Part shown: positions 1 to 64,000 of the stretch, in pieces
Position numbering within the stretch: position 1 is the stretch's first letter
Layout of the letters: each line of letters starts with the position of its first letter
DNA from: a virus
DNA length: 64,000 bases
Virus record (IMG/VR): IMGVR_UViG_3300020202_000062
Span: 94,929-158,928 of that record
Reading direction: 5' to 3' (one strand)
Notes under the pieces: generated by a model
The model's database searches: none
The model's input: the letters and a program-made list of their open reading frames with translations, nothing else
What the model was told of the DNA's origin: nothing
Position numbers and translations under genes: made by a program

Positions 1-420
1 TTCCTGAGTTGCGAGGTCAGTACTTAACTGCCAGTACCTGGAGTCTCCTCTGGTGGTATTTAGATACTGAGTATGATCGTCATCCTCCAGGCCATCAAGG
101 TCTCCGTGATCCGTGATGTTGACATCCGCCTCGTCTGGGTCGATCGGCACCTGGATTTTTATGATACTTTGAGGAGTTCCGTCAATCGTAACGCGAAGAT
201 AATAAGTGCCAGGATTGGCGTAGAATGTGAGGTTGCTAAGGCTGTCTGTCAGAACGGGCTGCGTTACGGTTGCACCCTTGGTCCTGTCCGTGTATAGGGT
301 TGCGAGAGTAGTAGCTCCAGAATCTGTATAGATTCGAACTTCTCTACCTGACCCAATAACAAAACCGTTAGTCCCGAGAAGTGCCTCAGGACCCCACTGA
401 CCGGCAAAATCAAAAGCCAT
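1..420 (-). CDS. Tail fibre protein, N-terminal part (runs off the left end)
   Basis: Reading the minus strand from an ATG at 418-420 gives 140 codons with no stop up to base 1, so only the N-terminus is in the window. A TTGGAG ribosome-binding site lies 7 bases upstream of the ATG. The first 100 residues look like a small beta domain (MAFDFAGQWGPEALLGTNGF at the start). They are followed by a collar-type segment, DHGDLDGLEDDDHTQYL, of the kind common in trimeric phage tail fibres just before the shaft. It is the next gene after three related baseplate-type proteins, so it is probably a receptor-binding or side fibre. The role is inferred from position and the collar motif; the tip that would define the receptor is outside the window. 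Confidence 0.75.
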   Translation of the reverse strand, partial: MAFDFAGQWGPEALLGTNGFVIGSGREVRIYTDSGATTLATLYTDRTKGATVTQPVLTDSLSNLTFYANPGTYYLRVTIDGTPQSIIKIQVPIDPDEADVNITDHGDLDGLEDDDHTQYLNTTRGDSRYWQLSTDLATQE

Positions 421-436
421 AAGTCAACTCCAAGTC

Positions 437-473
437 ACATAGTCATACGACAACTATGTACTTAGTAGTACCT
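437..473 (-). promoter_or_regulatory. Stem-loop and shared 11-mer before the fibre gene
   Basis: The 55-base gap between the 725-residue gene and the fibre gene holds a 7-bp inverted repeat (ACATAGT at 437-443 with ACTATGT at 453-459, 9-base loop). It also holds the 11-mer TAGTAGTACCT (plus strand, 463-473), which recurs in the gap upstream of the sheath gene at 44747-44757. No T-run follows the hairpin on the minus strand, so it is not a clear terminator. A regulatory role is a guess. Confidence 0.25.
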
Positions 474-475
474 TT

Positions 476-2653
476 TTAGTCGTTCTCCCCGTATAAGAAA
501 CGCAAACGATAGGAGTCTAAGGTGGGCGTGACGTTTGGATTGAGGATTGAGCGGCCAAACTCTGCCTTTAACCGTACTGCTCCAGGGGCTGAATTTGTAG
601 CCTTGGCATAGCGGAGGCGGAAGTTGTCTGTTGGTTTCCTGCGCGATACAATCTCACCATTGACAATAGTGAACGTCTTTGGCTGCCCAGTCTCGTTAAA
701 TTCCATATGGAATGGATCGATATACTTCCAATTGGCCAACTTAACGCTACCAAAATCGTATAGATCCGAGGTGGACATAAGGTCCAATGTTCCATTGTGG
801 GTATATGGGAACTCTCCTGTGTTCGCTGGAATGTTAATCATGAGGCAGACGTGATTAAGCCCCTCATTGAACTTCCAAGGCAAAACAAGATTGTCTGTGC
901 CCTGCGGCAAATCGCCAATCTCCCTACCGTTCAAGAATACCTTTACATCCCACTGCTGAGAATTGCTGTCAGCCTTTCTGAATTCCTTCAGTAGAAGATC
1001 CTGCTCTTCTGCGGAGTCAAGATAAGTCTCTACGTATACGCTACGCCCAGCCATACCTACATCTCCACCCCAGAAGAATTCGTTTCCACTGTCAATGGTT
1101 CCGTAGGCTGTGCTTGCTGTAGCAGTACCGTTGATGTAGTTTGTCCAGAATGACAGGCCAGTCTCTAGTGCCTCGGCATCCAGCGCAACGTGCATGATGC
1201 GGGTGGTATTAACGCCCTCTTCTAGGACGAGAGATTCTTTAAGGACATCTTCGTTAAATGCGGCGATTCTATAAGCCTCATCTACACCCTGGAATACCGA
1301 AGGGCTAGGATTACGCAATCTCAAATCGTTATTTGTCGCATCCAGAGGGATAAGAGGAAGATAACTGCCGTCCAACTCTCCTTCATCTGGAGTGCGAATA
1401 AACTTAGAGAATGACAAGGCACCATCGAAGCGGATGACAGTATTCTCGTTATTCGTTATCCCATTGCTGATAGGGTCAATGCTTCTCCAGTTGAAGTCAG
1501 AAACCTCTGGCTCCTCTTCTTCTACATCTGCGGCTACGTAGTATTTGATGCTAGTATCTGCGGGTACAGACTCCTGAACTACTAGCGATACGGCATCGAT
1601 TACATTGTCGTCTACGAGTTCCTCTGGAATATATAGTGGCTGAGAAACCCAGATAGCGTTATTGTCGTACACATGTTCGGTTATGCTGATTTCCTTAGCG
1701 CCAAAGATGTACCTGTACTTGATTGTGTTGTTCTGAGTACGGGTGTAATCTGGGGCTGTCTTTCTAAGCGTGATGAACATCCTGTGCACTTCGTTGGCGG
1801 GATGGACAAAGACCATCTTGTTTGCGCTGGTCTTGATCTGATCACCAAAGTCGAATCTTGTATTAGAAGATGCCTTAGTTGCCTCTACGAAAACCTGAAC
1901 TGGAGTCACACCGAACGGGTCGAACTCAAGCCTAGAAACAGTCACGGGTTCCTGTGCTGTACCTAGTTGTATAGCGATCTCACCAATTACTTCTACCGGT
2001 TCTGATGTCTCTACCTCAACGCTCCAGGCCGTATTAGTTAGGCCATCTAGCGCGCCAGTAAAAGGCGAGATTACCTCAGCCCTTACTTCTTTGCCTGCTA
2101 CAGTTGCCTTGAAACTCGTGCTGGTTACTCTACCTGCGGCCATCTTCTTGGTCATATTACTGACCGTAGGAAGTGTCACGCTACCAGTCGTAGTATCAAC
2201 GAACGCGGTAGTCATGGAGATGTCTGTGTAATCTAGGTCATTGAACTGGTCAGAAACACTTAGGTAATATCCGTCAGTGTTGTAGATACTGAACATGTAG
2301 TCATCAATAAGAGTTTCGATAGCCACCCTACGTACACGTAACCTCTCCAAGTAGGCTCGGAGAATAGTCGATAGTGTCATAGATTCGTTTAGGTGCTCTC
2401 GGCATACCTCGTATAGAATGTCGAGGTTGATCTGAGAATTTGTGAACAGTTCGTTAGCCTTGTCTACATTAGAACGTAGGCCGTCACCAAAGTATTCAAG
2501 TGGCAACTTGAGTGGCTGTCCTGCGGGATTCTTAGCAAAGAAACGAGATACCTCAGTCAGGATGTCGACTAGGCGTGGCTTCTCGCCCTTCGAGAATAGG
2601 ATCTTCGAAGTTTCTTCAAATACTCTTTCTGTCTGAATCTTTGAAATGCTCAC
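476..2653 (-). CDS. Peripheral baseplate or fibre-attachment protein, paralogue 3 of 3
   Basis: This 725-residue protein starts with GTG at 2651-2653, overlapping the stop of the preceding gene. The N-terminal 130 residues look alpha-helical (many Leu, Glu and Arg at helix spacing). A beta-rich region at about 198-340 resembles the galactose-binding or discoidin-like segments of the next two genes upstream. The last residues (SYRLRFLYGEND) match the C-terminal pattern of its neighbours (SYKLKVRLR and DAFQIKAKTRKP). No enzyme motif is visible. With its neighbours at 2653-4395 and 4405-6873 it forms a run of three similar proteins between the giant baseplate proteins and a tail fibre, so I infer baseplate periphery or fibre attachment. 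The exact function is not recognised. Confidence 0.55.
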   Translation of the reverse strand: MSISKIQTERVFEETSKILFSKGEKPRLVDILTEVSRFFAKNPAGQPLKLPLEYFGDGLRSNVDKANELFTNSQINLDILYEVCREHLNESMTLSTILRAYLERLRVRRVAIETLIDDYMFSIYNTDGYYLSVSDQFNDLDYTDISMTTAFVDTTTGSVTLPTVSNMTKKMAAGRVTSTSFKATVAGKEVRAEVISPFTGALDGLTNTAWSVEVETSEPVEVIGEIAIQLGTAQEPVTVSRLEFDPFGVTPVQVFVEATKASSNTRFDFGDQIKTSANKMVFVHPANEVHRMFITLRKTAPDYTRTQNNTIKYRYIFGAKEISITEHVYDNNAIWVSQPLYIPEELVDDNVIDAVSLVVQESVPADTSIKYYVAADVEEEEPEVSDFNWRSIDPISNGITNNENTVIRFDGALSFSKFIRTPDEGELDGSYLPLIPLDATNNDLRLRNPSPSVFQGVDEAYRIAAFNEDVLKESLVLEEGVNTTRIMHVALDAEALETGLSFWTNYINGTATASTAYGTIDSGNEFFWGGDVGMAGRSVYVETYLDSAEEQDLLLKEFRKADSNSQQWDVKVFLNGREIGDLPQGTDNLVLPWKFNEGLNHVCLMINIPANTGEFPYTHNGTLDLMSTSDLYDFGSVKLANWKYIDPFHMEFNETGQPKTFTIVNGEIVSRRKPTDNFRLRYAKATNSAPGAVRLKAEFGRSILNPNVTPTLDSYRLRFLYGEND

Positions 2654-4395
2654 TAGCGCAACCTAACTTTCAACTTGTAAGACCTAACAATAGGACTAGA
2701 CGAAACCTTGTCTGCTGGTCTACTCATTTCAATCTTCAGTCGAAGAGAGTTCACCGTGTTCTTAACCGTCCTATAGTCAACGCCATCCTCTCTAAACTCT
2801 TCTGGGAGAGGATCATTGAATGAGATGACTTCCTTGATCCCAAAGATATCATCTTGAACTCTTGAGATCGGCACCCAAGTAAGACCGTCGTCTGGGCTGA
2901 TATAGAACTTTACCCAAATCTCATCCGTACCGAAATTACTTGGGATGAAGATGTCTGCCTCAAGAGCAACTCTGTCAATTATACCATTGACTCGGAAGGG
3001 TTTCGTAACAATGTAACTTGTTTCGTTGTATTGAACTTGCTCAACTGAGCAATCACGTATTCCGATAGCCCACCTCTGACCATTGAAGTATTCAACCTTC
3101 TTAATCAGATTGCCCTGTACAGCCTCACTATTCTCGTGATATCGGGTCGGGTCCGTAATCGGTGGCACTGGCCCTAATACTCTGCGATTTGAGTTCTCGC
3201 CCTCTACATAGTAAACGTGACCGATGTTAGAAGAAATTGAGTTAGGCTGTTCGATGCTTAATCTAATATATCTGACTTCCTTCTGATCGAAGGGCCAAAC
3301 TGCTGTGCCGATTACAATCTCGTCGCTAGCCCGAGCAGCCTGGATGTTAGCGTCTGTGCCAATCCACACCGCCTTACTGGAGATAGATTCCCAGTTGGTG
3401 TTGTCGCTAGACGCATGAACTCTAGTCACTTTTACGGGATGATTTTTGTTGTCAGTCAAACCATAAGGCGTATAGGAGATATTGTTAATTGTCTTGACGC
3501 TACCTAGATCAAACTCTAAGTCTAACTTCAGCACGTTGCCAGATGGCCCAAGTGCCCAATTGATTTCAGATGAGTCTGTTCCAGTCTCTTCATCTACGTT
3601 GGCATAAGTGAAGTTGAGATTCTTGGCACGGTTTCTATCGGCTTCGGATACGAAGTAATGCTCGTACTCAAACCATGTGTTAGGTTCGCTATCGATGACA
3701 GAGTCTAGGTCCGCACGGCGATCTGTAAGGGCCACAAATCGGTAATCCTTCTCGTTGGTGGTAGGATTGGTAGTGGCCGTCATTGGGTCTTGGATCTCTT
3801 GGTTGTTTCCCGCGAAACCATTGGACGTAGGTAGTATTCGCACTTCGGCATCATCGATGACGTTAATCGATTCATTCCTTCTGCCCAGGCTTAACACCCC
3901 AGCAGAAGTAAGAGAAGCCTTACTCGCGGGATCGATCATATCGCTATCAATAAACTCTTCGTTGATGAAATAGTCACCGAAGTTGACTAGGTTAATATCA
4001 CTAGCCGTTGAGTATAATTGAAGTGTCTTCATCTTGCCAGCGACACGGGCATTCTGATGCTCTGCCTTCTGAATCTCAGTTGAGATGAAGTTATGGAGAA
4101 ATACTGTAGAAGCCTTTAGGAGATCAACCTGATTCTGCATGAGGTTGACATCATGCTGGATGGATTCTGTTATCTCATTCATACGAGCACTTAACGCAGG
4201 CTCGCCCTTTACGAATGGCTTAAAGTTCATGATTGGGGTTTCAACGCCAGAACTGTACTTACTGATCAACTCGGTAATAGCATGGCCGATCTCTTCCGCG
4301 GTCTTAAACTCGCCGGAAGCGTACTTCTTTTTGAACTCCTCAAGAAGAACTATGGCCTGGCCATACAGGAGTGTGGTAGGGGACAACTGGGTCAT
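2653..4395 (-). CDS. Peripheral baseplate or fibre-attachment protein with discoidin-like domain, paralogue 2 of 3
   Basis: This 580-residue protein has an ATG at 4393-4395 with AGAGG five bases upstream. Residues 1-130 are predicted helical (heptad-like stretches around 70-120). Residues about 235-400 read like a discoidin or F5/8-type galactose-binding jelly roll: an exposed aromatic segment (NTWFEYEHYF), then LDLEFDLGSVKTINNISYTP and KEVRYIRLSIEQ, the usual strand order of that fold. The C-terminus (SYKLKVRLR) is shared in pattern with its two neighbours. A carbohydrate-binding fold on the tail would suit surface recognition, but it could equally be a structural jelly roll. No catalytic residues are seen. 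Confidence 0.55.
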   Translation of the reverse strand: MTQLSPTTLLYGQAIVLLEEFKKKYASGEFKTAEEIGHAITELISKYSSGVETPIMNFKPFVKGEPALSARMNEITESIQHDVNLMQNQVDLLKASTVFLHNFISTEIQKAEHQNARVAGKMKTLQLYSTASDINLVNFGDYFINEEFIDSDMIDPASKASLTSAGVLSLGRRNESINVIDDAEVRILPTSNGFAGNNQEIQDPMTATTNPTTNEKDYRFVALTDRRADLDSVIDSEPNTWFEYEHYFVSEADRNRAKNLNFTYANVDEETGTDSSEINWALGPSGNVLKLDLEFDLGSVKTINNISYTPYGLTDNKNHPVKVTRVHASSDNTNWESISSKAVWIGTDANIQAARASDEIVIGTAVWPFDQKEVRYIRLSIEQPNSISSNIGHVYYVEGENSNRRVLGPVPPITDPTRYHENSEAVQGNLIKKVEYFNGQRWAIGIRDCSVEQVQYNETSYIVTKPFRVNGIIDRVALEADIFIPSNFGTDEIWVKFYISPDDGLTWVPISRVQDDIFGIKEVISFNDPLPEEFREDGVDYRTVKNTVNSLRLKIEMSRPADKVSSSPIVRSYKLKVRLR

Positions 4396-4404
4396 GGAAA
4401 CCTC

Positions 4405-6873
4405 TTAGAAACTATATCTTGCGTCGGGCTTACGAGTCTTTGCCTTGATCTGGAAGGCGTCAACTTGTGGGCTGACGAAGTTCTTGTCATTTACTCTCAA
4501 CACGATACGTACCCTAACATTGCTGGGCTGGTATTGATAGTAAACCCTAAACGCCTGAGTTATCTCCTTATTGAAGATAAGACTGTTGCCGGTGTGTAGG
4601 TATTCATACCTCTCTGCTGAACTATCTACTCCAGCCTGGCTTCCTCCCTCATAATTGGTCAGGTTGGTGGCGATTGTCCCGTCCTCTAGCCTCACGATGA
4701 TTGGCTGATATGGTGTCATACCATCTGCGACAGTATATGAACTATCTGCCACTCTGTCCCTGTCCACGTAAGGAGTGTAATCTAGAGGAATGATAAGTTG
4801 TCCATTTGTTCCAGTAAACCCTTCTCCTGCACCGCTCTCGTCAAAAGATGAAACTAGTGGAACATCACGGAACCCTGACTCATAGAAGTTAACCACGGTG
4901 TGGTCTACCGCTGGAGTGTAATCCACAGTGAATACATCCTGAGAAGTGTAACCAATAGACGTAAAGTTGACAGACTCAAATGCTGTACGTGAAGAGTTTA
5001 GGCTTAGGATGTTTGCTACATCGGTTAGAACATACCCGTTCTTGTAGATGTTGATAGGACTATTGACTCCAGCCTCAAACCTAAACACAGCCTTACCTTG
5101 AGCGTCTAAAAGTAGGCGCTCCCCAATAACTTCAGTCGTACCTACTGGCATAATTGGCAGCCAGTCTGTTTCCTTCATTGGGTTAGATTTGTTTGTCACT
5201 GAATATTCGACAGAGGTGATTCTGGTTGAGTCACGATCGGTGTCTAGTATTGAGTAATTAGAATCCTGTGCCTTTAGTTTGATCTCGCCTACGTCACCAG
5301 GTGCTGGGATGACATTAGATACAAAGACAGCCTTGAATCCCTTGGCACCGCTGCCAATCTCAATTGTGCGGATACCGAGATCGTATTCATAATCGAATCC
5401 TGGCTCGTCCTTTAAGTACGATGTCTGATAGGTGCTACCAGGAACGACTGGAGAACCTAATGGGTTCGGACCTGATACTCGATTAAGTAAGTTTTCTAAG
5501 TCTTTCAGTACCGAGTCAAATAGTTGCGCCGAGGCTAAACCTGGTGCTGTCCCCATAATCTCTGGGTTATTCTCAAACAAGTTCCGCCTTATCAACTGAG
5601 ACATAATCTGCGCTGGGCGACTGTTATTCGTCCACACGCCAAATGAACTCTGTCGGTCCTTACGGAGTCTAGTCACTAGATCCTGTAGGCTTACTCCACC
5701 GTGGCGCTTCTCGAAAGAAGTCCTTGGAATGGAGTTCTTGAACATCTTGGCAAGCGTGCTGCTGTTATTTATGGCGTTCAGAAGCATTGTAGCGCGGATC
5801 ATACCGTTGCGCTGGCTCGTGTAAAAGTGACCATCAAAGTCAGATGCGTTAGAAGCCTCTCTGTGCTCTTCCTCTGATGAAATGCCCTTCTCTGAAGTGC
5901 GAGTATAAACTCCCTGACGGAGATATACCTTGAACTTGTATACAGACTGCATCGTGAAGAAAATGCTAGAGGCACTATTTAGAGTCATTGGCTCAGATAA
6001 CAGATCTTCGTATTTGGTCTCTCCAGAGTCTTTAAAGACTCGCACCTGAATTACTTCACAAGGAGTTTCGGTGAACGGACTTATTGTAATAGTGTCACAT
6101 GGGGATGGTTGGGCCAGGGTGTACTCGATAACAGCCAATGCTCCTGGGTAGGACACCTTACCGTGATGACCCTTAAAGTCGTTTAGGGTTGAGTTCAGTG
6201 GAGAAGGGGCGCGGACAGCCATACGCCATCCGGTATTAGATGCGGTGGTTACCGAGTTCTTAATTCCCGTGTCCGACGTAACCAACCCTTGTACATTGGT
6301 CGCAAGAATCTTGGCTGTCATTGGGTAGTTGCTACTAAGTTTTCCGCCGATTGACAACGTCCCTTCTGCGCCGTTTATCTGAGCATAATCTGATGGCCTA
6401 AAGGTTAGTCCACCTCGGTCTGGTAGAATCTCAAAGGACTTGTCCATACCACGGCTATCGCTGAATGACTCAAGAAATGCGTAGTCATATGCCTTAGCAT
6501 CAGAGAGCAAGAAGGCGTAGTTAGCCACAGCCTTTTCTAAGGAGTCTAGTTCTTTTTCTAGGCTTGCAACATCTGACATCAGTACTGACGCATGGCTGTC
6601 TAAGAGTAATGAGATCAGGTTTGACTGACGGTACATTTCCTTGATGGCAAGATCGGCACTTCGTAAGTTGCTTGCAACACGAGCGCCATTAGTGCGACCC
6701 TGCGTATCTTCTGGGCTTAGGACAATATTGGCCTGTGAGACAGATCTAGAGATCTTATCTGCCAGAGTGCTTAACTCTGACTTCTCAACCTTAGCCTCCT
6801 CAAGGAGGAAGGCTGCGCGTCTCTTGTTGCCACCGCGCAGTGTCTGAATGTAATCATCAATGAAACGCTTCAT
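4405..6873 (-). CDS. Peripheral baseplate or fibre-attachment protein, paralogue 1 of 3
   Basis: I start this gene at the ATG at 6871-6873 (MKRFIDDYIQTLRGG). AGGAG lies nine bases upstream, and the ATG overlaps the previous stop as TAATG. A TTG nine bases earlier abuts that AGGAG and is unlikely. The product is 822 residues. The first 150 are helical and Ala/Leu/Ser rich. Residues about 210-325 form a beta segment comparable to the discoidin-like regions of the two downstream genes. The remainder is beta-rich with Gly/Asn turns. The C-terminus (DAFQIKAKTRKP) matches the pattern of its two relatives. Function is inferred only from family resemblance and position in the baseplate gene run. Confidence 0.55.
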   Translation of the reverse strand: MKRFIDDYIQTLRGGNKRRAAFLLEEAKVEKSELSTLADKISRSVSQANIVLSPEDTQGRTNGARVASNLRSADLAIKEMYRQSNLISLLLDSHASVLMSDVASLEKELDSLEKAVANYAFLLSDAKAYDYAFLESFSDSRGMDKSFEILPDRGGLTFRPSDYAQINGAEGTLSIGGKLSSNYPMTAKILATNVQGLVTSDTGIKNSVTTASNTGWRMAVRAPSPLNSTLNDFKGHHGKVSYPGALAVIEYTLAQPSPCDTITISPFTETPCEVIQVRVFKDSGETKYEDLLSEPMTLNSASSIFFTMQSVYKFKVYLRQGVYTRTSEKGISSEEEHREASNASDFDGHFYTSQRNGMIRATMLLNAINNSSTLAKMFKNSIPRTSFEKRHGGVSLQDLVTRLRKDRQSSFGVWTNNSRPAQIMSQLIRRNLFENNPEIMGTAPGLASAQLFDSVLKDLENLLNRVSGPNPLGSPVVPGSTYQTSYLKDEPGFDYEYDLGIRTIEIGSGAKGFKAVFVSNVIPAPGDVGEIKLKAQDSNYSILDTDRDSTRITSVEYSVTNKSNPMKETDWLPIMPVGTTEVIGERLLLDAQGKAVFRFEAGVNSPINIYKNGYVLTDVANILSLNSSRTAFESVNFTSIGYTSQDVFTVDYTPAVDHTVVNFYESGFRDVPLVSSFDESGAGEGFTGTNGQLIIPLDYTPYVDRDRVADSSYTVADGMTPYQPIIVRLEDGTIATNLTNYEGGSQAGVDSSAERYEYLHTGNSLIFNKEITQAFRVYYQYQPSNVRVRIVLRVNDKNFVSPQVDAFQIKAKTRKPDARYSF

Positions 6874-9800
6874 TAAGTCCAACTCCTACCATGGAGATCT
6901 TCCAACTTATATCTTACACCAGCGGTGATGTTACGCTCAATAACGTTGATGATCTCCTGCTCCTTCGGGAACTGAGTCTTTAGTTCCTCTGGCAGACGGA
7001 TGATAACGAAACCACCCTTCTGATAGGAGACCCCTCCACCAAAACCGATATCCCAGTATCCAATTGACTCAGACACCATACGACGAATCTCTTCTAGGTT
7101 CAGAGAATCCTTTGCTCCACCACCACGGCGGCGAGTATCTAGAATCACCAGATCATTGATATCTAGAGCGGGTGCGATATATACCACACCCAACTGGACT
7201 GCCAACGGATCGTACTCTGGATCTAGAGGATCGAAGATATTAGTATCCATCCTAAAGCGCAAAGTCCTTGTGTTGACTGAGTCTGTTATCACACTTCCGT
7301 TTGAATCCTTCACAAAGGCTGGGACGATGTAGATGTAGACTGGGCGACCAACTAGGTTTCTTGTGTTGCCTGGGTTGGGGTTCAAGTTGAGGTAGCGCCC
7401 GTCGTATTGCTTAAAGTTGTAGACTGAACGCTTAGTCGTGTAATCAACCTTAACGAGATTAGCCTCATCTGACGCTAATGGGGAAGCCAAAGTGATCTCG
7501 CCGGTCGAAGCATTGTAGTCTGCAATGTCGGGCCAAGATAACTCGGTCCATGGAGATGATGCTGTCGACCTCGTGTATACCTTTAGGGCCGGACGAACTG
7601 GATCAGCATATGAAGAACTGACGTTGCTCGGTTCCTTAACCATCAGCAGCGGTGCCTGACGTAGTTGAATTGTAGTTTCGTCAATTACCACAGGATGTTC
7701 ACCCTTGATATCTACGTTTGGTCGACCGTGTAGAGTTGACCATCCACCCAACTCCGACTCTGGAATTGAGTAAAACGCACGTACATCTGAACCCTGATAT
7801 GAACCCAAGTATCCATCAAGTGGTCCTTGGTTGCGTGGGCGGATCTTTACCTTACGGTTGAAGCTACCAATGCGAACTGGCACAGGCCAAACGTCAGCGG
7901 CACCTAGGTTCTCTGGAAGCGGCTCAATCTGGATCTGTGCACCAGACTTAACCTTCACACCGTAAACAGGCATCGCCCAGCGGAATGGGATCTTGGGGGC
8001 ATCTGCCGAAACAGGTAGTGTGTTGGTTGTGTTCAGTTCGTAGTTTGAGATAACGCCGACATATACGTTTTCGGGTCCGCGGTCTAGATATTCCATGTAA
8101 GTCATTTCTGGAATACCTGAACTATTGACAATGAATTCCTTCTTGCGCTTGTCGTAGAATCCTACAAACACAGAAGCATCGTTTGTGGTAAGATCCACAC
8201 TTAGGCTCATGTAATGACGCTGAGTTTCATTTGTTCCTACCGATGTAGGCATGGCGGGGAATCCGGCTGGTTTACCGTCCGCATCGCACAGTAACTTGAT
8301 GCCATCAGTCTTCCTGATCCATCCTGATTCTGGTGCTATGCGACGATTTCCATTCTCGTCCATTGAGTACCATGTTTCACTTGAGCCTGGCTCATACTCG
8401 GGACCGAATGTGTATCGACTATTGACGTGATTAACCACGATATTGTTACGTAGTCTAATAAGACCACTTGAAGTTGCACCGACGATAGAAACCTTTGGGT
8501 TGTTTACTGTAATGTTTGTCCAGTTTACATCACTTAAGGTTCCCGAAGCGTAATCGTGAGGGTTAGCCTGTACCGTGGTGTCGTATCCACTACGCACAAC
8601 AACGTTACGTCCTGAGGCGTTGATTGGATAATTGTTGATGGTTACTTGCCTAACTACCTCACGGCGCTCTGTCTTCTTGCCCTTGCCGTAGATCAAGATA
8701 TCCTTGATACCCAGCATGCGCGAATCGCCCCAGCCCGACTTACCATTCTGACCAACACCAACAATAACAACGTTGCCTTCATATGGTCCTACGGGGAAGT
8801 ATGTACCGGGTCCATCTGGGATAGGTAAGCCTAGGCTTGTTACTCTAGCCTTGCCCATATCATAACCACCAAGATGGAATGGACCGGGAGCAGAATGGGT
8901 CTTAACGTCAATAGCGTGGAGAAGCATCTGCTTGCTGTTTCCCTCAAGGTAGGGGGTAATCTTTACTCCGTGGATCTTGTATCTGTCGTCAAGTTCTACA
9001 GAGAATACGTCCCAAATATTGCCTGGGCTATTCTTCAGATCTGATCTCTTGGCATAGTATGTCTGAGCATTCCAGTCAGAGATGTGCTTCTTCATAATGC
9101 GGCCCTTTGGCCAATCGTAAAACTTTGTGTAGTCCCTACTACTAGTCGGACCTACTAGGCTTCCCAGATTGATTACTTGATATCCGATAGCAGCCCAAGT
9201 CTCGGCGTCTACTACTCCATTGCGGAATCGTAAATGGCATTTAGTTTGGAACTGCTTGATGGCCTCTTCGGTTTTCTTACCATTGGAACTATTATCGTAG
9301 CGACCATTAACCTCTAGGTATTCGGTGTTCTTTAGGAACCCGAAGAACTTCAGTTTGTTCATCGTCATCTGGACGAACTTAACCCAATCTGAAATGTTCC
9401 CCGAGCCACCTTTCTCTAATCTTACGGTCGCTCCCCAAAATGGCCAACTCAAAAGACCACCTGCTAAGGTGCCCTTTTCATCGCCGTAATAGTTATCATC
9501 CTGCCAAGTACGAAGGTAGTTGGGATGCTTAGTGCCCTGATCGAACGCACGTCCAGAAGTAAAGGTGGTCTTGTTCTTGCCGTGAGAAGACCATGACATG
9601 ATGATTTCTGTATCATCATCGACAGTTACATTCTCGTATTCTGTAACCTCACGGGTTAACTTAGCAGTTCCAGAAGCAGTCCAGTCTACAGTCTCTTCTG
9701 TTGAATCTTGAGCAGTTGCGTTGTAGTTTACTCGCACCTGTACGCCATATGGTTTTGGTGGGTATTCGCGGTAAACGTATTGACCCTCTTCGAAATCGCC

Positions 9801-12050
9801 AGTTACTAACTCTTCCCTAATTACGTGAGGACCGAGGTCAATCGGTACTTCGAACTTTGGAGTGTATGCTATGGTCCAGGCGGCAGGAATAACGCTGTCA
9901 CCAAGATCCTCTGGAACTTCTACATTAGGGTTAGTTACCTCAATCTGATAGGTTCTTGTTGCTCCACGAACGCGCTCTAAATCAGCAGCAGAGATGCTAG
10001 AATCAATGATTTGCTTAAGTGTCTGCTCTGAAAGTATGCGCTGCCATACGTTTGTGGGAGTTGCTGATGCAGTTGTGAGAGATACGAACCTATTGGCGTC
10101 CTTCTCGCGCTGTGATAACGCCTCTCCATCAATAACCCATGAAGCCTTCCAAGGCGAAGAGAATGTCCATGAGGTTGAGTAGTCTGTCTCATCCCTTCCA
10201 TCTAAGGCGCGATCTTTGACGGCCAGAAGGCAGAGATTGTAGAAGAACTTGTACGCACCCTCTACGGTGCTTGAATTAACATAACGGTTGTAGTCTGCCC
10301 TTGAAACTTCGTGCCCAGCAGTATCGAATCGATTACGTGCAACACGCTTACCGGTTACATGAGAGAACAGCATGTTAACTGCCTCAAGTGAACCGATCGT
10401 AGAGAAGATCAAATGCCCACCATTTAAGGTTGGCTTGTGTAAGAGACACGGCTTGTACTGACCAGAGTTATTCTGGGCTTCCATAAGTACGATGTAGTCA
10501 CCTGGGTAATCTAAGATGTACTGGCAGTAGCCATCCCCGAATGTTCCATATCCACCGTTCTTATATGGTGATATTGAGTTGTATTCATCGTCTGAGCCGT
10601 CATTAAAGTTCCATCCACCGTACTCTTGATCTGCGTTCCACAAGAAGTACTCGTCATTCTTTGGTCGGATGGTACCTCCATCGATCCATCCATAGTCGCC
10701 TTCTTCGGAGATACGGCTAGCGTCAGCGGCATTAACGGCACATGTAGTCTCGATACCGAGTCCCTCTGGGACGGTGTGGTTGTGCATGTCAATGATAAGA
10801 GTCTTTCCTAGTTGTTCGGTGAAGTATCTGATCTTCTGCATGTACGGCTGGAAGTCGAATGAAAGCACCCTTGGGCACCACAGTAGTATGTCGAATTTCC
10901 TTAGGTCGCTGTAACTAATATCATCAAAGTCAACGGTCCAGTAATCTTCGTCTTCCTGGTCATCGACAGATGCAGTATCTTCCTCGTCGGTGTGTAGAGG
11001 ATTGATGAACTGAATCTCGGTGGCGTTGTAATCACTACGCATGAGATTGAGGAATGCGTAGGTGGCATCGCTGTGTCTATTTCCGTCGGTGATGATAACA
11101 CCGGCTTTGATGGCTGCGGCTTCCTTGGATGGATCTACTGTGTAGTTCTCTGTGAAGCTAGCCTTTACTCTCCATCTGAACAGTTGGAAGATGCGCGGAT
11201 CAGCCATAGCCTTCTTGGGCACAAAGATGCGATATCCTTCTACGTCCGGATGAGGCTCACCTAGGATCTGTTCCTTCAGGGTGGCTGGCTTTGTTGAGTA
11301 CCACTTCTTGTTGCGGTTGTTTAGATCTACTACGTCAGACTCTTCTGGCCTGTATGAGTAGTATGCCTGAGGATTTAGGATCTCTTTGTATGAGAGTTCC
11401 TGATTCTTCAACTTGCCGTCAGTGCCTACCTCGACCTTATTGTAGGTTAGGTACAGGTTCTCGTTGTCGTCTACATCCACAAAAGCCCAGACACGATAAG
11501 CGTCTGTAGTTTGGTCGGTATCTTCAACTGTGGTATTTGCTGGTGTTATGCGGATTTTGTATCGCGCCCTACCCTGCTCATCTACATAGTCACGCCCATC
11601 GGCGTCTACCACTTTGATGTCTTCAAGTTCGAAAGTCCTTAGTTCTGATCCTAAGGTCAACCCCTGAAAGTCTACATGGAAGTAACGGCTTACGTGGACG
11701 TAAGGCAAGATTGAGTCTGATGTGTACTCAGATCCTGGGGTGGATAAGAAGTCTTCATCTATTGTGAATACGTCAGCGACAGCAGGGAACTCGTCCTCCA
11801 CTATCTGATTACCGCTCTCGTCCTCTAGAATGCCCATTCGGTTGGCATACATGATTCGATACTGGTCTGCTACTGACACAGTGTTCTCTTCGACCACATT
11901 TGATGTGTCGACAATTACCACATTCTTAGATGGGGTCAGTGATGGCGATTGAATCCAGGCAAGATTGACAGCATCCTCGGGGACTCTTACGCCTCGCCTA
12001 AATGCCTTTTCATTACCTTCGGTACTTCTGTCTTCAAACGCCTTCATCAC
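6873..12050 (-). CDS. Giant baseplate protein with a peptidoglycan-binding domain
   Basis: This 1725-residue protein has adjacent GTG (12048-12050) and ATG (12045-12047) starts; either could be used. Residues about 315-560 resemble a Rossmann or class I glutamine-amidotransferase-like fold (GVIITDGNRHSD, FDILLWCPR, GKTLIIDMHN), but no catalytic Cys-His pair is obvious. Residues about 880-958 match a PG_binding_1 domain (YLEVNGRYDNSSNGKKTEEA, IKQFQ, VDAETWAAIGYQ). Residues about 1017-1120 look like a discoidin-type beta sandwich. The C-terminal 60 residues include a Gly-rich loop and an amphipathic strand set. Its neighbours are baseplate components. I infer a large baseplate plate or arm protein that touches the cell wall. 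The amidotransferase-like fold is a weak call. Confidence 0.6.
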   Translation of the reverse strand: MMKAFEDRSTEGNEKAFRRGVRVPEDAVNLAWIQSPSLTPSKNVVIVDTSNVVEENTVSVADQYRIMYANRMGILEDESGNQIVEDEFPAVADVFTIDEDFLSTPGSEYTSDSILPYVHVSRYFHVDFQGLTLGSELRTFELEDIKVVDADGRDYVDEQGRARYKIRITPANTTVEDTDQTTDAYRVWAFVDVDDNENLYLTYNKVEVGTDGKLKNQELSYKEILNPQAYYSYRPEESDVVDLNNRNKKWYSTKPATLKEQILGEPHPDVEGYRIFVPKKAMADPRIFQLFRWRVKASFTENYTVDPSKEAAAIKAGVIITDGNRHSDATYAFLNLMRSDYNATEIQFINPLHTDEEDTASVDDQEDEDYWTVDFDDISYSDLRKFDILLWCPRVLSFDFQPYMQKIRYFTEQLGKTLIIDMHNHTVPEGLGIETTCAVNAADASRISEEGDYGWIDGGTIRPKNDEYFLWNADQEYGGWNFNDGSDDEYNSISPYKNGGYGTFGDGYCQYILDYPGDYIVLMEAQNNSGQYKPCLLHKPTLNGGHLIFSTIGSLEAVNMLFSHVTGKRVARNRFDTAGHEVSRADYNRYVNSSTVEGAYKFFYNLCLLAVKDRALDGRDETDYSTSWTFSSPWKASWVIDGEALSQREKDANRFVSLTTASATPTNVWQRILSEQTLKQIIDSSISAADLERVRGATRTYQIEVTNPNVEVPEDLGDSVIPAAWTIAYTPKFEVPIDLGPHVIREELVTGDFEEGQYVYREYPPKPYGVQVRVNYNATAQDSTEETVDWTASGTAKLTREVTEYENVTVDDDTEIIMSWSSHGKNKTTFTSGRAFDQGTKHPNYLRTWQDDNYYGDEKGTLAGGLLSWPFWGATVRLEKGGSGNISDWVKFVQMTMNKLKFFGFLKNTEYLEVNGRYDNSSNGKKTEEAIKQFQTKCHLRFRNGVVDAETWAAIGYQVINLGSLVGPTSSRDYTKFYDWPKGRIMKKHISDWNAQTYYAKRSDLKNSPGNIWDVFSVELDDRYKIHGVKITPYLEGNSKQMLLHAIDVKTHSAPGPFHLGGYDMGKARVTSLGLPIPDGPGTYFPVGPYEGNVVIVGVGQNGKSGWGDSRMLGIKDILIYGKGKKTERREVVRQVTINNYPINASGRNVVVRSGYDTTVQANPHDYASGTLSDVNWTNITVNNPKVSIVGATSSGLIRLRNNIVVNHVNSRYTFGPEYEPGSSETWYSMDENGNRRIAPESGWIRKTDGIKLLCDADGKPAGFPAMPTSVGTNETQRHYMSLSVDLTTNDASVFVGFYDKRKKEFIVNSSGIPEMTYMEYLDRGPENVYVGVISNYELNTTNTLPVSADAPKIPFRWAMPVYGVKVKSGAQIQIEPLPENLGAADVWPVPVRIGSFNRKVKIRPRNQGPLDGYLGSYQGSDVRAFYSIPESELGGWSTLHGRPNVDIKGEHPVVIDETTIQLRQAPLLMVKEPSNVSSSYADPVRPALKVYTRSTASSPWTELSWPDIADYNASTGEITLASPLASDEANLVKVDYTTKRSVYNFKQYDGRYLNLNPNPGNTRNLVGRPVYIYIVPAFVKDSNGSVITDSVNTRTLRFRMDTNIFDPLDPEYDPLAVQLGVVYIAPALDINDLVILDTRRRGGGAKDSLNLEEIRRMVSESIGYWDIGFGGGVSYQKGGFVIIRLPEELKTQFPKEQEIINVIERNITAGVRYKLEDLHGRSWT

Positions 12051-15000
12051 TAAACATCCCTGTAGTCCGGGTGCATCGACTGCAAACCATCTAACGTAAC
12101 ATCATAAAACCCTGAACCTAAGAAGCCCAACTGGTACTGGTCGTATCGCGGAATTGCGTACCAAGCCGGTGGCTCCCATTCTATAGTAACAGGTGTCGCT
12201 GCGCTATTAGGAGTTGCTTCGTCATAATAAACAGGATATCCGTTTATATCAGAGTAATATGGGTTAGTGTCTGCTGCGTTTGCCATCTGGACTAGAGGAA
12301 CCGACAGATTGGTGAAGCCCTCTGAGCCGTATTGGAGATCAGGTGTCTCCAGCCAGAATACAACGTCACCAACCATGTCGTATTGAGGGGTTGCCGATGC
12401 AGAGACTCTGTCTGTTTCGACCATGACAAACCAGTAACCTGGATCCCATGGCGTTGCAGCCGTGAAGGGACCCACGGTGAATCGTCCCAATGAATCTGCG
12501 GTGACCGACCCATCGTATGGTAGGTCTGTGTTTAGTACTGTGTAGATATCCCTACCCTTACGGTAGTTAACCTTGGCCGAGGCTACTGGTAGCCGAGATG
12601 AATTCTCAACCTTACCGAATACCCTAACCTTGGTCAATCCATCGGCAGGGATGGTGTCTACTTCGGGTAGGGCAGTCAACCTATAAGATGGGGTGGCTGA
12701 CTGTTCAATGTCGAAGTTGAATGAGGCAGATACGTCACCGGTGATGGTCACTGTTCCTGTCATACTCGCAGTAGAACCGCCAGCGGTCAGGAATACAACT
12801 GCGCTACCGTTATCGTCTGTCAATACAACGAAGTTGGAACTTGATCCATTTCCGCTTGGGATAGCGAATCCGTCCGCATCCGTGACAGGGATATCGAACT
12901 CTCCCCATGAGGTGCTCATGTTGAAGGTTTGGTTTGGCTTAGGATTGCCATACTCATCAACCGAACGAATAGTGATAAGCATATAATCCTGGCCGTCTGC
13001 CAGAAGTTTAGATGGGCTGTACCTTACTTCGATTCCTGCTAACGAGTACTCTTCAAACGAGATGAAGAGGAACCCTTCTTCCACTGTCGTATAGAATGTG
13101 TTTAGCGGCACGTCGATTGGTGTAGCCTCATCGTATACTGAGTCCTCATAGGTTACAGTATACCCACTTGCACCGAAGTCTACAGGCAACTTATCGAAGA
13201 CCAACTTAGTTCTTTGGCTGCCGTCAGTATGGATGTAATCGTTGTATGCGTAGAATGAACGGTTGAGTTTGTATGTTACTTCGTAGATCTTGTCGCGATC
13301 GGTTACACCTACAGTACTGATTTCGTTTGTAAATGTCTCAGTGTCGGCCTCAACAGGTAGACCGGTCTCTAGATCTGTCACGGAAACCTCATACAGATCT
13401 TCGTAACCCAGGAACAGTTTGTTGGTGCCCGACCCGTAAACATTCTGCTTACCACGGAGAGTTAGTCCTGGCGTTGCAGTGTCATAGAATGCTACCTGAC
13501 GCATCAACTGTGGACTGGCTTCGTCGGTATACACAATAATGGGAGCACCCTGGCGAGCGACTGACTCAAGCACTGGTGTGGCTGAAGTGACTGTCTCGTC
13601 CTTGCGATTGGCATATAGGTAGTATTCGCTCTCTCGGTCATAGAACCACCCAGAGTGAACCTGTGGATGCCATGCCGGGTGAATGCCTGGGCGTAGGCGT
13701 GCTCGGATTGCTATAGGAGAGTATGCATACACTTCCGAATCGTCATCCCACTCCTCCTCGATAGCATCATCGGGGTAAGTAACTGATGTTCCATCATCAA
13801 AAGCGGGCTTAACTGTGTTGCTATCCATCCATACAATAACGTTGTCGTTATCTAAGACTTCTGCGCCCATCCAGGTTACAACGAAGTTCTCGGTATTGGG
13901 AATGTTGAAGTCATCCCTATTGAGGATAAGGCTAGTCAAGTAGAAGTTCGTGTTGCCAATAGGGGCAGGCACTCCGTTTCTCCATGGACCGTTCTCGTCT
14001 ACGTATCCCTCTACTTCTGTGGTTTGTGTTGCCTCGAAGATATTCCACTGACCACTCGCCACTGGGTAATCTGTAGCACCAGAGCCTATAGAGAATTCTA
14101 GGGTTGTAACAGCCGTTGAGAACTGCCTGACTCCCGCCCCATCCCAGTTGGCACTGCCATTGACTAGTAGATATTCCTTCGAAATGAAGGTTGAGTTAAA
14201 GTCGGGGTCAACAACATATGCTCCGTGTGTGCCGTCATCGTCCTGAGTAATGATTTCAACTTCATACTTCTTATTTGGAGTTGCTTCCAGATATGGGTTC
14301 CATGAAATTTCCGGAATGGTGATTGTCATACTCTGCTGAGTAAGATCAGGCACTGCTCCATTCATGAGGATGTTGAACATCTGCTTCTCTGACTTCCATC
14401 TACCAATAGTGTAGGAAGTTGTTAGCGGTTCAAATACAACACTAGGGGTTCCTGAACCACCGTAGGTTAGTGCAGTCTGAGCATTGTTTGCTGTCAACTT
14501 CGACGCAGAGTTATCTGACCACCATGCTCTGGCATTGCCAGTTGTGGGGAAGTCTGCAAATGCTTGGATATCTGGATTGAATCTACCGAAGTAAAGAGCA
14601 ACAGAGTCCACATCGTTAATATGAATAGAAAATGGTGTAGCGGCTGAAGTATCGTATTCGTTACCTGACGCATCGTACCAAATCTGCTCATCGTCCAGGT
14701 GTCCGTCTTCTGCCCAGATCCTGTAGGTTGCGTAGCAGTTGGCTGTATTTGTGGGGTTGGCTGCGTCTACGTTGCTCTTGCTTGAGAGTTGGAAACTGTG
14801 GTAGTAGACAGATGGTGTCGCTGCTGAGTCGGTGATTCGGACCGTCAGCCAGTCTTCCACTGTCGGATTGTCGTATACTTTACGGTCAGCAGATCCGTAG
14901 ATGTAAACGTCTGCTGCAACCTTTGGATATAAGTTGACTGAGTCGCGCTGTCTACCTCGGGCCTTTAGCCTAACAGTAAACTGCTGCGTGCCACCTGGTG

Positions 15001-16444
15001 CGTCTGGTCGGATAACCAATAGGTCGTCACCATCACCAACACCAGTCTGAATGTATTCTTCCGGAACTGGCGTAGCATCTAGCCTATATGGCAGGACTGC
15101 ATATCCCTCGTTCTCTAGGCCACCAACATCCCAGAACGATTGCTGCCACTTGAAGTATCCCCAGGTCGTTGGGTACTTTTCGGCAAGTTGTTCAACCAAT
15201 GAATAGAATCTTGGGTTTGGCACATTGTCATATCCCATATACGGGGTTGCGCCGTCTACATCGTCTTCGATGTCAGACATCTCTAAAACGTACGGTGTAG
15301 CCCCTGCATAGTTTGAGTCAGGAGTTGCGCCGAACGCCTGCCACAGATTGAGTTCTCGACGTAGAGCCAACTTGAATGCTTCGACGCCAACACCTGGCCT
15401 ATTGATATGCACGTCGAGAATACGGATCTTGTACGTTTCATTATCTTCTAGGAGGTGGCGGTCAAGGTCTACCATTAGACCAAAGTCATCGAACCAGTTC
15501 CATACATGATGGGGATTCTGATTGTAGATTTCTTCGTTGAGTTCTAGATTCTCATACGACTTGCGAGTGTAGACAACCCTCTTGAGTTCATCCCAGAAGA
15601 ATACATCTTCATCTTCTCCTGCGGCATAAAACTCTTCTAGGCTGGCTGTGCGAGCCAACTGAACGTCATCGCCAACAATGCTCCACAGAACCTCGGGAGC
15701 GTCAGCCGCAGCGTACACCCAGGCAACCTGAGTTACATCTGCCGTATCAATATAACGCTGTAGGTCCAAGTAGTTAAGACCGTAATCTAGATCATCTAGC
15801 CACTGACCGGCTACTGCATTGACTAACTGTGCGCCTACGCTAAGTGGGGTAGCAGACTCGGAGTCTAGATCGCGAGTCTCCATCCATTCTGGGAATGTAT
15901 CCAGAACGGTTCTGGTTCGGTCGTAGAGTGGTGCCATGACTGGAGTGTCAATCTCAATACGAATCAGAACCTCTACGCCAATATCAGCGGTGTCTAGTGT
16001 GGTGTTTAACCTCAATACAAACCTAGCGTATCTGTAAGAATCAATGATGAAGATAGGATTATTGGCATAGTTGTTAGTCTGGCTTGCCCACTCATCTGGA
16101 TACTCTAAGTCGGGATCGTCAATGGTGTAGATATCAAGTATGGGAGTGATATCACCTGTTCCGGGGAGATTTGTAAACTCCACCTGATACGACATGATGT
16201 CGATGCGGCCACTGTAATCAATGTAGCGGCCAGAAGAGATAATTCCGGAGTCTGTTACGTTTGCAGATATTTGATTGATACCCGTCCAGGTGCGATCACC
16301 CAGAGAGTTTAGACCATAGTTTGACTTGGTAGTCGAGTAGTTCTTGTAAACATCATTATTATACAGGTCTATAACCTCAGAAGACCAGACCGCACCGGCC
16401 TGGTCAAAATCATCCTGAGTTAGACGTAAGTAGTAAACCTTCAC
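12050..16444 (-). CDS. Giant baseplate or tail-fibre protein with Big_1-like domains and Ala-Thr-Pro motifs
   Basis: This 1464-residue protein starts with GTG at 16442-16444, behind AGGGAG seven bases upstream. The N-terminal 450 residues are mixed alpha/beta and Asp/Tyr/Trp rich. Most of the rest looks like serial beta domains. Residues about 1145-1330 resemble bacterial Ig-like invasin domains (Big_1), with PSKLLADGQDYMLITIRSVD and PADGLTKVRVFGKV marking two repeats. The tripeptide Ala-Thr-Pro occurs 16 times between about residues 195 and 1420, each after a small or acidic residue and written with many synonymous codons; chance would give about one or none. It follows the gp25- and gpJ-like wedge genes, so I place it in the outer baseplate or fibre. 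The motif's meaning is unknown. Confidence 0.6.
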   Translation of the reverse strand: MKVYYLRLTQDDFDQAGAVWSSEVIDLYNNDVYKNYSTTKSNYGLNSLGDRTWTGINQISANVTDSGIISSGRYIDYSGRIDIMSYQVEFTNLPGTGDITPILDIYTIDDPDLEYPDEWASQTNNYANNPIFIIDSYRYARFVLRLNTTLDTADIGVEVLIRIEIDTPVMAPLYDRTRTVLDTFPEWMETRDLDSESATPLSVGAQLVNAVAGQWLDDLDYGLNYLDLQRYIDTADVTQVAWVYAAADAPEVLWSIVGDDVQLARTASLEEFYAAGEDEDVFFWDELKRVVYTRKSYENLELNEEIYNQNPHHVWNWFDDFGLMVDLDRHLLEDNETYKIRILDVHINRPGVGVEAFKLALRRELNLWQAFGATPDSNYAGATPYVLEMSDIEDDVDGATPYMGYDNVPNPRFYSLVEQLAEKYPTTWGYFKWQQSFWDVGGLENEGYAVLPYRLDATPVPEEYIQTGVGDGDDLLVIRPDAPGGTQQFTVRLKARGRQRDSVNLYPKVAADVYIYGSADRKVYDNPTVEDWLTVRITDSAATPSVYYHSFQLSSKSNVDAANPTNTANCYATYRIWAEDGHLDDEQIWYDASGNEYDTSAATPFSIHINDVDSVALYFGRFNPDIQAFADFPTTGNARAWWSDNSASKLTANNAQTALTYGGSGTPSVVFEPLTTSYTIGRWKSEKQMFNILMNGAVPDLTQQSMTITIPEISWNPYLEATPNKKYEVEIITQDDDGTHGAYVVDPDFNSTFISKEYLLVNGSANWDGAGVRQFSTAVTTLEFSIGSGATDYPVASGQWNIFEATQTTEVEGYVDENGPWRNGVPAPIGNTNFYLTSLILNRDDFNIPNTENFVVTWMGAEVLDNDNVIVWMDSNTVKPAFDDGTSVTYPDDAIEEEWDDDSEVYAYSPIAIRARLRPGIHPAWHPQVHSGWFYDRESEYYLYANRKDETVTSATPVLESVARQGAPIIVYTDEASPQLMRQVAFYDTATPGLTLRGKQNVYGSGTNKLFLGYEDLYEVSVTDLETGLPVEADTETFTNEISTVGVTDRDKIYEVTYKLNRSFYAYNDYIHTDGSQRTKLVFDKLPVDFGASGYTVTYEDSVYDEATPIDVPLNTFYTTVEEGFLFISFEEYSLAGIEVRYSPSKLLADGQDYMLITIRSVDEYGNPKPNQTFNMSTSWGEFDIPVTDADGFAIPSGNGSSSNFVVLTDDNGSAVVFLTAGGSTASMTGTVTITGDVSASFNFDIEQSATPSYRLTALPEVDTIPADGLTKVRVFGKVENSSRLPVASAKVNYRKGRDIYTVLNTDLPYDGSVTADSLGRFTVGPFTAATPWDPGYWFVMVETDRVSASATPQYDMVGDVVFWLETPDLQYGSEGFTNLSVPLVQMANAADTNPYYSDINGYPVYYDEATPNSAATPVTIEWEPPAWYAIPRYDQYQLGFLGSGFYDVTLDGLQSMHPDYRDV

Positions 16445-16462
16445 TTGTAAACTCCCTAGGGC

Positions 16463-17368
16463 TTAACAGGAAGCTAAGCCTACATAATTAACACCTACAG
16501 ATCGGTGAGTATCCTTGAACCAACCCTTACATGACTGACATTGGTACTGCTGGAAGATCGCTGTTGTAGTACGGGAAACTCCGCGCTTCTGGACATGCTT
16601 AGATCCACATCTTGGGCATCCTGCGTCCACGTTGTATAGCCTTCTGTTTGGTAGGTTTGGAATCCATGGCAGTAGTTCGTGGTACATGTCTTCCATCAGG
16701 GTGACATCGCGCCTATTGTAACGCTCCATTGACTTCCACGCCTTAGCATCACCTGCTAGGCACTTCGCCCATAGTTCGAAGCCTTCATGCTGAACTTTGC
16801 CCTCTAAGCCTAACTGCTTGGATACATGCTCCAACTTCCGGCTCTGAAACTTAAACTTCTTGGATAGGCTATAAAGATCAACATTCTTGTACGGTGACGG
16901 TGGACCCATCTTTGCTTCTAGAAACTCTCTGTTCAGATGAGGGATGTCGAAAGTGGTGCCGTTGTAGTGCATCACTGCGTCTGCCTCATCTAAAAGGTTC
17001 CAAGCGGCTTCGATCATTTCCTGATGGCCATCTTGAGTTGAGAAGAACATAGTCTTCTTCTTCTGATCGCCTAACCATTTTGCCGAGAAACATATGACCT
17101 TGGCGGTCTCCACAATCTGGTTGAGTCCTACGTTCTGGTCCCAAAGGCCCCAAGTGTAAACTAGGTTAGGTGAAGTCTCGATATCTAGGAGAAGTATCTT
17201 GGGACCTTGCCCAGTCTCTCTGATAATCTCATCTAACTTCTCTTCGAACTCCAACTGCTTGTTGACCTTGTCAGCCTCGCGCTTACACTGAGGATTGTGG
17301 TACTTCTGGTTATGTGTTCTAGGGGTGAAATATTCACCACACTCAGAACTTGCACACTTGATAGTCAA
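16463..17368 (-). CDS. DnaQ-type 3'-5' exonuclease-like protein with terminal zinc-binding motifs
   Basis: I accept the TTG start at 17366-17368 because AGGAG lies five bases upstream and the N-terminus is meaningful. The product has 301 residues. Residues 5-28 (Cys5, Cys10, His24, Cys28) look like a small zinc site. Residues 57-230 carry the RNase H-like exonuclease motifs: ExoI LLLDIETSP with Asp62 and Glu64, ExoII MHYNGTTFDIPHL with Asp141, and ExoIII YNRRDV with Tyr217 and Asp221. This resembles the RNase_H_2 or YprB-like branch of DEDD nucleases. Residues 251-280 form a CPRCG...CQSC zinc ribbon. A DNA or RNA exonuclease inside a baseplate gene run is out of place; it may be a cargo gene (moron) or serve packaging, repair or host-DNA degradation. 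Confidence 0.8.
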   Translation of the reverse strand: MTIKCASSECGEYFTPRTHNQKYHNPQCKREADKVNKQLEFEEKLDEIIRETGQGPKILLLDIETSPNLVYTWGLWDQNVGLNQIVETAKVICFSAKWLGDQKKKTMFFSTQDGHQEMIEAAWNLLDEADAVMHYNGTTFDIPHLNREFLEAKMGPPSPYKNVDLYSLSKKFKFQSRKLEHVSKQLGLEGKVQHEGFELWAKCLAGDAKAWKSMERYNRRDVTLMEDMYHELLPWIPNLPNRRLYNVDAGCPRCGSKHVQKRGVSRTTTAIFQQYQCQSCKGWFKDTHRSVGVNYVGLASC

Positions 17369-17379
17369 ATCGACTCCTC

Positions 17380-18525
17380 TTATTGTGTTACTGCTACTTC
17401 AATTCGCCCAGCAACAACTAGTTCGTCTTCGTTAGGCTTGTAGTTCTTCCGCAACGTCTCTGTGCCGTTTTTGGCGAATGTAGTAATATGTAAGTCACTG
17501 ATCAGGTCTGAACTCTCTAGAACGATCTGAACAAGTCTATTATACACCAAAGTCTGGCCGGGTAGTAAAGAATTCAGATAACGAATTACCGCAATCCTTG
17601 CCCTACCTGCCACTACGTCAGCCTGCGCTGACGTTAGACTCGGTGTAATTAGTGATATCGTAATGTCAAATGGGACCAACTCTGGATCTTTGACAAACAT
17701 TGTAACACCGACAGGACGTACCGTTTCAAGTGCCGATAGAACTTCTCTTCTAACACGAGCCTGGAAGGTAGTATCTTCTGCGGTTAGGATTACCTCGAAG
17801 GACCCCAGGCCGTAAGGTGCTGTACGGATTCGGATATCTCTAACACCGTTGATGCTCAATGCTTTGAATCGAATAGCCTCCACAGTTCCAGATGCTGCGA
17901 CCCTTACTGACTTGATGATTCTGGCCCTATACGTAGCATCGTCTTCTGAACTGGCTTGCTGCTGAATAGACTTGGGATTGGTGCACTTAACTGATGCTCC
18001 TGCTGGAGACATAAAATTATGCACAGTTAGGGATCCTGCACCGGCCGTATGTACTGAATCATTGAAGGCTGGGCGGATACTACCAAATGCTCGCGTCCTA
18101 CCGGCAGGTATAACAACCTGCTCTGTCAAGACGTAAGTGAACTGAGCACCTACAAATCCATCGATGCTTGAGTAGACCCTGGTACCAGCAGGGATGGTGA
18201 TATCTGTATGATAGGGTGAATCTAGATAGAAGTAGAAACTACCACTTCTCTTGTCGATTGCGGTAAGTTCTGAAACCGTCTTACGCTGGACGTTATACAG
18301 GGAGCCAATAAGGTCTAAGGCTCGACCTGTAGCAGTAGACACAACGGACTGTGCCAAGTTGTAGTCAAGAGCGTCGTAGGCATCACCGATCTCATTGACA
18401 ATGGCTTCGGTAAACGCCCTGGCGACGGAGCCTGGTCCGATGGCCGTAATCGGTGTTTCATCTTGCAACTTCTGCAAAGCCTGCCTAAGGATGTCTGACT
18501 TCTTCTTCTTCACATATAGCGCCAT
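17380..18525 (-). CDS. Baseplate wedge protein, gpJ-like
   Basis: This 381-residue protein has the family's usual length and pattern: a helical N-terminus that sets up the wedge dimer (residues 1-75), a beta domain with GTRVYSSIDG, then the EDDATYRARIIKSVRVAASG segment and INGVRDIRIR that are characteristic of Baseplate_J proteins. The C-terminal part has the alternating strand and helix pattern seen after it (RYLNSLLPGQTLVYNRLVQI). In P2-type and related tails this protein joins with the gp25-like protein to build the baseplate wedge, and that gene lies directly upstream with a TAATG overlap. The assignment is secure at family level. Confidence 0.9.
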   Translation of the reverse strand: MALYVKKKKSDILRQALQKLQDETPITAIGPGSVARAFTEAIVNEIGDAYDALDYNLAQSVVSTATGRALDLIGSLYNVQRKTVSELTAIDKRSGSFYFYLDSPYHTDITIPAGTRVYSSIDGFVGAQFTYVLTEQVVIPAGRTRAFGSIRPAFNDSVHTAGAGSLTVHNFMSPAGASVKCTNPKSIQQQASSEDDATYRARIIKSVRVAASGTVEAIRFKALSINGVRDIRIRTAPYGLGSFEVILTAEDTTFQARVRREVLSALETVRPVGVTMFVKDPELVPFDITISLITPSLTSAQADVVAGRARIAVIRYLNSLLPGQTLVYNRLVQIVLESSDLISDLHITTFAKNGTETLRKNYKPNEDELVVAGRIEVAVTQ

Positions 18526-18908
18526 TATACTACCTCTAATTCCTGTTCGATAGATAGAAGCAGTGTATTCTGGCTGGGCGACCCTACGTATAGATCGAAC
18601 CTAATGGTCTGCGGACCTGTAGGTACGGCGTTGATCGTGATTTGCTTACCGTTGAATCTACCCTCCCTGTTAAGGGCGGCGCGGATCAGGGCTTTGCCGA
18701 ACTCTGCTGTTTCTCTAGTCTGAGGCTCTCCATACAGTTTACTTAACTCTGTACCGAGGCTTGGGTATAGCGTCCAATCTCCTGGCTCTGTCATAAGACG
18801 AATATAGGCCTGCTGTGCATCGTCTCTCCAGTTGGTGCCCGTCAAAGCCAGATCACCATTAGGAGATAGTTTGATGTCACCTGATTGCGAAAAATAAAAA
18901 TCTGCCAT
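18525..18908 (-). CDS. Baseplate wedge protein, gp25/gpW-like
   Basis: This 127-residue protein matches the small gp25-like (W-like lysozyme-fold) wedge family in length and pattern: a beta start (GDIKLSPNGDLALTGT), then DDAQQAYIRLMTEPGDWTLY and PSLGTELSKLYGEPQ, then helices and a C-terminal beta hairpin. In contractile tails the family sits at the sheath-baseplate junction and nucleates the sheath; despite the lysozyme name it is not an enzyme. It overlaps the gpJ-like gene by TAATG, with GAGGT as the ribosome-binding site for that gene inside its last codons, so the two are probably translationally coupled. Confidence 0.85.
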   Translation of the reverse strand: MADFYFSQSGDIKLSPNGDLALTGTNWRDDAQQAYIRLMTEPGDWTLYPSLGTELSKLYGEPQTRETAEFGKALIRAALNREGRFNGKQITINAVPTGPQTIRFDLYVGSPSQNTLLLSIEQELEVV

Positions 18909-18941
18909 ACTCAGCCCCTGTTCATAATACTAGTAGCGGAC

Positions 18942-19820
18942 CTAGGCCCTAAACGTCGGTCGACCATAACCAACAATCTTAGCATCGATTGGCCTATTGC
19001 GCCTATATACCCCGCCACCATTGGTCTGGGATCCTGAGTTACCTGATGCAGTATTGCCTTCTATGGTCTGGATTTCAGTTGAGGAGATAACCCTCTCTAC
19101 AATGCCGACATGATTCACGTAATATTCGTTGGTATCAAAATCGTAGAAGACGATATCTCCTGCCTTCGGACCTGTGGTAAACCACCTATTTGCTTTCTTA
19201 AATCCGTCAGCCATCGTAACCGTCCAAGCATCTGGATTGGGAATAGATACTCCTGCCTTCTTGGCCATAGCCGCAATAAAGGTAGCACACCATGATTGGT
19301 TGTTTGGGTGGCCCACCTGGGCAGCATACTTGTTGTCGTTATTGGATCCCTCTATATACCCCACCTCTGCTGCTGCCACAGCCAAGAACTTCCTAAGAGT
19401 TCCTGTGCTACTAACAGTGTTGTCTACGGATTTAGTGGTGGTTTTCTTGGTGGACTGAGTCTTCTTCTTGGAGTCTTCGAAATCATCTTCTATTCCGCGG
19501 TATAGGCTCTTGAAGTCATCATCAACATCGTGACTAGTCAAGGTGGGTTCAGAGAACTTTGTTGCCTTAGAGTTGAACTTCTTGTCATTCCACTTGAGGC
19601 CATCGTCCTCATTTGTTATTACCTTGACTGTATCCCCAACAAAACTGACAGACTTAGTCTCGGGACATATGACAATGCCTACACCATCTCCCGCGAAGAT
19701 TTCAATGTCGCCATTGTCTCTCACCCTGAAGAATGATGGGTTGTCAGGATGGGTTAAGCCTACCTCACGGGGCTGGAACTTCTTCTGTTCTTTTACGATC
19801 TTTGTAGGTCTCTTGATCAT
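18942..19820 (-). CDS. Baseplate spike-region protein with CHAP endopeptidase domain (copy 2)
   Basis: This 292-residue protein has three parts. Residues 25-75 are a beta segment (FFRVRDNGDIEIFAGDGVGI) like those found beside tail-spike OB folds. Residues 90-145 are a Lys/Thr/Ser-rich linker. Residues 145-290 form a CHAP amidase/endopeptidase with QSWCATF (Cys178), NHVGIVE (His237) and EGNT (Glu254) as catalytic Cys, His and acid. Activity would be cleavage of peptidoglycan cross-links or amide bonds during entry. It is a close relative of the 303-residue gene at 20194-21105, with only the OB-fold spike gene between them. Because it sits with baseplate genes and no holin is present, I infer a virion-borne entry hydrolase rather than a lysis endolysin. 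Confidence 0.85.
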   Translation of the reverse strand: MIKRPTKIVKEQKKFQPREVGLTHPDNPSFFRVRDNGDIEIFAGDGVGIVICPETKSVSFVGDTVKVITNEDDGLKWNDKKFNSKATKFSEPTLTSHDVDDDFKSLYRGIEDDFEDSKKKTQSTKKTTTKSVDNTVSSTGTLRKFLAVAAAEVGYIEGSNNDNKYAAQVGHPNNQSWCATFIAAMAKKAGVSIPNPDAWTVTMADGFKKANRWFTTGPKAGDIVFYDFDTNEYYVNHVGIVERVISSTEIQTIEGNTASGNSGSQTNGGGVYRRNRPIDAKIVGYGRPTFRA

Positions 19821-19822
19821 GA

Positions 19823-20194
19823 TTACATCCTAAACAAAAATCTTGGCACACCTGTATCGGCATTGGTTTGGCGATCTAAATCGTACTTAGCATAAGAGTG
19901 GTTATAGAAATGAGTGATAACTGGATTGGCTTCGGATGCCCCTCGGAAAGCCACCCAACATAGGCGACCTGGCTCGGGTGCCACAGGTTGCACACCCAGC
20001 ATTGTGGGGCATGGTACGTGTTTGATAATGTCTGTCGGAAGATCTGAGTCTGATGCTGCAAGGAGCACAGTGGCAGTATTTGCCTCTATATTGTAGTCTA
20101 TGATAACACCTTGCCTACCACGTGGTTTCTCTAGTTCTCTTTGGTCAATCAGTTTTCTGATGTGCTCTGTGAACTTAGGATTCATTGGGGCCAT
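19823..20194 (-). CDS. Baseplate spike protein with OB fold (gpV or gp5 N-terminal type)
   Basis: This 123-residue protein has the features of the phage baseplate OB-fold spike module: an N-terminal helix, then strands RQGVIIDYNIEANTATVLL and HVPCPTMLGVQPVAPEPGRLC, then CWVAFRGASEANPVITHFYN. The latter is the typical end of the OB barrel, where these proteins describe transport through the hub. No triple-helical spike tip follows, so the tip may be supplied by another protein such as one of the CHAP genes on either side. The start overlaps the upstream CHAP gene's stop as TAATG. Confidence 0.75.
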   Translation of the reverse strand: MAPMNPKFTEHIRKLIDQRELEKPRGRQGVIIDYNIEANTATVLLAASDSDLPTDIIKHVPCPTMLGVQPVAPEPGRLCWVAFRGASEANPVITHFYNHSYAKYDLDRQTNADTGVPRFLFRM

Positions 20195-21105
20195 TAGACA
20201 TCATCCTCTTCTTCTGGTTCTTCTTCGTCTTCTAGAAGTTTCGCAAAGACAGGACGGCCAAATCCCTGGACTCCTGAGGTTTGAATGTTTCTTGTCTTCC
20301 GCCAAACACCGCCACCGTTATCTTGTGATCCAGATTCAGAAGAACTTGTATTCCCCTCAATGGTGATAATCTCATTAGCTGAGATTACCTGCTCAACGAT
20401 ACCTACGTGCTGGATGCGATTCTTTGAATCATTTGGGAAGTCAAAAAAGACGATATCACCCGGCTCTGGGGTTGAAAACCATTGGCCCGCCGCCTTAAAC
20501 GCCTCGGCCATCGCTGGAGTATAGGCAGAGTCGGCCCCTGGCGGAAGGGTTACATTAGCCTGCTTGCACATGGCAACGATAAATGTTGCGCACCATGCCT
20601 GACCATTAGCATGACCTGCTATCTCTGCGTATGGATTCATGTTTGAGTTTCGTGGATTCTCTGTAGTACCCAATTCATCTGTTACATATGTAAGGAATTG
20701 ACCCACTTCACCAGAGGCTTCAATGTTTACTTTGCCTTCTGTGGTTGTGTTGTCAAAGTATCCATTACCAAATCCATCCTTTAGCATGATGTCAAATGGC
20801 AATAGGCTTGCGCGACCTTCACCAAGAACAGCGTTTTCCCCCCCGCCCCACTTCAATAACCCTTGCAGATCTGTCGATAATGTCTGATTGAAAGCGTTAA
20901 GGGTTGATTCCTTTGGGCGATATAGGGCAGCACCTTGCATGATGTCAGATATGCTCAAAGTTGTTACGCCCACCTGAGGGATGCCCCTGTTTGAAGCAGA
21001 AGTCTTCATAGGTGGACGCCCAGAAAGTTGTTGACCAGATGTCTTCTTTACGAAGCGTTCAGGTTTAGAATCATCGAAGTCATCAATTGTATATCTGAAA
21101 TTCAT
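20194..21105 (-). CDS. Tail-tip protein with CHAP endopeptidase domain (copy 1)
   Basis: This 303-residue protein has an ATG at 21103-21105 with AAGGAC five bases upstream. The first 130 residues are polar and low in predicted order, and share nothing obvious with copy 2. Residues 135-288 are a CHAP domain with QAWCATF (Cys172), QHVGIVE (His233) and IEGNTSS (Glu250), nearly the same motif set and spacing as the gene at 18942-19820. The tail is acidic (EDEEEPEEEDD). It is directly downstream of the giant hub and upstream of the OB spike, so it probably cuts peptidoglycan at the puncturing tip. The acidic C-terminus may dock to basic partners (inference). Confidence 0.85.
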   Translation of the reverse strand: MNFRYTIDDFDDSKPERFVKKTSGQQLSGRPPMKTSASNRGIPQVGVTTLSISDIMQGAALYRPKESTLNAFNQTLSTDLQGLLKWGGGENAVLGEGRASLLPFDIMLKDGFGNGYFDNTTTEGKVNIEASGEVGQFLTYVTDELGTTENPRNSNMNPYAEIAGHANGQAWCATFIVAMCKQANVTLPPGADSAYTPAMAEAFKAAGQWFSTPEPGDIVFFDFPNDSKNRIQHVGIVEQVISANEIITIEGNTSSSESGSQDNGGGVWRKTRNIQTSGVQGFGRPVFAKLLEDEEEPEEEDDV

Positions 21106-21107
21106 GG

Positions 21108-24100
21108 CTAGTCCTTATAGGCGTCAGCGCCACGCTCTGTGTCGTTGGTTAGTAGATCCTTGAAGTATATAGTAGCGAGACCTGACATAACCATAGCCCA
21201 GTTTGCGGTGTAAGGACGGGAATCTTCCATATAGGAATCCCATGCGATAAGCGGATGCTTCTCCGCCAAGCCTCGGAGAACCGTATCCCTATCTCCTGGT
21301 GGAGTTCCTTGCGGAACGTTGTGGAATACTACCGCTAGCAAACGAGCACTGTCTGTGCTGTCGTACTTATTATACCTGTTGTAGCGAAGGGCGACGGTAG
21401 GCTCATAACCTGCTGCTTTTGGATCATCGATAAGAATCTTCTTAAGATAGGCTGTAGCCAAAACCGATCGGGCACTGTTTCTGTTTGATGAAATTCCCTC
21501 GTCCTGAGGATCCTGGAACGGCATGTTCTCGCCGGTAATTGCATCATAATCAAGTTCGTAAACATCCCTATCGTGGATCTGCAACTCGGCGGTGTTGATA
21601 CCAGTGAGACGAACCGTAACTCTACCGTGCTCGGTTTCAACGTCGATGGTGTCACCGTCCTCGATATCTACGACAGTTCCGATTTCGACTTCTGGCTTGT
21701 TTAGCGCAATCTCGTCCGGAGTTCTACCTGCCATTTCCATGATCTTCACCTGAGTCTGAGCATTCCACCAACTTACCTCACGAACTAGGCGTGTGATGTC
21801 GATTGGCTTCCAACCAAGAGCAGATAGAAGATCATCTGACCGAATAAAACTATTCCCATGTTGGTCTTGTGTGTTAACTCGCACGCCCAAAATACCAGGC
21901 AGTAGGTTGATGCTGTGATGCCTTCCTACCGCTACACCCTGTGCGTATGACAGCCCTGCATCCATAGGCTTACCGTCTTTGTTTAGGTACTGGATGTAGC
22001 ACCCATGCTGATCTAGGAGATTATCCCTAACCCACTTCCAAGCATCCCAAGCTAGGTCACCAGCAGCAAGGCCGCCGACACCGCCGATGACAGCACCCGC
22101 AGGACCGCCACCAAGGAGGAACCCTGCGCCTGCACCCACCACGGGAGCGAGGCCAGTCGCAGCCATAGGAAGTAGAGCCTCAGCCAATCCGCCACCCTGG
22201 TTACCAAGTGCGCCTACATTGACCAATCCCATCTGCGAAGCAGAAGCCAAATCCTTAACTAAAGCACTTGAACCCTGAGTGTATTGGAGGTGGCCGTACA
22301 TCTGAGTCCTCATAACTTCAGCCAGATTTCTAGATGTGATCTTCTCAGACACAAAGTAACTCTCTGCATCTTGTGTCTTGTCGATTATCTGACGTACATC
22401 GTCTCGCATGTTCTTAACTGCCCACCAACTCCAGATCCAAGAGATCATTGACCACCTTGCGGGATCGTTGATCGTTACAATAGCGTTAGGGGTAACAGAT
22501 GTGATGAACCCTTGATCGGGAGTAAAGTGATGTACAACTTGCTCAACTTCGAACATACCGTAGCAACGCTCGTAAATATCAGCAATGTAAATTAGATCGT
22601 GAGGTCTGATATCTGGGTTTCCAAGAAGGATTATTTCTCCACTGTAGATATCCTTCAAATTTTCCTTAAGATGCCATAAGGCAACGCGCTTCGACAACAT
22701 TTCGTCAGCAGATCCTGTAGTTACCTTAGCAATGCTTCGTGCTGTTTCAATTGGATGAAGCAGTGGATGCAAGAACCCAAGGATACCGCTACCTTTAGCG
22801 TTATCCCAGAATAGGCCAGTCTCTACCGCAATTTCAGTCTGCCTTTCTGGCGGCGCACCCTTGTCCATATGGACTGTTACTGGATACTTACCGTCAGAGG
22901 TAGCCGTAACTACTGTTGCAACATTGCTATTCTCTTCAATTTGATTAGAGATGATGTGCTGGAATGAGTTGATGTAGTGCATACGCTGGAATGGCTCACG
23001 CACCTCAACTACAGGTTCTCCATATTCGCGAGTGAATGGGTTGTCTGCTAGGCGCAGGATTGAGCCCTCTTCTCCAGCCTTGAAGTAGATAGAATCGTTG
23101 AATACCTTGTTTAGTAGGTTGGCCTGCTTCTGCATTGAACCCACCATGTTTAATCCTTGCCCCATGGTCATCATTGACATACGGAACATAGATACTAAAC
23201 CAGACAATCCTGCGCTTACTGCGGTGAGCAACTTCCCAATAGTTGCGTCAAGTGCCTGATCAATATCCTCAAGGGCAGCACCAAGTAGAGAATCGGCTTC
23301 GTCACCTTCGGAAGCGTTCTGTTCCATCCATGCTTTTAGTTCTTGCTCGAAAGCAGATATTGGCATAGGTTCGACTGTGGAATGCTTGATCCTCATGTAC
23401 TCTTTCCACAGCTTTTCAACGCGGTTAAACTTCCAACCTTCGCCCCCAAAGATAGCGTCAGGAGTGAAATCGAACAATTCTCCGGTATCGCCCAAGGCTT
23501 CAATCGAGTTGTCGGTGAAGAGTTGACCCTTATCAACCTTCCTACTGACGACTACCACTACCCAAGCACGACGCCATGGATCCTGCCATAGCCACTTCTT
23601 GAATTCCTCAATATACTCACCATAAAGATCTTCGTTGTCCTCATGGTTTTCTAGTGTTATCTTCTCCCACTCTCCTTCTACCGAATCATAATCTTGGAAT
23701 TCTTTTCTGAACTGATCCCAGATCTCTTCTGCTTCGTCTACAGTTCTCTTGCCTATGAGTCTAGCCGTAGAGTTTTCGCGCTCCGCAAATTCCTCATCAT
23801 ACAGAAGCCTAGCAAGGTAACCGATGTTCTGGGTTTTGTCATCCTGGTAAAGTCCAGATCCCCTATTTATATATACGGGCACGTTCTCTTCTAGGCCACC
23901 CTGCTCAAACTCATACAGGCCAGCGCTATCGGCACGTTCTTCATCGAACCAGTCGAAGGTTCCGTCTGAATATGTGTTTCCATCAGACGATTCTTCTAGT
24001 TCGATTTCTTCGTCTGAGGAATCTGCAATCGCTTCCTGGCCACCTTCGCGATCTGCGTTTCTCATTCCTGGTGATCTACCAGATGAATCAATGCCAGTGA

Positions 24101-27100
24101 TACCTGAAGAAGCAAGGCTTGTTACTGGACCCAATTTAGAGTTGTCGTCAACGAAACCAACCCAAATGTTTGTGTCGCCGTTCTTGATCCCTAACACTTC
24201 AGCAACATCGGGAGATACACCAATGTGGTGACCTGTACTTGGGCTCGGTCCTTTATCTCCAGGAGTACAGACACATGCTCTGCCATTGTTAGCATTGAAT
24301 ACAAGGATTCTTGATCCCTTCAATTCATCACGCTTCACATGTGCACTATCCCAGTACATATTCATGTACCAACGCTCTGACTCTGGATCTAGAACGCCAA
24401 AGAATCCAGTTCGACCCGGCCAATCCGGATTGTCACCTTCCTTAATCGTGCCGCCCTCTGAGTATTCATTATTCCCGTGAACACCACCCACACCACCTTG
24501 TTGACCCCTTGCCGAGCCATCGGAAGACCGGTCCATATAGAATGGATGACGCTTCTCTGGAGGTAGTGTCGATGATTGCTGATGTTGCTTCATGTCTTCC
24601 TCTAGGCTGCTGCTAGTTGGAAGATGCATCTCTTCTACAATGCTTCCTGTTCTATGGGGCAGCAAGACTTTTTTGGTAGATTCATCTCTATAAAGTGGAA
24701 GAGTCTTAAATTCTCTCAGCGCCCAATCCGGAACATCTACTGATCCATTTGGCTGAACCTGCTGCATTGAGAACGGATGCGATTTCTCTAGATTCTCATA
24801 AAACTGCATTTCATTCTTAAGATCCGCTAGAGGGTTAGCGAGGCCTGCCGCATTTTGCAGCATTCGCTCCAACTCTTCATTAGAATCCTCGACCTTTAGG
24901 GTTGAACTCTTAGGAATACCTGTAGTCAAAGGGATTACACCCGAGGTATACAGCCAATGTGGCTTGCCATAGAATACTGTTGAGCGATCTTCAAATGGTC
25001 GAACTGCAACTATGTAGTTTGGTAGAAGTGCTGCACAGAGTCTAAATAAGTCCCATACGGACTTCATGTATGTCTGAGCACGGAATGATACTTCATCAAA
25101 TCCATTGACATCATCGTCACTATTCGTCAAACCAAGAGCCTTCATGAATGGGTGGTTCTCGCGGCGTGATCGTACAGCCTCGAAGATTCGAGGATCAGTT
25201 GCGGTATTAATGTCCCCTCCGTCTAGGGCGACAGCAACTTCATTCGGATCAAGACCAGAATTACGAAGTGCTCGCGCATCATCATCCTCACCAGAACTTT
25301 GGACATCTGCTATAGTGGCATTCGCTTGTGCTTGTGCGCTTAATCCGTCAAAAACTCTAGTCTCTTGAGGTGTCTTTGAGTTGCGACCCTCATGCGTAGC
25401 GGCCATGGTTAAAGCGCCGTCCATTAGGTCGCCACCCAAGTACTGAGCAACGCCCAATCCGTTTCCTGGATAGATATTTCTCTTGAATAGTTCGTAGTCT
25501 CTGCGATTTACAAAGTTAGCCCACATATTCTGCATCAGATCGATAGCAGGTGAGCGGATCCCCTCTCCAGCGAGAGATGAGAAAAGTGTCCCGGTTCCAT
25601 CCCCACCGGATGCAAAGAAGCTTGTTAGGCCACCAAAGGCTTCACCTAGGCTACTTACGGGATCATTGCCTTCTAAATCTCCTGTAAACTGTTGTAGGTT
25701 ATTCTTTACAATCTCGTATCTGTCAGCGTGTCGCTTTTCTTCTCCATCTGACATTGGCTCGTAAAGGATGTGCCCAAAGTGACGGATTCCGAATCGGCTC
25801 TCTGAGAAGATCTGACCTTTGAACGCATGAGCGATCTGCTCTTTAACTCCACTTGCTCCCATAGACAGAAGTCGCACCATAAGATCTCTTGGCTCAGATA
25901 GCCACATAGATCCCATGAAGCCTTCGTTCATATCTCCGGAATGCCCCTTCTTATCAGTAGTGTTGATAATAGGGCTTAGTTCAATAGCGTCTGACTGGCA
26001 AGTGATCGTGATGATGTCGCCAGTTTCAACAGTTGTTACGACGCCGTTAAATACGGTTGGTAGTGCGTTTGGATTGGCACTATATCCCATACGTAAGTGA
26101 ACCCTAACACCAGGCTTAAGTCTGATATTTTCAATCTCAACAATATGAGAATCTACTGTACCGCTCATTAGGTTGCGGCCTGCGTCACGGATGGTGTCGA
26201 TGACGGCTAGGGCCATATCTGGCTCTTCCTCATCGGTGAGACGCGTGTCAGTCTTCCCGTTGATTACGGCCTTGTATTCCGAAGATAGTTTGGAGTATAG
26301 GTTAGAGACTCTAAGGATCAAAGTATCGCCTAAGATGTCTTCGGACTGAACTATCGAAAAGTCAATAACGGACTGTAGCCCGTAGAAATTGTCGAACAAC
26401 TTAACGCCAGTGAAGTATCCACCCTCATCAATTAGCCACAACATATAAGTTGGGAAGGCTCGAACCATACGACCAGACAAGTCACGGTACTGTGCATCCT
26501 GCATCATTAGATGGAACTGATGGTTGGGATTAGCTGTACCCTTGTCTTCGTAAGGGTGACCATAAGATGCAAATGGTGCTGTATCGGCGGTTGGTGTAGT
26601 TGGTTCAACTTGAACTCTTGATGCAATGTCATCATCTACATTGATTCCACGAGCAGCCCATTCGGTCTGTCCAGTGTCGATATCTTCTTTTCCGAAAGCC
26701 CAGCCGTAGTCATCCAACTCAATAATGGAGTTGGACTTCATATCCTTATCATATACACCAAGGTTCAACTTGTACTTGTGGCTGTAACCTTCTGCTGTGC
26801 GATCCTGGATGGTCGCTACTTCTCCCAGACCTAGATCGAGTTCCCTAGTTAAATGGCTGACTGACGGAGTGTAGTCCTCAATTGGTGTGGTCTTGTTTGA
26901 ATCCTCGACACCAAGGTAGTTAGCCAAAGCCTCATATCCGGTTGTTGCTTCTTTTCTTTGCAGCGATCCCTGAACGATATCGTCATCAATGGTCTGAAAA
27001 GCGTGGAAGTAATAGTCTGGGTCCAGGTGCCCTACAATCTTTCCATCTTCGTCTTTCACAGACAGAGGGAAATCTGGGTATGCATTAAAGGCACCCCAGA

Positions 27101-29486
27101 GTTGCTTGATTCTTAGGAATGGGTTTCTCTTGCCGAAAGCCTCAACCAGTTCCTTCTGTTGCTCGCTGGACAACTGCTCACGCATCTGCTGCTTTACATC
27201 AAAATCTGTAAATGAAAGCCTTACACTGTAGACGCGTGGGAATCCTGGGATTGTATCCACTTCGAATGCTAGAGGTAGAACATACTTGATTCCTGCAAGT
27301 GCAGTTAGAACATTCTTAACGCCCATGAATCCGAGCACTCCGTGTGCGTGCTCTAGTCGGGCTAGGTTATTGACGTGGTTGTACGCTTGCTTAAGACGTA
27401 TAAGTTCTTCCTCACCAAAGACAGTCATGGAGACATCGATACGTGAGTCGCGGCCACCAATATGCTGATGAACTGGTTCTTCCTGCATCTGTAACTGGAG
27501 CCTTGCAATATTGTTAGCAATAGTTACGCTCACGCCATTGACGATTACCTTAGACCAGTCAATGGGGAGACGAGCCATAGGAACTTCCCATTCACGGATC
27601 GTTAGGTGGGAGTCTTTGAACATTGCATCTTCAAGGTACGCCTGGAAGTAAGGTGTAGTCTTGTAATTATTGAAGATGTAGTCAAACCAATATAGAGCGG
27701 CTTCTAGGTTTAGCTTGTCAATAGCCGCATCTGTCAGTGAACTTCCAGTTCCTAGGACCGAAAGATTCCTATAAAAGCCCTGCCACTCGGCCATCTTCTC
27801 TAGTGACATTGCAGAAGGGTTGCCATAAAGTGAATTATCACGAAGGTAATTGTGTAGAACACTCCTAGTACTTGATAACTCAGAAGCGGAGATCCTCTGA
27901 CTAAATGAAGAGAGGGTATCAAATCCTAATTCCTCCCATACGTAACCAGGGGCGGTGTCTACGTCAATATTCATAGCACCTAAGAATGACTCCCACCAAG
28001 ACTTCTCACGAACGGCATCAAAGTCTTCGTTCTCACCTGGTTGCCTGAAGTTGGCTAAGTCAGGGCCGAAAACCTGAAGAGGAGTCTTGATTGGGTAGTA
28101 GATGTTGAAGTTTTTACCATCTAGCCATTCTTGCTTCTTGTTAAAACTTGTTGGGATCTCATGTTCATAAGCAGGCACGGTCTGCATTGCGTCTTCTGGA
28201 TTGTTTGGGTCGATCTTCTCAACCATACTATCTTGACGCTCACTGAATATGCCGTACTCTCCATAGTATGAGACTTCCTTCTCAATAAGGAATCCCTGAG
28301 TAGCAGAGGCGGCCAATTGCTTTGCTGCACGACCCATATACTGACGGTACTTACCCCAGTGAATAGCGTTATTGAAGTCGTGAATCATAGGCAAATATGC
28401 CTTATGGTTAAACTTCAGTAGATTTAGGTTTACGGCGACACAGAATGGGAAGTCTTCAACCGTTGAGATTGTCATGCTCTGAAGCACGACTCCGGTAATG
28501 TCCCATGTCTGGTTGAGGTACTGGTTCTTTATAGGTAGGAATGGAGCATACTTAAACTGAGCAACAAGGCCACGCAGTGACGACAGGAACCTATCTACCT
28601 CTTCCTCATTGCCATCCGCGTCGAAATTGATGTCAATCTTCTCTCCATCTGAACTATCTAAGAATGAGGTTGCATCCATGTCCCCACCCCAGATTGATTC
28701 TTGGTTTGGGAAGTACAAGGTCATAGTGATCATGGTCTCGCTGTGGCCACTATTGAACTTGGGCGCAATCTGCTGCCTTAGAGCACCGCCCGTTAAGCTT
28801 CCTGCTCGTCCCTGCTGGCTAACATTGATGTTTAGCGGCGGGACCACAAACCTAGACGCACCGATCCTGCACTCCCATGGGAAAACTGGTAGTGGTGCTA
28901 CGTTCTCTCGGATATGCTCATTGAAGATTTCGCCCAGGCGAACCTGAGTATCCAAATATCCAAATGCCATCTCAAACCCAGAGGCGCTGTCACTACCACG
29001 ACTGAACGCATCTGCGATTTGGTCTAAGATATATTCGCTACGGTTCTCTCCCTCCGGGACTTCCAGGTGTGTCTGGTTGTACCATATGGTATACGCGGTC
29101 CAGAGTTCTTCGGTTAGGGGGAACCACTTGTATAGCTTTTTCTTGAAGGCGTGTGCGTTCGAGTCAGAGTAATTGCCGAGCCTATTCAACCAAACCAAGT
29201 GTTGTTGGGTGGGATTCCCGGCTCGCACTGCCGAAAGAACCGTTTCTAGGTTCTTGATAAGATCCTCAAGTCCATGATCTACAATGACGCGAATGAGTGC
29301 TTCTTTTTCTGCTCTCTGGGCGTCGTTATCGAAGTCCACGCCCTGGAAGAGAAGTTCGTCTGAATAGGCTTGTTCGACGGCTTCGTCAAACTCCTCTGGC
29401 GTGGTAGCCGCCCAGAGGTCCTGTTCTTCTTCGTAACTTAAGCCATCTCCGTCACCGTATAGGCTCATTCCGCCAGATTCAGACAT
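21108..29486 (-). CDS. Giant baseplate hub protein with RlpA-like barrel and SNase-like domain
   Basis: This 2792-residue protein has an ATG with GGAGA five bases upstream. Domains I can read: two related beta modules (about 200-370 and 640-790; the second has INNIARLQLQMQ-like strands and HIGGRDSRIDVSM); a gpD/gp27-type hub segment at about 1110-1180 (RMGYSANPNALPTVFNGVV); a double-psi barrel at about 1705-1785 resembling RlpA (AHVKRDEL, NGRACVC, GDKGP, VAEVLGIKNG); the closing hub segment at about 2270-2345 (GEIILLGNPDIRPHDLIYI, FEVEQVVHHF); a Gly-rich hydrophobic zipper at about 2435-2470; and an SNase-like domain at about 2600-2730 (DGDTIDV, VRLTGINTAE, SARLLAVV). Hubs connect tube and spike. 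Fusion to wall-type and nuclease domains is unusual. Confidence 0.75.
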   Translation of the reverse strand: MSESGGMSLYGDGDGLSYEEEQDLWAATTPEEFDEAVEQAYSDELLFQGVDFDNDAQRAEKEALIRVIVDHGLEDLIKNLETVLSAVRAGNPTQQHLVWLNRLGNYSDSNAHAFKKKLYKWFPLTEELWTAYTIWYNQTHLEVPEGENRSEYILDQIADAFSRGSDSASGFEMAFGYLDTQVRLGEIFNEHIRENVAPLPVFPWECRIGASRFVVPPLNINVSQQGRAGSLTGGALRQQIAPKFNSGHSETMITMTLYFPNQESIWGGDMDATSFLDSSDGEKIDINFDADGNEEEVDRFLSSLRGLVAQFKYAPFLPIKNQYLNQTWDITGVVLQSMTISTVEDFPFCVAVNLNLLKFNHKAYLPMIHDFNNAIHWGKYRQYMGRAAKQLAASATQGFLIEKEVSYYGEYGIFSERQDSMVEKIDPNNPEDAMQTVPAYEHEIPTSFNKKQEWLDGKNFNIYYPIKTPLQVFGPDLANFRQPGENEDFDAVREKSWWESFLGAMNIDVDTAPGYVWEELGFDTLSSFSQRISASELSSTRSVLHNYLRDNSLYGNPSAMSLEKMAEWQGFYRNLSVLGTGSSLTDAAIDKLNLEAALYWFDYIFNNYKTTPYFQAYLEDAMFKDSHLTIREWEVPMARLPIDWSKVIVNGVSVTIANNIARLQLQMQEEPVHQHIGGRDSRIDVSMTVFGEEELIRLKQAYNHVNNLARLEHAHGVLGFMGVKNVLTALAGIKYVLPLAFEVDTIPGFPRVYSVRLSFTDFDVKQQMREQLSSEQQKELVEAFGKRNPFLRIKQLWGAFNAYPDFPLSVKDEDGKIVGHLDPDYYFHAFQTIDDDIVQGSLQRKEATTGYEALANYLGVEDSNKTTPIEDYTPSVSHLTRELDLGLGEVATIQDRTAEGYSHKYKLNLGVYDKDMKSNSIIELDDYGWAFGKEDIDTGQTEWAARGINVDDDIASRVQVEPTTPTADTAPFASYGHPYEDKGTANPNHQFHLMMQDAQYRDLSGRMVRAFPTYMLWLIDEGGYFTGVKLFDNFYGLQSVIDFSIVQSEDILGDTLILRVSNLYSKLSSEYKAVINGKTDTRLTDEEEPDMALAVIDTIRDAGRNLMSGTVDSHIVEIENIRLKPGVRVHLRMGYSANPNALPTVFNGVVTTVETGDIITITCQSDAIELSPIINTTDKKGHSGDMNEGFMGSMWLSEPRDLMVRLLSMGASGVKEQIAHAFKGQIFSESRFGIRHFGHILYEPMSDGEEKRHADRYEIVKNNLQQFTGDLEGNDPVSSLGEAFGGLTSFFASGGDGTGTLFSSLAGEGIRSPAIDLMQNMWANFVNRRDYELFKRNIYPGNGLGVAQYLGGDLMDGALTMAATHEGRNSKTPQETRVFDGLSAQAQANATIADVQSSGEDDDARALRNSGLDPNEVAVALDGGDINTATDPRIFEAVRSRRENHPFMKALGLTNSDDDVNGFDEVSFRAQTYMKSVWDLFRLCAALLPNYIVAVRPFEDRSTVFYGKPHWLYTSGVIPLTTGIPKSSTLKVEDSNEELERMLQNAAGLANPLADLKNEMQFYENLEKSHPFSMQQVQPNGSVDVPDWALREFKTLPLYRDESTKKVLLPHRTGSIVEEMHLPTSSSLEEDMKQHQQSSTLPPEKRHPFYMDRSSDGSARGQQGGVGGVHGNNEYSEGGTIKEGDNPDWPGRTGFFGVLDPESERWYMNMYWDSAHVKRDELKGSRILVFNANNGRACVCTPGDKGPSPSTGHHIGVSPDVAEVLGIKNGDTNIWVGFVDDNSKLGPVTSLASSGITGIDSSGRSPGMRNADREGGQEAIADSSDEEIELEESSDGNTYSDGTFDWFDEERADSAGLYEFEQGGLEENVPVYINRGSGLYQDDKTQNIGYLARLLYDEEFAERENSTARLIGKRTVDEAEEIWDQFRKEFQDYDSVEGEWEKITLENHEDNEDLYGEYIEEFKKWLWQDPWRRAWVVVVVSRKVDKGQLFTDNSIEALGDTGELFDFTPDAIFGGEGWKFNRVEKLWKEYMRIKHSTVEPMPISAFEQELKAWMEQNASEGDEADSLLGAALEDIDQALDATIGKLLTAVSAGLSGLVSMFRMSMMTMGQGLNMVGSMQKQANLLNKVFNDSIYFKAGEEGSILRLADNPFTREYGEPVVEVREPFQRMHYINSFQHIISNQIEENSNVATVVTATSDGKYPVTVHMDKGAPPERQTEIAVETGLFWDNAKGSGILGFLHPLLHPIETARSIAKVTTGSADEMLSKRVALWHLKENLKDIYSGEIILLGNPDIRPHDLIYIADIYERCYGMFEVEQVVHHFTPDQGFITSVTPNAIVTINDPARWSMISWIWSWWAVKNMRDDVRQIIDKTQDAESYFVSEKITSRNLAEVMRTQMYGHLQYTQGSSALVKDLASASQMGLVNVGALGNQGGGLAEALLPMAATGLAPVVGAGAGFLLGGGPAGAVIGGVGGLAAGDLAWDAWKWVRDNLLDQHGCYIQYLNKDGKPMDAGLSYAQGVAVGRHHSINLLPGILGVRVNTQDQHGNSFIRSDDLLSALGWKPIDITRLVREVSWWNAQTQVKIMEMAGRTPDEIALNKPEVEIGTVVDIEDGDTIDVETEHGRVTVRLTGINTAELQIHDRDVYELDYDAITGENMPFQDPQDEGISSNRNSARSVLATAYLKKILIDDPKAAGYEPTVALRYNRYNKYDSTDSARLLAVVFHNVPQGTPPGDRDTVLRGLAEKHPLIAWDSYMEDSRPYTANWAMVMSGLATIYFKDLLTNDTERGADAYKD

Positions 29487-29500
29487 TTACATCTCCACAC

Positions 29501-29908
29501 TTAAAACAATCTATTGAGGCGCATTGCCTTCTTTAGTCTCATCATAGAACTATTAGGAGTGCTACGATAAGTGTAATCAAAAACATTCTTACTTATTGTA
29601 CCTACTCTGTTGACCGGATTGCTAGTCTGAACCCCCAACTTAGTAGGTATTCTCATGCCGCGAGCCTTTTGCGCTCCTTTGGCCAGATAGCCTGAGTCGT
29701 TCATTTGGATGGGTGCTGACGACCCATGCATGTAACCTTCCCAAGAACCGCCTCGCTTACTAGGTGCACTAGTAACCGAAGATCTCCTATTCTGACCTAA
29801 GGAAACTTTGACGGCTTCTCTTCTTTCTGCGACGTTATCATTTGCGACATTTCGCTTACCAACAGCCGCTTTGTACTTTGAGTGCTGGTCGTTTATTGAT
29901 CCGCTCAT
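29501..29908 (-). CDS. Small basic virion-region protein, function unknown
   Basis: This 135-residue protein is strongly basic (Lys/Arg clusters, ending KKAMRLNRLF) and rich in Ser and Asn, with little predicted hydrophobic core. It begins with ATG inside the stop of the 1174-residue gene (ATGA overlap) and ends 14 bases before the hub start. It may be an extended linker or a chaperone between tape-measure-type protein and hub. I do not recognise the family. Confidence 0.6.
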   Translation of the reverse strand: MSGSINDQHSKYKAAVGKRNVANDNVAERREAVKVSLGQNRRSSVTSAPSKRGGSWEGYMHGSSAPIQMNDSGYLAKGAQKARGMRIPTKLGVQTSNPVNRVGTISKNVFDYTYRSTPNSSMMRLKKAMRLNRLF

Positions 29909-32900
29909 GGCCTATAGTCCTGATCGATGATACTGAAGATGTCTTCAAATCCTGGAGACGCATTATACATTGAGCCTGTTGCTGGTGCACCAGTCAGCAT
30001 CTCTGCTTGAAGTAGTAAAGTATCTGAGTGAACATTACCGCCACTTCCCCTTACCCTATATGTCACACCCTGTCCACTAGAAGAACCACGAGAGTATCCC
30101 ATGTCTGGCATTGGGTCGGTGTACATTCCTTCGTAGAAAGATCCACCAGGAAGGAAGTCTGGCCCAGAAGCATCCTCTGGGGTGACATCCTTTTGAGACT
30201 GGAACAAGAAACTGAAGCCAATAAGACCAGCCGCTATCATTGCGCCGCGATTTACCGCTTTCACATCCCACACTTTCCAAAGTTCATCCTTGCTGATCCT
30301 TGTAAGGTCTTTCATCTTTCTTGCAGCACCAGTTGCCATGGACTTAACAGCAGCCTTCTTCGCACCAGGGACGTATCCTTCTGGTAAGAAATCTCCAACA
30401 CTAATCTCTTTAGCGTGCATTCTACGAAGGTGCTTTAGCTGATCTCTTGTGAGTCCTGGGAAATGAGTCTCGTGAATCTTCTTTAAGTTGCCCCCTGTCA
30501 ACATTCTGGCTGTAGCGACGTTTGTTAGGTCGGCCATATTTGCAGCCTTCCCTGTGCGCCCCATTAGAACGTTCCAATCTCTACCCTCATTGTGAGTAAT
30601 CTGCATAAGCGCACCAATAACGCGGAATGCCTTGTTTCCTGCCTTGCCGTCTTCAAAGTTCTCAGCCATAGCAATAGCCGCAGCGCGATGTGCCGATCGG
30701 AATGGGTCTTGTTTATGAGCCATCAATTCCAACAAGTCGCCAGGGGTATCTGTTATCTGATCTCCCATTGCTTCGTCAAATGCGCTCAGAACCCTTTGGG
30801 CCGATTCTATTTCCTCTGGTGTATAAACACCCTCAATAGCCTCTTTGATCCAAGGTGTCTTTGCTACTTCTTTCCTTGCGATTTCTTTCGCTGCCTCGAT
30901 TTGGAGTTGTCGTGCGTGCACTGCTCTAGACCATATTGCTCTTTCATCTTCTCTCCCCAGCAAATACGCACTAAGGTCATGGTCTTCGGGGCTCAACCCC
31001 AACCTTGCAGCAGCATCAGCCAACCCGGCTGCAACGTTTGCCTTGTTCTTTAGCCTTTGCTCTACTAGCAATTGATCTAAGCCTATGTCGATACCTTTAG
31101 CCCTAGCCACAGCCAACAATTCGCCTAGTGCACGCTCGATCCTTGGCATTTCTGTGTTCTCAAGTTTTGCTACTGCTCTTGGATCTGGGTTAATGACAGC
31201 GTCAATGATTGACTCAGTGTCTAGTTTCAATAAGGGGTTTGCGTACTTACCCTTCTTCGGTATGGTTGCTAGTTGATCTCCGAACTGATTGTTAAGGTAA
31301 TAGACCAACATATGGACGTTCTCAAGCATACCGAGAATAGGCTTCGCTTGAGCCATTCTCTCCGCTACTACCATTTGCTGGCGTCCCAACCTAATACCGC
31401 TAACATCCATGATTTTCTTTTTCAACTCAAATGGAGCAATTGTAAGAGCGCGATCTAGTTGACTTAACTTGTCCTCACGTCTAAGACTCATGAACTCATT
31501 TATGTCATCTATTCTTCGTATGTGCTCCTTTATAAGGTTGCGCTTCTCTATGCGCGCCTTTTGCCATGCCCTTTTAGCAGAGGCATCAATGAGATGTATT
31601 CCATCCGCTGAATGAAATAGCATGGTTTCATGTAAGTTTTGCAACTGTGCGGCAACTGTGTCCATGCCCTTCAGTTTGAATACGTGCTTAAGCGTGTCAA
31701 TATCATCTTCGGCAATATTGAACACTCCAAACTCACCTGCTGCTGTAGGTGAACGGAACGATAGCAGTTTAAGATTGTATCCGCCTTTACCTTTGTTGTC
31801 CCAGACTAATCTACCAGTTAAAGCGTCGTCTAAGTCCCATCCACCGAAGGAGTGGTAAAACTCATTTGGAATATTCTGCTCTAGGATCCATCCAATATTC
31901 GGTCGGAAAGTAACTTGATTTTTGGCGAGCCGCAAAGGCTTATCCAGTAATCCAGACTGGTTGACAGTATGCTGGTCGATAATGTATCCGCGCATAGCAT
32001 CAGGCACTTCGGCTCTGAATATAGGATTACCGTATCTATCCTTCGACTCCATCCATGCTACGTACGAATCCAGAATGGCTTTCTTCAGCACTGGGCTGGT
32101 TCTCGCGTCCAGTCCCTGATCTACATAATCGATTACAGACCTAGCATATGATTGCTTTTCTAGAAACTCATCTGTAGACATATTGCTTGGCTTTTCGCGC
32201 TCTAGGATTTCACGTAAAGACTCAATAAAGGCTTCAACCTTACCGTGCGTTCCACTGCCATTAAGATCTTCAATGAATCTCTGGAACTGCGTATCATTGT
32301 ACTCAAGGATGTTATTTACATCGTACAAATTACGATGGGCCATCATTGACTGGATGTCTGAGAATACGATTCCCTTACTAGACTTACGTGCATCTAAAGA
32401 GATCCATCCGTTCATGTGGTCAGCAAAGCTTAACTGCTTTGTGATTCCGCTTTCGTGAACAACGATATCGGAACCAAAAAACTTACCACCCTTAGCAAAG
32501 GCTGCCTTTGATCCAATAAGGACGTTTCCCTTGATTTGACCCTTACCAACATTAAGACCCATTGCACGCATGTTAAATACGCCGCCCTCGTTGATGGCTT
32601 TGTGTAATTGTTTGGCGGCAGCGTGCATCTTCTTTACTTCGCGTCTACCCTTGACGGCAGCAGCAGTTCTTTTTCCGGCTAACTTAATACCCTCTTCATC
32701 GGCTCTCTTCTTTAGGTTCTGAGCCATGGCACGAGCAACCTTAGGGTTGATAATAGCGATACCGTCCTTAGACCTTAGAGCGGCTTCTTCTGTCATGCCG
32801 GGGAACATACTGCTAAGATCATTCCATGCAGCAGTGTTTACCTTAAGTTTCCTATCAAGAGAAGTGGCGTAGCCACGCTCACTGAAAAGTGCCTTAAGTC

Positions 32901-33429
32901 GCTTAGAAGACCTGGCAAAGTCTTTGGTGTTATCAACATCCATTTCTAGACCTAGGGCCTTCATGGCACTTTGGGTGTCTAGTTCCTTACCGCCCTTAAA
33001 TACGCGTACGACAGTATTCACATCTTGATCAGTAACGTGAATACCATAAACCTTGTTGCCCTTAGTGAACCTACTCTTATACTCTCCGATGTTGGTTCTG
33101 TCGAGATGATAAGCCTCTCTAACAATATCCAACTTACCACGTATAGCAGCCTGTTCTAGGAAATCGTAATAGAGCGGTCCATTCTGAGGTCGGACTCCAC
33201 GAAGATGATTACCGCGCGTCCTGCTACCTAGGAATTCTTCTCGCTTAGTTAGGCCGGTGCTGTGTATGTACTTCAAGAACTCTGAAGGATCCGAGAACTC
33301 CTGATGACCTAGACCTGTTGTGCCCAACTGAACCAATTGGACTTTGCCATTCTTTACATCGATCCTATGTGTGATCCTATTTGTTCTATCGTCCTCACTA
33401 AAGAGTCTCTTTATTTGATCACCATTCAT
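29905..33429 (-). CDS. Large tail-interior protein, second part of a possible split tape measure
   Basis: This 1174-residue protein overlaps the 2177-residue gene by TAATG. It is mostly alpha-helical with many Lys, Arg and Leu residues and long charged stretches. A hydrophobic segment lies near the C-terminus (about 1061-1077, GAMIAAGLIGFSFLF), followed by a Gly/Ser-rich tail. It has no catalytic motif I can identify. Its location, directly after the other giant gene and before the hub, suits a protein held in the tail tube and passed into the host at infection. Tape-measure function is inferred from order and length, not from a recognised domain; an ejected internal protein is an alternative. 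Confidence 0.5.
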   Translation of the reverse strand: MNGDQIKRLFSEDDRTNRITHRIDVKNGKVQLVQLGTTGLGHQEFSDPSEFLKYIHSTGLTKREEFLGSRTRGNHLRGVRPQNGPLYYDFLEQAAIRGKLDIVREAYHLDRTNIGEYKSRFTKGNKVYGIHVTDQDVNTVVRVFKGGKELDTQSAMKALGLEMDVDNTKDFARSSKRLKALFSERGYATSLDRKLKVNTAAWNDLSSMFPGMTEEAALRSKDGIAIINPKVARAMAQNLKKRADEEGIKLAGKRTAAAVKGRREVKKMHAAAKQLHKAINEGGVFNMRAMGLNVGKGQIKGNVLIGSKAAFAKGGKFFGSDIVVHESGITKQLSFADHMNGWISLDARKSSKGIVFSDIQSMMAHRNLYDVNNILEYNDTQFQRFIEDLNGSGTHGKVEAFIESLREILEREKPSNMSTDEFLEKQSYARSVIDYVDQGLDARTSPVLKKAILDSYVAWMESKDRYGNPIFRAEVPDAMRGYIIDQHTVNQSGLLDKPLRLAKNQVTFRPNIGWILEQNIPNEFYHSFGGWDLDDALTGRLVWDNKGKGGYNLKLLSFRSPTAAGEFGVFNIAEDDIDTLKHVFKLKGMDTVAAQLQNLHETMLFHSADGIHLIDASAKRAWQKARIEKRNLIKEHIRRIDDINEFMSLRREDKLSQLDRALTIAPFELKKKIMDVSGIRLGRQQMVVAERMAQAKPILGMLENVHMLVYYLNNQFGDQLATIPKKGKYANPLLKLDTESIIDAVINPDPRAVAKLENTEMPRIERALGELLAVARAKGIDIGLDQLLVEQRLKNKANVAAGLADAAARLGLSPEDHDLSAYLLGREDERAIWSRAVHARQLQIEAAKEIARKEVAKTPWIKEAIEGVYTPEEIESAQRVLSAFDEAMGDQITDTPGDLLELMAHKQDPFRSAHRAAAIAMAENFEDGKAGNKAFRVIGALMQITHNEGRDWNVLMGRTGKAANMADLTNVATARMLTGGNLKKIHETHFPGLTRDQLKHLRRMHAKEISVGDFLPEGYVPGAKKAAVKSMATGAARKMKDLTRISKDELWKVWDVKAVNRGAMIAAGLIGFSFLFQSQKDVTPEDASGPDFLPGGSFYEGMYTDPMPDMGYSRGSSSGQGVTYRVRGSGGNVHSDTLLLQAEMLTGAPATGSMYNASPGFEDIFSIIDQDYRP

Positions 33430-36400
33430 TAGACACCCAACTGCATCTCTAGTCTAGTTCCAGGATAAGGAGTTATCACTGGGTACACATCGCCGTTCAC
33501 GCCTTGCTGACGTAATAGTAACCTCAACTGCTGTTCTACATTCCTTCTTGAGGTGTCGTTATCAAAGGTTGGGTATGATGGGTTGACTAGGTTTGCTTCA
33601 CGAACTTCCTGAGGGAAGAATCCCATCTGCGATAGATCTAGACCAAGGCTCTGCCCGATCTTCACTTTGATGTGGTTCATGTTAGTGTTGGGGTGCCACC
33701 CTTCCCAGTTGGCATTAGGGAGTTCGTGCTTTGAGAAGTAGTCCACCAATTCTGGGCGCGCCTCTACTGGGCGGCCCCAAGCAGCCTGATAGATGCGGCG
33801 CTCTAGTCTACCTGCTGTAGATAGGATCTTCTCGTGTTCCTGTTCTGGAGCGAGAACCATCTCACGGAAGTGTTCTCTCTTTCTTCTTGGTAGAGCCTGC
33901 GCTAGTTGTTCTAGGTTAGCGTTGTAAATATCCACACCATACATTGTGCTCTGTGCCATGTTTCGGAACTGTTCGGCCATCTGCATGTCGCCAAGCATAC
34001 GAGCATGCTGCATACCTTTCATGCCTTTAACGTACTGAAGCATGTCAGTGTATTCTTCCAGCGCCAATTCCTGACGACGACGCTTAGGGATAAACCTATC
34101 TCCGGTAATCTTCTCGTACACATCTCCCGCGATGCTGGAGGTTGCACCAATCGCGCCACCAATCACCGTTCCAAGTGCTTTTGCTTCGTGGCTAGCCCCA
34201 AACATTCTACCTACGGTACCTAAGGCCAAGGCAGAAATGATGGGATTACGTTGTGTTGCGTTGTAGGCCATTGGCTTTAAGAAGTCCTCAATTGGATGAG
34301 ACCACTGAGGGAAAGTAGCCCCATAAACGTTTTCGCGCTCCCAATCCTCAAGGGCGCTTTTATGAGGAAGGAACTTAGTATGGAATGGTGTATTCCTGTG
34401 TGCGAACGCCTCTCCAAATCTACGCAGTGCAAACTGAGTATCGGTTAAACCTAACTCTTCTGGGCTGCTGTACTTGTATTTGTATGGGTGGAACTCGTGA
34501 CGACGAGCCTTTGAGTCAACCTGCTGACGAGTCTGCTCGATGAGCATATTCTCTGCGGCATTATTGCCCATACCAACGGCGCGATCTACCATACGGTACG
34601 CGTCGGACCATGGTGCCACATCGCCCAAGATCTTATGCTGATCTACTAGACCGTACTTACCATACATGTCTGAATGAAGAGTGTTAAATCTCTCATACCC
34701 CATACCAGGCAAACGCATCTCACCTTCCTGAACAGCAGTATATGGGTCACCATTCTTGAAGTTCATGAAGTACTCTGAGCCAGGCAGCCACGGATGCATC
34801 ATACCCAGTTGATTTGGGATTGGGTTTATGAACTGTGTGCCTGTTCTCTCCTTTGGAATGAATCGACGTGCGATTTCAGAGAACTCTAAGTTAGCTAAGT
34901 TACCCTCAATAGGTAGAGGAGCATCACCAAGACCGCCCAGGTTAAGATCCCAGAACTGCCTAGATGACCCATATGCTGCTGCTGAACTTGTTAACCTTGG
35001 GATGTTGTCAGATAGATCTGCACTCCCTAGGCCAAGTTGTTCACGTATGGTTCCGAAGGCGAAGCCGTAAATACCGAACAACTCCTGGAACTCATGAGCC
35101 AGTTTCTTTCCTTGGTATCCAAATTCACTCGTAGGCTGAGGGTTAACTCCAGCAATAATACGAGGAGTCATAGACCCTGGGGATACAGGAATTCCATACG
35201 ATCCTGGTCCGAAAGTGTTAGCCCCAGAAGAAAAGCCAACTGGCGAAACTGCACCGCGAGGTGTTACGCCACTTGCAGCAGACAACATTGCGTTGCTAGT
35301 GCTAATGGCTTCATTGACCATGTTTCGGGCAGTATTACGTGGAGATGCTGCTCCCGCATAGCGCAAGTTCATAGCAGACTGAATACCGTCACTTGCTGGA
35401 CCATCCCCACCAGATGACCCCTGTGGGCGCATAGGAGCACCAGGGATATATGCGCCGTATTCTCCGACTGGAAGTATTTGACTTAGGCCGAACTCAACCT
35501 CATCCTTGTGCATCTTTACTTGTGGCTTAAGTACCTTGCCGAAGGTCATGTTCAGAGCCGTGGTAATTGGACCCCATGGCCCAGTAAAGTATTCACCAGT
35601 CACCGGGTATGGGCGCTCGTCATAATGCTTACGCTCAAACCTATATGGATCCAATGGGCGCAATGGGGAGAAATCATAACCAAAGGCTAGGCGCTCTAAT
35701 GGAGATCCAAAGGTCTGATCTGTGTAGAGATGTCCAGCCTGCAATCGCCGGTACCAAGACGGCCTGTAGTATTGGATGCGACCACCCTTAAATGGTGTGT
35801 TTCCTAGAGGCCAGAATCTACCAGACCTAATGGCCACTTCACCATGCTTAAGTTGGTCTAACTTCTCCTCATAACCCATACCCCACGGCATAATACCGGA
35901 AATCGCTGCCTGTGCGTGTACGAGCCCTGTAGCGGCCTTTCCGACGAAGTATGGCGAGTACACCCTATCGCCGTATTCGTCTTTAGGATTCATAAATCCA
36001 CCGATAGTACGATCAGCAGTAAGGGCTACGGTACCACCGGCCACAATCGGGAGGACCCGCTTACCAACCATACCCCTAGCGTAGAAGTCTAGAGGCCCTG
36101 AGTACTTGGTTGGGTCAATACCGATACTGGCAGCAGAGAAGTACCTGTTCATACGTTCGAACATGTGTGATACTGGAACAGATGCGCCAGAGAATGCAGC
36201 AGGATTAGACCAAGTGTTACCACCAACTACGCTAGATACTGCGCCCCATCGCTCTTGCTGCCATGCAGTTCTGAATGTCGGCACGAATACAGTGGAAGTA
36301 TTGCCGAATGGATTATATTCAACTCCCTCAAACTGAGCAGGTGCTGGAGAGAATCTTCTTCTCATAGCGGCAGTAGCAGCATTGCGCCAAGGCGATCCAT

Positions 36401-39400
36401 GCAAACCAAGTTGACCAGACGCCACCGTTCCAAGGAGATCTTTTGATGATTCTCTAGAAATCAGACCAGAAAAAACACCTAAGGCATTTTGTAGTGGGCT
36501 GTTCTCCCTTGAGTAGATGAAGAAACTCTGATTGTCGATTTGCATAGACAACAGGGCTGCGCGAGCTTCTGTGAATTCAGCCTGGCTGATTTGGCCGCGA
36601 CTTCTCATCTGCCCAAGTTTGTTCATTAACTTAGGAACTTGATACTGGAACTCTCTACCGCTTCCCAAGATTCCATCTCGAATACCCAGGTAAGAGTAGA
36701 AACTTTGCCTGAATTCGTCCTGGCGTGTAGAGATTGTTGCGTTACGTGGACCCTTTACTGTTGAATCCCAGTAACTGTCAGACCCCGAATTATCTAAGTG
36801 CCTCCACAGCAGAGATCTCTGAGCGCGCCTAAGTGTTGCGCCCTCGTCTGCTGCTAATGACCTTGCGTGTCTAGCGTCTTCACGCAGAACTAAACGAGCC
36901 GCCTCTTCTAACTGTGTGGCGCTCGTTAGGTCTGATATCTTTGTTTCGCCCATCGGGCCGGGTGTAAAGGTAACTGGCTTAGACCCTGTGAATCGGTAAC
37001 CGAACATACCAGATAGAGAAGAGTCTGCTTCGAATTCGCTCAGAACCTTAGTGCTTAATGCGTTTCTACGGATGGAATATCCCATCATCTGGAATGCCTT
37101 GGCTACATCCGCTTCACCATATAAGACTGACCCAGATTCGTCTACAATTCTGTTGTTTTGTAATCTGTAGATCGAACCCTTTACCTTGATCTGACCCTTA
37201 GACATAAACTCCGCCATTACAGTCGGGTTGTTGATGTCTAACTTGCGGTTAGAGAATCGCTTGATATATCCGAGGATTGAGTTGGACTGGTTGGGATTGA
37301 CATCGAAGGCATTCTTCATCCGACCGTAGCGAGTGTCGTCAGAGTAACGACGCTCACCAAGATCCCCAATGGCAATACGTGTCTGGCGAGCAAAGAGACC
37401 AGAACCGCTAGTGTCGCCCGGTCTGAATAATCCCTTTATCTCGGTAGCACCTATGATTCCAGCCTTGTCTGCACCTACAGCGGTAACCCTACCTCTTGTT
37501 CCCATTCCCTTTGATCGCATCCAGACATAGAAGTCTGCGTTAGCCTGTTGCTGAGACTTCCCAATGAATGGCTGGATGGAGTTACCTGGGCCAATGTGTA
37601 GGATGGCGCGCTCACGTGCTTCTCTAACTGAGTCATACCCAAATAAGGAAAGTGGCTTGGTTTGGATAAGTGGAATCTTGAAATCGTCAGCTACCTTGTC
37701 TAAGAACCTTGTGGCCCTACGACGAAGCATGGTTGTATCTAAGATCTGTCCAGATGAACTTTGATAGACGCCCTTCATCTTGAAGAGACCCATGGTATCC
37801 GAAACTGGGTCGTTTACCGCTAGACGTGAAATGATGTTAGCAATCTGACTTTCAGATCTATCATCGGTAGCAAAGTATCCCCTGTTTAGACCCTCTGAAA
37901 CCGTAAGAGCCTTTAAGCCAAAGATATTCCTTCCACCCTTGGTCCAAGGTGCGGATATATGCTTCTTGCCAACCAAGAATGCTTTAAGTTGTTCTGGGTT
38001 TCCTGGATCAAAACCTCTACGTATTAGATGTGAGTTAACCACACCTTCAGAGATTCTTCTTCCTGTTGGGTCCGCCATAGTTAGGCCAGTGGACTCTGCG
38101 GTCTTTCTGCGTAGATACTGAACCTTAGAAGCGTTCAGATCATAGAAATCTTCGTACGGCAACTTGCCATGACTCAAGAACCCACTAGCGAACTTGGGTG
38201 CGATCTTGCCTTCGACAAGATTCCACTCATGGCGAATCTTGCTGTCTAGAAGTCTCCTGTACTCCTTGTTTCTAAAGAGAACATCTACATTCTTGATCGA
38301 CTTAGAGATACTACCCGCAATAGCATCACGATCGGCGGATTCGAACATGGACAGTCGATTTTTGAATGCCGCCATCCAATCTGATTCATTCTCTGGTAAG
38401 ATATCACCCTTGCCGAATCCTACTCTGGCTGCGAGGTTGAATTCATCATCTGCCGAACCCGGCAAACTAAGCCGCGCCAAAGATGAGAACTTATGAGCAA
38501 CTTTGTCGTTAACTCCATTGTTTCTTAGTTCTCTAGCAAGTAAACGACTGTACTCGTTGGCACTGACAATCTTATGGAATTCGCTCTGACCAAACGCTTT
38601 GTTTCCTGACCTAGCGCCACCATTGCCATAAGACTGAAGCCTGCCTGCCAACTCACTGATTGACGAAGACCCAGAACCCAACATAGCCTGAACGTTTTTC
38701 AACTTGGCTGGGTTAGTCTTATAGATTTCGTTATATCGTGAAGCACCGAGTCTTAGATACTCTGCGTAGTCGTCATACTGCTCACCAATTCTTCGGTAAG
38801 TAGATTTGGCCGCTCTGATTCCTGCACCCAAACCACGGAATGGTCCCGGTAGAGCGTTGTAGATATCAGCCATCTCACCTGGGGCACCGATGGCTGACTT
38901 ATTCCTAAAAAGGAAGTCAAAGCGAGCGCGCTTTCTTGTGGCCTTGTCCATGGCTGCACCAGCCATACGCGCATCAAGTGCCTGAAGTCCGTGGCGAGTC
39001 TTGTGGAGGTAATCGGTTAGATGAAGGCCACGCTGGCGTGCCTCATTAACTGCGCTAGAAAACGCACCTGTGCTTTGAGCAGAGAACTTAACACCCGCGT
39101 TCAGAAGGTCTGTGGCGTCAGTGCCAATCTTTGTAAGCACAGTGCGCAGCATAACTGAGCCTGTCTGAAAGCGCTGCTGGCGGGGCGACAGATTAACCAT
39201 GTCATCGCCGTAGGTCATAGCCTTTCGCCAAAGATGCTTTCCCGATGCTGCACCCATCTCGAATGGGGTGATCATAAAGGCAAGGTTCTTCGTGCTTTGT
39301 GTTACGAAGTCTGTGATTACATCTACTGGGTTGTACCAGTTAATATGCTTCTTATTCTCATCCGAGCCGAAGACATTATCCGTAAGTCCGCGCTGCACGA

Positions 39401-39962
39401 AGTATGCTGCTGGAAGTTCGTAAGGAAGGCGGCGAGCCTGCGCGACCATGCGCTGCTGGATTTCGTCACGCCATAACCATTCGTCTGGCTGCTCAAGTCC
39501 GAGGCGCTGAGCGCGTTCTTTTGCGCCCTTGGAGAAGAAGAACCCTTGTAGGGTTACTGTATCTGAACCAGATTGAATCTTCCCATCAGGCCCCTTAATG
39601 AAGAGTTTGCCTGTAGGGTTATCATCTTTTAGGGTTCTGGTAACGCCCTGCCATTCGTCAAGAATTTGCTGAGTCTTGCGAACATCTTTAATCAGGTTGG
39701 TCTGCCAGGCGACTCCGCTCTCCTGCATTTGGTAAGCAAGTTTGATTCCGCCTTTACGGATCAGGTTTCCACCGGCCACCATACCCACCATAGTGGCTGC
39801 GGACGCGGCAAAGAAGCGCATGACCGGATGTCCCCGGAACGCTTTAGCAATTACACCTGATTCGGGGTCTATGCCCTCGGTTTCACCTTCATCCCAACGA
39901 AGATGCTGACGACTGTTGACCCCGAACCCCAGGTTAAACTGAGGTCCTTGATCTCTCTGCAT
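33429..39962 (-). CDS. Probable tape measure protein or giant ejected tail protein
   Basis: This 2177-residue protein follows two tail-assembly chaperone candidates, the usual place for the tape measure. A hydrophobic segment sits at residues 47-65 (VMRFFAASAATMVGMVAGG) and another at about 1905-1945 with Gly/Ala zipper spacing (GTVIGGAIGATSSIAG), as in tape measures that insert in the host membrane. Between them lie long helical, Arg/Lys-rich stretches and a Gly/Pro/Ser-rich part at about 1480-1620. If helical and fully extended at 1.5 Angstrom per residue it would span about 325 nm, longer than most tails, so part is probably globular. No lytic or zinc-protease motif was seen. The assignment rests on position and length. 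Confidence 0.6.
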   Translation of the reverse strand: MQRDQGPQFNLGFGVNSRQHLRWDEGETEGIDPESGVIAKAFRGHPVMRFFAASAATMVGMVAGGNLIRKGGIKLAYQMQESGVAWQTNLIKDVRKTQQILDEWQGVTRTLKDDNPTGKLFIKGPDGKIQSGSDTVTLQGFFFSKGAKERAQRLGLEQPDEWLWRDEIQQRMVAQARRLPYELPAAYFVQRGLTDNVFGSDENKKHINWYNPVDVITDFVTQSTKNLAFMITPFEMGAASGKHLWRKAMTYGDDMVNLSPRQQRFQTGSVMLRTVLTKIGTDATDLLNAGVKFSAQSTGAFSSAVNEARQRGLHLTDYLHKTRHGLQALDARMAGAAMDKATRKRARFDFLFRNKSAIGAPGEMADIYNALPGPFRGLGAGIRAAKSTYRRIGEQYDDYAEYLRLGASRYNEIYKTNPAKLKNVQAMLGSGSSSISELAGRLQSYGNGGARSGNKAFGQSEFHKIVSANEYSRLLARELRNNGVNDKVAHKFSSLARLSLPGSADDEFNLAARVGFGKGDILPENESDWMAAFKNRLSMFESADRDAIAGSISKSIKNVDVLFRNKEYRRLLDSKIRHEWNLVEGKIAPKFASGFLSHGKLPYEDFYDLNASKVQYLRRKTAESTGLTMADPTGRRISEGVVNSHLIRRGFDPGNPEQLKAFLVGKKHISAPWTKGGRNIFGLKALTVSEGLNRGYFATDDRSESQIANIISRLAVNDPVSDTMGLFKMKGVYQSSSGQILDTTMLRRRATRFLDKVADDFKIPLIQTKPLSLFGYDSVREARERAILHIGPGNSIQPFIGKSQQQANADFYVWMRSKGMGTRGRVTAVGADKAGIIGATEIKGLFRPGDTSGSGLFARQTRIAIGDLGERRYSDDTRYGRMKNAFDVNPNQSNSILGYIKRFSNRKLDINNPTVMAEFMSKGQIKVKGSIYRLQNNRIVDESGSVLYGEADVAKAFQMMGYSIRRNALSTKVLSEFEADSSLSGMFGYRFTGSKPVTFTPGPMGETKISDLTSATQLEEAARLVLREDARHARSLAADEGATLRRAQRSLLWRHLDNSGSDSYWDSTVKGPRNATISTRQDEFRQSFYSYLGIRDGILGSGREFQYQVPKLMNKLGQMRSRGQISQAEFTEARAALLSMQIDNQSFFIYSRENSPLQNALGVFSGLISRESSKDLLGTVASGQLGLHGSPWRNAATAAMRRRFSPAPAQFEGVEYNPFGNTSTVFVPTFRTAWQQERWGAVSSVVGGNTWSNPAAFSGASVPVSHMFERMNRYFSAASIGIDPTKYSGPLDFYARGMVGKRVLPIVAGGTVALTADRTIGGFMNPKDEYGDRVYSPYFVGKAATGLVHAQAAISGIMPWGMGYEEKLDQLKHGEVAIRSGRFWPLGNTPFKGGRIQYYRPSWYRRLQAGHLYTDQTFGSPLERLAFGYDFSPLRPLDPYRFERKHYDERPYPVTGEYFTGPWGPITTALNMTFGKVLKPQVKMHKDEVEFGLSQILPVGEYGAYIPGAPMRPQGSSGGDGPASDGIQSAMNLRYAGAASPRNTARNMVNEAISTSNAMLSAASGVTPRGAVSPVGFSSGANTFGPGSYGIPVSPGSMTPRIIAGVNPQPTSEFGYQGKKLAHEFQELFGIYGFAFGTIREQLGLGSADLSDNIPRLTSSAAAYGSSRQFWDLNLGGLGDAPLPIEGNLANLEFSEIARRFIPKERTGTQFINPIPNQLGMMHPWLPGSEYFMNFKNGDPYTAVQEGEMRLPGMGYERFNTLHSDMYGKYGLVDQHKILGDVAPWSDAYRMVDRAVGMGNNAAENMLIEQTRQQVDSKARRHEFHPYKYKYSSPEELGLTDTQFALRRFGEAFAHRNTPFHTKFLPHKSALEDWERENVYGATFPQWSHPIEDFLKPMAYNATQRNPIISALALGTVGRMFGASHEAKALGTVIGGAIGATSSIAGDVYEKITGDRFIPKRRRQELALEEYTDMLQYVKGMKGMQHARMLGDMQMAEQFRNMAQSTMYGVDIYNANLEQLAQALPRRKREHFREMVLAPEQEHEKILSTAGRLERRIYQAAWGRPVEARPELVDYFSKHELPNANWEGWHPNTNMNHIKVKIGQSLGLDLSQMGFFPQEVREANLVNPSYPTFDNDTSRRNVEQQLRLLLRQQGVNGDVYPVITPYPGTRLEMQLGV

Positions 39963-39965
39963 TGG

Positions 39966-40595
39966 TTACCTTAGTTCGCTCATAAGGCGAGCGGCAATTG
40001 GGTCGTCTGCGCGAACCTTTACTTTACCAAACTCATCCTTCATTTCGATAAACTCTGGCTTTTCCTGAGGTCCCTCTTCCTCTTCTCCGTGGAAGTTTAG
40101 ATGTAGACCCGAGTTCTCAACGCCAACTTCTGCTTGTCGAACTTCGATGACCTTCTCGGCTAGGGCTAGTAGCTCGGCCAACTCTTCGTAAGTGAATTCA
40201 TCTAATTCGTGTTTCTTATAAGAAGGCATAGCCGCGATGATGAATGCGTACATCATCTTCCTGAACTCTTTGGCTTCTTCGCGCTTCTTGTATAGAACTT
40301 CTTTAGTAAAGGTATCTCCTGGCAGGAAGCCTGATACTTGCAGGATCTCTCCTGCCAGAGTCGTAATGATACCTGCGGGAATTCTATCCAGATTTAGGTT
40401 GTAAGGATAGACAGTACATAATGATACGATGACATCTTCCGCCTCTGCCGAGTCAGATTCGCTATCGTAGATATTAGCGATTTCATCGAACTCCTTAAAT
40501 GTCAGAGCACGGAAGACATATTCAACGTTCTTAATCTCTACGGAATAGATCCTCTTATATCGCTTCTTTAGTTCAATAAGAGTTTCATCTTCCAT
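39966..40595 (-). CDS. Tail assembly chaperone candidate, second of a paralogous pair
   Basis: This 209-residue protein lies immediately upstream of the giant tape-measure candidate. It shares a pattern with the preceding 170-residue protein: YVFRALTFKEFDEIA here against YVWRTMSRLEYRAMI there, then a Cys and Pro segment (SLCTVYPYNLN against SKCLLFPSLN) and AGIITTLAGEILQVSGF against AGVATIIAQEVMDASGF. A helical middle and an acidic tail follow. In many phages two chaperone products are made from one message by a programmed frameshift. Here they are separate overlapping genes (TAATG), and no slippery heptamer is visible at the junction. Confidence 0.65.
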   Translation of the reverse strand: MEDETLIELKKRYKRIYSVEIKNVEYVFRALTFKEFDEIANIYDSESDSAEAEDVIVSLCTVYPYNLNLDRIPAGIITTLAGEILQVSGFLPGDTFTKEVLYKKREEAKEFRKMMYAFIIAAMPSYKKHELDEFTYEELAELLALAEKVIEVRQAEVGVENSGLHLNFHGEEEEGPQEKPEFIEMKDEFGKVKVRADDPIAARLMSELR

Positions 40596-41107
40596 TAGAG
40601 TTGACGCACCTCTAGTGCCACGAAGCCGGATGCATCCATTACTTCCTGTGCGATGATGGTGGCCACGCCAGCCATCTCCTGAACCAACTGCTCACCGTTT
40701 AGGCTCGGGAACAGTAGACACTTTGAGGCGATATACTCTTCTTGGTACATCTGAGCCTCTGGTGCGGTTAGTTGACCTGAACTAGTAAGACGCTCCATGT
40801 CCTTGATCATTGCCCTGTACTCAAGGCGTGACATAGTGCGCCAAACATAGTGCTTGTCCATAGTTAAAGACGTAACGTATACGTCACCGAACTTTTCTTT
40901 CCATGCGAGGATGCTACCAACGGTAGGGCCAGAGGGCCACAGCTCCTCACTTGGGTCTAGGTCTTCTAGGGCTACTGGCTCCCCAAAGTCTTCGAAGTCG
41001 TCACCAGTCTCGCCTTCATCTTCGACATCGACTGGATCTGGAGTTACGATAAGATCCTCTACTTCTGGTGTCTCGTCGTCGTCTCCTGGGATAATTACAT
41101 TTGGCAT
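40595..41107 (-). CDS. Tail assembly chaperone candidate, first of a paralogous pair
   Basis: This 170-residue protein has a very acidic, disordered N-terminal 55 residues (DDDETPEVEDL, DEGETGDDFEDFGE) and a helical C-terminal core. The core is related to that of the next gene by the motifs YVWRTMSRLEYR, SKCLLFPSLN and AGVATIIAQEVMDASGF. It lies after the tube-type genes and before the tape-measure candidate. The acidic arm could shield basic surfaces of the tape measure before assembly (inference). Confidence 0.6.
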   Translation of the reverse strand: MPNVIIPGDDDETPEVEDLIVTPDPVDVEDEGETGDDFEDFGEPVALEDLDPSEELWPSGPTVGSILAWKEKFGDVYVTSLTMDKHYVWRTMSRLEYRAMIKDMERLTSSGQLTAPEAQMYQEEYIASKCLLFPSLNGEQLVQEMAGVATIIAQEVMDASGFVALEVRQL

Positions 41108-41109
41108 TG

Positions 41110-41979
41110 TTACCTCACATTACCTGTATTGCCAGCATCAAATATGTCTCTGGCAAAGAAACTGTACACTTCCGAACATACTGCCCCATCTGGGGTATAC
41201 TCAACTTGCATTGCATTTAACTCTACGTTTTCGATGACAAACCTCATATGTGTAATGGGATCTGACACCAAACGTTCATTCTGGTCCATCATTAAGGTGT
41301 AGTCATCGTCATTGTATGCCTTCCTTAATTCGTCTGCTCTTCTAGTTGGATCTTCGACAATACTCGTAGACTGCATTCCGTAAACGCAAACAAAGTTAAA
41401 AGGCGGATGACTACTAAAGATACGCTTACTCTCCAGTGTATATGGATCTACGTTGCGATGCCAGTATTTCTCGATATTGGCTTCGTCTGTATCTAGTCCT
41501 CGTATGTGGAAGTCGTAGCCCTTTTTCTGAACCCTCGCAGCGGCAGCCTCACTGATGAGGTTCTTCATATAGTCTGTTGACTTTGTGGCGATCCTGAACT
41601 GACCGGTTACAATTCGAGTGCCGCGCATGACCGCATCATAAGTGTAACTCCAGAAACCATAGACTGGAGTCTTCTGCTGCTGAATATTGAAGGCGAAATC
41701 CATAATAGGTAACTCGCCATATTCACTACTCTCCGCGCCGTCTACGTAAACACAAACGTCTTGGCCAGAGAAGTAGTAATCATAATAAGAACTGGCTGCT
41801 AACTGGCCATTGGCGTCTTTTGACCACTTGATATCGAGGGCTGGGTCAAGTAGATGAAGTGTTTTTGGATTAGTAGTATTTCTTGCTATAGCCTCAGCAG
41901 TTCTTACCTCTGTAGCGGTAAGGCTTTGGCGAACTGTTTCTTGTCCGTCAACATCTTTCCTGAATCTAGGTGACGACAT
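41110..41979 (-). CDS. Tail tube-type protein, paralogue 3
   Basis: This 289-residue protein overlaps the gene before it by TAATG. It keeps the order of motifs of the two tube-type proteins upstream: a short beta start, QQQKTPVYGFWSYTYDAVMR matching the RE.(T/A)P(V/I)..(L/M)G segment, a GQFRI strand, then the PPFNFVCVYG strand and the closing VYSFFARDIFDAG. It is longer, with an added N-terminal 80 residues, and its similarity is lower. It may be a terminal tube ring such as an initiator at the baseplate, rather than the main tube. The relationship is judged by eye. Confidence 0.6.
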   Translation of the reverse strand: MSSPRFRKDVDGQETVRQSLTATEVRTAEAIARNTTNPKTLHLLDPALDIKWSKDANGQLAASSYYDYYFSGQDVCVYVDGAESSEYGELPIMDFAFNIQQQKTPVYGFWSYTYDAVMRGTRIVTGQFRIATKSTDYMKNLISEAAAARVQKKGYDFHIRGLDTDEANIEKYWHRNVDPYTLESKRIFSSHPPFNFVCVYGMQSTSIVEDPTRRADELRKAYNDDDYTLMMDQNERLVSDPITHMRFVIENVELNAMQVEYTPDGAVCSEVYSFFARDIFDAGNTGNVR

Positions 41980-42581
41980 TACTGTTCTCCCGACCTAAAG
42001 ATGACACCACTATTGTATAGGGAAGAACGAGCGCCCTCATATCCGTGTGGCACATATGCAGTTAGCGGCTGAATACCTCTAGCCATGAATGTATAGGTCT
42101 GCTCGGTAATCAAGTCGTCTACCGACATTGTGGTTCCTTCGTCTACAATGGTGCAGCCATAGATTTTCATCTTAGAGAATGATCCCAACTCATTTGAGAA
42201 TGTGAGCACAATGTCGAATGGAGGAAGCATATCTGCTAGGCAGTAGACATTCTTCGTGGAAACCAATTCAGAGAACTGCTTCAGCCTGTAGAAGGTGTAG
42301 TAGTTGAACTGGGTGAATATCATGCTACCGGCAATAGTTCTAGAGCCTTTTACGAATCCACGTGGATTAACTCTGCCGAGCGTTCTAACAGGAGTGTTCT
42401 CTCTGTGGAGTGAGTAGGAAATCGTCTGTAGTTCGCCCAATTCCAAAGGGGTAGGCTCGTTAGGTAAGACGATAAGAGCGGCGATGTCAACACCGGCATA
42501 CGATGTGTACTGATAGTTCTCTGTGATGAACTTGTTGGGATCGTTTAGGTCCGGTGATGCCACATTGTTGACTTCTGCCAT
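41979..42581 (-). CDS. Tail tube-type protein, paralogue 2
   Basis: I start at the ATG at 42579-42581 (MAEVNNVASPDLNDPNKF), which has GGAGA five bases upstream; a GTG twelve bases earlier has no such site. The product has 200 residues. It shares with the 220-residue gene the motifs HRENTPVRTLGRVNPRGFVK, GSRTIAGSMIFTQF, PPFDIVLTFSNE, MKIYGCTIVDEG, MSVDDLITEQTYTFMARGI. These are the marks of a myovirus tube or gp19-like fold with a long beta hairpin. It is either a second tube ring type or a tube end protein. Confidence 0.7.
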   Translation of the reverse strand: MAEVNNVASPDLNDPNKFITENYQYTSYAGVDIAALIVLPNEPTPLELGELQTISYSLHRENTPVRTLGRVNPRGFVKGSRTIAGSMIFTQFNYYTFYRLKQFSELVSTKNVYCLADMLPPFDIVLTFSNELGSFSKMKIYGCTIVDEGTTMSVDDLITEQTYTFMARGIQPLTAYVPHGYEGARSSLYNSGVIFRSGEQ

Positions 42582-42644
42582 GCTTGTCTCCACATATCAC
42601 ATAGGGTGCTGATCTATTAGTAAGACTCTTTCCAGAAATAGCAA

Positions 42645-42668
42645 TGAGGGCCACCGAAGTGACCCTCA
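42645..42668 (-). terminator. Hairpin with UUCG loop after the main tube gene
   Basis: On the minus strand a 9-bp stem (GAGGGTCAC with GTGGCCCTC, one G-U pair) closes a TTCG tetraloop, extended by one outer A-T pair. It starts 27 bases after the stop of the 220-residue tube-type gene. The downstream T content is modest (ATTGCTATTTCT), so it may be a weak terminator or an mRNA-end stabiliser for a strongly expressed gene. Confidence 0.55.
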
Positions 42669-42694
42669 CTACTGTAACCCTGTATTGGTTAGAG

Positions 42695-43357
42695 TTACGG
42701 GATGATGATGTTTGGATTGAGATCGGTCGCTGTACCTGGAGCAAAATCACTTAAAGCGTTTACTCGGTACATCGGGCCGACATCGCGTGCTACGTAGGTC
42801 ATGGTCTCCTCGATGACGATGTCATCCATTGAGGCACCTGATCCTTCGTTTAGAAGTTCTACACCGTAGATCTGACGCATCGAAGCGTTACCATACTCGT
42901 TCACGAATGACACTGTGATGTTGAATGGGGGAATCTGGTCAGCGTACCAAGGTAGGCCCGAACGAACATCTAGTGCTCGCTGGTCATCGTGAGGTACGAT
43001 ACCACGGTTAACTAGAACATCTGAGTTATCCATGCCAGGCAGGATGTTTGATGCTCTTGTGAAGAACTTCATGTAATCCTTCTGAGTCTCCTTTGCGTTT
43101 ACGATCAGATCGTAAAGTGCAGGGCGATCAAAGACGGTGAAGATCAAAGATCCAGCGATACCACGCTTGCCTCGTGAGAATGAGCGTGGGTTTGGTGAAC
43201 CCATCGTATAGATTGGAGCCTTTTCACGAGTTACCGACCACGTAATGCCAGACAGGGTTCCAATGATAACGCCATTGAAGGTTGCCTGAATGTCAGCGCC
43301 CGAGTAAGTTGTGTAAGTCGCTTGGTATCTATCGTAAAGAGGATCTGTTTCAGCCAT
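42695..43357 (-). CDS. Tail tube protein (main candidate), paralogue 1
   Basis: This 220-residue protein follows the second sheath-type gene, the usual position of the tube gene in contractile tails. Motifs TREKAPIYTMGSPNPRSFSR, GKRGIAGSLIFTVFD, PPFNITVSFVNEYG, QIYGVELLNEG and ASMDDIVIEETMTYVARDVG are shared with the next two genes and fit a Hcp/gp19-like tube fold. The hairpin just after its stop and its place by the sheath favour this copy as the abundant tube subunit. An outright family search was not possible. Confidence 0.75.
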   Translation of the reverse strand: MAETDPLYDRYQATYTTYSGADIQATFNGVIIGTLSGITWSVTREKAPIYTMGSPNPRSFSRGKRGIAGSLIFTVFDRPALYDLIVNAKETQKDYMKFFTRASNILPGMDNSDVLVNRGIVPHDDQRALDVRSGLPWYADQIPPFNITVSFVNEYGNASMRQIYGVELLNEGSGASMDDIVIEETMTYVARDVGPMYRVNALSDFAPGTATDLNPNIIIP

Positions 43358-43375
43358 TAAAAGTCACTCCTCCTA

Positions 43376-44611
43376 TTAGAGTTGAACTGAGACGCTAACT
43401 TCGATATTGCGTAGTTCGAATGCTGGCGTTAGGATGAGATCGATAACGGCCTTATTCTCGGCTCCAATATATGAAACCGTGAAGTCGCTGGCCAATAGTG
43501 CTCCTGCTAACTGCATTGAACGTAGTCCAGACGTGATCTGTGTCTCAAGGGCGTTTCGTGCCTGGATGCTTGATGCCTCACCAACGAATGGCTGAGCAAC
43601 AGTTCTGACGAGTCCAATTGCATCGAAGGCAATTCGAAGAGTCGTTAGACGCTTGAAGTCCGATGTGGTTGGGCTGTAGGTCTGGGCGTCAACCCAGATT
43701 GGGTTCCTGTTGAAATCTACAGCAACTGGAACGACACCCTTGTCAACTAGGTTGGACTGCTGTGTGCGAGTTGGGCTATAGCGCAACTTCTCCACGCGGT
43801 AGATAACCTTGTTGGTTGGTGCTGAGAATGCTGGAAGACTTGCTACAGCACCTGCGTAGTATGCCGCACCATTTGAGTATCCGAACTCATCTGAATATCC
43901 AAGAGGCTTGATTTCGGCAGCCACAACTGAGACGTAGATACCGTTAGTCATTGATGCTCTTGAGTAGAGGTTTGACAGGGCTAGGTGAGTTGACACCTGG
44001 CTGGGGGTCATTGCCTCAGTTGAGCCTGTGTAAGGCTTGATTCCCATGACAGCGAAGCATGGGGTGGCGTTAGCGGTGATGTCTGCAATCTTTGCTGCGA
44101 CCTTGTAGGCCCATGAGTTGGTGCTAGCTGCATTGTCAGCGTGGAAGCCCAACTCTGCGTTGGTAACCGTTGCCCCATCGTCCTCGTATTCACTTGGATG
44201 ACCACCGCGACCCCAAGGTACGATGATATCAGCCTGTGCAGTCTCAACTGCCTCCCACAGAGTATCCCAAAGGCTCACGCCAGAGTTTGCTGCGGTGAAG
44301 GTAGCAGATGAAATTGTACCTGCGCTATGGTTGAACGCTGTATCTGAAGGAAGAGCAACTAGAGTGATTCTCTGTGCTCCACCGGTTGCTAATTCCACAT
44401 AGGCCCTGTGCAGCATTGACCCTTCACCGAAGATATCAATGACATCTTCTTCGCTAGTAGCGTTGTATGGATCTAAATCGGCTACGTCGCCTTCACCATC
44501 GTCAGTATCTCTGGTGCCGATAGCTAGAACGCGAGGTCCTAAAGGAATGTTTGTTCTGTTAAGGATAGTGAACCCATCCTTGATTCTTGTATTGACTCCA
44601 GGGAGTGACAA
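43376..44611 (-). CDS. Tail sheath protein (main candidate)
   Basis: I choose the TTG start at 44609-44611 because GGAGG lies exactly five bases upstream and the protein then begins MSLPGVNTRIKDGF, like other sheaths. A TTG 57 bases earlier lacks a ribosome-binding site. The product has 411 residues. The N-terminal loop and Rossmann-like strands (PRVLAIGTRD, AQRITLVALPS), the central insertion, and the C-terminal domain (IRALG-like LRIAFDAIGLVRTVAQPFVG, ending NIEVSVSVQL) follow the sheath domain order. The sheath contracts to drive the tube into the cell. A larger sheath-type paralogue lies two genes upstream. Confidence 0.8.
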   Translation of the reverse strand: MSLPGVNTRIKDGFTILNRTNIPLGPRVLAIGTRDTDDGEGDVADLDPYNATSEEDVIDIFGEGSMLHRAYVELATGGAQRITLVALPSDTAFNHSAGTISSATFTAANSGVSLWDTLWEAVETAQADIIVPWGRGGHPSEYEDDGATVTNAELGFHADNAASTNSWAYKVAAKIADITANATPCFAVMGIKPYTGSTEAMTPSQVSTHLALSNLYSRASMTNGIYVSVVAAEIKPLGYSDEFGYSNGAAYYAGAVASLPAFSAPTNKVIYRVEKLRYSPTRTQQSNLVDKGVVPVAVDFNRNPIWVDAQTYSPTTSDFKRLTTLRIAFDAIGLVRTVAQPFVGEASSIQARNALETQITSGLRSMQLAGALLASDFTVSYIGAENKAVIDLILTPAFELRNIEVSVSVQL

Positions 44612-44681
44612 CTTAACCTCCAAAGTAATGTGTTTATCTAAGCTATAGATACACCAGGTCAAACTCAATAGTAACCTGAAA

Positions 44682-44757
44682 ATTATACAAGTTTAGTTTT
44701 GACAAGGCGTGGCCCGGAGTGGTAAAGACTAAACTTCTACACAAGGTAGTAGTACCT
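44682..44757 (-). promoter_or_regulatory. Inverted repeat and TATAAT in the gap before the sheath gene
   Basis: The 166-base gap upstream of the sheath start contains a 9-bp inverted repeat (AAGTTTAGT at 44689-44697 and ACTAAACTT at 44728-44736, 30-base loop), a TATAAT on the minus strand at 44682-44687, and a TTGTCA at 44700-44705. The two hexamers are only 12 bases apart, too close for a standard sigma-70 promoter. The 11-mer TAGTAGTACCT at 44747-44757 also occurs near 463. A promoter or leader element for high sheath expression is plausible but unproven. Confidence 0.3.
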
Positions 44758-44777
44758 AGGAGGGGATCATTCCACCT

Positions 44778-45452
44778 TTAATACCAGGATGGAGTTGCCG
44801 AGTACGTGTCGGTCAGATTGGCTACAATCGGCGTAGCACCGTCGTCTGGGGGAGCCATTCCTAAAGTCTGGCCATTTAGATATAGGCGCAGATCAATAAT
44901 GATCTCTGTAAGCCTTCCTTGTGGGATCAGGCGGATCTTCTCTTCCGTCATCTGATAGGCCACAGTCCTAGTCAAAAAGTCCTGTCCATGATCTTTTACA
45001 TCGTTGTCGGGCATTCGTCTTGAGTAGAAGAACTCGGATACACCCATCTCCTTGAAGATTGGAGTGCTCTCAAGCATGAAATTCTCGAATGCCTCTATAG
45101 CCATGTCTGCACGGAAGGGGTCGTCTCTGTCAATGATGGTGAAGGTTACGATATTGACGAACCTCTGGGCTTCTACCCTGTAGGCATTTCCGTCTATAAT
45201 GACTTCTTCTCTAATTCTAGGCTTTGGCTCACTAGCGTGAGACTTCCTAACCTCTAACTTGTGAACGATGGCTGTATTGAATAGCGAATCGTTCACCACA
45301 TCACTTGTAAAGATTGGTGAGTTTGCGTGGTACATCGGAACATCAGGATGACCCTGGTCCCATAGGTAGCGAACCATCTCAAGAAACTCGATATAGGTGA
45401 TATTGGCTTTCGCCTTTGATCTGGGCTGCGGATATCCGCTCTCTCTAATCAT
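44778..45452 (-). CDS. Tail terminator or completion-type protein
   Basis: This 224-residue protein overlaps the first sheath-type gene and lies before the main sheath. It has an alpha/beta pattern with RFVNIVTFTIIDRDDPFRAD and a helix (MAIEAFENFMLES), consistent with tail terminator or tail completion proteins that cap the tube. The C-terminus holds two Ala-Thr-Pro tripeptides (DGATPIVAN and YSATPSWY), the motif abundant in the 1464-residue protein. The family was not firmly recognised. Confidence 0.5.
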   Translation of the reverse strand: MIRESGYPQPRSKAKANITYIEFLEMVRYLWDQGHPDVPMYHANSPIFTSDVVNDSLFNTAIVHKLEVRKSHASEPKPRIREEVIIDGNAYRVEAQRFVNIVTFTIIDRDDPFRADMAIEAFENFMLESTPIFKEMGVSEFFYSRRMPDNDVKDHGQDFLTRTVAYQMTEEKIRLIPQGRLTEIIIDLRLYLNGQTLGMAPPDDGATPIVANLTDTYSATPSWY

Positions 45453-46945
45453 TAGACTCCTGGTCCTACTTCTACTCCAAAGGAGATTTCTCTTACGCCC
45501 ATATATGGACTTAATGAAACCTCAACTAATACACGCCCCTTCTCTAAGGGGTCTTTGATCATATTCAGTTTGTAATCGCGGATATAGTTATTGCGGACCA
45601 TCGAATTCATGAAATCCTTTACCTCACGATTAAACTGAGGATAGTTAACCGTACCGATCGCAGCCCTACCTAGGGCTCGAATATGTTGGATGGTGACGTT
45701 TACAATTCTAATATTACTTACTGACCAGAAGTCAGAACCGTCTGGGGTTAAGGTGTTATCAGTCGCCATAACAATCTGGAATGGCGTTCCCCTCTTTGCT
45801 TTCGGAGTGCGAATTGCGGGGTTTACCTTAGCGTTACATAAGGATGATATCTCTGCCTTGGTTAGATCCCTACCTACTAGGCTCGCCGTATATGGCAACC
45901 GCGAGTATGTGAATCCCTTGTTGACTTCTTTCGAAGCTAAGATCCCTGCAACGCAGGTGGCAACCGACCCAGTATAAGAGAATGGCATTTGGGGTAGTAA
46001 GTTTACTCCCTCGCCAGCACAAATGACTACAAACTTTCCTGAGTCAGTATAGTCATTTAGACGTACATCATTAGCCATAGCCTCGATGTCGTCAGTTGTC
46101 CAATTATCGATTCTTGTGCCTATGAATCCGATACGTGGATTGCCAGTGTTGCTCATTGCGTCTAAGCAGTGATCTGCCAACTGCGTTAAGAAGTCTACGT
46201 CGTGAGCATCATAAAATGGTGCTTCTAGCGGGACGAGTAACTCTACCAAATCCCACTGACGTAGTTCCTCATATGTTGCCTCTAGGCGATCATAGTATTT
46301 CTCATAGAAATTCTTATCGTCCCACTCTGCTCTGGGTGTGGTTCGTGCGGCTAGGTCTGACACGTATTCGCGCATTGGTGCTGCGGCCACTAACCAGATG
46401 TCCCTAGCACCAAGGTTGTAAATCTCAAGAAGGGCACGGACGAGTGGAGACTCAGTATCGGCACCCATCCTATTGATAGCCTCTTGCATGTTAACAACCT
46501 GGTATGGGTCGTTGATTCCCATTCCGTCAGCATGACCGACTAAGAAGATTCGATCTGTCTCACCAAAGCCAAGATCCGTGTAGCGGAAGTTTTCCTTTAT
46601 CACACCGTATCTACGTGGTGCGTCCAAAAGAGTAGACGCCTCTGGGTCTTCTTCGCTTATCTGGATCTCGTCATATTCGTAGGTGGTTTCGCCATCAATG
46701 ACTGCGGTCCACTTACCTGTGTAAATCCCAGGTGTCGCATAAGTAGGAACTTCGTAGTCGTACTGATAGCGACCTAAAGAGAGGCGGGTAATATCACCAG
46801 AAGAATAACTGAAGATATTGGTTACCGACTGTGACGCATTTCGGATGATCTGAAACTGGACACTGGTTGGGTCAGTAAGTGCACCATCACTATCATAAAA
46901 TGATTTAGTAAAGGAGTGAGTATCTCCCAGAATTACAGTATCCAT
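45452..46945 (-). CDS. Sheath-type protein with an N-terminal Ig-like domain
   Basis: This 497-residue protein begins with an Ig-like beta sandwich (about 1-100: GDTHSFTKSFYDSDGALTDP, GRYQYDYEVPTYATPGIYTG). It then reads as a tail sheath (about 105-497): DRIFLVGHADG, NLGARDIWLVAAAP, the central domain with RIGFIGTRID and KFVVICAGEG, and the C-terminal HIRALGRAAIGTVNYPQFN plus YKLNMIKDP. The region after 105 is comparable in order to the smaller sheath gene at 43376-44611. The two may mix in one sheath, or this one may form a special ring such as the sheath end or collar. Ig-like domains on virions often aid surface contact. Confidence 0.65.
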   Translation of the reverse strand: MDTVILGDTHSFTKSFYDSDGALTDPTSVQFQIIRNASQSVTNIFSYSSGDITRLSLGRYQYDYEVPTYATPGIYTGKWTAVIDGETTYEYDEIQISEEDPEASTLLDAPRRYGVIKENFRYTDLGFGETDRIFLVGHADGMGINDPYQVVNMQEAINRMGADTESPLVRALLEIYNLGARDIWLVAAAPMREYVSDLAARTTPRAEWDDKNFYEKYYDRLEATYEELRQWDLVELLVPLEAPFYDAHDVDFLTQLADHCLDAMSNTGNPRIGFIGTRIDNWTTDDIEAMANDVRLNDYTDSGKFVVICAGEGVNLLPQMPFSYTGSVATCVAGILASKEVNKGFTYSRLPYTASLVGRDLTKAEISSLCNAKVNPAIRTPKAKRGTPFQIVMATDNTLTPDGSDFWSVSNIRIVNVTIQHIRALGRAAIGTVNYPQFNREVKDFMNSMVRNNYIRDYKLNMIKDPLEKGRVLVEVSLSPYMGVREISFGVEVGPGV

Positions 46946-46958
46946 ATTTACATCTCAC

Positions 46959-47333
46959 TTATTCTAGGGTTGCCCCTACAGTCCAATACTCAACACGACC
47001 ACCTACGCCACGATTTGGAATAGCGTAGTCAATCGTAAAAACACGTGCAGTCTTATCTGCTACTTCACCTTCATAGATTCGGTCACCAGACGATGGGTTA
47101 GCATCCCACCTGAAATAGAATACCATATCCGCGCTATGGGTGACGCCTGGCATCTGTTCGTTGGCGACTATTGGTAGCGACCCGCTACCGGGGTACATAG
47201 ACCTGACGGTATGGCGCTCTAATACGTTCGCAAACTTCTTAGTAGTAGCCTCTGTCTTTTCGATTCTTCTCTGGAGGAGAACGTCGTGGCCATACTTCTT
47301 TAGGATTGCATCCATAGATTTCCGTGCGTCCAT
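46959..47333 (-). CDS. Head-tail joining or stopper protein candidate
   Basis: This 124-residue protein lies between a connector-type gene and the sheath gene. It has a helical N-terminus and a beta-rich rest (GDRIYEGEVADKTARVFTID, NRGVGGRVEYWTVG), like small barrel stoppers of the SPP1 gp16 type that sit under the portal. The start overlaps the upstream stop as TAATG. The call rests on size, fold impression and place. Confidence 0.5.
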   Translation of the reverse strand: MDARKSMDAILKKYGHDVLLQRRIEKTEATTKKFANVLERHTVRSMYPGSGSLPIVANEQMPGVTHSADMVFYFRWDANPSSGDRIYEGEVADKTARVFTIDYAIPNRGVGGRVEYWTVGATLE

Positions 47334-48112
47334 TAAAACCTCTTTAGTTTACGATGAGGTATTGGGTTAGCCCAGTTGGCTGACTTGACTACACCTATCA
47401 TGCCCGTGTTTGCTGACACTAACTCATTCCTAAGAGCGTATGCCAACTCACACCATGTGGTGGCGTTACCGCGAGTAATCTTGCTCTTAGCATAGTTTCT
47501 ATTCGTAACGGATAGGTCACCTAACCTGAATGACATTTCATCAGCAGGGGATAACTCATAAGTCTTACTCAGGGTGCACGACACTGCTGCACGCACGTAG
47601 TCGAATACTAGAAGGGGAATATCCTCTTCCTCTAAATCATCGTCCAGATCGAGTAGGCTCTTTGCCTCGGTTGAGTAAATAAAGATTTGCTCTGCGATGT
47701 CAATTAGTGGAGCCTCAGGAAATGAGACTGCGATTTCTTCAGCGGAGATATACATTGGGCTTAGGCCAGACGCAAAACTGAGAATAACGTCTTCGCTAAG
47801 TGAATTAGTCGTAGTAGATGAACTCGATGACCCAACTGTGAAGGATTGGTCAATGATGTCGGTGCTTCCGTCTGAGAACTCGCCAGTCATGCGAAGGATG
47901 AAGTCACCCTCTTCTGTGGGCGTCCAGTCTACATAATACTCTGCTGTGTCGTCACCAGATTCAACGTCAAGGCTTGTCTCTTCATCTGTGTCTACGTTTA
48001 TGACGACGGCTGTGACTGTATCTGGATCTTCAGGATCGGCGTCACCACCCTCCGACCATTCTCGGAAGGTTACCGTCATTCTGATCGTATCATTTACATA
48101 TGCTGTTGACAT
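47333..48112 (-). CDS. Head-tail connector candidate with an N-terminal Ig-like domain
   Basis: This 259-residue protein has an Ig-like domain (about 1-95: NDTIRMTVTFREWSEGG, EEGDFILRMTGEF) and a Ser/Thr linker (SSSSTTTNS). Its helical C-terminal domain (about 100-259: SAEEIAVSFPEAPL, LLVFDYVRAAVSCTLSK) is of the type seen in phage head-tail adaptors such as gp6/gp15-like proteins. A joined Ig domain is also seen at the start of the larger sheath-type protein. Position between decoration genes and tail completion genes supports a connector. Confidence 0.5.
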   Translation of the reverse strand: MSTAYVNDTIRMTVTFREWSEGGDADPEDPDTVTAVVINVDTDEETSLDVESGDDTAEYYVDWTPTEEGDFILRMTGEFSDGSTDIIDQSFTVGSSSSSTTTNSLSEDVILSFASGLSPMYISAEEIAVSFPEAPLIDIAEQIFIYSTEAKSLLDLDDDLEEEDIPLLVFDYVRAAVSCTLSKTYELSPADEMSFRLGDLSVTNRNYAKSKITRGNATTWCELAYALRNELVSANTGMIGVVKSANWANPIPHRKLKRF

Positions 48113-48131
48113 TTTGCCTCAGATCTGGGGT

Positions 48132-51100
48132 TTATGGGTCTATCCGTATGGATTTGTCAGACGATCTAGAAATGACGCTACCTTCTCCTGATCGACCAGA
48201 CATCCTTATGTCTGAACTGCGACGAGATACTGAAGTGCTAGATGACTTACCCGTGTCAGCCTCCGTTATCACTTCAATAGTACTGTTTCTTCTTAGGATA
48301 ACTATTGTGCTAGAAACAGTCTTGATCAGTACTGTGGGTGCGTTTGCCTGTGCAGTTCCAGAGGCTGCTGTAGCCTGAACTTCCACAAGACGCTGTGTGG
48401 TTATCGTTGGAGCGTTTGATGCAGAAGTTCCAGTAGCAGTAGGAGATGAGATGCTCGTAGATGTTACCGCTGTAACTACTGGCTCATATGCGACTGCTGT
48501 TCCAGAAATAACTGGGGCTTCTATGGTCGCAGATCTAGTTATCGAAACTACAGGAGTGTGAGCGGCAGAAGTTGCGCTCGACACAGGGGCAGATACACTG
48601 CACGATCTAGTTGCCGAGACAACGGGAGTGTGTAGAGTTGCCGTTCCGGTTGACTCAGGCGGTAATAGTGTTACCGACCTTACGACTGATACAGTTGGAG
48701 ATAACGCCTGCCCGGATGCCTCTGCTGCGGGAGAACTTATGGTCGTGCTCCGCTGCGTCGTTATAGTTGGTACGCTAGATTGTCCAGTCGCGGTCGAGTT
48801 GAGTGCTTGGACTGAAACGTTCTTAACAGCCGAGACTGTAGACTCATGAGACTGAGCAGTTCCAGTTGCTGTAGTGACAGAAATAGATACGCTAATAGAG
48901 ATACTAGGCGCACTTACTTCAGTAGTTCCCGTAGATGTAGGAACGCTTACTGAAACATTTCTTACTGCCGAAATTGTAGGATTGTTTGACTGACCCGTAG
49001 CCGTAGAGGTTGGGGCGGATACTGAAGTATTCTTTACTGCTGTAATTGTGGGTGCACTAGCCTCTGCACTGCCGGTAGCCGGGGGTGCGTTGATCTGTAC
49101 AGAAGATCCAGAAACAACCGTAATCGTAGGAGCATATGCTTGAGCAGATCCGGTAGCAATTTCTCCGATTACCAATGGGGCAGCAAAGATCCAACCCGTG
49201 TTGTTAGATACGTTAGTGGAGTTCGTTGCGTAGAACTTAGCTCCACCTGTCGCCGTACAATCCCGCATCGATACATAATCAGCTACAACTCTATGTCCTG
49301 AGCACGACAGCGTGAACGCTGAACCAGCCGCAGTGGTGTTGATGGTCAACAGGTTCCCAGAGGTTCCGCTGATAGACATATTGTTGGCTGTGATCGTCTG
49401 TCCCGCCGTAACGGTGAGAGTTCTCAATCCGGCTGGATTAAGATCGAAGTTGTTGAATGTTGCACCAACAGTTATAAAAATAGTGAATGTACCACCGCCA
49501 GTATGTTCAAAATCGTTGTAGGTATGTCCGCCAAAAGATAGCGTTTTGTTTCCGCTGCCGTTATTCGTTACAGCAATTGTTGATGTTTCAGCATTGATCG
49601 TTAATCCTGTGGCTGCTGTGTTCCAGATCGTTGTAGCGCCGCTCTGACCGTGAACGGTCCACGTTCCGCTACCCATGTTGAGGGTTCTGGTCGATGTGCT
49701 TCCTGCTGAGAGTCCACCTACTCTTACATCGAAATCATTGGCGTCAAAATTTCCACTGTTGTATTGCAGAAGACCTTGACCTGTAGCGCTGAAATCCATA
49801 TCTCCCAACAGGGTGAAGGTTGCGTCCTGACTTCCCTCTACTCTCACATTTCCTTGTTGAATGTTGCTGGTGGGAGGATAGATGGTGACAGAACTTCTGG
49901 CAGCAAAGATAAATGGAGTCCAGTTGGCGGTAGAGTTCCACATCATGTATCGCATATCGCAATTGCCCATATAGTAAACTTCCCAGCCAGCAGCAGGTCT
50001 GTTCCAGAAGAGTCTGGCCGCACCCGTATATGATGACATGTCGAAATTGCGGCAGAAGAACATGGTATTTGGAGAGATACCTTTGTTTGTACTTCCGCTG
50101 AATGAGTTGTCGTCAAAGACAATATCGTCGTGGGCAAGGGGGATATCTGTTCCGGCTGATCCGCCAGAGGTCAGTGACCAGTTTGAGACGGTGTTTGAAG
50201 CCTGCGATGTTGTGGACGTGTTGATCCAGTAATAGGTACGTGACGCTGGAAAAGTGATTCCACTGTTCCCTAGAGCATCGCCCACTCTACTGCTAGACAG
50301 ATTCCATGACGCTGAGCCTGCTCCTACAATATCACGTAAATTCACATTGTTTATTGAAACAGTACCATTGCAGATAATACTTCTTTGTGTTGATAGAGTG
50401 TCGCTTTTAACGTTGATAGGCCAACTAACACTACCGCCAGACATCGTTAGAGTACCGTTGACTGTGATATCTGAGGTTAGGTTTACAACCTCTTGTTCAC
50501 TTACCGCATGACCAGTAATAGTTAAATTGTTACATGTAAAACTACCAATATTTGCTAAATTGCAATCAATCTCTAGGTTATAGATCGTAAGTCCACTAAA
50601 TCCAACAGTACGAGTTACCCCAGCAGTATTGGAGACAATAGATGTTGCAGTGCCAGCGGTTAATGTCATACCGGTTGCGCCTACGTTAATAGTTCCTGAT
50701 CCATAAAAGCGCCAGGTACCGCTACCCATATTGATTGCTCGGGTCTGAACACCAGCAGCAGAAACGTTTCCACCGCCGCCATTGAGGACACCAACAGTGA
50801 CATCGTAGATGCTAGAATTAAATGTACCCCTTGTGAGAGTGAGTGTACCAGTTACGGTTACAGCAGAATTTAGAATATAACTAGATGATGTACCAGCACT
50901 GTTGTTACTTAGGTTAACAACGCTTTTACCAGCAAAGTCTAATGTTTGTTGTGTGGCGCTAGTTGACTGAATGCTGACGGTGTTTGAGCCACCCCAAGTT
51001 AGGGTCATTCCGGATGAGAATTTAAGGGCAATGTTACTTGCCCCTGGCGTAGACGTACCAATGATCCAACCGATAGAACCAGAGGTAGAAATCGTTCCTG

Positions 51101-51308
51101 CAAAACCTGTGCAGTTAATTGATCGCATGTTGGCAGTAGCGCTAATAGTCGTTGTTCCGGTACCACTATTAGCATCGAAGAAAACATCATCTGCCACTGT
51201 AGGTACAGACTGGTTGTTAGCCCCGCCCGAAGTCGAAGCCCAATTCGTAGGCCCTGTTGCGTTCCATGCGTTTGATGAGCCTCCACCAACCCAATATCTA
51301 TTAGCCAT
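48132..51308 (-). CDS. Beta-solenoid appendage protein with duplicated domain and 24-residue repeats
   Basis: This 1058-residue protein has no Cys-rich or catalytic motif. Residues 1 to about 350 start RYWVGGGSSNAWNATGPTNW and continue as short Thr/Ser/Gly/Asn-rich strands ending in Asn-rich turns, typical of a beta-solenoid. A second copy starts at about 357 (YYWINTSTTSQASNTVSNWS, DDIVFDDNSF) and runs to about 710. Then about 12 repeats of 24 residues follow (about 715-1000; pattern ATGTAQxxAPTITAVRxxSVS). The C-terminal 60 residues are Arg/Ser rich. It starts within the stop of a 54-residue gene (8-base overlap). It probably forms a head or tail appendage (fibre or adhesin). The sequence itself is a strong example of internal duplication. 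Confidence 0.65.
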   Translation of the reverse strand: MANRYWVGGGSSNAWNATGPTNWASTSGGANNQSVPTVADDVFFDANSGTGTTTISATANMRSINCTGFAGTISTSGSIGWIIGTSTPGASNIALKFSSGMTLTWGGSNTVSIQSTSATQQTLDFAGKSVVNLSNNSAGTSSSYILNSAVTVTGTLTLTRGTFNSSIYDVTVGVLNGGGGNVSAAGVQTRAINMGSGTWRFYGSGTINVGATGMTLTAGTATSIVSNTAGVTRTVGFSGLTIYNLEIDCNLANIGSFTCNNLTITGHAVSEQEVVNLTSDITVNGTLTMSGGSVSWPINVKSDTLSTQRSIICNGTVSINNVNLRDIVGAGSASWNLSSSRVGDALGNSGITFPASRTYYWINTSTTSQASNTVSNWSLTSGGSAGTDIPLAHDDIVFDDNSFSGSTNKGISPNTMFFCRNFDMSSYTGAARLFWNRPAAGWEVYYMGNCDMRYMMWNSTANWTPFIFAARSSVTIYPPTSNIQQGNVRVEGSQDATFTLLGDMDFSATGQGLLQYNSGNFDANDFDVRVGGLSAGSTSTRTLNMGSGTWTVHGQSGATTIWNTAATGLTINAETSTIAVTNNGSGNKTLSFGGHTYNDFEHTGGGTFTIFITVGATFNNFDLNPAGLRTLTVTAGQTITANNMSISGTSGNLLTINTTAAGSAFTLSCSGHRVVADYVSMRDCTATGGAKFYATNSTNVSNNTGWIFAAPLVIGEIATGSAQAYAPTITVVSGSSVQINAPPATGSAEASAPTITAVKNTSVSAPTSTATGQSNNPTISAVRNVSVSVPTSTGTTEVSAPSISISVSISVTTATGTAQSHESTVSAVKNVSVQALNSTATGQSSVPTITTQRSTTISSPAAEASGQALSPTVSVVRSVTLLPPESTGTATLHTPVVSATRSCSVSAPVSSATSAAHTPVVSITRSATIEAPVISGTAVAYEPVVTAVTSTSISSPTATGTSASNAPTITTQRLVEVQATAASGTAQANAPTVLIKTVSSTIVILRRNSTIEVITEADTGKSSSTSVSRRSSDIRMSGRSGEGSVISRSSDKSIRIDP
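48310..49165 (-). repeat. Tandem array of about 12 units of 72 bases
   Basis: The C-terminal part of the 1058-residue protein is coded by a tandem array with spacing near 72 bases (24 residues). The shared skeleton is xAPTITAVRNxSVSxPTxTGTAQ. Units have diverged at the DNA level (synonymous and amino-acid changes), so the array is old rather than newly expanded. The APT and SVS parts are the best kept. The count of 12 is by eye. Confidence 0.75.
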
Positions 51309-51465
51309 CTATATCATATCCTAAGTGAACAAAGAAATCTCGTTCTGCACCCGGCCCAACACTAAGAAAGCCACAAGTGCAGATACGACAAATTTGACCG
51401 TCCACTGTGTAGCCGGTCAAATCCTGTCGATAATGCACATCTTCCTGTGGCTCTAAGTCGCTCAA
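51301..51465 (-). CDS. 54-residue Cys protein, possible zinc-binding
   Basis: A minus-strand frame starts at TTG (51463-51465), with GGAGG six bases upstream, and ends with TAA at 51301-51303, giving 54 residues starting MSDLEPQEDVHYRQDLTGYT. It contains CRICTCG (Cys-x2-Cys-x-Cys) and a His farther on (FFVHLG), which could hold a zinc ion or a metal cluster, and an acidic, aromatic rest. The stop lies five bases before the ATG of the 1058-residue gene, giving an 8-base overlap. It falls in an otherwise empty gap, is compact and has a strong Shine-Dalgarno, so it is likely a real small gene. The function is unknown. Confidence 0.65.
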   Translation of the reverse strand: MSDLEPQEDVHYRQDLTGYTVDGQICRICTCGFLSVGPGAERDFFVHLGYDIDG

Positions 51466-51477
51466 GAGGTGCCTCCG

Positions 51478-51918
51478 TTATGAGACTGTGAAGGTAAAGA
51501 TCCCGTTCGCGTGCCAAGTAATTACAAAGTTGCCCGAAGAAGACACTTCGTCCTGACCAAAGTCTACATATGCAATCAAGGGCTTAGTAGCCGCAGTTGC
51601 TGGAGTGTCATCGTATATGACAGCATATCTAGCGGTAATAGTCGAGGTGGACCATGTTACGTCGTCAGCATCAAATGTAAAGGTGTTCGAACCTGCCGTG
51701 TAGGTAAGGCTCTTGCTTGCAAGAGTTGCACCGCCTGCCGTGTAGTTTGTTCCAGTTACCTCATTGGCGCTTACGTCATTCCAATAGTCGTGGGCGTCCT
51801 GGTCTGGAGTGTATGAAGAGGTCAGAAGCGCCACCTTAATGGTGTCACTGTCTAGATCGATCTCCTTGTTGAAGGCTGATAGTATCGCCTTGCCGTATAG
51901 TTTTGCTGTGACAGCCAT
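51478..51918 (-). CDS. Conserved phage beta-sandwich structural protein
   Basis: This 146-residue protein follows a pattern I recognise from many phage structural genes: KLYGKAILSAFNKEIDLDSD, DTIKVALLTSSYTPDQDAHD, YTAGGATLASKSLTYTAGSN, FDADDVTWSTSTITARYAVI, then ANGIFTFTVS at the end. Such proteins occur near head genes as decoration or structural subunits. No enzyme motif is present. Confidence 0.65.
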   Translation of the reverse strand: MAVTAKLYGKAILSAFNKEIDLDSDTIKVALLTSSYTPDQDAHDYWNDVSANEVTGTNYTAGGATLASKSLTYTAGSNTFTFDADDVTWSTSTITARYAVIYDDTPATAATKPLIAYVDFGQDEVSSSGNFVITWHANGIFTFTVS

Positions 51919-51926
51919 TATGTCTC

Positions 51927-52706
51927 CTAGTTAGAAACTTCTTGTGAGATGATAATCCGATACTTGTATCCTTCTTCGAAATAATCCGAGCCTGTAGTTG
52001 CGTAGACTGGAGTATCATCCAGAGAAGGAAAATCGACGTAGACCCAAGGCTTTGTCGAATGCTTAGAAACTCTTACATCAAGAGTCTCCCAGCGAATAGG
52101 TGTTCTCTGAATCTTCTTGCGCTGCGCCTTGAAATAGGTTGAGTTAATGAACTCGGCAGAAGGGTCTTCTGAGAACTTAAGGGTCATACGTCCTTTGTTG
52201 TGGTCTGTGTCAAGTAAGTATTCACCGTGCTTTGGGTCACTACCAGTGAATGCAAACGAATCAGATCCAGCAGGATTGACCGTGTATGGGGAGGTGAAGA
52301 TCTCAGTCTTTATAGAATGATCCTCGACCATTACCGGAGTCTCGGTAGTTGGCACCTCAGATTCGTCAGGCGTTACGCTCTCGCCTATTGTGAATGTTAC
52401 TGATTCGTCTGGAATGGTGTTGCCAGCAGAATCTACTAATCCAGTGACTGTCAGTCGGTAGTCAGTATTGGCCTCTAACTTACCTTCGTTCCAGACAAGG
52501 ACTAAAACTCGTGAGATAGAACCGTAATCTGTTTGCAGATTGATTGTTTCAAACGGGTCTGAGATTGTAGTCGGTGTTGCGCCCGAGATGTCTTCGACTT
52601 CAAAGGCTGCGTTAACTAGACTCGTGATCTTTGGTGTCCTGGAGAACTTCAAAGTCACTGTCGTAACAGTGATCTTGTACTCTTGGATTAAAGTTGAATA
52701 CGCCAC
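51927..52706 (-). CDS. Ig-like (SbsA/Big-type) structural protein
   Basis: I take the GTG at 52704-52706 (MAYSTLIQEYKITVTTVTLK) as the start because AAGGGG lies six bases upstream; a GTG 15 bases earlier has no such site. The product has 259 residues. The N-terminal half (TVTLKFSRTPKITSLVNAAF, GNTIPDESVTFTIG) fits a SbsA-type Ig-like domain. The second half (MTLKFSEDPSAEFINSTYFK, KYRIIISQEV) resembles a second domain. It is the first gene after the terminator that follows the major capsid gene, so I infer a decoration protein or fibre. Confidence 0.55.
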   Translation of the reverse strand: MAYSTLIQEYKITVTTVTLKFSRTPKITSLVNAAFEVEDISGATPTTISDPFETINLQTDYGSISRVLVLVWNEGKLEANTDYRLTVTGLVDSAGNTIPDESVTFTIGESVTPDESEVPTTETPVMVEDHSIKTEIFTSPYTVNPAGSDSFAFTGSDPKHGEYLLDTDHNKGRMTLKFSEDPSAEFINSTYFKAQRKKIQRTPIRWETLDVRVSKHSTKPWVYVDFPSLDDTPVYATTGSDYFEEGYKYRIIISQEVSN

Positions 52707-52740
52707 GAAGTACCCCTTCACTAACCGGTCAGGTATATAG

Positions 52741-52774
52741 TAAAAGGGGAGTCGGTTGTTACACCAACTCCCCT
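52741..52774 (-). terminator. Intrinsic terminator after the major capsid gene
   Basis: The minus strand reads an 8-bp stem (AGGGGAGT with ACTCCCCT), extended by three further G-C/A-T pairs after one mismatch, with a short loop. It is followed directly by TTTTACTATATACC. It lies 30 bases past the capsid stop and 35 bases before the next start. A T-run right after a GC-rich stem is the classic rho-independent form, though the T-run is only four bases. Confidence 0.65.
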
Positions 52775-52803
52775 CTCAGTTAGTCCCCGTTAGAGGGCTT
52801 AGG

Positions 52804-53853
52804 TTATGCCATCTCGTTGGTGACCTGAACATCGTAGTTGCGTGCTAGGCGTACGCCCTTGGCAACCGTGATGCCCTCGCCGTCTCCAAGAGCGACGATA
52901 TCGTAGCGTTCCTTCATCTTTAGTGAACGGATGTCACGTGTTGGGTCATTCCACTCGTCAGTTGACAGATCGTCCTTGACTAGAAGAACTCCAACCTCGC
53001 TGCGGTCGATCAGGAAGACATCTGACTTCGCTGGGGTCCCGCCGCTCTTAGCGGTGAAGGATACGAATGGTGAAACGATTACGTTCAGACCGAGAGGAGC
53101 AGTGCTGTTTACAGCGCCTTCCTTTGAGCCTGGCTTGAAGTTCCAAGCACCACCGTAGTTAGCGCCACCTGCGTGGAATACGCTGTCCTTGAGGAACAGG
53201 CTCCACATAAGTGGGTGGAGGATGAAGTCGGTTGGGACGTGGTTCTCTGCCATTAGAGCAGCAGCCATGTCGACTACGTCATCCCAAGTTAGGGTTAGGT
53301 TAGCGGCACCATTGATATCGCGACCAGTGGTGTCATCACCTGTACCATCGTTGTTGAATACAATCGTAGCGGCTTCGCCAAAGACATCAAGAGCAATCTG
53401 CTCCTTCAGACGGGCCATGGCACGACCGGCTGCACGTACGTGTAGTCCGACGATGTCCCATAGTGAGTCAGCGATAACTTCCTCTGTGAAGGCGACCTTC
53501 ACACCCTTCTTTGAGACCTTACCCTCGATCTGCTCAGCGAATGCTAGAGCCTGCTCTGGGTATTCCTGACCTTCAGGAATCTCTGCGGCCTGGATTGCAT
53601 TGATAGCAGGGAACTGTAACGAACGACCCTTCCCAAGACGAACAGTCGAAAGGAGAGGAGTTACGAGCGCCTGTGGTTCTGCTGCTTCCTTAAGGGTACG
53701 TGAAATAACCTTAGGGAACAGGATTGGGGCATCTGGAGAAGCGAATGCTTCCTTGATAGTAACCCGGTGGTTGTCATCTAAGTAGCCATCTTCTGCTAGG
53801 GCATTCTGCCATGCTGGCAGATCCGCTAGTAACTCGGCAATTTCTTTGCTCAT
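52804..53853 (-). CDS. Major capsid protein (HK97-like fold expected)
   Basis: This 349-residue protein has GGAGG upstream of its ATG and follows a protease-scaffold gene, as major capsid genes usually do. The content fits the HK97 fold: a helical N-terminal arm (ELLADLPAWQNALAEDGYLD), the LVTPLLSTVRLGKGRSLQFP start of the E-loop region, a spine-helix segment (DVVDMAAALMAENHVPTDFI), the LHPLMWSLFLKD turn, and a P-loop-like KMKERYDIVALGDGEGITV. A candidate prohead cleavage site was not located. It should be the most abundant virion protein. It is bounded by a terminator. Confidence 0.85.
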   Translation of the reverse strand: MSKEIAELLADLPAWQNALAEDGYLDDNHRVTIKEAFASPDAPILFPKVISRTLKEAAEPQALVTPLLSTVRLGKGRSLQFPAINAIQAAEIPEGQEYPEQALAFAEQIEGKVSKKGVKVAFTEEVIADSLWDIVGLHVRAAGRAMARLKEQIALDVFGEAATIVFNNDGTGDDTTGRDINGAANLTLTWDDVVDMAAALMAENHVPTDFILHPLMWSLFLKDSVFHAGGANYGGAWNFKPGSKEGAVNSTAPLGLNVIVSPFVSFTAKSGGTPAKSDVFLIDRSEVGVLLVKDDLSTDEWNDPTRDIRSLKMKERYDIVALGDGEGITVAKGVRLARNYDVQVTNEMA

Positions 53854-53883
53854 CTTAGGAATTATCCTCCTGTTAAATTATTC

Positions 53884-54639
53884 TTAAAGAATTAGGTTTG
53901 CGCGGATTGCGCCGACAGCCAAGTCAACATCGAGGTTGGCGCGGATGCCTAGCTTTCCACTGTACGGACCAGTCTTGGTCAACTCGTATACATGCTTTAG
54001 TGCGCCTGGGTCAGCAGGAAGCTGCATGTATGAAAGTAGACCATCGTCGTAGTTGGTTGCGAAGTACTCGACCTCGATAACCTTGGCTACGTTTAGGTGT
54101 GCATCAGTTCCAGGGGCTGCTGCGCGAACTGGACGGCCCATGTGATCAGCGCGAAGGATGTCTCCAACCTTAACACCGTCGTTTAGGCCCTGAACCATTG
54201 GCCACTCTACGTAACCGTGGGTGATCCAGCCTGCGCCCTGTGAGGTACCCTTATCGAACATGCGATACAGGTCGTACTGAGCGCAACCAATTGGTGTTGA
54301 CTTAGCAGGAACGATAACTACATCCTCATCGCCAGTGACGTTGGTTGGAGTAGCGCCTGAATCGTAGTCAACTAGATCTGCATCGCCCCATACCTGGTTT
54401 GATGAAGTTCCGTTAGCAGGAACCAAACGAGTGTCATCAGTTGAAATCTGGATGGCACTTAGGATGGTACCCTTAGTCATTACGACCTCGAAACGATCGT
54501 CGTAATCTGAGTGATTCGTGTAAAGAGTTGGAAGACCCTCGTGTGGGTGCGCCCAAACTGCGGGAGCGATACCCTCTGAAACCACGAAACGGCCTGAACC
54601 CTGCTTGCCGAATACCTTGCGGAATGTTGCCTTTGACAT
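53884..54639 (-). CDS. Head structural protein, possible decoration protein
   Basis: This 251-residue protein lies between the protease-scaffold and the major capsid gene. It is beta-rich (HPHEGLPTLYTNHSDYDDRF, VIVPAKSTPIGCAQYDLYRM) with little charge clustering and no enzyme motif. One Ala-Thr-Pro tripeptide is present (SGATPTNV). In many phages the gene in this slot encodes a head decoration or stabilising protein. I do not recognise the family. Confidence 0.55.
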   Translation of the reverse strand: MSKATFRKVFGKQGSGRFVVSEGIAPAVWAHPHEGLPTLYTNHSDYDDRFEVVMTKGTILSAIQISTDDTRLVPANGTSSNQVWGDADLVDYDSGATPTNVTGDEDVVIVPAKSTPIGCAQYDLYRMFDKGTSQGAGWITHGYVEWPMVQGLNDGVKVGDILRADHMGRPVRAAAPGTDAHLNVAKVIEVEYFATNYDDGLLSYMQLPADPGALKHVYELTKTGPYSGKLGIRANLDVDLAVGAIRANLIL

Positions 54640-54659
54640 ACTAATAGTCTCCTATAGTT

Positions 54660-56291
54660 TTAGAATTGTAGGGAAGTTCTACCCATTAGAGCGTCGACAA
54701 GGATATCCTCAGCGACGGCCTTTGGATCAGCCGAACTCTCGCTCTCTTCAGAGTCGATAGTAACGACCTGCTCCTCGTCACCAACAACTTCGGATTGCTC
54801 CTCCATGTCGATTTCGGGAGTTACTGGAGTTGAACGCTTTGTTGGAGCCACTGAAGCAAAATCACGGATTGAATCTGCAAGTGACTGAGGCGTACGAGTT
54901 ACGTGCTCCTCGATTGCAGTCTTACGGTCTGTTGCTTCGATAACTCCTGCCGCAATCTTTGCATCTACAGCCTGCTCAGCGAGCTTCTTGTGTAGTGCCT
55001 TCTTTAGGCGGGCATTCTCTTCCTTCAGAGCCTCTACTTCTGACTTCAACTCTTCCACAAGTGGCTCAGTGACGGATTCTTCCTCTTCACTGAGTTCTGC
55101 GTCGTCAGTCTGCTCTTCGGTTTCGGTCTCTGATTCCGCTACCTCTTCTGACTCGTCAGTTGACTCGTCATCTGATTCACGGCTAACTGGTGCTCCTTCG
55201 GAAGTGTCAGGATCAACGTCTTTGTTACCTGGGGTTTCTTGCCCCTCAGGTCGTTCTCCCTCTTCTACTTCCTCGGACTCGTCAGTTGACTCTTCCTCTG
55301 TAACCTCTGCGGTCTCTTCGGTTTCATCATCTGACTCGGCTGTCTCTTCAGCCTCTTCTGCTACAGGGGTCTCTTCATCCTCTAGTCCTTCGACTACAGA
55401 AAGAATGTCATCCTGCACATCTGTATTGGCGTTTGCCATTGAGGTCTCCTCGGCTAAATCATCAGCATCTGATGAACTAGTATTATCGATATCGGCTTTT
55501 ACACCTTTTTCTGCTTCTTCTATAGCTAAAGCTGACAAAAATGCTCCCTTGAGTTTTAGATACAGGGGAGTTGCTTCTTTCTTCTTCATATTAGCCAGCG
55601 AATCCACAGTACCGGACTCTGTATACTCCACGATTCCTTCACGCCTCATATCTAGTGCAAAGAAGTGTGCTTGTGAAGATACATCTTCTGCCTCAGCCTC
55701 CGAAGCGGTGAGGATTGATCTTACAGAAGAATGACTATCTGCTGGAACGTTTACAAATGAGTATTCCTTGAAGCCGATCTTACGCATGTCCATGTGAGCG
55801 ATCTTGCCACGATATGACTTGCCGCGCCTATGTGCACAAGGTAGTCCCGTTCCTTCGTACGATGCCCAGTCCTTATTGCAGATATTGCAAACTGCCTCTT
55901 CGGCTTTGCCACCTACAGATCCAGTGAGGTATCTTTTGTCCTTTACCTTCTGGATTGCTTCTGGTGATGTAATTGCTACCTGAAGCATAACGAACGGGCG
56001 ACCGTCTGATTCCTTTGCCATACGGGCACCGATGACTCTACCTAGAGGCTCAGTGTGAACGTCGTGGTTCAGGATGATTGGCTTCTCGTAGGGAGTCGTC
56101 CAAGAGGGGAGTGATGCTTCTAACTCTGCCTCAGAGTAATGGTTGTAGTTTGAGGTTGTGCCCTCGTGAATAGCAGCGATCTCAATGATCAATCCGTGGC
56201 TCTCTGTGAACTCTGAATTTGAGAACTTTGAAAGGCTCTCTTCCACATCAGGTAAGGCCAACGTAAGTGTTTCTGAAAAATCGAATGCCAT
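54660..56291 (-). CDS. Prohead protease fused to an acidic scaffold
   Basis: This 543-residue protein has two halves. Residues 1-200 read as a prohead (HK97/U35-type) protease, with a His in PIILNHDVHTEPLGRV (His76 best placed) and a Ser in YLTGSVGGKA (Ser125) as nucleophile candidates. They are followed by a zinc-type insertion (Cys135, Cys138, Cys152, His154 in CNIC and PCAHRRGK). Residues 270-420 are a very acidic, low-complexity region. Residues about 415-485 are a coiled coil (VEELKSEVEALKEENARLKK), the usual scaffold element. Fused protease-scaffold genes are known in tailed phages. The long acidic stretch is unusually large. The protein is expected to be cut and lost from the head at maturation. 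Confidence 0.8.
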   Translation of the reverse strand: MAFDFSETLTLALPDVEESLSKFSNSEFTESHGLIIEIAAIHEGTTSNYNHYSEAELEASLPSWTTPYEKPIILNHDVHTEPLGRVIGARMAKESDGRPFVMLQVAITSPEAIQKVKDKRYLTGSVGGKAEEAVCNICNKDWASYEGTGLPCAHRRGKSYRGKIAHMDMRKIGFKEYSFVNVPADSHSSVRSILTASEAEAEDVSSQAHFFALDMRREGIVEYTESGTVDSLANMKKKEATPLYLKLKGAFLSALAIEEAEKGVKADIDNTSSSDADDLAEETSMANANTDVQDDILSVVEGLEDEETPVAEEAEETAESDDETEETAEVTEEESTDESEEVEEGERPEGQETPGNKDVDPDTSEGAPVSRESDDESTDESEEVAESETETEEQTDDAELSEEEESVTEPLVEELKSEVEALKEENARLKKALHKKLAEQAVDAKIAAGVIEATDRKTAIEEHVTRTPQSLADSIRDFASVAPTKRSTPVTPEIDMEEQSEVVGDEEQVVTIDSEESESSADPKAVAEDILVDALMGRTSLQF

Positions 56292-56384
56292 GTATCACAC
56301 TCCATAAAGATAGGACGCCCTCGACGGGGCTACGTAAAATATAGTAACCAGTGACCATTCTGAGTCACATTTTTACATGTTTAA

Positions 56385-57149
56385 CTAGGCGCGCGGATCG
56401 CCCTCGCGCTTATACTCATTCAGCATCCACTTATGCATGATGTGTGGAGTGTAGAGATTTGTAGCACAGTAGAGTTTGAATCCATGCCTAGTGCATTCGG
56501 CTGACCATCCCAAGTCTTCACCCTTAGGGTGCCATTCATACCTGACAGATTTGAAGACCTGTGGTGTCATCATTTTGGATGCCATGATGATATCTGCCTG
56601 AATGACAGATCCAATGTCATATCCATTTGGGTCACGGCGGGCGTTTCCTCCGACTTCGTTAACCCAACTCATAATACTAGGAAACGCAGTGCCCCTTGGG
56701 GTCATATATGCCAGGGTAGACACTGCGTCTCTAGTGTGCGTTAATTCAACTAAAGTAGATATAGTGTTAGGATCCCGAAGTAGTATGTCTGAATCTAAGG
56801 AAAAGTAGCGATCAGGATTGATGCAGTTTACTCTCTCCAGAAGGGAGTTTCGGAAGTTGACCATTTTATGGTACTTGGCCCAATTCCAGATTCTCTTATC
56901 TTCTGGGTGGTGGTCGTGCTTTTCGCCGCCGTCTTCTCTTACATCAAAGCAGAATACTTCTGGATGTTTTGCGTGCCATTCAAATAGTGCGTTATGTGTA
57001 GCCTTATCGTTTGGCCCTAATTCAAAGATAAATCCTAAATCAGAAAGGTCATAGTTCTGGTTCTCGATTGCGGCAAACCAATCGGGCAATATCCACTCCC
57101 TCTTATACACCGGACAACCTATTAGAACCTTAACCATGACCTTCCCCAT
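56385..57149 (-). CDS. Glycosyltransferase-like protein (GT-A type)
   Basis: This 254-residue protein begins VMVKVLIGCPVYKREWILPD, the start of GT-A type glycosyltransferases. It has a DxD-type motif, YFSLDSDILLRDP (Asp119-Ser120-Asp121), that binds a nucleotide-sugar and a metal, and later GEDLGWSAECTRHGFKLY, the usual acceptor-side acid segment. Activity would be transfer of a sugar to a protein, DNA or glycan. Start choice is between ATG 57147-57149 (GAAGG seven bases upstream) and ATG 57135-57137 (GGGGA five bases upstream). Its location inside the head-gene cluster, between portal and protease, suggests that it modifies virion proteins. That is inference; it could act on host glycans. 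Confidence 0.75.
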   Translation of the reverse strand: MGKVMVKVLIGCPVYKREWILPDWFAAIENQNYDLSDLGFIFELGPNDKATHNALFEWHAKHPEVFCFDVREDGGEKHDHHPEDKRIWNWAKYHKMVNFRNSLLERVNCINPDRYFSLDSDILLRDPNTISTLVELTHTRDAVSTLAYMTPRGTAFPSIMSWVNEVGGNARRDPNGYDIGSVIQADIIMASKMMTPQVFKSVRYEWHPKGEDLGWSAECTRHGFKLYCATNLYTPHIMHKWMLNEYKREGDPRA

Positions 57150-57158
57150 AAACTAACC

Positions 57159-57182
57159 TTCTCCAGTATCGAATGTGGAGAA
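57159..57182 (-). promoter_or_regulatory. Hairpin covering a possible ribosome-binding site
   Basis: A 7-bp stem (TTCTCCA with TGGAGAA, 10-base loop) lies in the gap upstream of the glycosyltransferase-like gene, and its downstream arm covers part of GAGAAGG, the ribosome-binding site of the first ATG. It might lower translation from that start. The evidence is structure only. Confidence 0.25.
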
Positions 57183-57189
57183 GTATTGC

Positions 57190-57447
57190 CTACAGTTTAC
57201 GAACGCCTCGGTATCTGTAAACTGCGCTTCTTGGATTATCCCACGTCAACTCATAAACATGAGACTCCATTCCCTCTTCGGGGAGAGCGGCCATAACAGG
57301 GAAACCTAATATGTCCGCTAAAATGAATTTCTCAGTGATAGGAATAATGTAGTACTCTGGCGGCGTAATCGATTGATACGCTTGATCGCCGTCTCTGGGT
57401 CCTCCCCAGAATGATAAGGTAATTAACTTACTCCCCGCTGTCTCCAT
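57190..57447 (-). CDS. Small protein with FWGGPRDG motif, function unknown
   Basis: This 85-residue protein overlaps the gene before it by 20 bases and has a Shine-Dalgarno-like GAGGAAG directly before the ATG. It holds LSFWGGPRDGDQAYQSITPP early and ends AVYRYRGVRKL. This FWGGPRDG to YRYRG pattern occurs in short phage proteins near head genes, none with a known role to my knowledge. It appears to be an all-beta fold. Confidence 0.55.
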   Translation of the reverse strand: METAGSKLITLSFWGGPRDGDQAYQSITPPEYYIIPITEKFILADILGFPVMAALPEEGMESHVYELTWDNPRSAVYRYRGVRKL

Positions 57448-57733
57448 CTTCCTCTTCCACCTCCGGTGCGGGCTTCTTGCGAGTAGCCTTCGGCGCTGGT
57501 GTTGGTTCTGGCTCTGGAGTAGGCTCGGGTTCTGGAGTTGGATCTTCTACAGGTTCAGCCTGCTGATTAAGTAGTTGATCAAATAGAACAACTGCATACT
57601 CCATAGCAAGGCGTGTCTGCCCATTTCTTACCGCTCGACGGAACTCGCCGTAAGCATCTTGTACATTCAACTCGTAGGGAATACCCTTAGTTGATACTTC
57701 GCGGAACTTGCGCTCCCTGATTACATTTGACAT
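57428..57733 (-). CDS. Small head-gene protein with a Pro/Glu-rich tail
   Basis: This 101-residue protein has a helical N-terminal 60 residues (DAYGEFRRAVRNGQTRLAME, YAVVLFDQLLNQQ). They are followed by a disordered repeat of PTPEPE units (about residues 63-80), a Lys-rich patch and an acidic end. It begins three bases after the portal stop. The fold suggests a small adaptor that binds the portal or scaffold. The function is unknown. Confidence 0.5.
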   Translation of the reverse strand: MSNVIRERKFREVSTKGIPYELNVQDAYGEFRRAVRNGQTRLAMEYAVVLFDQLLNQQAEPVEDPTPEPEPTPEPEPTPAPKATRKKPAPEVEEEDGDSGE

Positions 57734-57735
57734 TC

Positions 57736-59391
57736 TTACTCCTTATTGTCACCTTCTAAGTCTACACCATCACTTAGAAGTGACTCAACTTCTGTTAGCC
57801 AGTCTTCGTCTAGGTCGTGGCGAATATCGGGAGAGGTTCTCCTACCATGTTGGTTAGATGGCCTAATGATATTGCCTGCGCCTCTACGTAGGTTTTTCGG
57901 ATTCGGTCTCCCACCTGTGGAAGACTTCTGTGTATCTGCTTTAGCGGCTGCCGGTGTAGTGTCAACCAACTTAGGTGCGCCCGGAGTTCCGGCTGCTGTC
58001 TTTGTCTGCGTAATTGTGTCTGGAGTCATACGAGCCATGAGTGCCGCAGCCGTCTTTGACTCATCCAGTTCAGGACTCTTCTTAAGAGCAAGGCGCGCCT
58101 CATCGCTTGTGGTGAGGTTGCTGTTGTACTTCTGCATCTCGTGAGTTTCTTTCTTGACCTGCGTGTCAACGTCAATCTCATTAAACGCAAAGTAGCAACG
58201 ATCTGACTCGGTTACCATAGGGTTAGACATCGGATCAAAGCCACCCTCAATAAGAAGTTCGTTGAAGATAGTTCTACGGATCTCATCAGCCAAGTATGTC
58301 TGGTAGGTCTTTACCTTGTCGTATAGGGCGATATCTAAACGGTCGGTAGCCTCACGGTTACCACCTTCTGACATACCCAAGTGATGAGGATATAAACCTA
58401 GACCGTTAGCAACTCTGTGCTTCCAGTGTGTTAGGTATGGCCCAGCATCGAGCGCCTTACCTTCTGATCCAATTACGTCAACGTCGTGACGATGAGGTAG
58501 AACGATGCCGCCTTCTACACGAAGGCTCTCGATTTCAAACGCAGCCTTTTCTAGCTCTGCCTGTGTTGCTGGGTGCTCATCTGTACCGATCATATACTTG
58601 TACAGCGGCGCAAGTTCGCGGTGAACTAGGTTGATCGAATCTTCTTCAATCTGACGCAAAGAAATAACATCATCAAGAGCAGAGATAACGAATGGAGTAC
58701 CGAATGCCCTACCTGGCTTCTTGTCCCAATGTAGATGGATTACATCGTTAGCATTCCATACCGGCCCTCTGCCACCATCATTGCCCCATCCAGCATCATC
58801 TAGTCGTTGCCTGTACCAGCGCGGCTTGTTGTGCTTATCTCGCAGGATCTCTACACGTTCTGTTGGAATGACGTAATATCCCACAATGGGGCTCTTGCCC
58901 TCCGGTGTATAGAGTGGGCCTGGGAAGAATTCTCTGAGTGAGTCGTTTCTCGCCTTGGCAATGAAGACGTTTGAGTACTTGACTAGTTGGTCTGCTACCT
59001 CAACTAAGAATGATTGGAATGAGCGATTCATGGCTACTTCTAGGTAGTCAATCCTCTGCCATAGATAATTCTCAGCCTCTGGGTTTTCGCTGACGATATC
59101 CCAGCCTTCTTTCCACAAGAGTTCTTGGTATTTTGAGAATGCTTGACGAACATATGAGTCGGTGTCAATTGCGGCGGTAATTTTGTCAAACTCGTAAGGA
59201 GATGTCTCGAACGTCGCACGCTGTGAAAGACTCGATGGTAACCCCTGGAACCCCAGAGCCAACGCACCGACCTTAAATACCTTACCTAAAGCCTTCTGAT
59301 GCTCAGGTGGAAGAACTTGGGCTGGCTTTTTTATAGGTTTGGGTGCTGGCTTAGGTGCCGCCAAAAAGGGGAAATAGTCTCTAATTGCCAT
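57736..59391 (-). CDS. Portal protein
   Basis: This 551-residue protein has the marks of a phage portal: an N-terminal helix with Pro-rich start, the FGTPFVISALDDVISLRQIE and EEDSINLVHRELAPLYKYMI segments, PHHLGMSEGGNREATDRLDI, and a long helix (DEIRRTIFNELLIEGGFDP) that lines the channel. The C-terminal 120 residues are Ala/Thr/Pro/Lys-rich and probably disordered. The portal forms the vertex through which DNA enters and leaves. It starts a new transcription unit after a strong terminator. The terminase genes, usually next to it, are not in the window. Confidence 0.9.
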   Translation of the reverse strand: MAIRDYFPFLAAPKPAPKPIKKPAQVLPPEHQKALGKVFKVGALALGFQGLPSSLSQRATFETSPYEFDKITAAIDTDSYVRQAFSKYQELLWKEGWDIVSENPEAENYLWQRIDYLEVAMNRSFQSFLVEVADQLVKYSNVFIAKARNDSLREFFPGPLYTPEGKSPIVGYYVIPTERVEILRDKHNKPRWYRQRLDDAGWGNDGGRGPVWNANDVIHLHWDKKPGRAFGTPFVISALDDVISLRQIEEDSINLVHRELAPLYKYMIGTDEHPATQAELEKAAFEIESLRVEGGIVLPHRHDVDVIGSEGKALDAGPYLTHWKHRVANGLGLYPHHLGMSEGGNREATDRLDIALYDKVKTYQTYLADEIRRTIFNELLIEGGFDPMSNPMVTESDRCYFAFNEIDVDTQVKKETHEMQKYNSNLTTSDEARLALKKSPELDESKTAAALMARMTPDTITQTKTAAGTPGAPKLVDTTPAAAKADTQKSSTGGRPNPKNLRRGAGNIIRPSNQHGRRTSPDIRHDLDEDWLTEVESLLSDGVDLEGDNKE

Positions 59392-59410
59392 AAGGTGTAT
59401 ACTCCTATAT

Positions 59411-59444
59411 AAAAAGGGTCACTCACTGTAATAGTAAGCGACCC
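59411..59444 (-). terminator. Strong intrinsic terminator before the portal gene
   Basis: On the minus strand a 12-bp stem (GGGTCGCTTACT with AGTGAGTGACCC, two G-T wobbles, ATTAC loop) is followed at once by TTTTTATATAGG. This is a full rho-independent terminator that closes the fibre operon. The portal gene follows, with AGGAG near 59402, so a promoter must lie nearby. Confidence 0.85.
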
Positions 59445-59457
59445 ATAGACATAACCG

Positions 59458-59465
59458 TATTTATA
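59458..59465 (-). promoter_or_regulatory. TATAAATA element upstream of the portal
   Basis: The minus strand reads TATAAATA at 59458-59465, four bases past the stop of the small coiled-coil gene. This matches the T4 late-promoter -10 consensus. The transcript would begin just before or inside the terminator stem, so the stem may act as a 5' leader hairpin instead. A chance match in AT-rich sequence is quite possible, and no T4-type late factor is visible in the window. Confidence 0.3.
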
Positions 59466-59469
59466 TAGG

Positions 59470-59685
59470 TTAGACGAAGTCAGATGCTGTGGCTGGTTCC
59501 TTAACATCTGCCGACTCAGCCTTGAGAGCCTCTAGTTCGTCTGTTACTTCCTTAAGACGCCTAGCGAGGCTTTCCGCCTGATGCTCTAGCAGGATGTTGG
59601 TGGAAGTAAGTTCCCCTACCCTAGCCTGGAACCTAGCCAGTAAGCGATTGATCTCTTCGATGTCAACGTTATTCGGTTGGGACAT
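59470..59685 (-). CDS. Small coiled-coil protein
   Basis: I start at the ATG at 59683-59685 (MSQPNNVDIEEINRLLARFQ); GGAG lies nine bases upstream, whereas an ATG 15 bases earlier has no such site. The 71-residue product has heptads of Leu and Ala/Glu (INRLLARFQARVGELTSTNI, LEHQAESLARRLKEVTDELE) throughout. It is probably a trimeric or dimeric coiled coil, perhaps a fibre assembly factor, as it follows the fibre genes. It overlaps the 48-residue gene by 17 bases. Confidence 0.55.
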   Translation of the reverse strand: MSQPNNVDIEEINRLLARFQARVGELTSTNILLEHQAESLARRLKEVTDELEALKAESADVKEPATASDFV

Positions 59686-59815
59686 CTTCGCTTGCTCCAT
59701 TGTTTAAGATGTGGGTCTTGGCGTACTCTAGCCAAAAGACCAACTCGAAAGGATCGCAATCCGTCTGGATGTCGAAGTCGTCCTCTCTGATTGTAATTGC
59801 AATTTTCTTTTCCAA
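59669..59815 (-). CDS. 48-residue acidic protein, function unknown
   Basis: A minus-strand frame starts at TTG (59813-59815), with GAGG five bases upstream, and stops at TAA (59669-59671), giving 48 residues beginning MEKKIAITIREDDFDIQTDC. It continues as DPFELVFWLEYAKTHI and ends ASEDVPTE. The frame is unbroken in an otherwise empty gap, has a Shine-Dalgarno and fits the pattern of short phage proteins with a beta hairpin and a helix. Its end overlaps the start of the coiled-coil gene. Confidence 0.55.
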   Translation of the reverse strand: MEKKIAITIREDDFDIQTDCDPFELVFWLEYAKTHILNNGASEDVPTE

Positions 59816-59851
59816 TTTTACCTCACATGTGATTTTAACTCTATAAGTATA

Positions 59852-62173
59852 CTACTCGCCTTGAAGTGCTGCAACCTGCTCCTGGAGTTCTTGAACAGCT
59901 TTAACTAGCAAAGTAACTATAATATTATAAGCTATTCCTTCGGGCTGGCCTTGATTATCTAGAGATACAGATTCTGGAATTGCATCAAACATCTCTTCGG
60001 CAATGAATCCGATATCTTCTCTTTGCTGCGAGATCCATCTAAAACGAGTAGGATTGAGTTCGGCTATCTTACTTAGCGCACTGTATTCAATGGGGCGTAG
60101 GTCTTCCTTCCACCTGATAGATGATCCGTTTGTGTAAGTCCCGCCGATAAGATTGGCGTAGTCACCTGTATCGTAATTAATGAACTGAACTCGGTTATCA
60201 TCCGAAGAACCCTCATCGATAATAATCAAGGTATTAGTTTCTGTGCCATCCGAATCGGCCTGTAGGGCTATTCCTGCAATTTGTCCAGTGCCCCTCGCTT
60301 GCACCGGTAGGTTAGTGGGGCTAGCGTTTCCGGTGCTGATGCTTCCTGTAGAAGCGATCAGTTCGTCACATGTAACATCGCCACTAGCCGTAATTGTCCC
60401 GATGTTGACAAGGTTCCTAGAACTATCAACGATCTGAGTACCGTTAAGTTGATATTGGGAAGTGGCGTTAACTGTCGAAGGAGAGAATGTTCCTGTGGTT
60501 AGGGTGCCCGGAATGTCAACTGTGCCACCTGCACTAATGGTCAACCTATTCGATCCGGCGACTTCCATGAAGATATCCGAGTCCGCCTGGATATACATAT
60601 CTCCACCAGTAGTGGTGTAGATGGTTCCCTCAGTATCAGAACCCGCAAGATCGTACCACTTGATCTTGTTGCTGTTTCCGGTTCCTACGATAAGTTTGAT
60701 GCCAGTGCTAGCATCAATGACGACAGTACCTGCTGAGGCGGTCAGTGTTCCGGACACTGTAAACGAACCCGTGATGTTAGCGTCAGTGGCCGTCAAAGCT
60801 CCAGCAGGTGTGACCTGAAAAACAGTCCCTGATCCAGTGTTGATCTGTCCTGCGGCCGAAACCCTAAATGCAGTTGCTGTTGCATATGTGGATGTTGCAG
60901 GGTTACCCTGCCAGATGTTGCCGCTGTTATCTACGTTGAATCCACCAGAGGAACCAAGGCCAATAACACCCCTTCTGAAGTAAGCGAGTCCATCCGCCGT
61001 CAAGTAGAATGAATCTGTCGAGGCTCCGTCCCACAGCCTGAGGTACTTATTGGCACCTGTGGCGCTTGGGTCGATTTCAAACCTATGAGTTCCACCCGAT
61101 GTTGGGGACTGAAACTTCACTGCGCCCGCAGAAGTTACATACATCGTTGCGTTTGATGTAGACGTTCCGTTCAGGAAGATACCATTACCATCAACATAAA
61201 AGCGTGTGTTGCTTGAGTATGCGATTTGGAACTTGTTCGAGTCCAATGTGATAGCACTTGTGCCTCCCACATTATGCCCCACAATACTGATAGCCCCATT
61301 TTGGAATGTAATTCCATCTTTACTTAGCCGGTAACCTTTTGGTGTCCCGCTAGGAGTGTATCCAAAACTCTGAATGAAACCATTAGTATCGATGATGAAA
61401 GTTTTGGCGGCCCATGTACCCTCAAGGAGGTTGTCTACGGATACCTCTGTTTCAAGCGTCGTACCACTAGCGACTGGGGAGTAACCAGTTGACAACTGAT
61501 CAAACTGATCCCTTACCTTAAAACGGTAATAGTGAGTATCGGTGTCTGAAAGTTCATGGAAGTAAGTATCGGTTCCAGCGAGATCAGCAAGCGTTGACCA
61601 AGAACTCCCATCTAAAGAATGCTCAAGAAGGAATCCCTTATAGTCAAGCAGTCCGTCTGGTGGTATCATCGTGATACTGATACCAGTAAATACACCCACG
61701 AGAATAGGAGCATCTGTTGGATCTGTTGGGTCTTCGTTGCTGTCAGATCCAACCAAAGCCGCTGACTCATTACCGTGAATATCAACAGCCTTTACGGTAA
61801 CCGAAATAGAACTCTGGAGAGAACCAAAGTCAGAAGTGTTTTGATCTCTACTGTATAGGAAGTATGCGTCTGTTACTTCGTAAACTTTCGTAATGGAGTT
61901 GGCCGTAAGGGTAACCTTATATCCCTTTAGGTCCATAAGCGTACTGCCGTCAGTATTTGTGGTTGGCGGCGTCCAAGTTACGATGAAGGCTGTGGCTGAG
62001 AAATTCGTAACAAGGTTGGTTGGTGCGCTAGGAGTACTTTCATCAGACATTGTCTCGAAAGTTAGAGATTCAGACCATTCTGACTGAACGCCTAGATTGT
62101 TGTTAGATCGAACTCGCACCACATAGCGAGAGTCGGGCAATAGATTAGGTAGAACTCTGATCACTTCGGCCAT
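59852..62173 (-). CDS. Tail fibre with FN3 domains and S74 intramolecular chaperone
   Basis: This 773-residue protein begins in the second half of an FN3-like fold (residues 1-45: LPDSRYVVRVRSNNNLGVQS), then has two full FN3 domains (about 50-150 and 155-245). A beta-rich shaft of short Gly/Ser/Thr strands follows (about 250-680). The C-terminal 90 residues are a peptidase S74 chaperone: GSSIRWKEDLRPIEYSAL (Ser/Lys cleavage site), ELNPTRFRW, IGFIAEEM and a final coiled coil (LVKAVQELQEQVAALQGE). The chaperone folds the trimeric fibre and cuts itself off. This is a receptor-binding or side fibre. The odd start is discussed under findings. Confidence 0.8.
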   Translation of the reverse strand: MAEVIRVLPNLLPDSRYVVRVRSNNNLGVQSEWSESLTFETMSDESTPSAPTNLVTNFSATAFIVTWTPPTTNTDGSTLMDLKGYKVTLTANSITKVYEVTDAYFLYSRDQNTSDFGSLQSSISVTVKAVDIHGNESAALVGSDSNEDPTDPTDAPILVGVFTGISITMIPPDGLLDYKGFLLEHSLDGSSWSTLADLAGTDTYFHELSDTDTHYYRFKVRDQFDQLSTGYSPVASGTTLETEVSVDNLLEGTWAAKTFIIDTNGFIQSFGYTPSGTPKGYRLSKDGITFQNGAISIVGHNVGGTSAITLDSNKFQIAYSSNTRFYVDGNGIFLNGTSTSNATMYVTSAGAVKFQSPTSGGTHRFEIDPSATGANKYLRLWDGASTDSFYLTADGLAYFRRGVIGLGSSGGFNVDNSGNIWQGNPATSTYATATAFRVSAAGQINTGSGTVFQVTPAGALTATDANITGSFTVSGTLTASAGTVVIDASTGIKLIVGTGNSNKIKWYDLAGSDTEGTIYTTTGGDMYIQADSDIFMEVAGSNRLTISAGGTVDIPGTLTTGTFSPSTVNATSQYQLNGTQIVDSSRNLVNIGTITASGDVTCDELIASTGSISTGNASPTNLPVQARGTGQIAGIALQADSDGTETNTLIIIDEGSSDDNRVQFINYDTGDYANLIGGTYTNGSSIRWKEDLRPIEYSALSKIAELNPTRFRWISQQREDIGFIAEEMFDAIPESVSLDNQGQPEGIAYNIIVTLLVKAVQELQEQVAALQGE

Positions 62174-62947
62174 TTAGGTTGCTCCACTCATAACACTGGC
62201 CCACTCCACATTGTAAATCTCTTCAGATCCTACAGTTGAATCGATGGGCGTAAGATAACTAACTGCCTGCACATTGACCTCAGCACTAGAAGATCCCGGA
62301 AACTTACGTCCAGTGGCGCGCATCTGGAATAGGTGCTGCCCCTCTGTGAGGTCGTACTTCGTGTAGACAATAGTAGTGCTAGATTCTACGTTGAATAAGT
62401 CAACTTCTTCCCAATCCCCGCCATCTACAGAAACCTCCATTATACCCTTGTCCAATCCAACTTCTGAAGATAGTTTGATCCTCTCACCATAGGTGATGAT
62501 AGACGCAACAGCATCCTTGCTTGATGCCACGCCGTCAACCCAGTGATCTCCAGGACGAGTGTACATGATTCGGTAATCGTCATACCTACGAGTTACTGTC
62601 CATAGATTCTCTGCATAAGTGGGTCGAGTTGGAGCGTTCGTTAGGTTCCAATTCCCGAAGTAAAGGAAGTACTCATCGTTCGAGTCACCCTCGTCTAGAT
62701 TTCCCTCCAAGAAGAATCTGACATACTCATCATCTACCTCGCGAGCAAGGACAGTGTAAGTTGGGGTGGCAGCACCGTTTGAGTGAATAACCTCAACGTC
62801 AGCATAATCTTCGCGAGTTTTGCCTGCGTCGTAATATCCGAGCATGTCAACGGGGACCGTCACGCAATGGCCCTCTAGAACGTCTTCGAATTCATTTGTG
62901 AGTACTAGTTGCCTTCTAAATAGGTATTTAGCATTCCACCAAGACAT
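62174..62947 (-). CDS. DUF2341-like adhesin protein
   Basis: This 257-residue protein resembles DUF2341-type concanavalin-like domains: WWNAKYLFRRQLVLTNEFED at the start, DYADVEVIHSNGAATPTYTV, and SNDEYFLYFGNWNL. Those domains occur in surface adhesins and phage tail proteins and may bind sugar. The C-terminal 80 residues form a beta segment (VEVSVDGGDWEEVDLF). The ATG overlaps the stop of the upstream gene, and the stop abuts the next start. It lies between two genes that appear to share a split FN3 domain. Confidence 0.65.
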   Translation of the reverse strand: MSWWNAKYLFRRQLVLTNEFEDVLEGHCVTVPVDMLGYYDAGKTREDYADVEVIHSNGAATPTYTVLAREVDDEYVRFFLEGNLDEGDSNDEYFLYFGNWNLTNAPTRPTYAENLWTVTRRYDDYRIMYTRPGDHWVDGVASSKDAVASIITYGERIKLSSEVGLDKGIMEVSVDGGDWEEVDLFNVESSTTIVYTKYDLTEGQHLFQMRATGRKFPGSSSAEVNVQAVSYLTPIDSTVGSEEIYNVEWASVMSGAT

Positions 62948-64000
62948 TAGTCCTCCACTCTGTGGATCTGAACTTCATAACCAGCGTCGTCGCCATCCCA
63001 TGCCAATGTTACTTCAATACCAACTGTTCCGGGATTTGTCATTACTGCCCTTTGGGATAATAGCCTAAGGCTAGTCGGAACATCCGGCTGATCTGACGTA
63101 TCCACAGTTGAATTAGGGAGCGTGCCTCCCACAAGGTCAATACCACGAATCTTCTGGGATCCATCTAAACCTGTGTGGGCATGGGTGTTGATGTCAACTC
63201 CATCAATTGTAACACCTGGTTCCACTTCGATGTCGCCCGTGATGGTATCTCCCGCCTTTAGAAGATACTGCTCATGGGCATCATCTGCGTCTCTATCTCT
63301 TAGTTCTGAGTGACTAGAGTTGAATTCATCTACAACCGGCTGAATATTGCTCCAGGTTTCTGTCTCTGTTGGAGTTGGAGGAGTTGGGTTGAACTTAGCC
63401 TTTAGTGGCTTGCCCTTGACTTCTAGGTCTCGAATGGCCTTAACCCAACCGTCCCTGATCTTGAGTTGTTTCTTTAGATCCTCTGTCTTACTGTTGAAGA
63501 TTTCATTGCGGCGCATCTGATCAGCAAGTAGCATCTGTAGGTCGTCGTTTAACTTGGGGTTAGTCTTAGTTACAGACTCTCCCAACATACCCTTGTCTAG
63601 AAGCGCCTGCTCAAAGTCCTTAGTTACAGCCAATCTCATATTCATGGCTGGACCTAAGAATCTCTTGAAGTATGCGTCTGAAAACGTCGTGTGATTCTTT
63701 GTGATTTCTTCTTGTAGAGAGGCGATCTTGTTATTTACTTCATTGAGTCTAACCTTAAAAAGAGCCTGGTATTTTGCGGCTCTTTCTCCATTGATAGAAC
63801 CCAACTCGGAAGCGGAGATTGGAGAGACTTTCCCTCTTTCTTGGTAGATGCTCCGGACATTCCTCGTGTGGCGGAGCGCATTTTCCGCCCAGTCTTGAAG
63901 TAATTCGACTGTCCTCTTCTCTGATGCATCACTTACATCGCCAACGTAGTCATCTAGAAACTCCTCAATGTTAACAGCCTCATGGTGCACTGCCCTTGCT
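62947..64000 (-). CDS. Coiled-coil tail fibre protein (5' end may lie outside the window)
   Basis: The reading frame runs from 62947 to the window end with no stop. A GTG at 63988-63990 would give 347 residues but has AAGGG only two bases upstream, so the true start may be farther right. Residues about 85-200 (counted from that GTG) are coiled-coil. A GDTITGDIEVEPGVTIDGVD segment and THAHTGLDGS follow, as in trimeric tail-fibre shafts. The C-terminal 45 residues (VPTSLRLLSQRAV, AGYEVQIHRVED) look like the first half of an FN3 domain. It is probably the first fibre gene of this operon. Confidence 0.65.
   Translation of the reverse strand, partial: ARAVHHEAVNIEEFLDDYVGDVSDASEKRTVELLQDWAENALRHTRNVRSIYQERGKVSPISASELGSINGERAAKYQALFKVRLNEVNNKIASLQEEITKNHTTFSDAYFKRFLGPAMNMRLAVTKDFEQALLDKGMLGESVTKTNPKLNDDLQMLLADQMRRNEIFNSKTEDLKKQLKIRDGWVKAIRDLEVKGKPLKAKFNPTPPTPTETETWSNIQPVVDEFNSSHSELRDRDADDAHEQYLLKAGDTITGDIEVEPGVTIDGVDINTHAHTGLDGSQKIRGIDLVGGTLPNSTVDTSDQPDVPTSLRLLSQRAVMTNPGTVGIEVTLAWDGDDAGYEVQIHRVED

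Follow-up and report, generated by a model that had tools for sequence, protein, structure and literature searches.

A putative fibronectin type III domain divided between two non-adjacent tail genes in several groups of phages

Tail genes at the end of the contig

The window, that is, the whole stretch of DNA analysed here, is the final 64 kb of a 158,928-base virus contig. Close to its end lie a putative adaptor or fibre-anchor gene (gene 1), a middle gene (gene 2) and a tail fibre gene (gene 3), all on the minus strand (Table 1). The 5' end of gene 1 is open because the window and the contig end at the same place; full-length relatives in loci L029 and L030 have 510 and 541 aa, respectively. 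The ORFs and their junctions agree with the original prediction, made from the sequence alone, that a 257-residue gene lies exactly between two outer genes that are in different reading frames, and the S74 domain predicted for the fibre gene is present. The same prediction described gene 2 as DUF2341-like. A Pfam search of gene 2 returned neither DUF2341 nor any other family, and no family was found in PHROG, so that label reflects resemblance only.

Table 1 Features of the adaptor–fibre region (window coordinates)
Feature	Position	Strand	Description and basis
Gene 1, putative adaptor/fibre-anchor protein	62947..63990	-	347 aa counted from the first GTG
Putative FN3 first half, strands A-B-C	62950..63081	-	Final 44 residues of gene 1, VPTSLRLLSQ...AGYEVQIHRVED; hhalign and AF2 of the Trina homologue
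TAATG, gene 1 stop/gene 2 start	62945..62949	-	1-base overlap, translational coupling; sequence
Gene 2, middle protein	62174..62947	-	257 aa, beta-rich; ORF call
Gene 2 TAA followed by gene 3 ATG	62171..62176	-	In frame, zero gap; sequence
Gene 3, tail fibre	59852..62173	-	773 aa; ORF, tblastn, Pfam
Putative FN3 second half, strands E-F-G	62051..62173	-	First 41 residues of gene 3, Tyr corner LxPxxxY; Pfam fn3, alignment, AF2
Complete FN3-like domain after the half domain in gene 3	61724..62035	-	AF2 pLDDT 83-93, alignment
Peptidase_S74 intramolecular chaperone domain, C-terminal in gene 3	59966..60124	-	Pfam PF13884, 44 bits (cut-off 22)

Elsewhere in the window, two genes at 43376-46945 resemble tail sheath paralogues. 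The nearest named relatives of the window's portal protein are those of Moorella phage MTATph1 and Bacillus phage KLEB27-3, and two sheath genes are annotated in those records too.

The two halves of a fibronectin type III (FN3) domain had been proposed to lie at the end of gene 1 and at the start of gene 3. The gene 3 half is recognizable by itself: residues 8-39 align with positions 53-83 only of Pfam fn3 (PF00041), at 20.9 bits alone (cut-off 25), and the whole protein scores 31.5 bits. As in other FN3 domains, the gene 3 head has E, F and G strands, a Tyr corner and an SxWS motif. The tail of gene 1 has no Pfam match alone; joined to the gene 3 head, it gives a match to fn3 positions 26-83 at 23.1 bits. 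Each half contains three alternating-hydrophobic blocks. When scored against an HMM of complete FN3 domains from phages, the window's gene 3 head rises from 7.5 to 11.6 once the real gene 1 tail is joined to it, a value reached by 2 of 300 shuffled tails. This test is clear for the window and for L021 and weak for several other loci. A profile of the gene 1 tail is weakly FN3-like when compared with phage FN3 domains (E 0.022), aligning at the correct C strand, and the joined profile spans the junction when aligned to the prolactin receptor FN3, one of the cytokine-receptor FN3 domains. Between strands C and E, about 8 residues are missing from the joined domain, which thus probably lacks strand C'; this corrects the full FN3 of about 88 residues that had been expected. 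The HMM scores agree in direction with a split FN3 but are weak, and we rejected them as sequence-only proof that the gene 1 tail belongs to an FN3 domain, given the E-value and the uneven shuffle tests. Decisive is the comparison with unrelated phages, which have these halves at the corresponding gene ends.

Recurrence of the divided layout in other phages

The split FN3 recurs in approximately 60 loci that we read, from Streptomyces phages (Stanwilliamsviridae), Rhodococcus phages (Trinavirus and relatives) and myoviruses of the window type. These relatives came from a search of a phage collection with gene 3 and from a portal search. In tblastn with gene 3, Streptomyces phages match residues 7-264 (E 2e-15), and the matches begin no more than a few codons from those phages' own gene starts. 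Their loci have the same layout, in which a middle gene of 264-298 aa separates a small gene (111-139 aa in annotated records) from a large fibre gene. The typical C-terminus encoded by the small gene is ...Q.V...G...V.V......YDVRITK, and the fibre protein begins much like M.RILLRDL.PG..Y.IQ.RA. The layout is seen in Samistivirus, Gilsonvirus, Coruscantvirus, Tomasvirus and Wakandavirus, and also in Trinavirus (Trina, NiceHouse) and the Rhodococcus equi phages Francesca and Dorin.

A query in which the two halves were joined matched 133 phage records. The best of these match as two pieces flanking the middle gene, and none of the best 60 of the 133 contains a one-piece match joining the halves. 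A second joined query, made from Trina, matched 145 records with the same two-piece behaviour. Mycobacterium phage Halley gp43 was considered as a joined relative and rejected, as it carries an ordinary whole FN3.

Closer relatives of the window phage were found via the portal protein (53-56% identity) and via gene 1, and the split is present in three lineages of this myovirus kin. L029 and L031 have it together with a gene 2 resembling that of the window, and the clade of L027 and L030 has it with both halves readable in 25 contigs. In L031, an ORF between the fibre gene and the portal gene (9465-9995) resembles a homing endonuclease of the HNH/endonuclease VII type (CAICK...DHDH...CVRGLLC) and is absent from L029. 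In L033 (575-767) the head of the fibre gene is frame-shifted (MAIIKKTIQNLKPR, then another frame), probably through an assembly or sequencing error. A scan of a viral contig collection with the single proteins of genes 1, 2 and 3 gave no match, a scan of genome contigs gave no relative, and no fibre is annotated beside the portal in the distant portal relatives from Moorella, Bacillus and Acinetobacter phages. We obtained 38 distinct pairs of gene 1 tail and gene 3 head, drawn from few clades and too few for covariation analysis.

In the L030-type clade, reading the middle gene requires, in every contig examined, a +1 frameshift at CCN-YTR-AAR-AGR-CGG-AAT, about 28 codons past the ATG (L047, L049, L050, L052, L053, L057, L061, L068, L070 and L072-L075). 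Substitutions concentrate at the third codon position, in frame 0 upstream of this site (113/144/251) and in the +1 frame downstream (1074/556/317), a pattern that favours a conserved programmed +1 frameshift over sequencing error.

The gene 1 tails of the two phage groups align end to end in hhalign over 45 columns, with a score of 28.5 (E 1.4e-5). None of 200 column shuffles reached that score (mean 8.8, maximum 17.2). Between the same groups, the rest of gene 1 has no significant similarity (hhalign E 0.18), and the middle genes have no detectable similarity (hhalign E 0.4). Homologues of gene 2 were found in L029, L031 and L030; none is detectable in the Streptomyces and Rhodococcus phages, where a different middle gene is present (phrog_9983, tail). 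Similarity between the groups is confined to the gene 3 head and to roughly the last 45 residues of gene 1. The two separated gene ends are thus shared, while what lies between them is not detectably similar, and we conclude at the sequence level that the halves are co-conserved across divergent genomes. The gene 1 stop falls after strand C, and upstream of gene 3 there is room for 0-16 codons before an in-frame stop; judged from these reading frames, neither half can be completed in cis.

Predicted folding of the halves and alternative explanations

In Trina (L025), genes 1 and 3 are in one frame, so that a chain read through the natural DNA carries both halves. This chain, with stops represented as serine and approximately 265 nonsense residues between the halves, was used as input for AlphaFold2 (AF2). 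The gene 1 tail was modelled at a pLDDT of about 90 (strands 20-29, 35-43 and 49-57) and the gene 3 head at 92-94 (strands 324-331, 336-345 and 359-362), with the nonsense spacer at about 30. The strand order along the chain is A, B, C, E, F, G. A Foldseek search with this model gave no significant full-domain match (best E 0.2), and its partial matches were mostly to FN3 or Ig-like proteins; such an outcome is expected with the 265-residue spacer, and we consider the search uninformative and not supportive. In a second AF2 job, gene 2 and gene 3 of the window were read through the TAA without gene 1. Here the gene 3 half had a pLDDT of only 52-63 and its first strand was modelled as a helix, whereas the next, complete FN3 of the same model reached 83-93. 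The prediction is therefore that the two halves fold together and that the gene 3 half does not fold alone, in a comparison with and without the gene 1 tail that spans two different phages and different alignments.

The second model also bears on a rival partner for the gene 3 half: the C-terminus of gene 2, rather than gene 1, could complete it. A single TAA is all that parts gene 2 from gene 3 in the window, where they share a frame. Pfam fn3 reads through this TAA at 62057-62263 (positions 18-83, 23.2 bits), a gain no smaller than that from the gene 1 tail. However, AF2 leaves the gene 3 half unfolded with gene 2 attached, which is evidence for the gene 1 tail, and not gene 2, as the completing partner. 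In addition, 24 of 300 shuffles reached the score with the gene 2 tail, compared with 2 of 300 for the gene 1 tail. The gene 3 heads are alike between the two phage groups, whereas no similarity was detected between the middle genes. We regard gene 2 as an unlikely partner.

The original prediction attributed the arrangement to insertion of a gene into an older, fused fibre gene. A recent insertion of this kind, leaving two fragments, would account for halves that make up one domain and are parted by stops and a change of frame. In the 145 GenBank records that match and in the loci read, each case shows either split halves or an uninformative match, and no joined relative was found; distant groups share the split with other middle genes. 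The insertion is thus not supported, and we give a recent one little credence. Since the split is common to groups with middle genes that are not detectably similar, it appears to be old and maintained. An ancient single insertion, with later replacement of the middle gene, is a possible origin.

We also considered that the two ends do not form one domain and are separate small beta elements, for example with the gene 3 heads packed against one another, three to a trimer. The gene 1 tail is only weakly FN3-like by sequence and the fibre is probably trimeric, both of which would fit this explanation, but the high-confidence joint fold in Trina, the co-conservation of the halves and the low pLDDT of the gene 3 half when gene 1 is absent make it very improbable. 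Finally, halves that fit end to end could be joined into one continuous chain by an intron, translational bypass or splicing, but the chance of this is close to nil: a whole coding gene, differing between phages, would have to serve as the 'intron', no Rfam intron was found in the region and we know of no precedent for a translational hop of approximately 770 nt.

A possible latch between fibre and tail adaptor

We propose, with a probability of roughly 0.8, that gene 1 and gene 3 encode the halves of one FN3 domain that is completed in trans and clips the S74-processed fibre onto a tail adaptor. The AF2 prediction and the conservation of both ends lend good support to the earlier suggestion that the halves probably pair as separate chains. 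The C-terminus of gene 1 would supply strands A, B and C and the N-terminus of gene 3 strands E, F and G. The fibre, probably a trimer in view of its S74 domain, would meet an adaptor whose C-termini bear the complementary half, and each pair of halves would fold into one FN3 sandwich that locks the fibre to the tail. The middle gene product may be a co-assembled tail protein that varies between phages. In the Streptomyces phages, the adaptor consists of little beyond an N-terminal segment, an acidic linker and the half domain, a make-up that fits a docking peptide. Gene 1 is translated with its half last and gene 3 with its half first, and the operon has coupled start and stop codons, which makes it plausible that the halves pair while translation is under way or soon after. 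The exposed half domain and the translationally coupled genes would make docking a part of ordered assembly. We infer the trimeric state, the adaptor role and the place of docking in assembly.

Folds completed between chains are already known. In the donor-strand complementation of chaperone-usher pili, an incomplete Ig-like fold is completed by another chain during assembly; there, one strand of a pilin is missing, whereas here it would be half of an FN3 sandwich. Two engineered fragments of one FN3 reportedly associate with high affinity and restore the fold, in work of 2005 attributed to Dutta et al. That complementation was engineered in human fibronectin, whereas the one proposed here is natural, belongs to a phage tail and has a gene between the halves. 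The fibre LtfA of the T5-like phage DT57C is attached by its N-terminus, which donates strands to LtfC, a collar protein (PMC10713586). In that case the sheets of LtfC are complete and are extended by one or two strands, whereas here each chain would carry an incomplete half domain. Compared with FN3 domains in general, the domain proposed here differs in consisting of two polypeptides from non-adjacent genes and in the apparent absence of strand C'. We found no account, for phages or otherwise, of a natural FN3 encoded in two genes in the literature searched.

Half-FN3 ends of non-adjacent genes may represent a general, exchangeable plug-and-socket of tailed phages that acts as a docking checkpoint, with the middle gene product as a third member of the joint. 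We put the chances of this broader reading at about even. The checkpoint would arise because the fold exists only once adaptor and fibre meet.

FN3 domains are normally single-chain beads. If the proposal is true, a natural FN3 split kept in distinct phage groups shows that the domain can also serve as an intermolecular latch, and a natural pair of split-domain halves is a possible protein tool. It would also yield a concrete hypothesis of fibre docking on adaptors for over 100 sequenced Streptomyces and Rhodococcus phages, whose records give these genes no annotation beyond 'hypothetical' or 'minor tail protein'.
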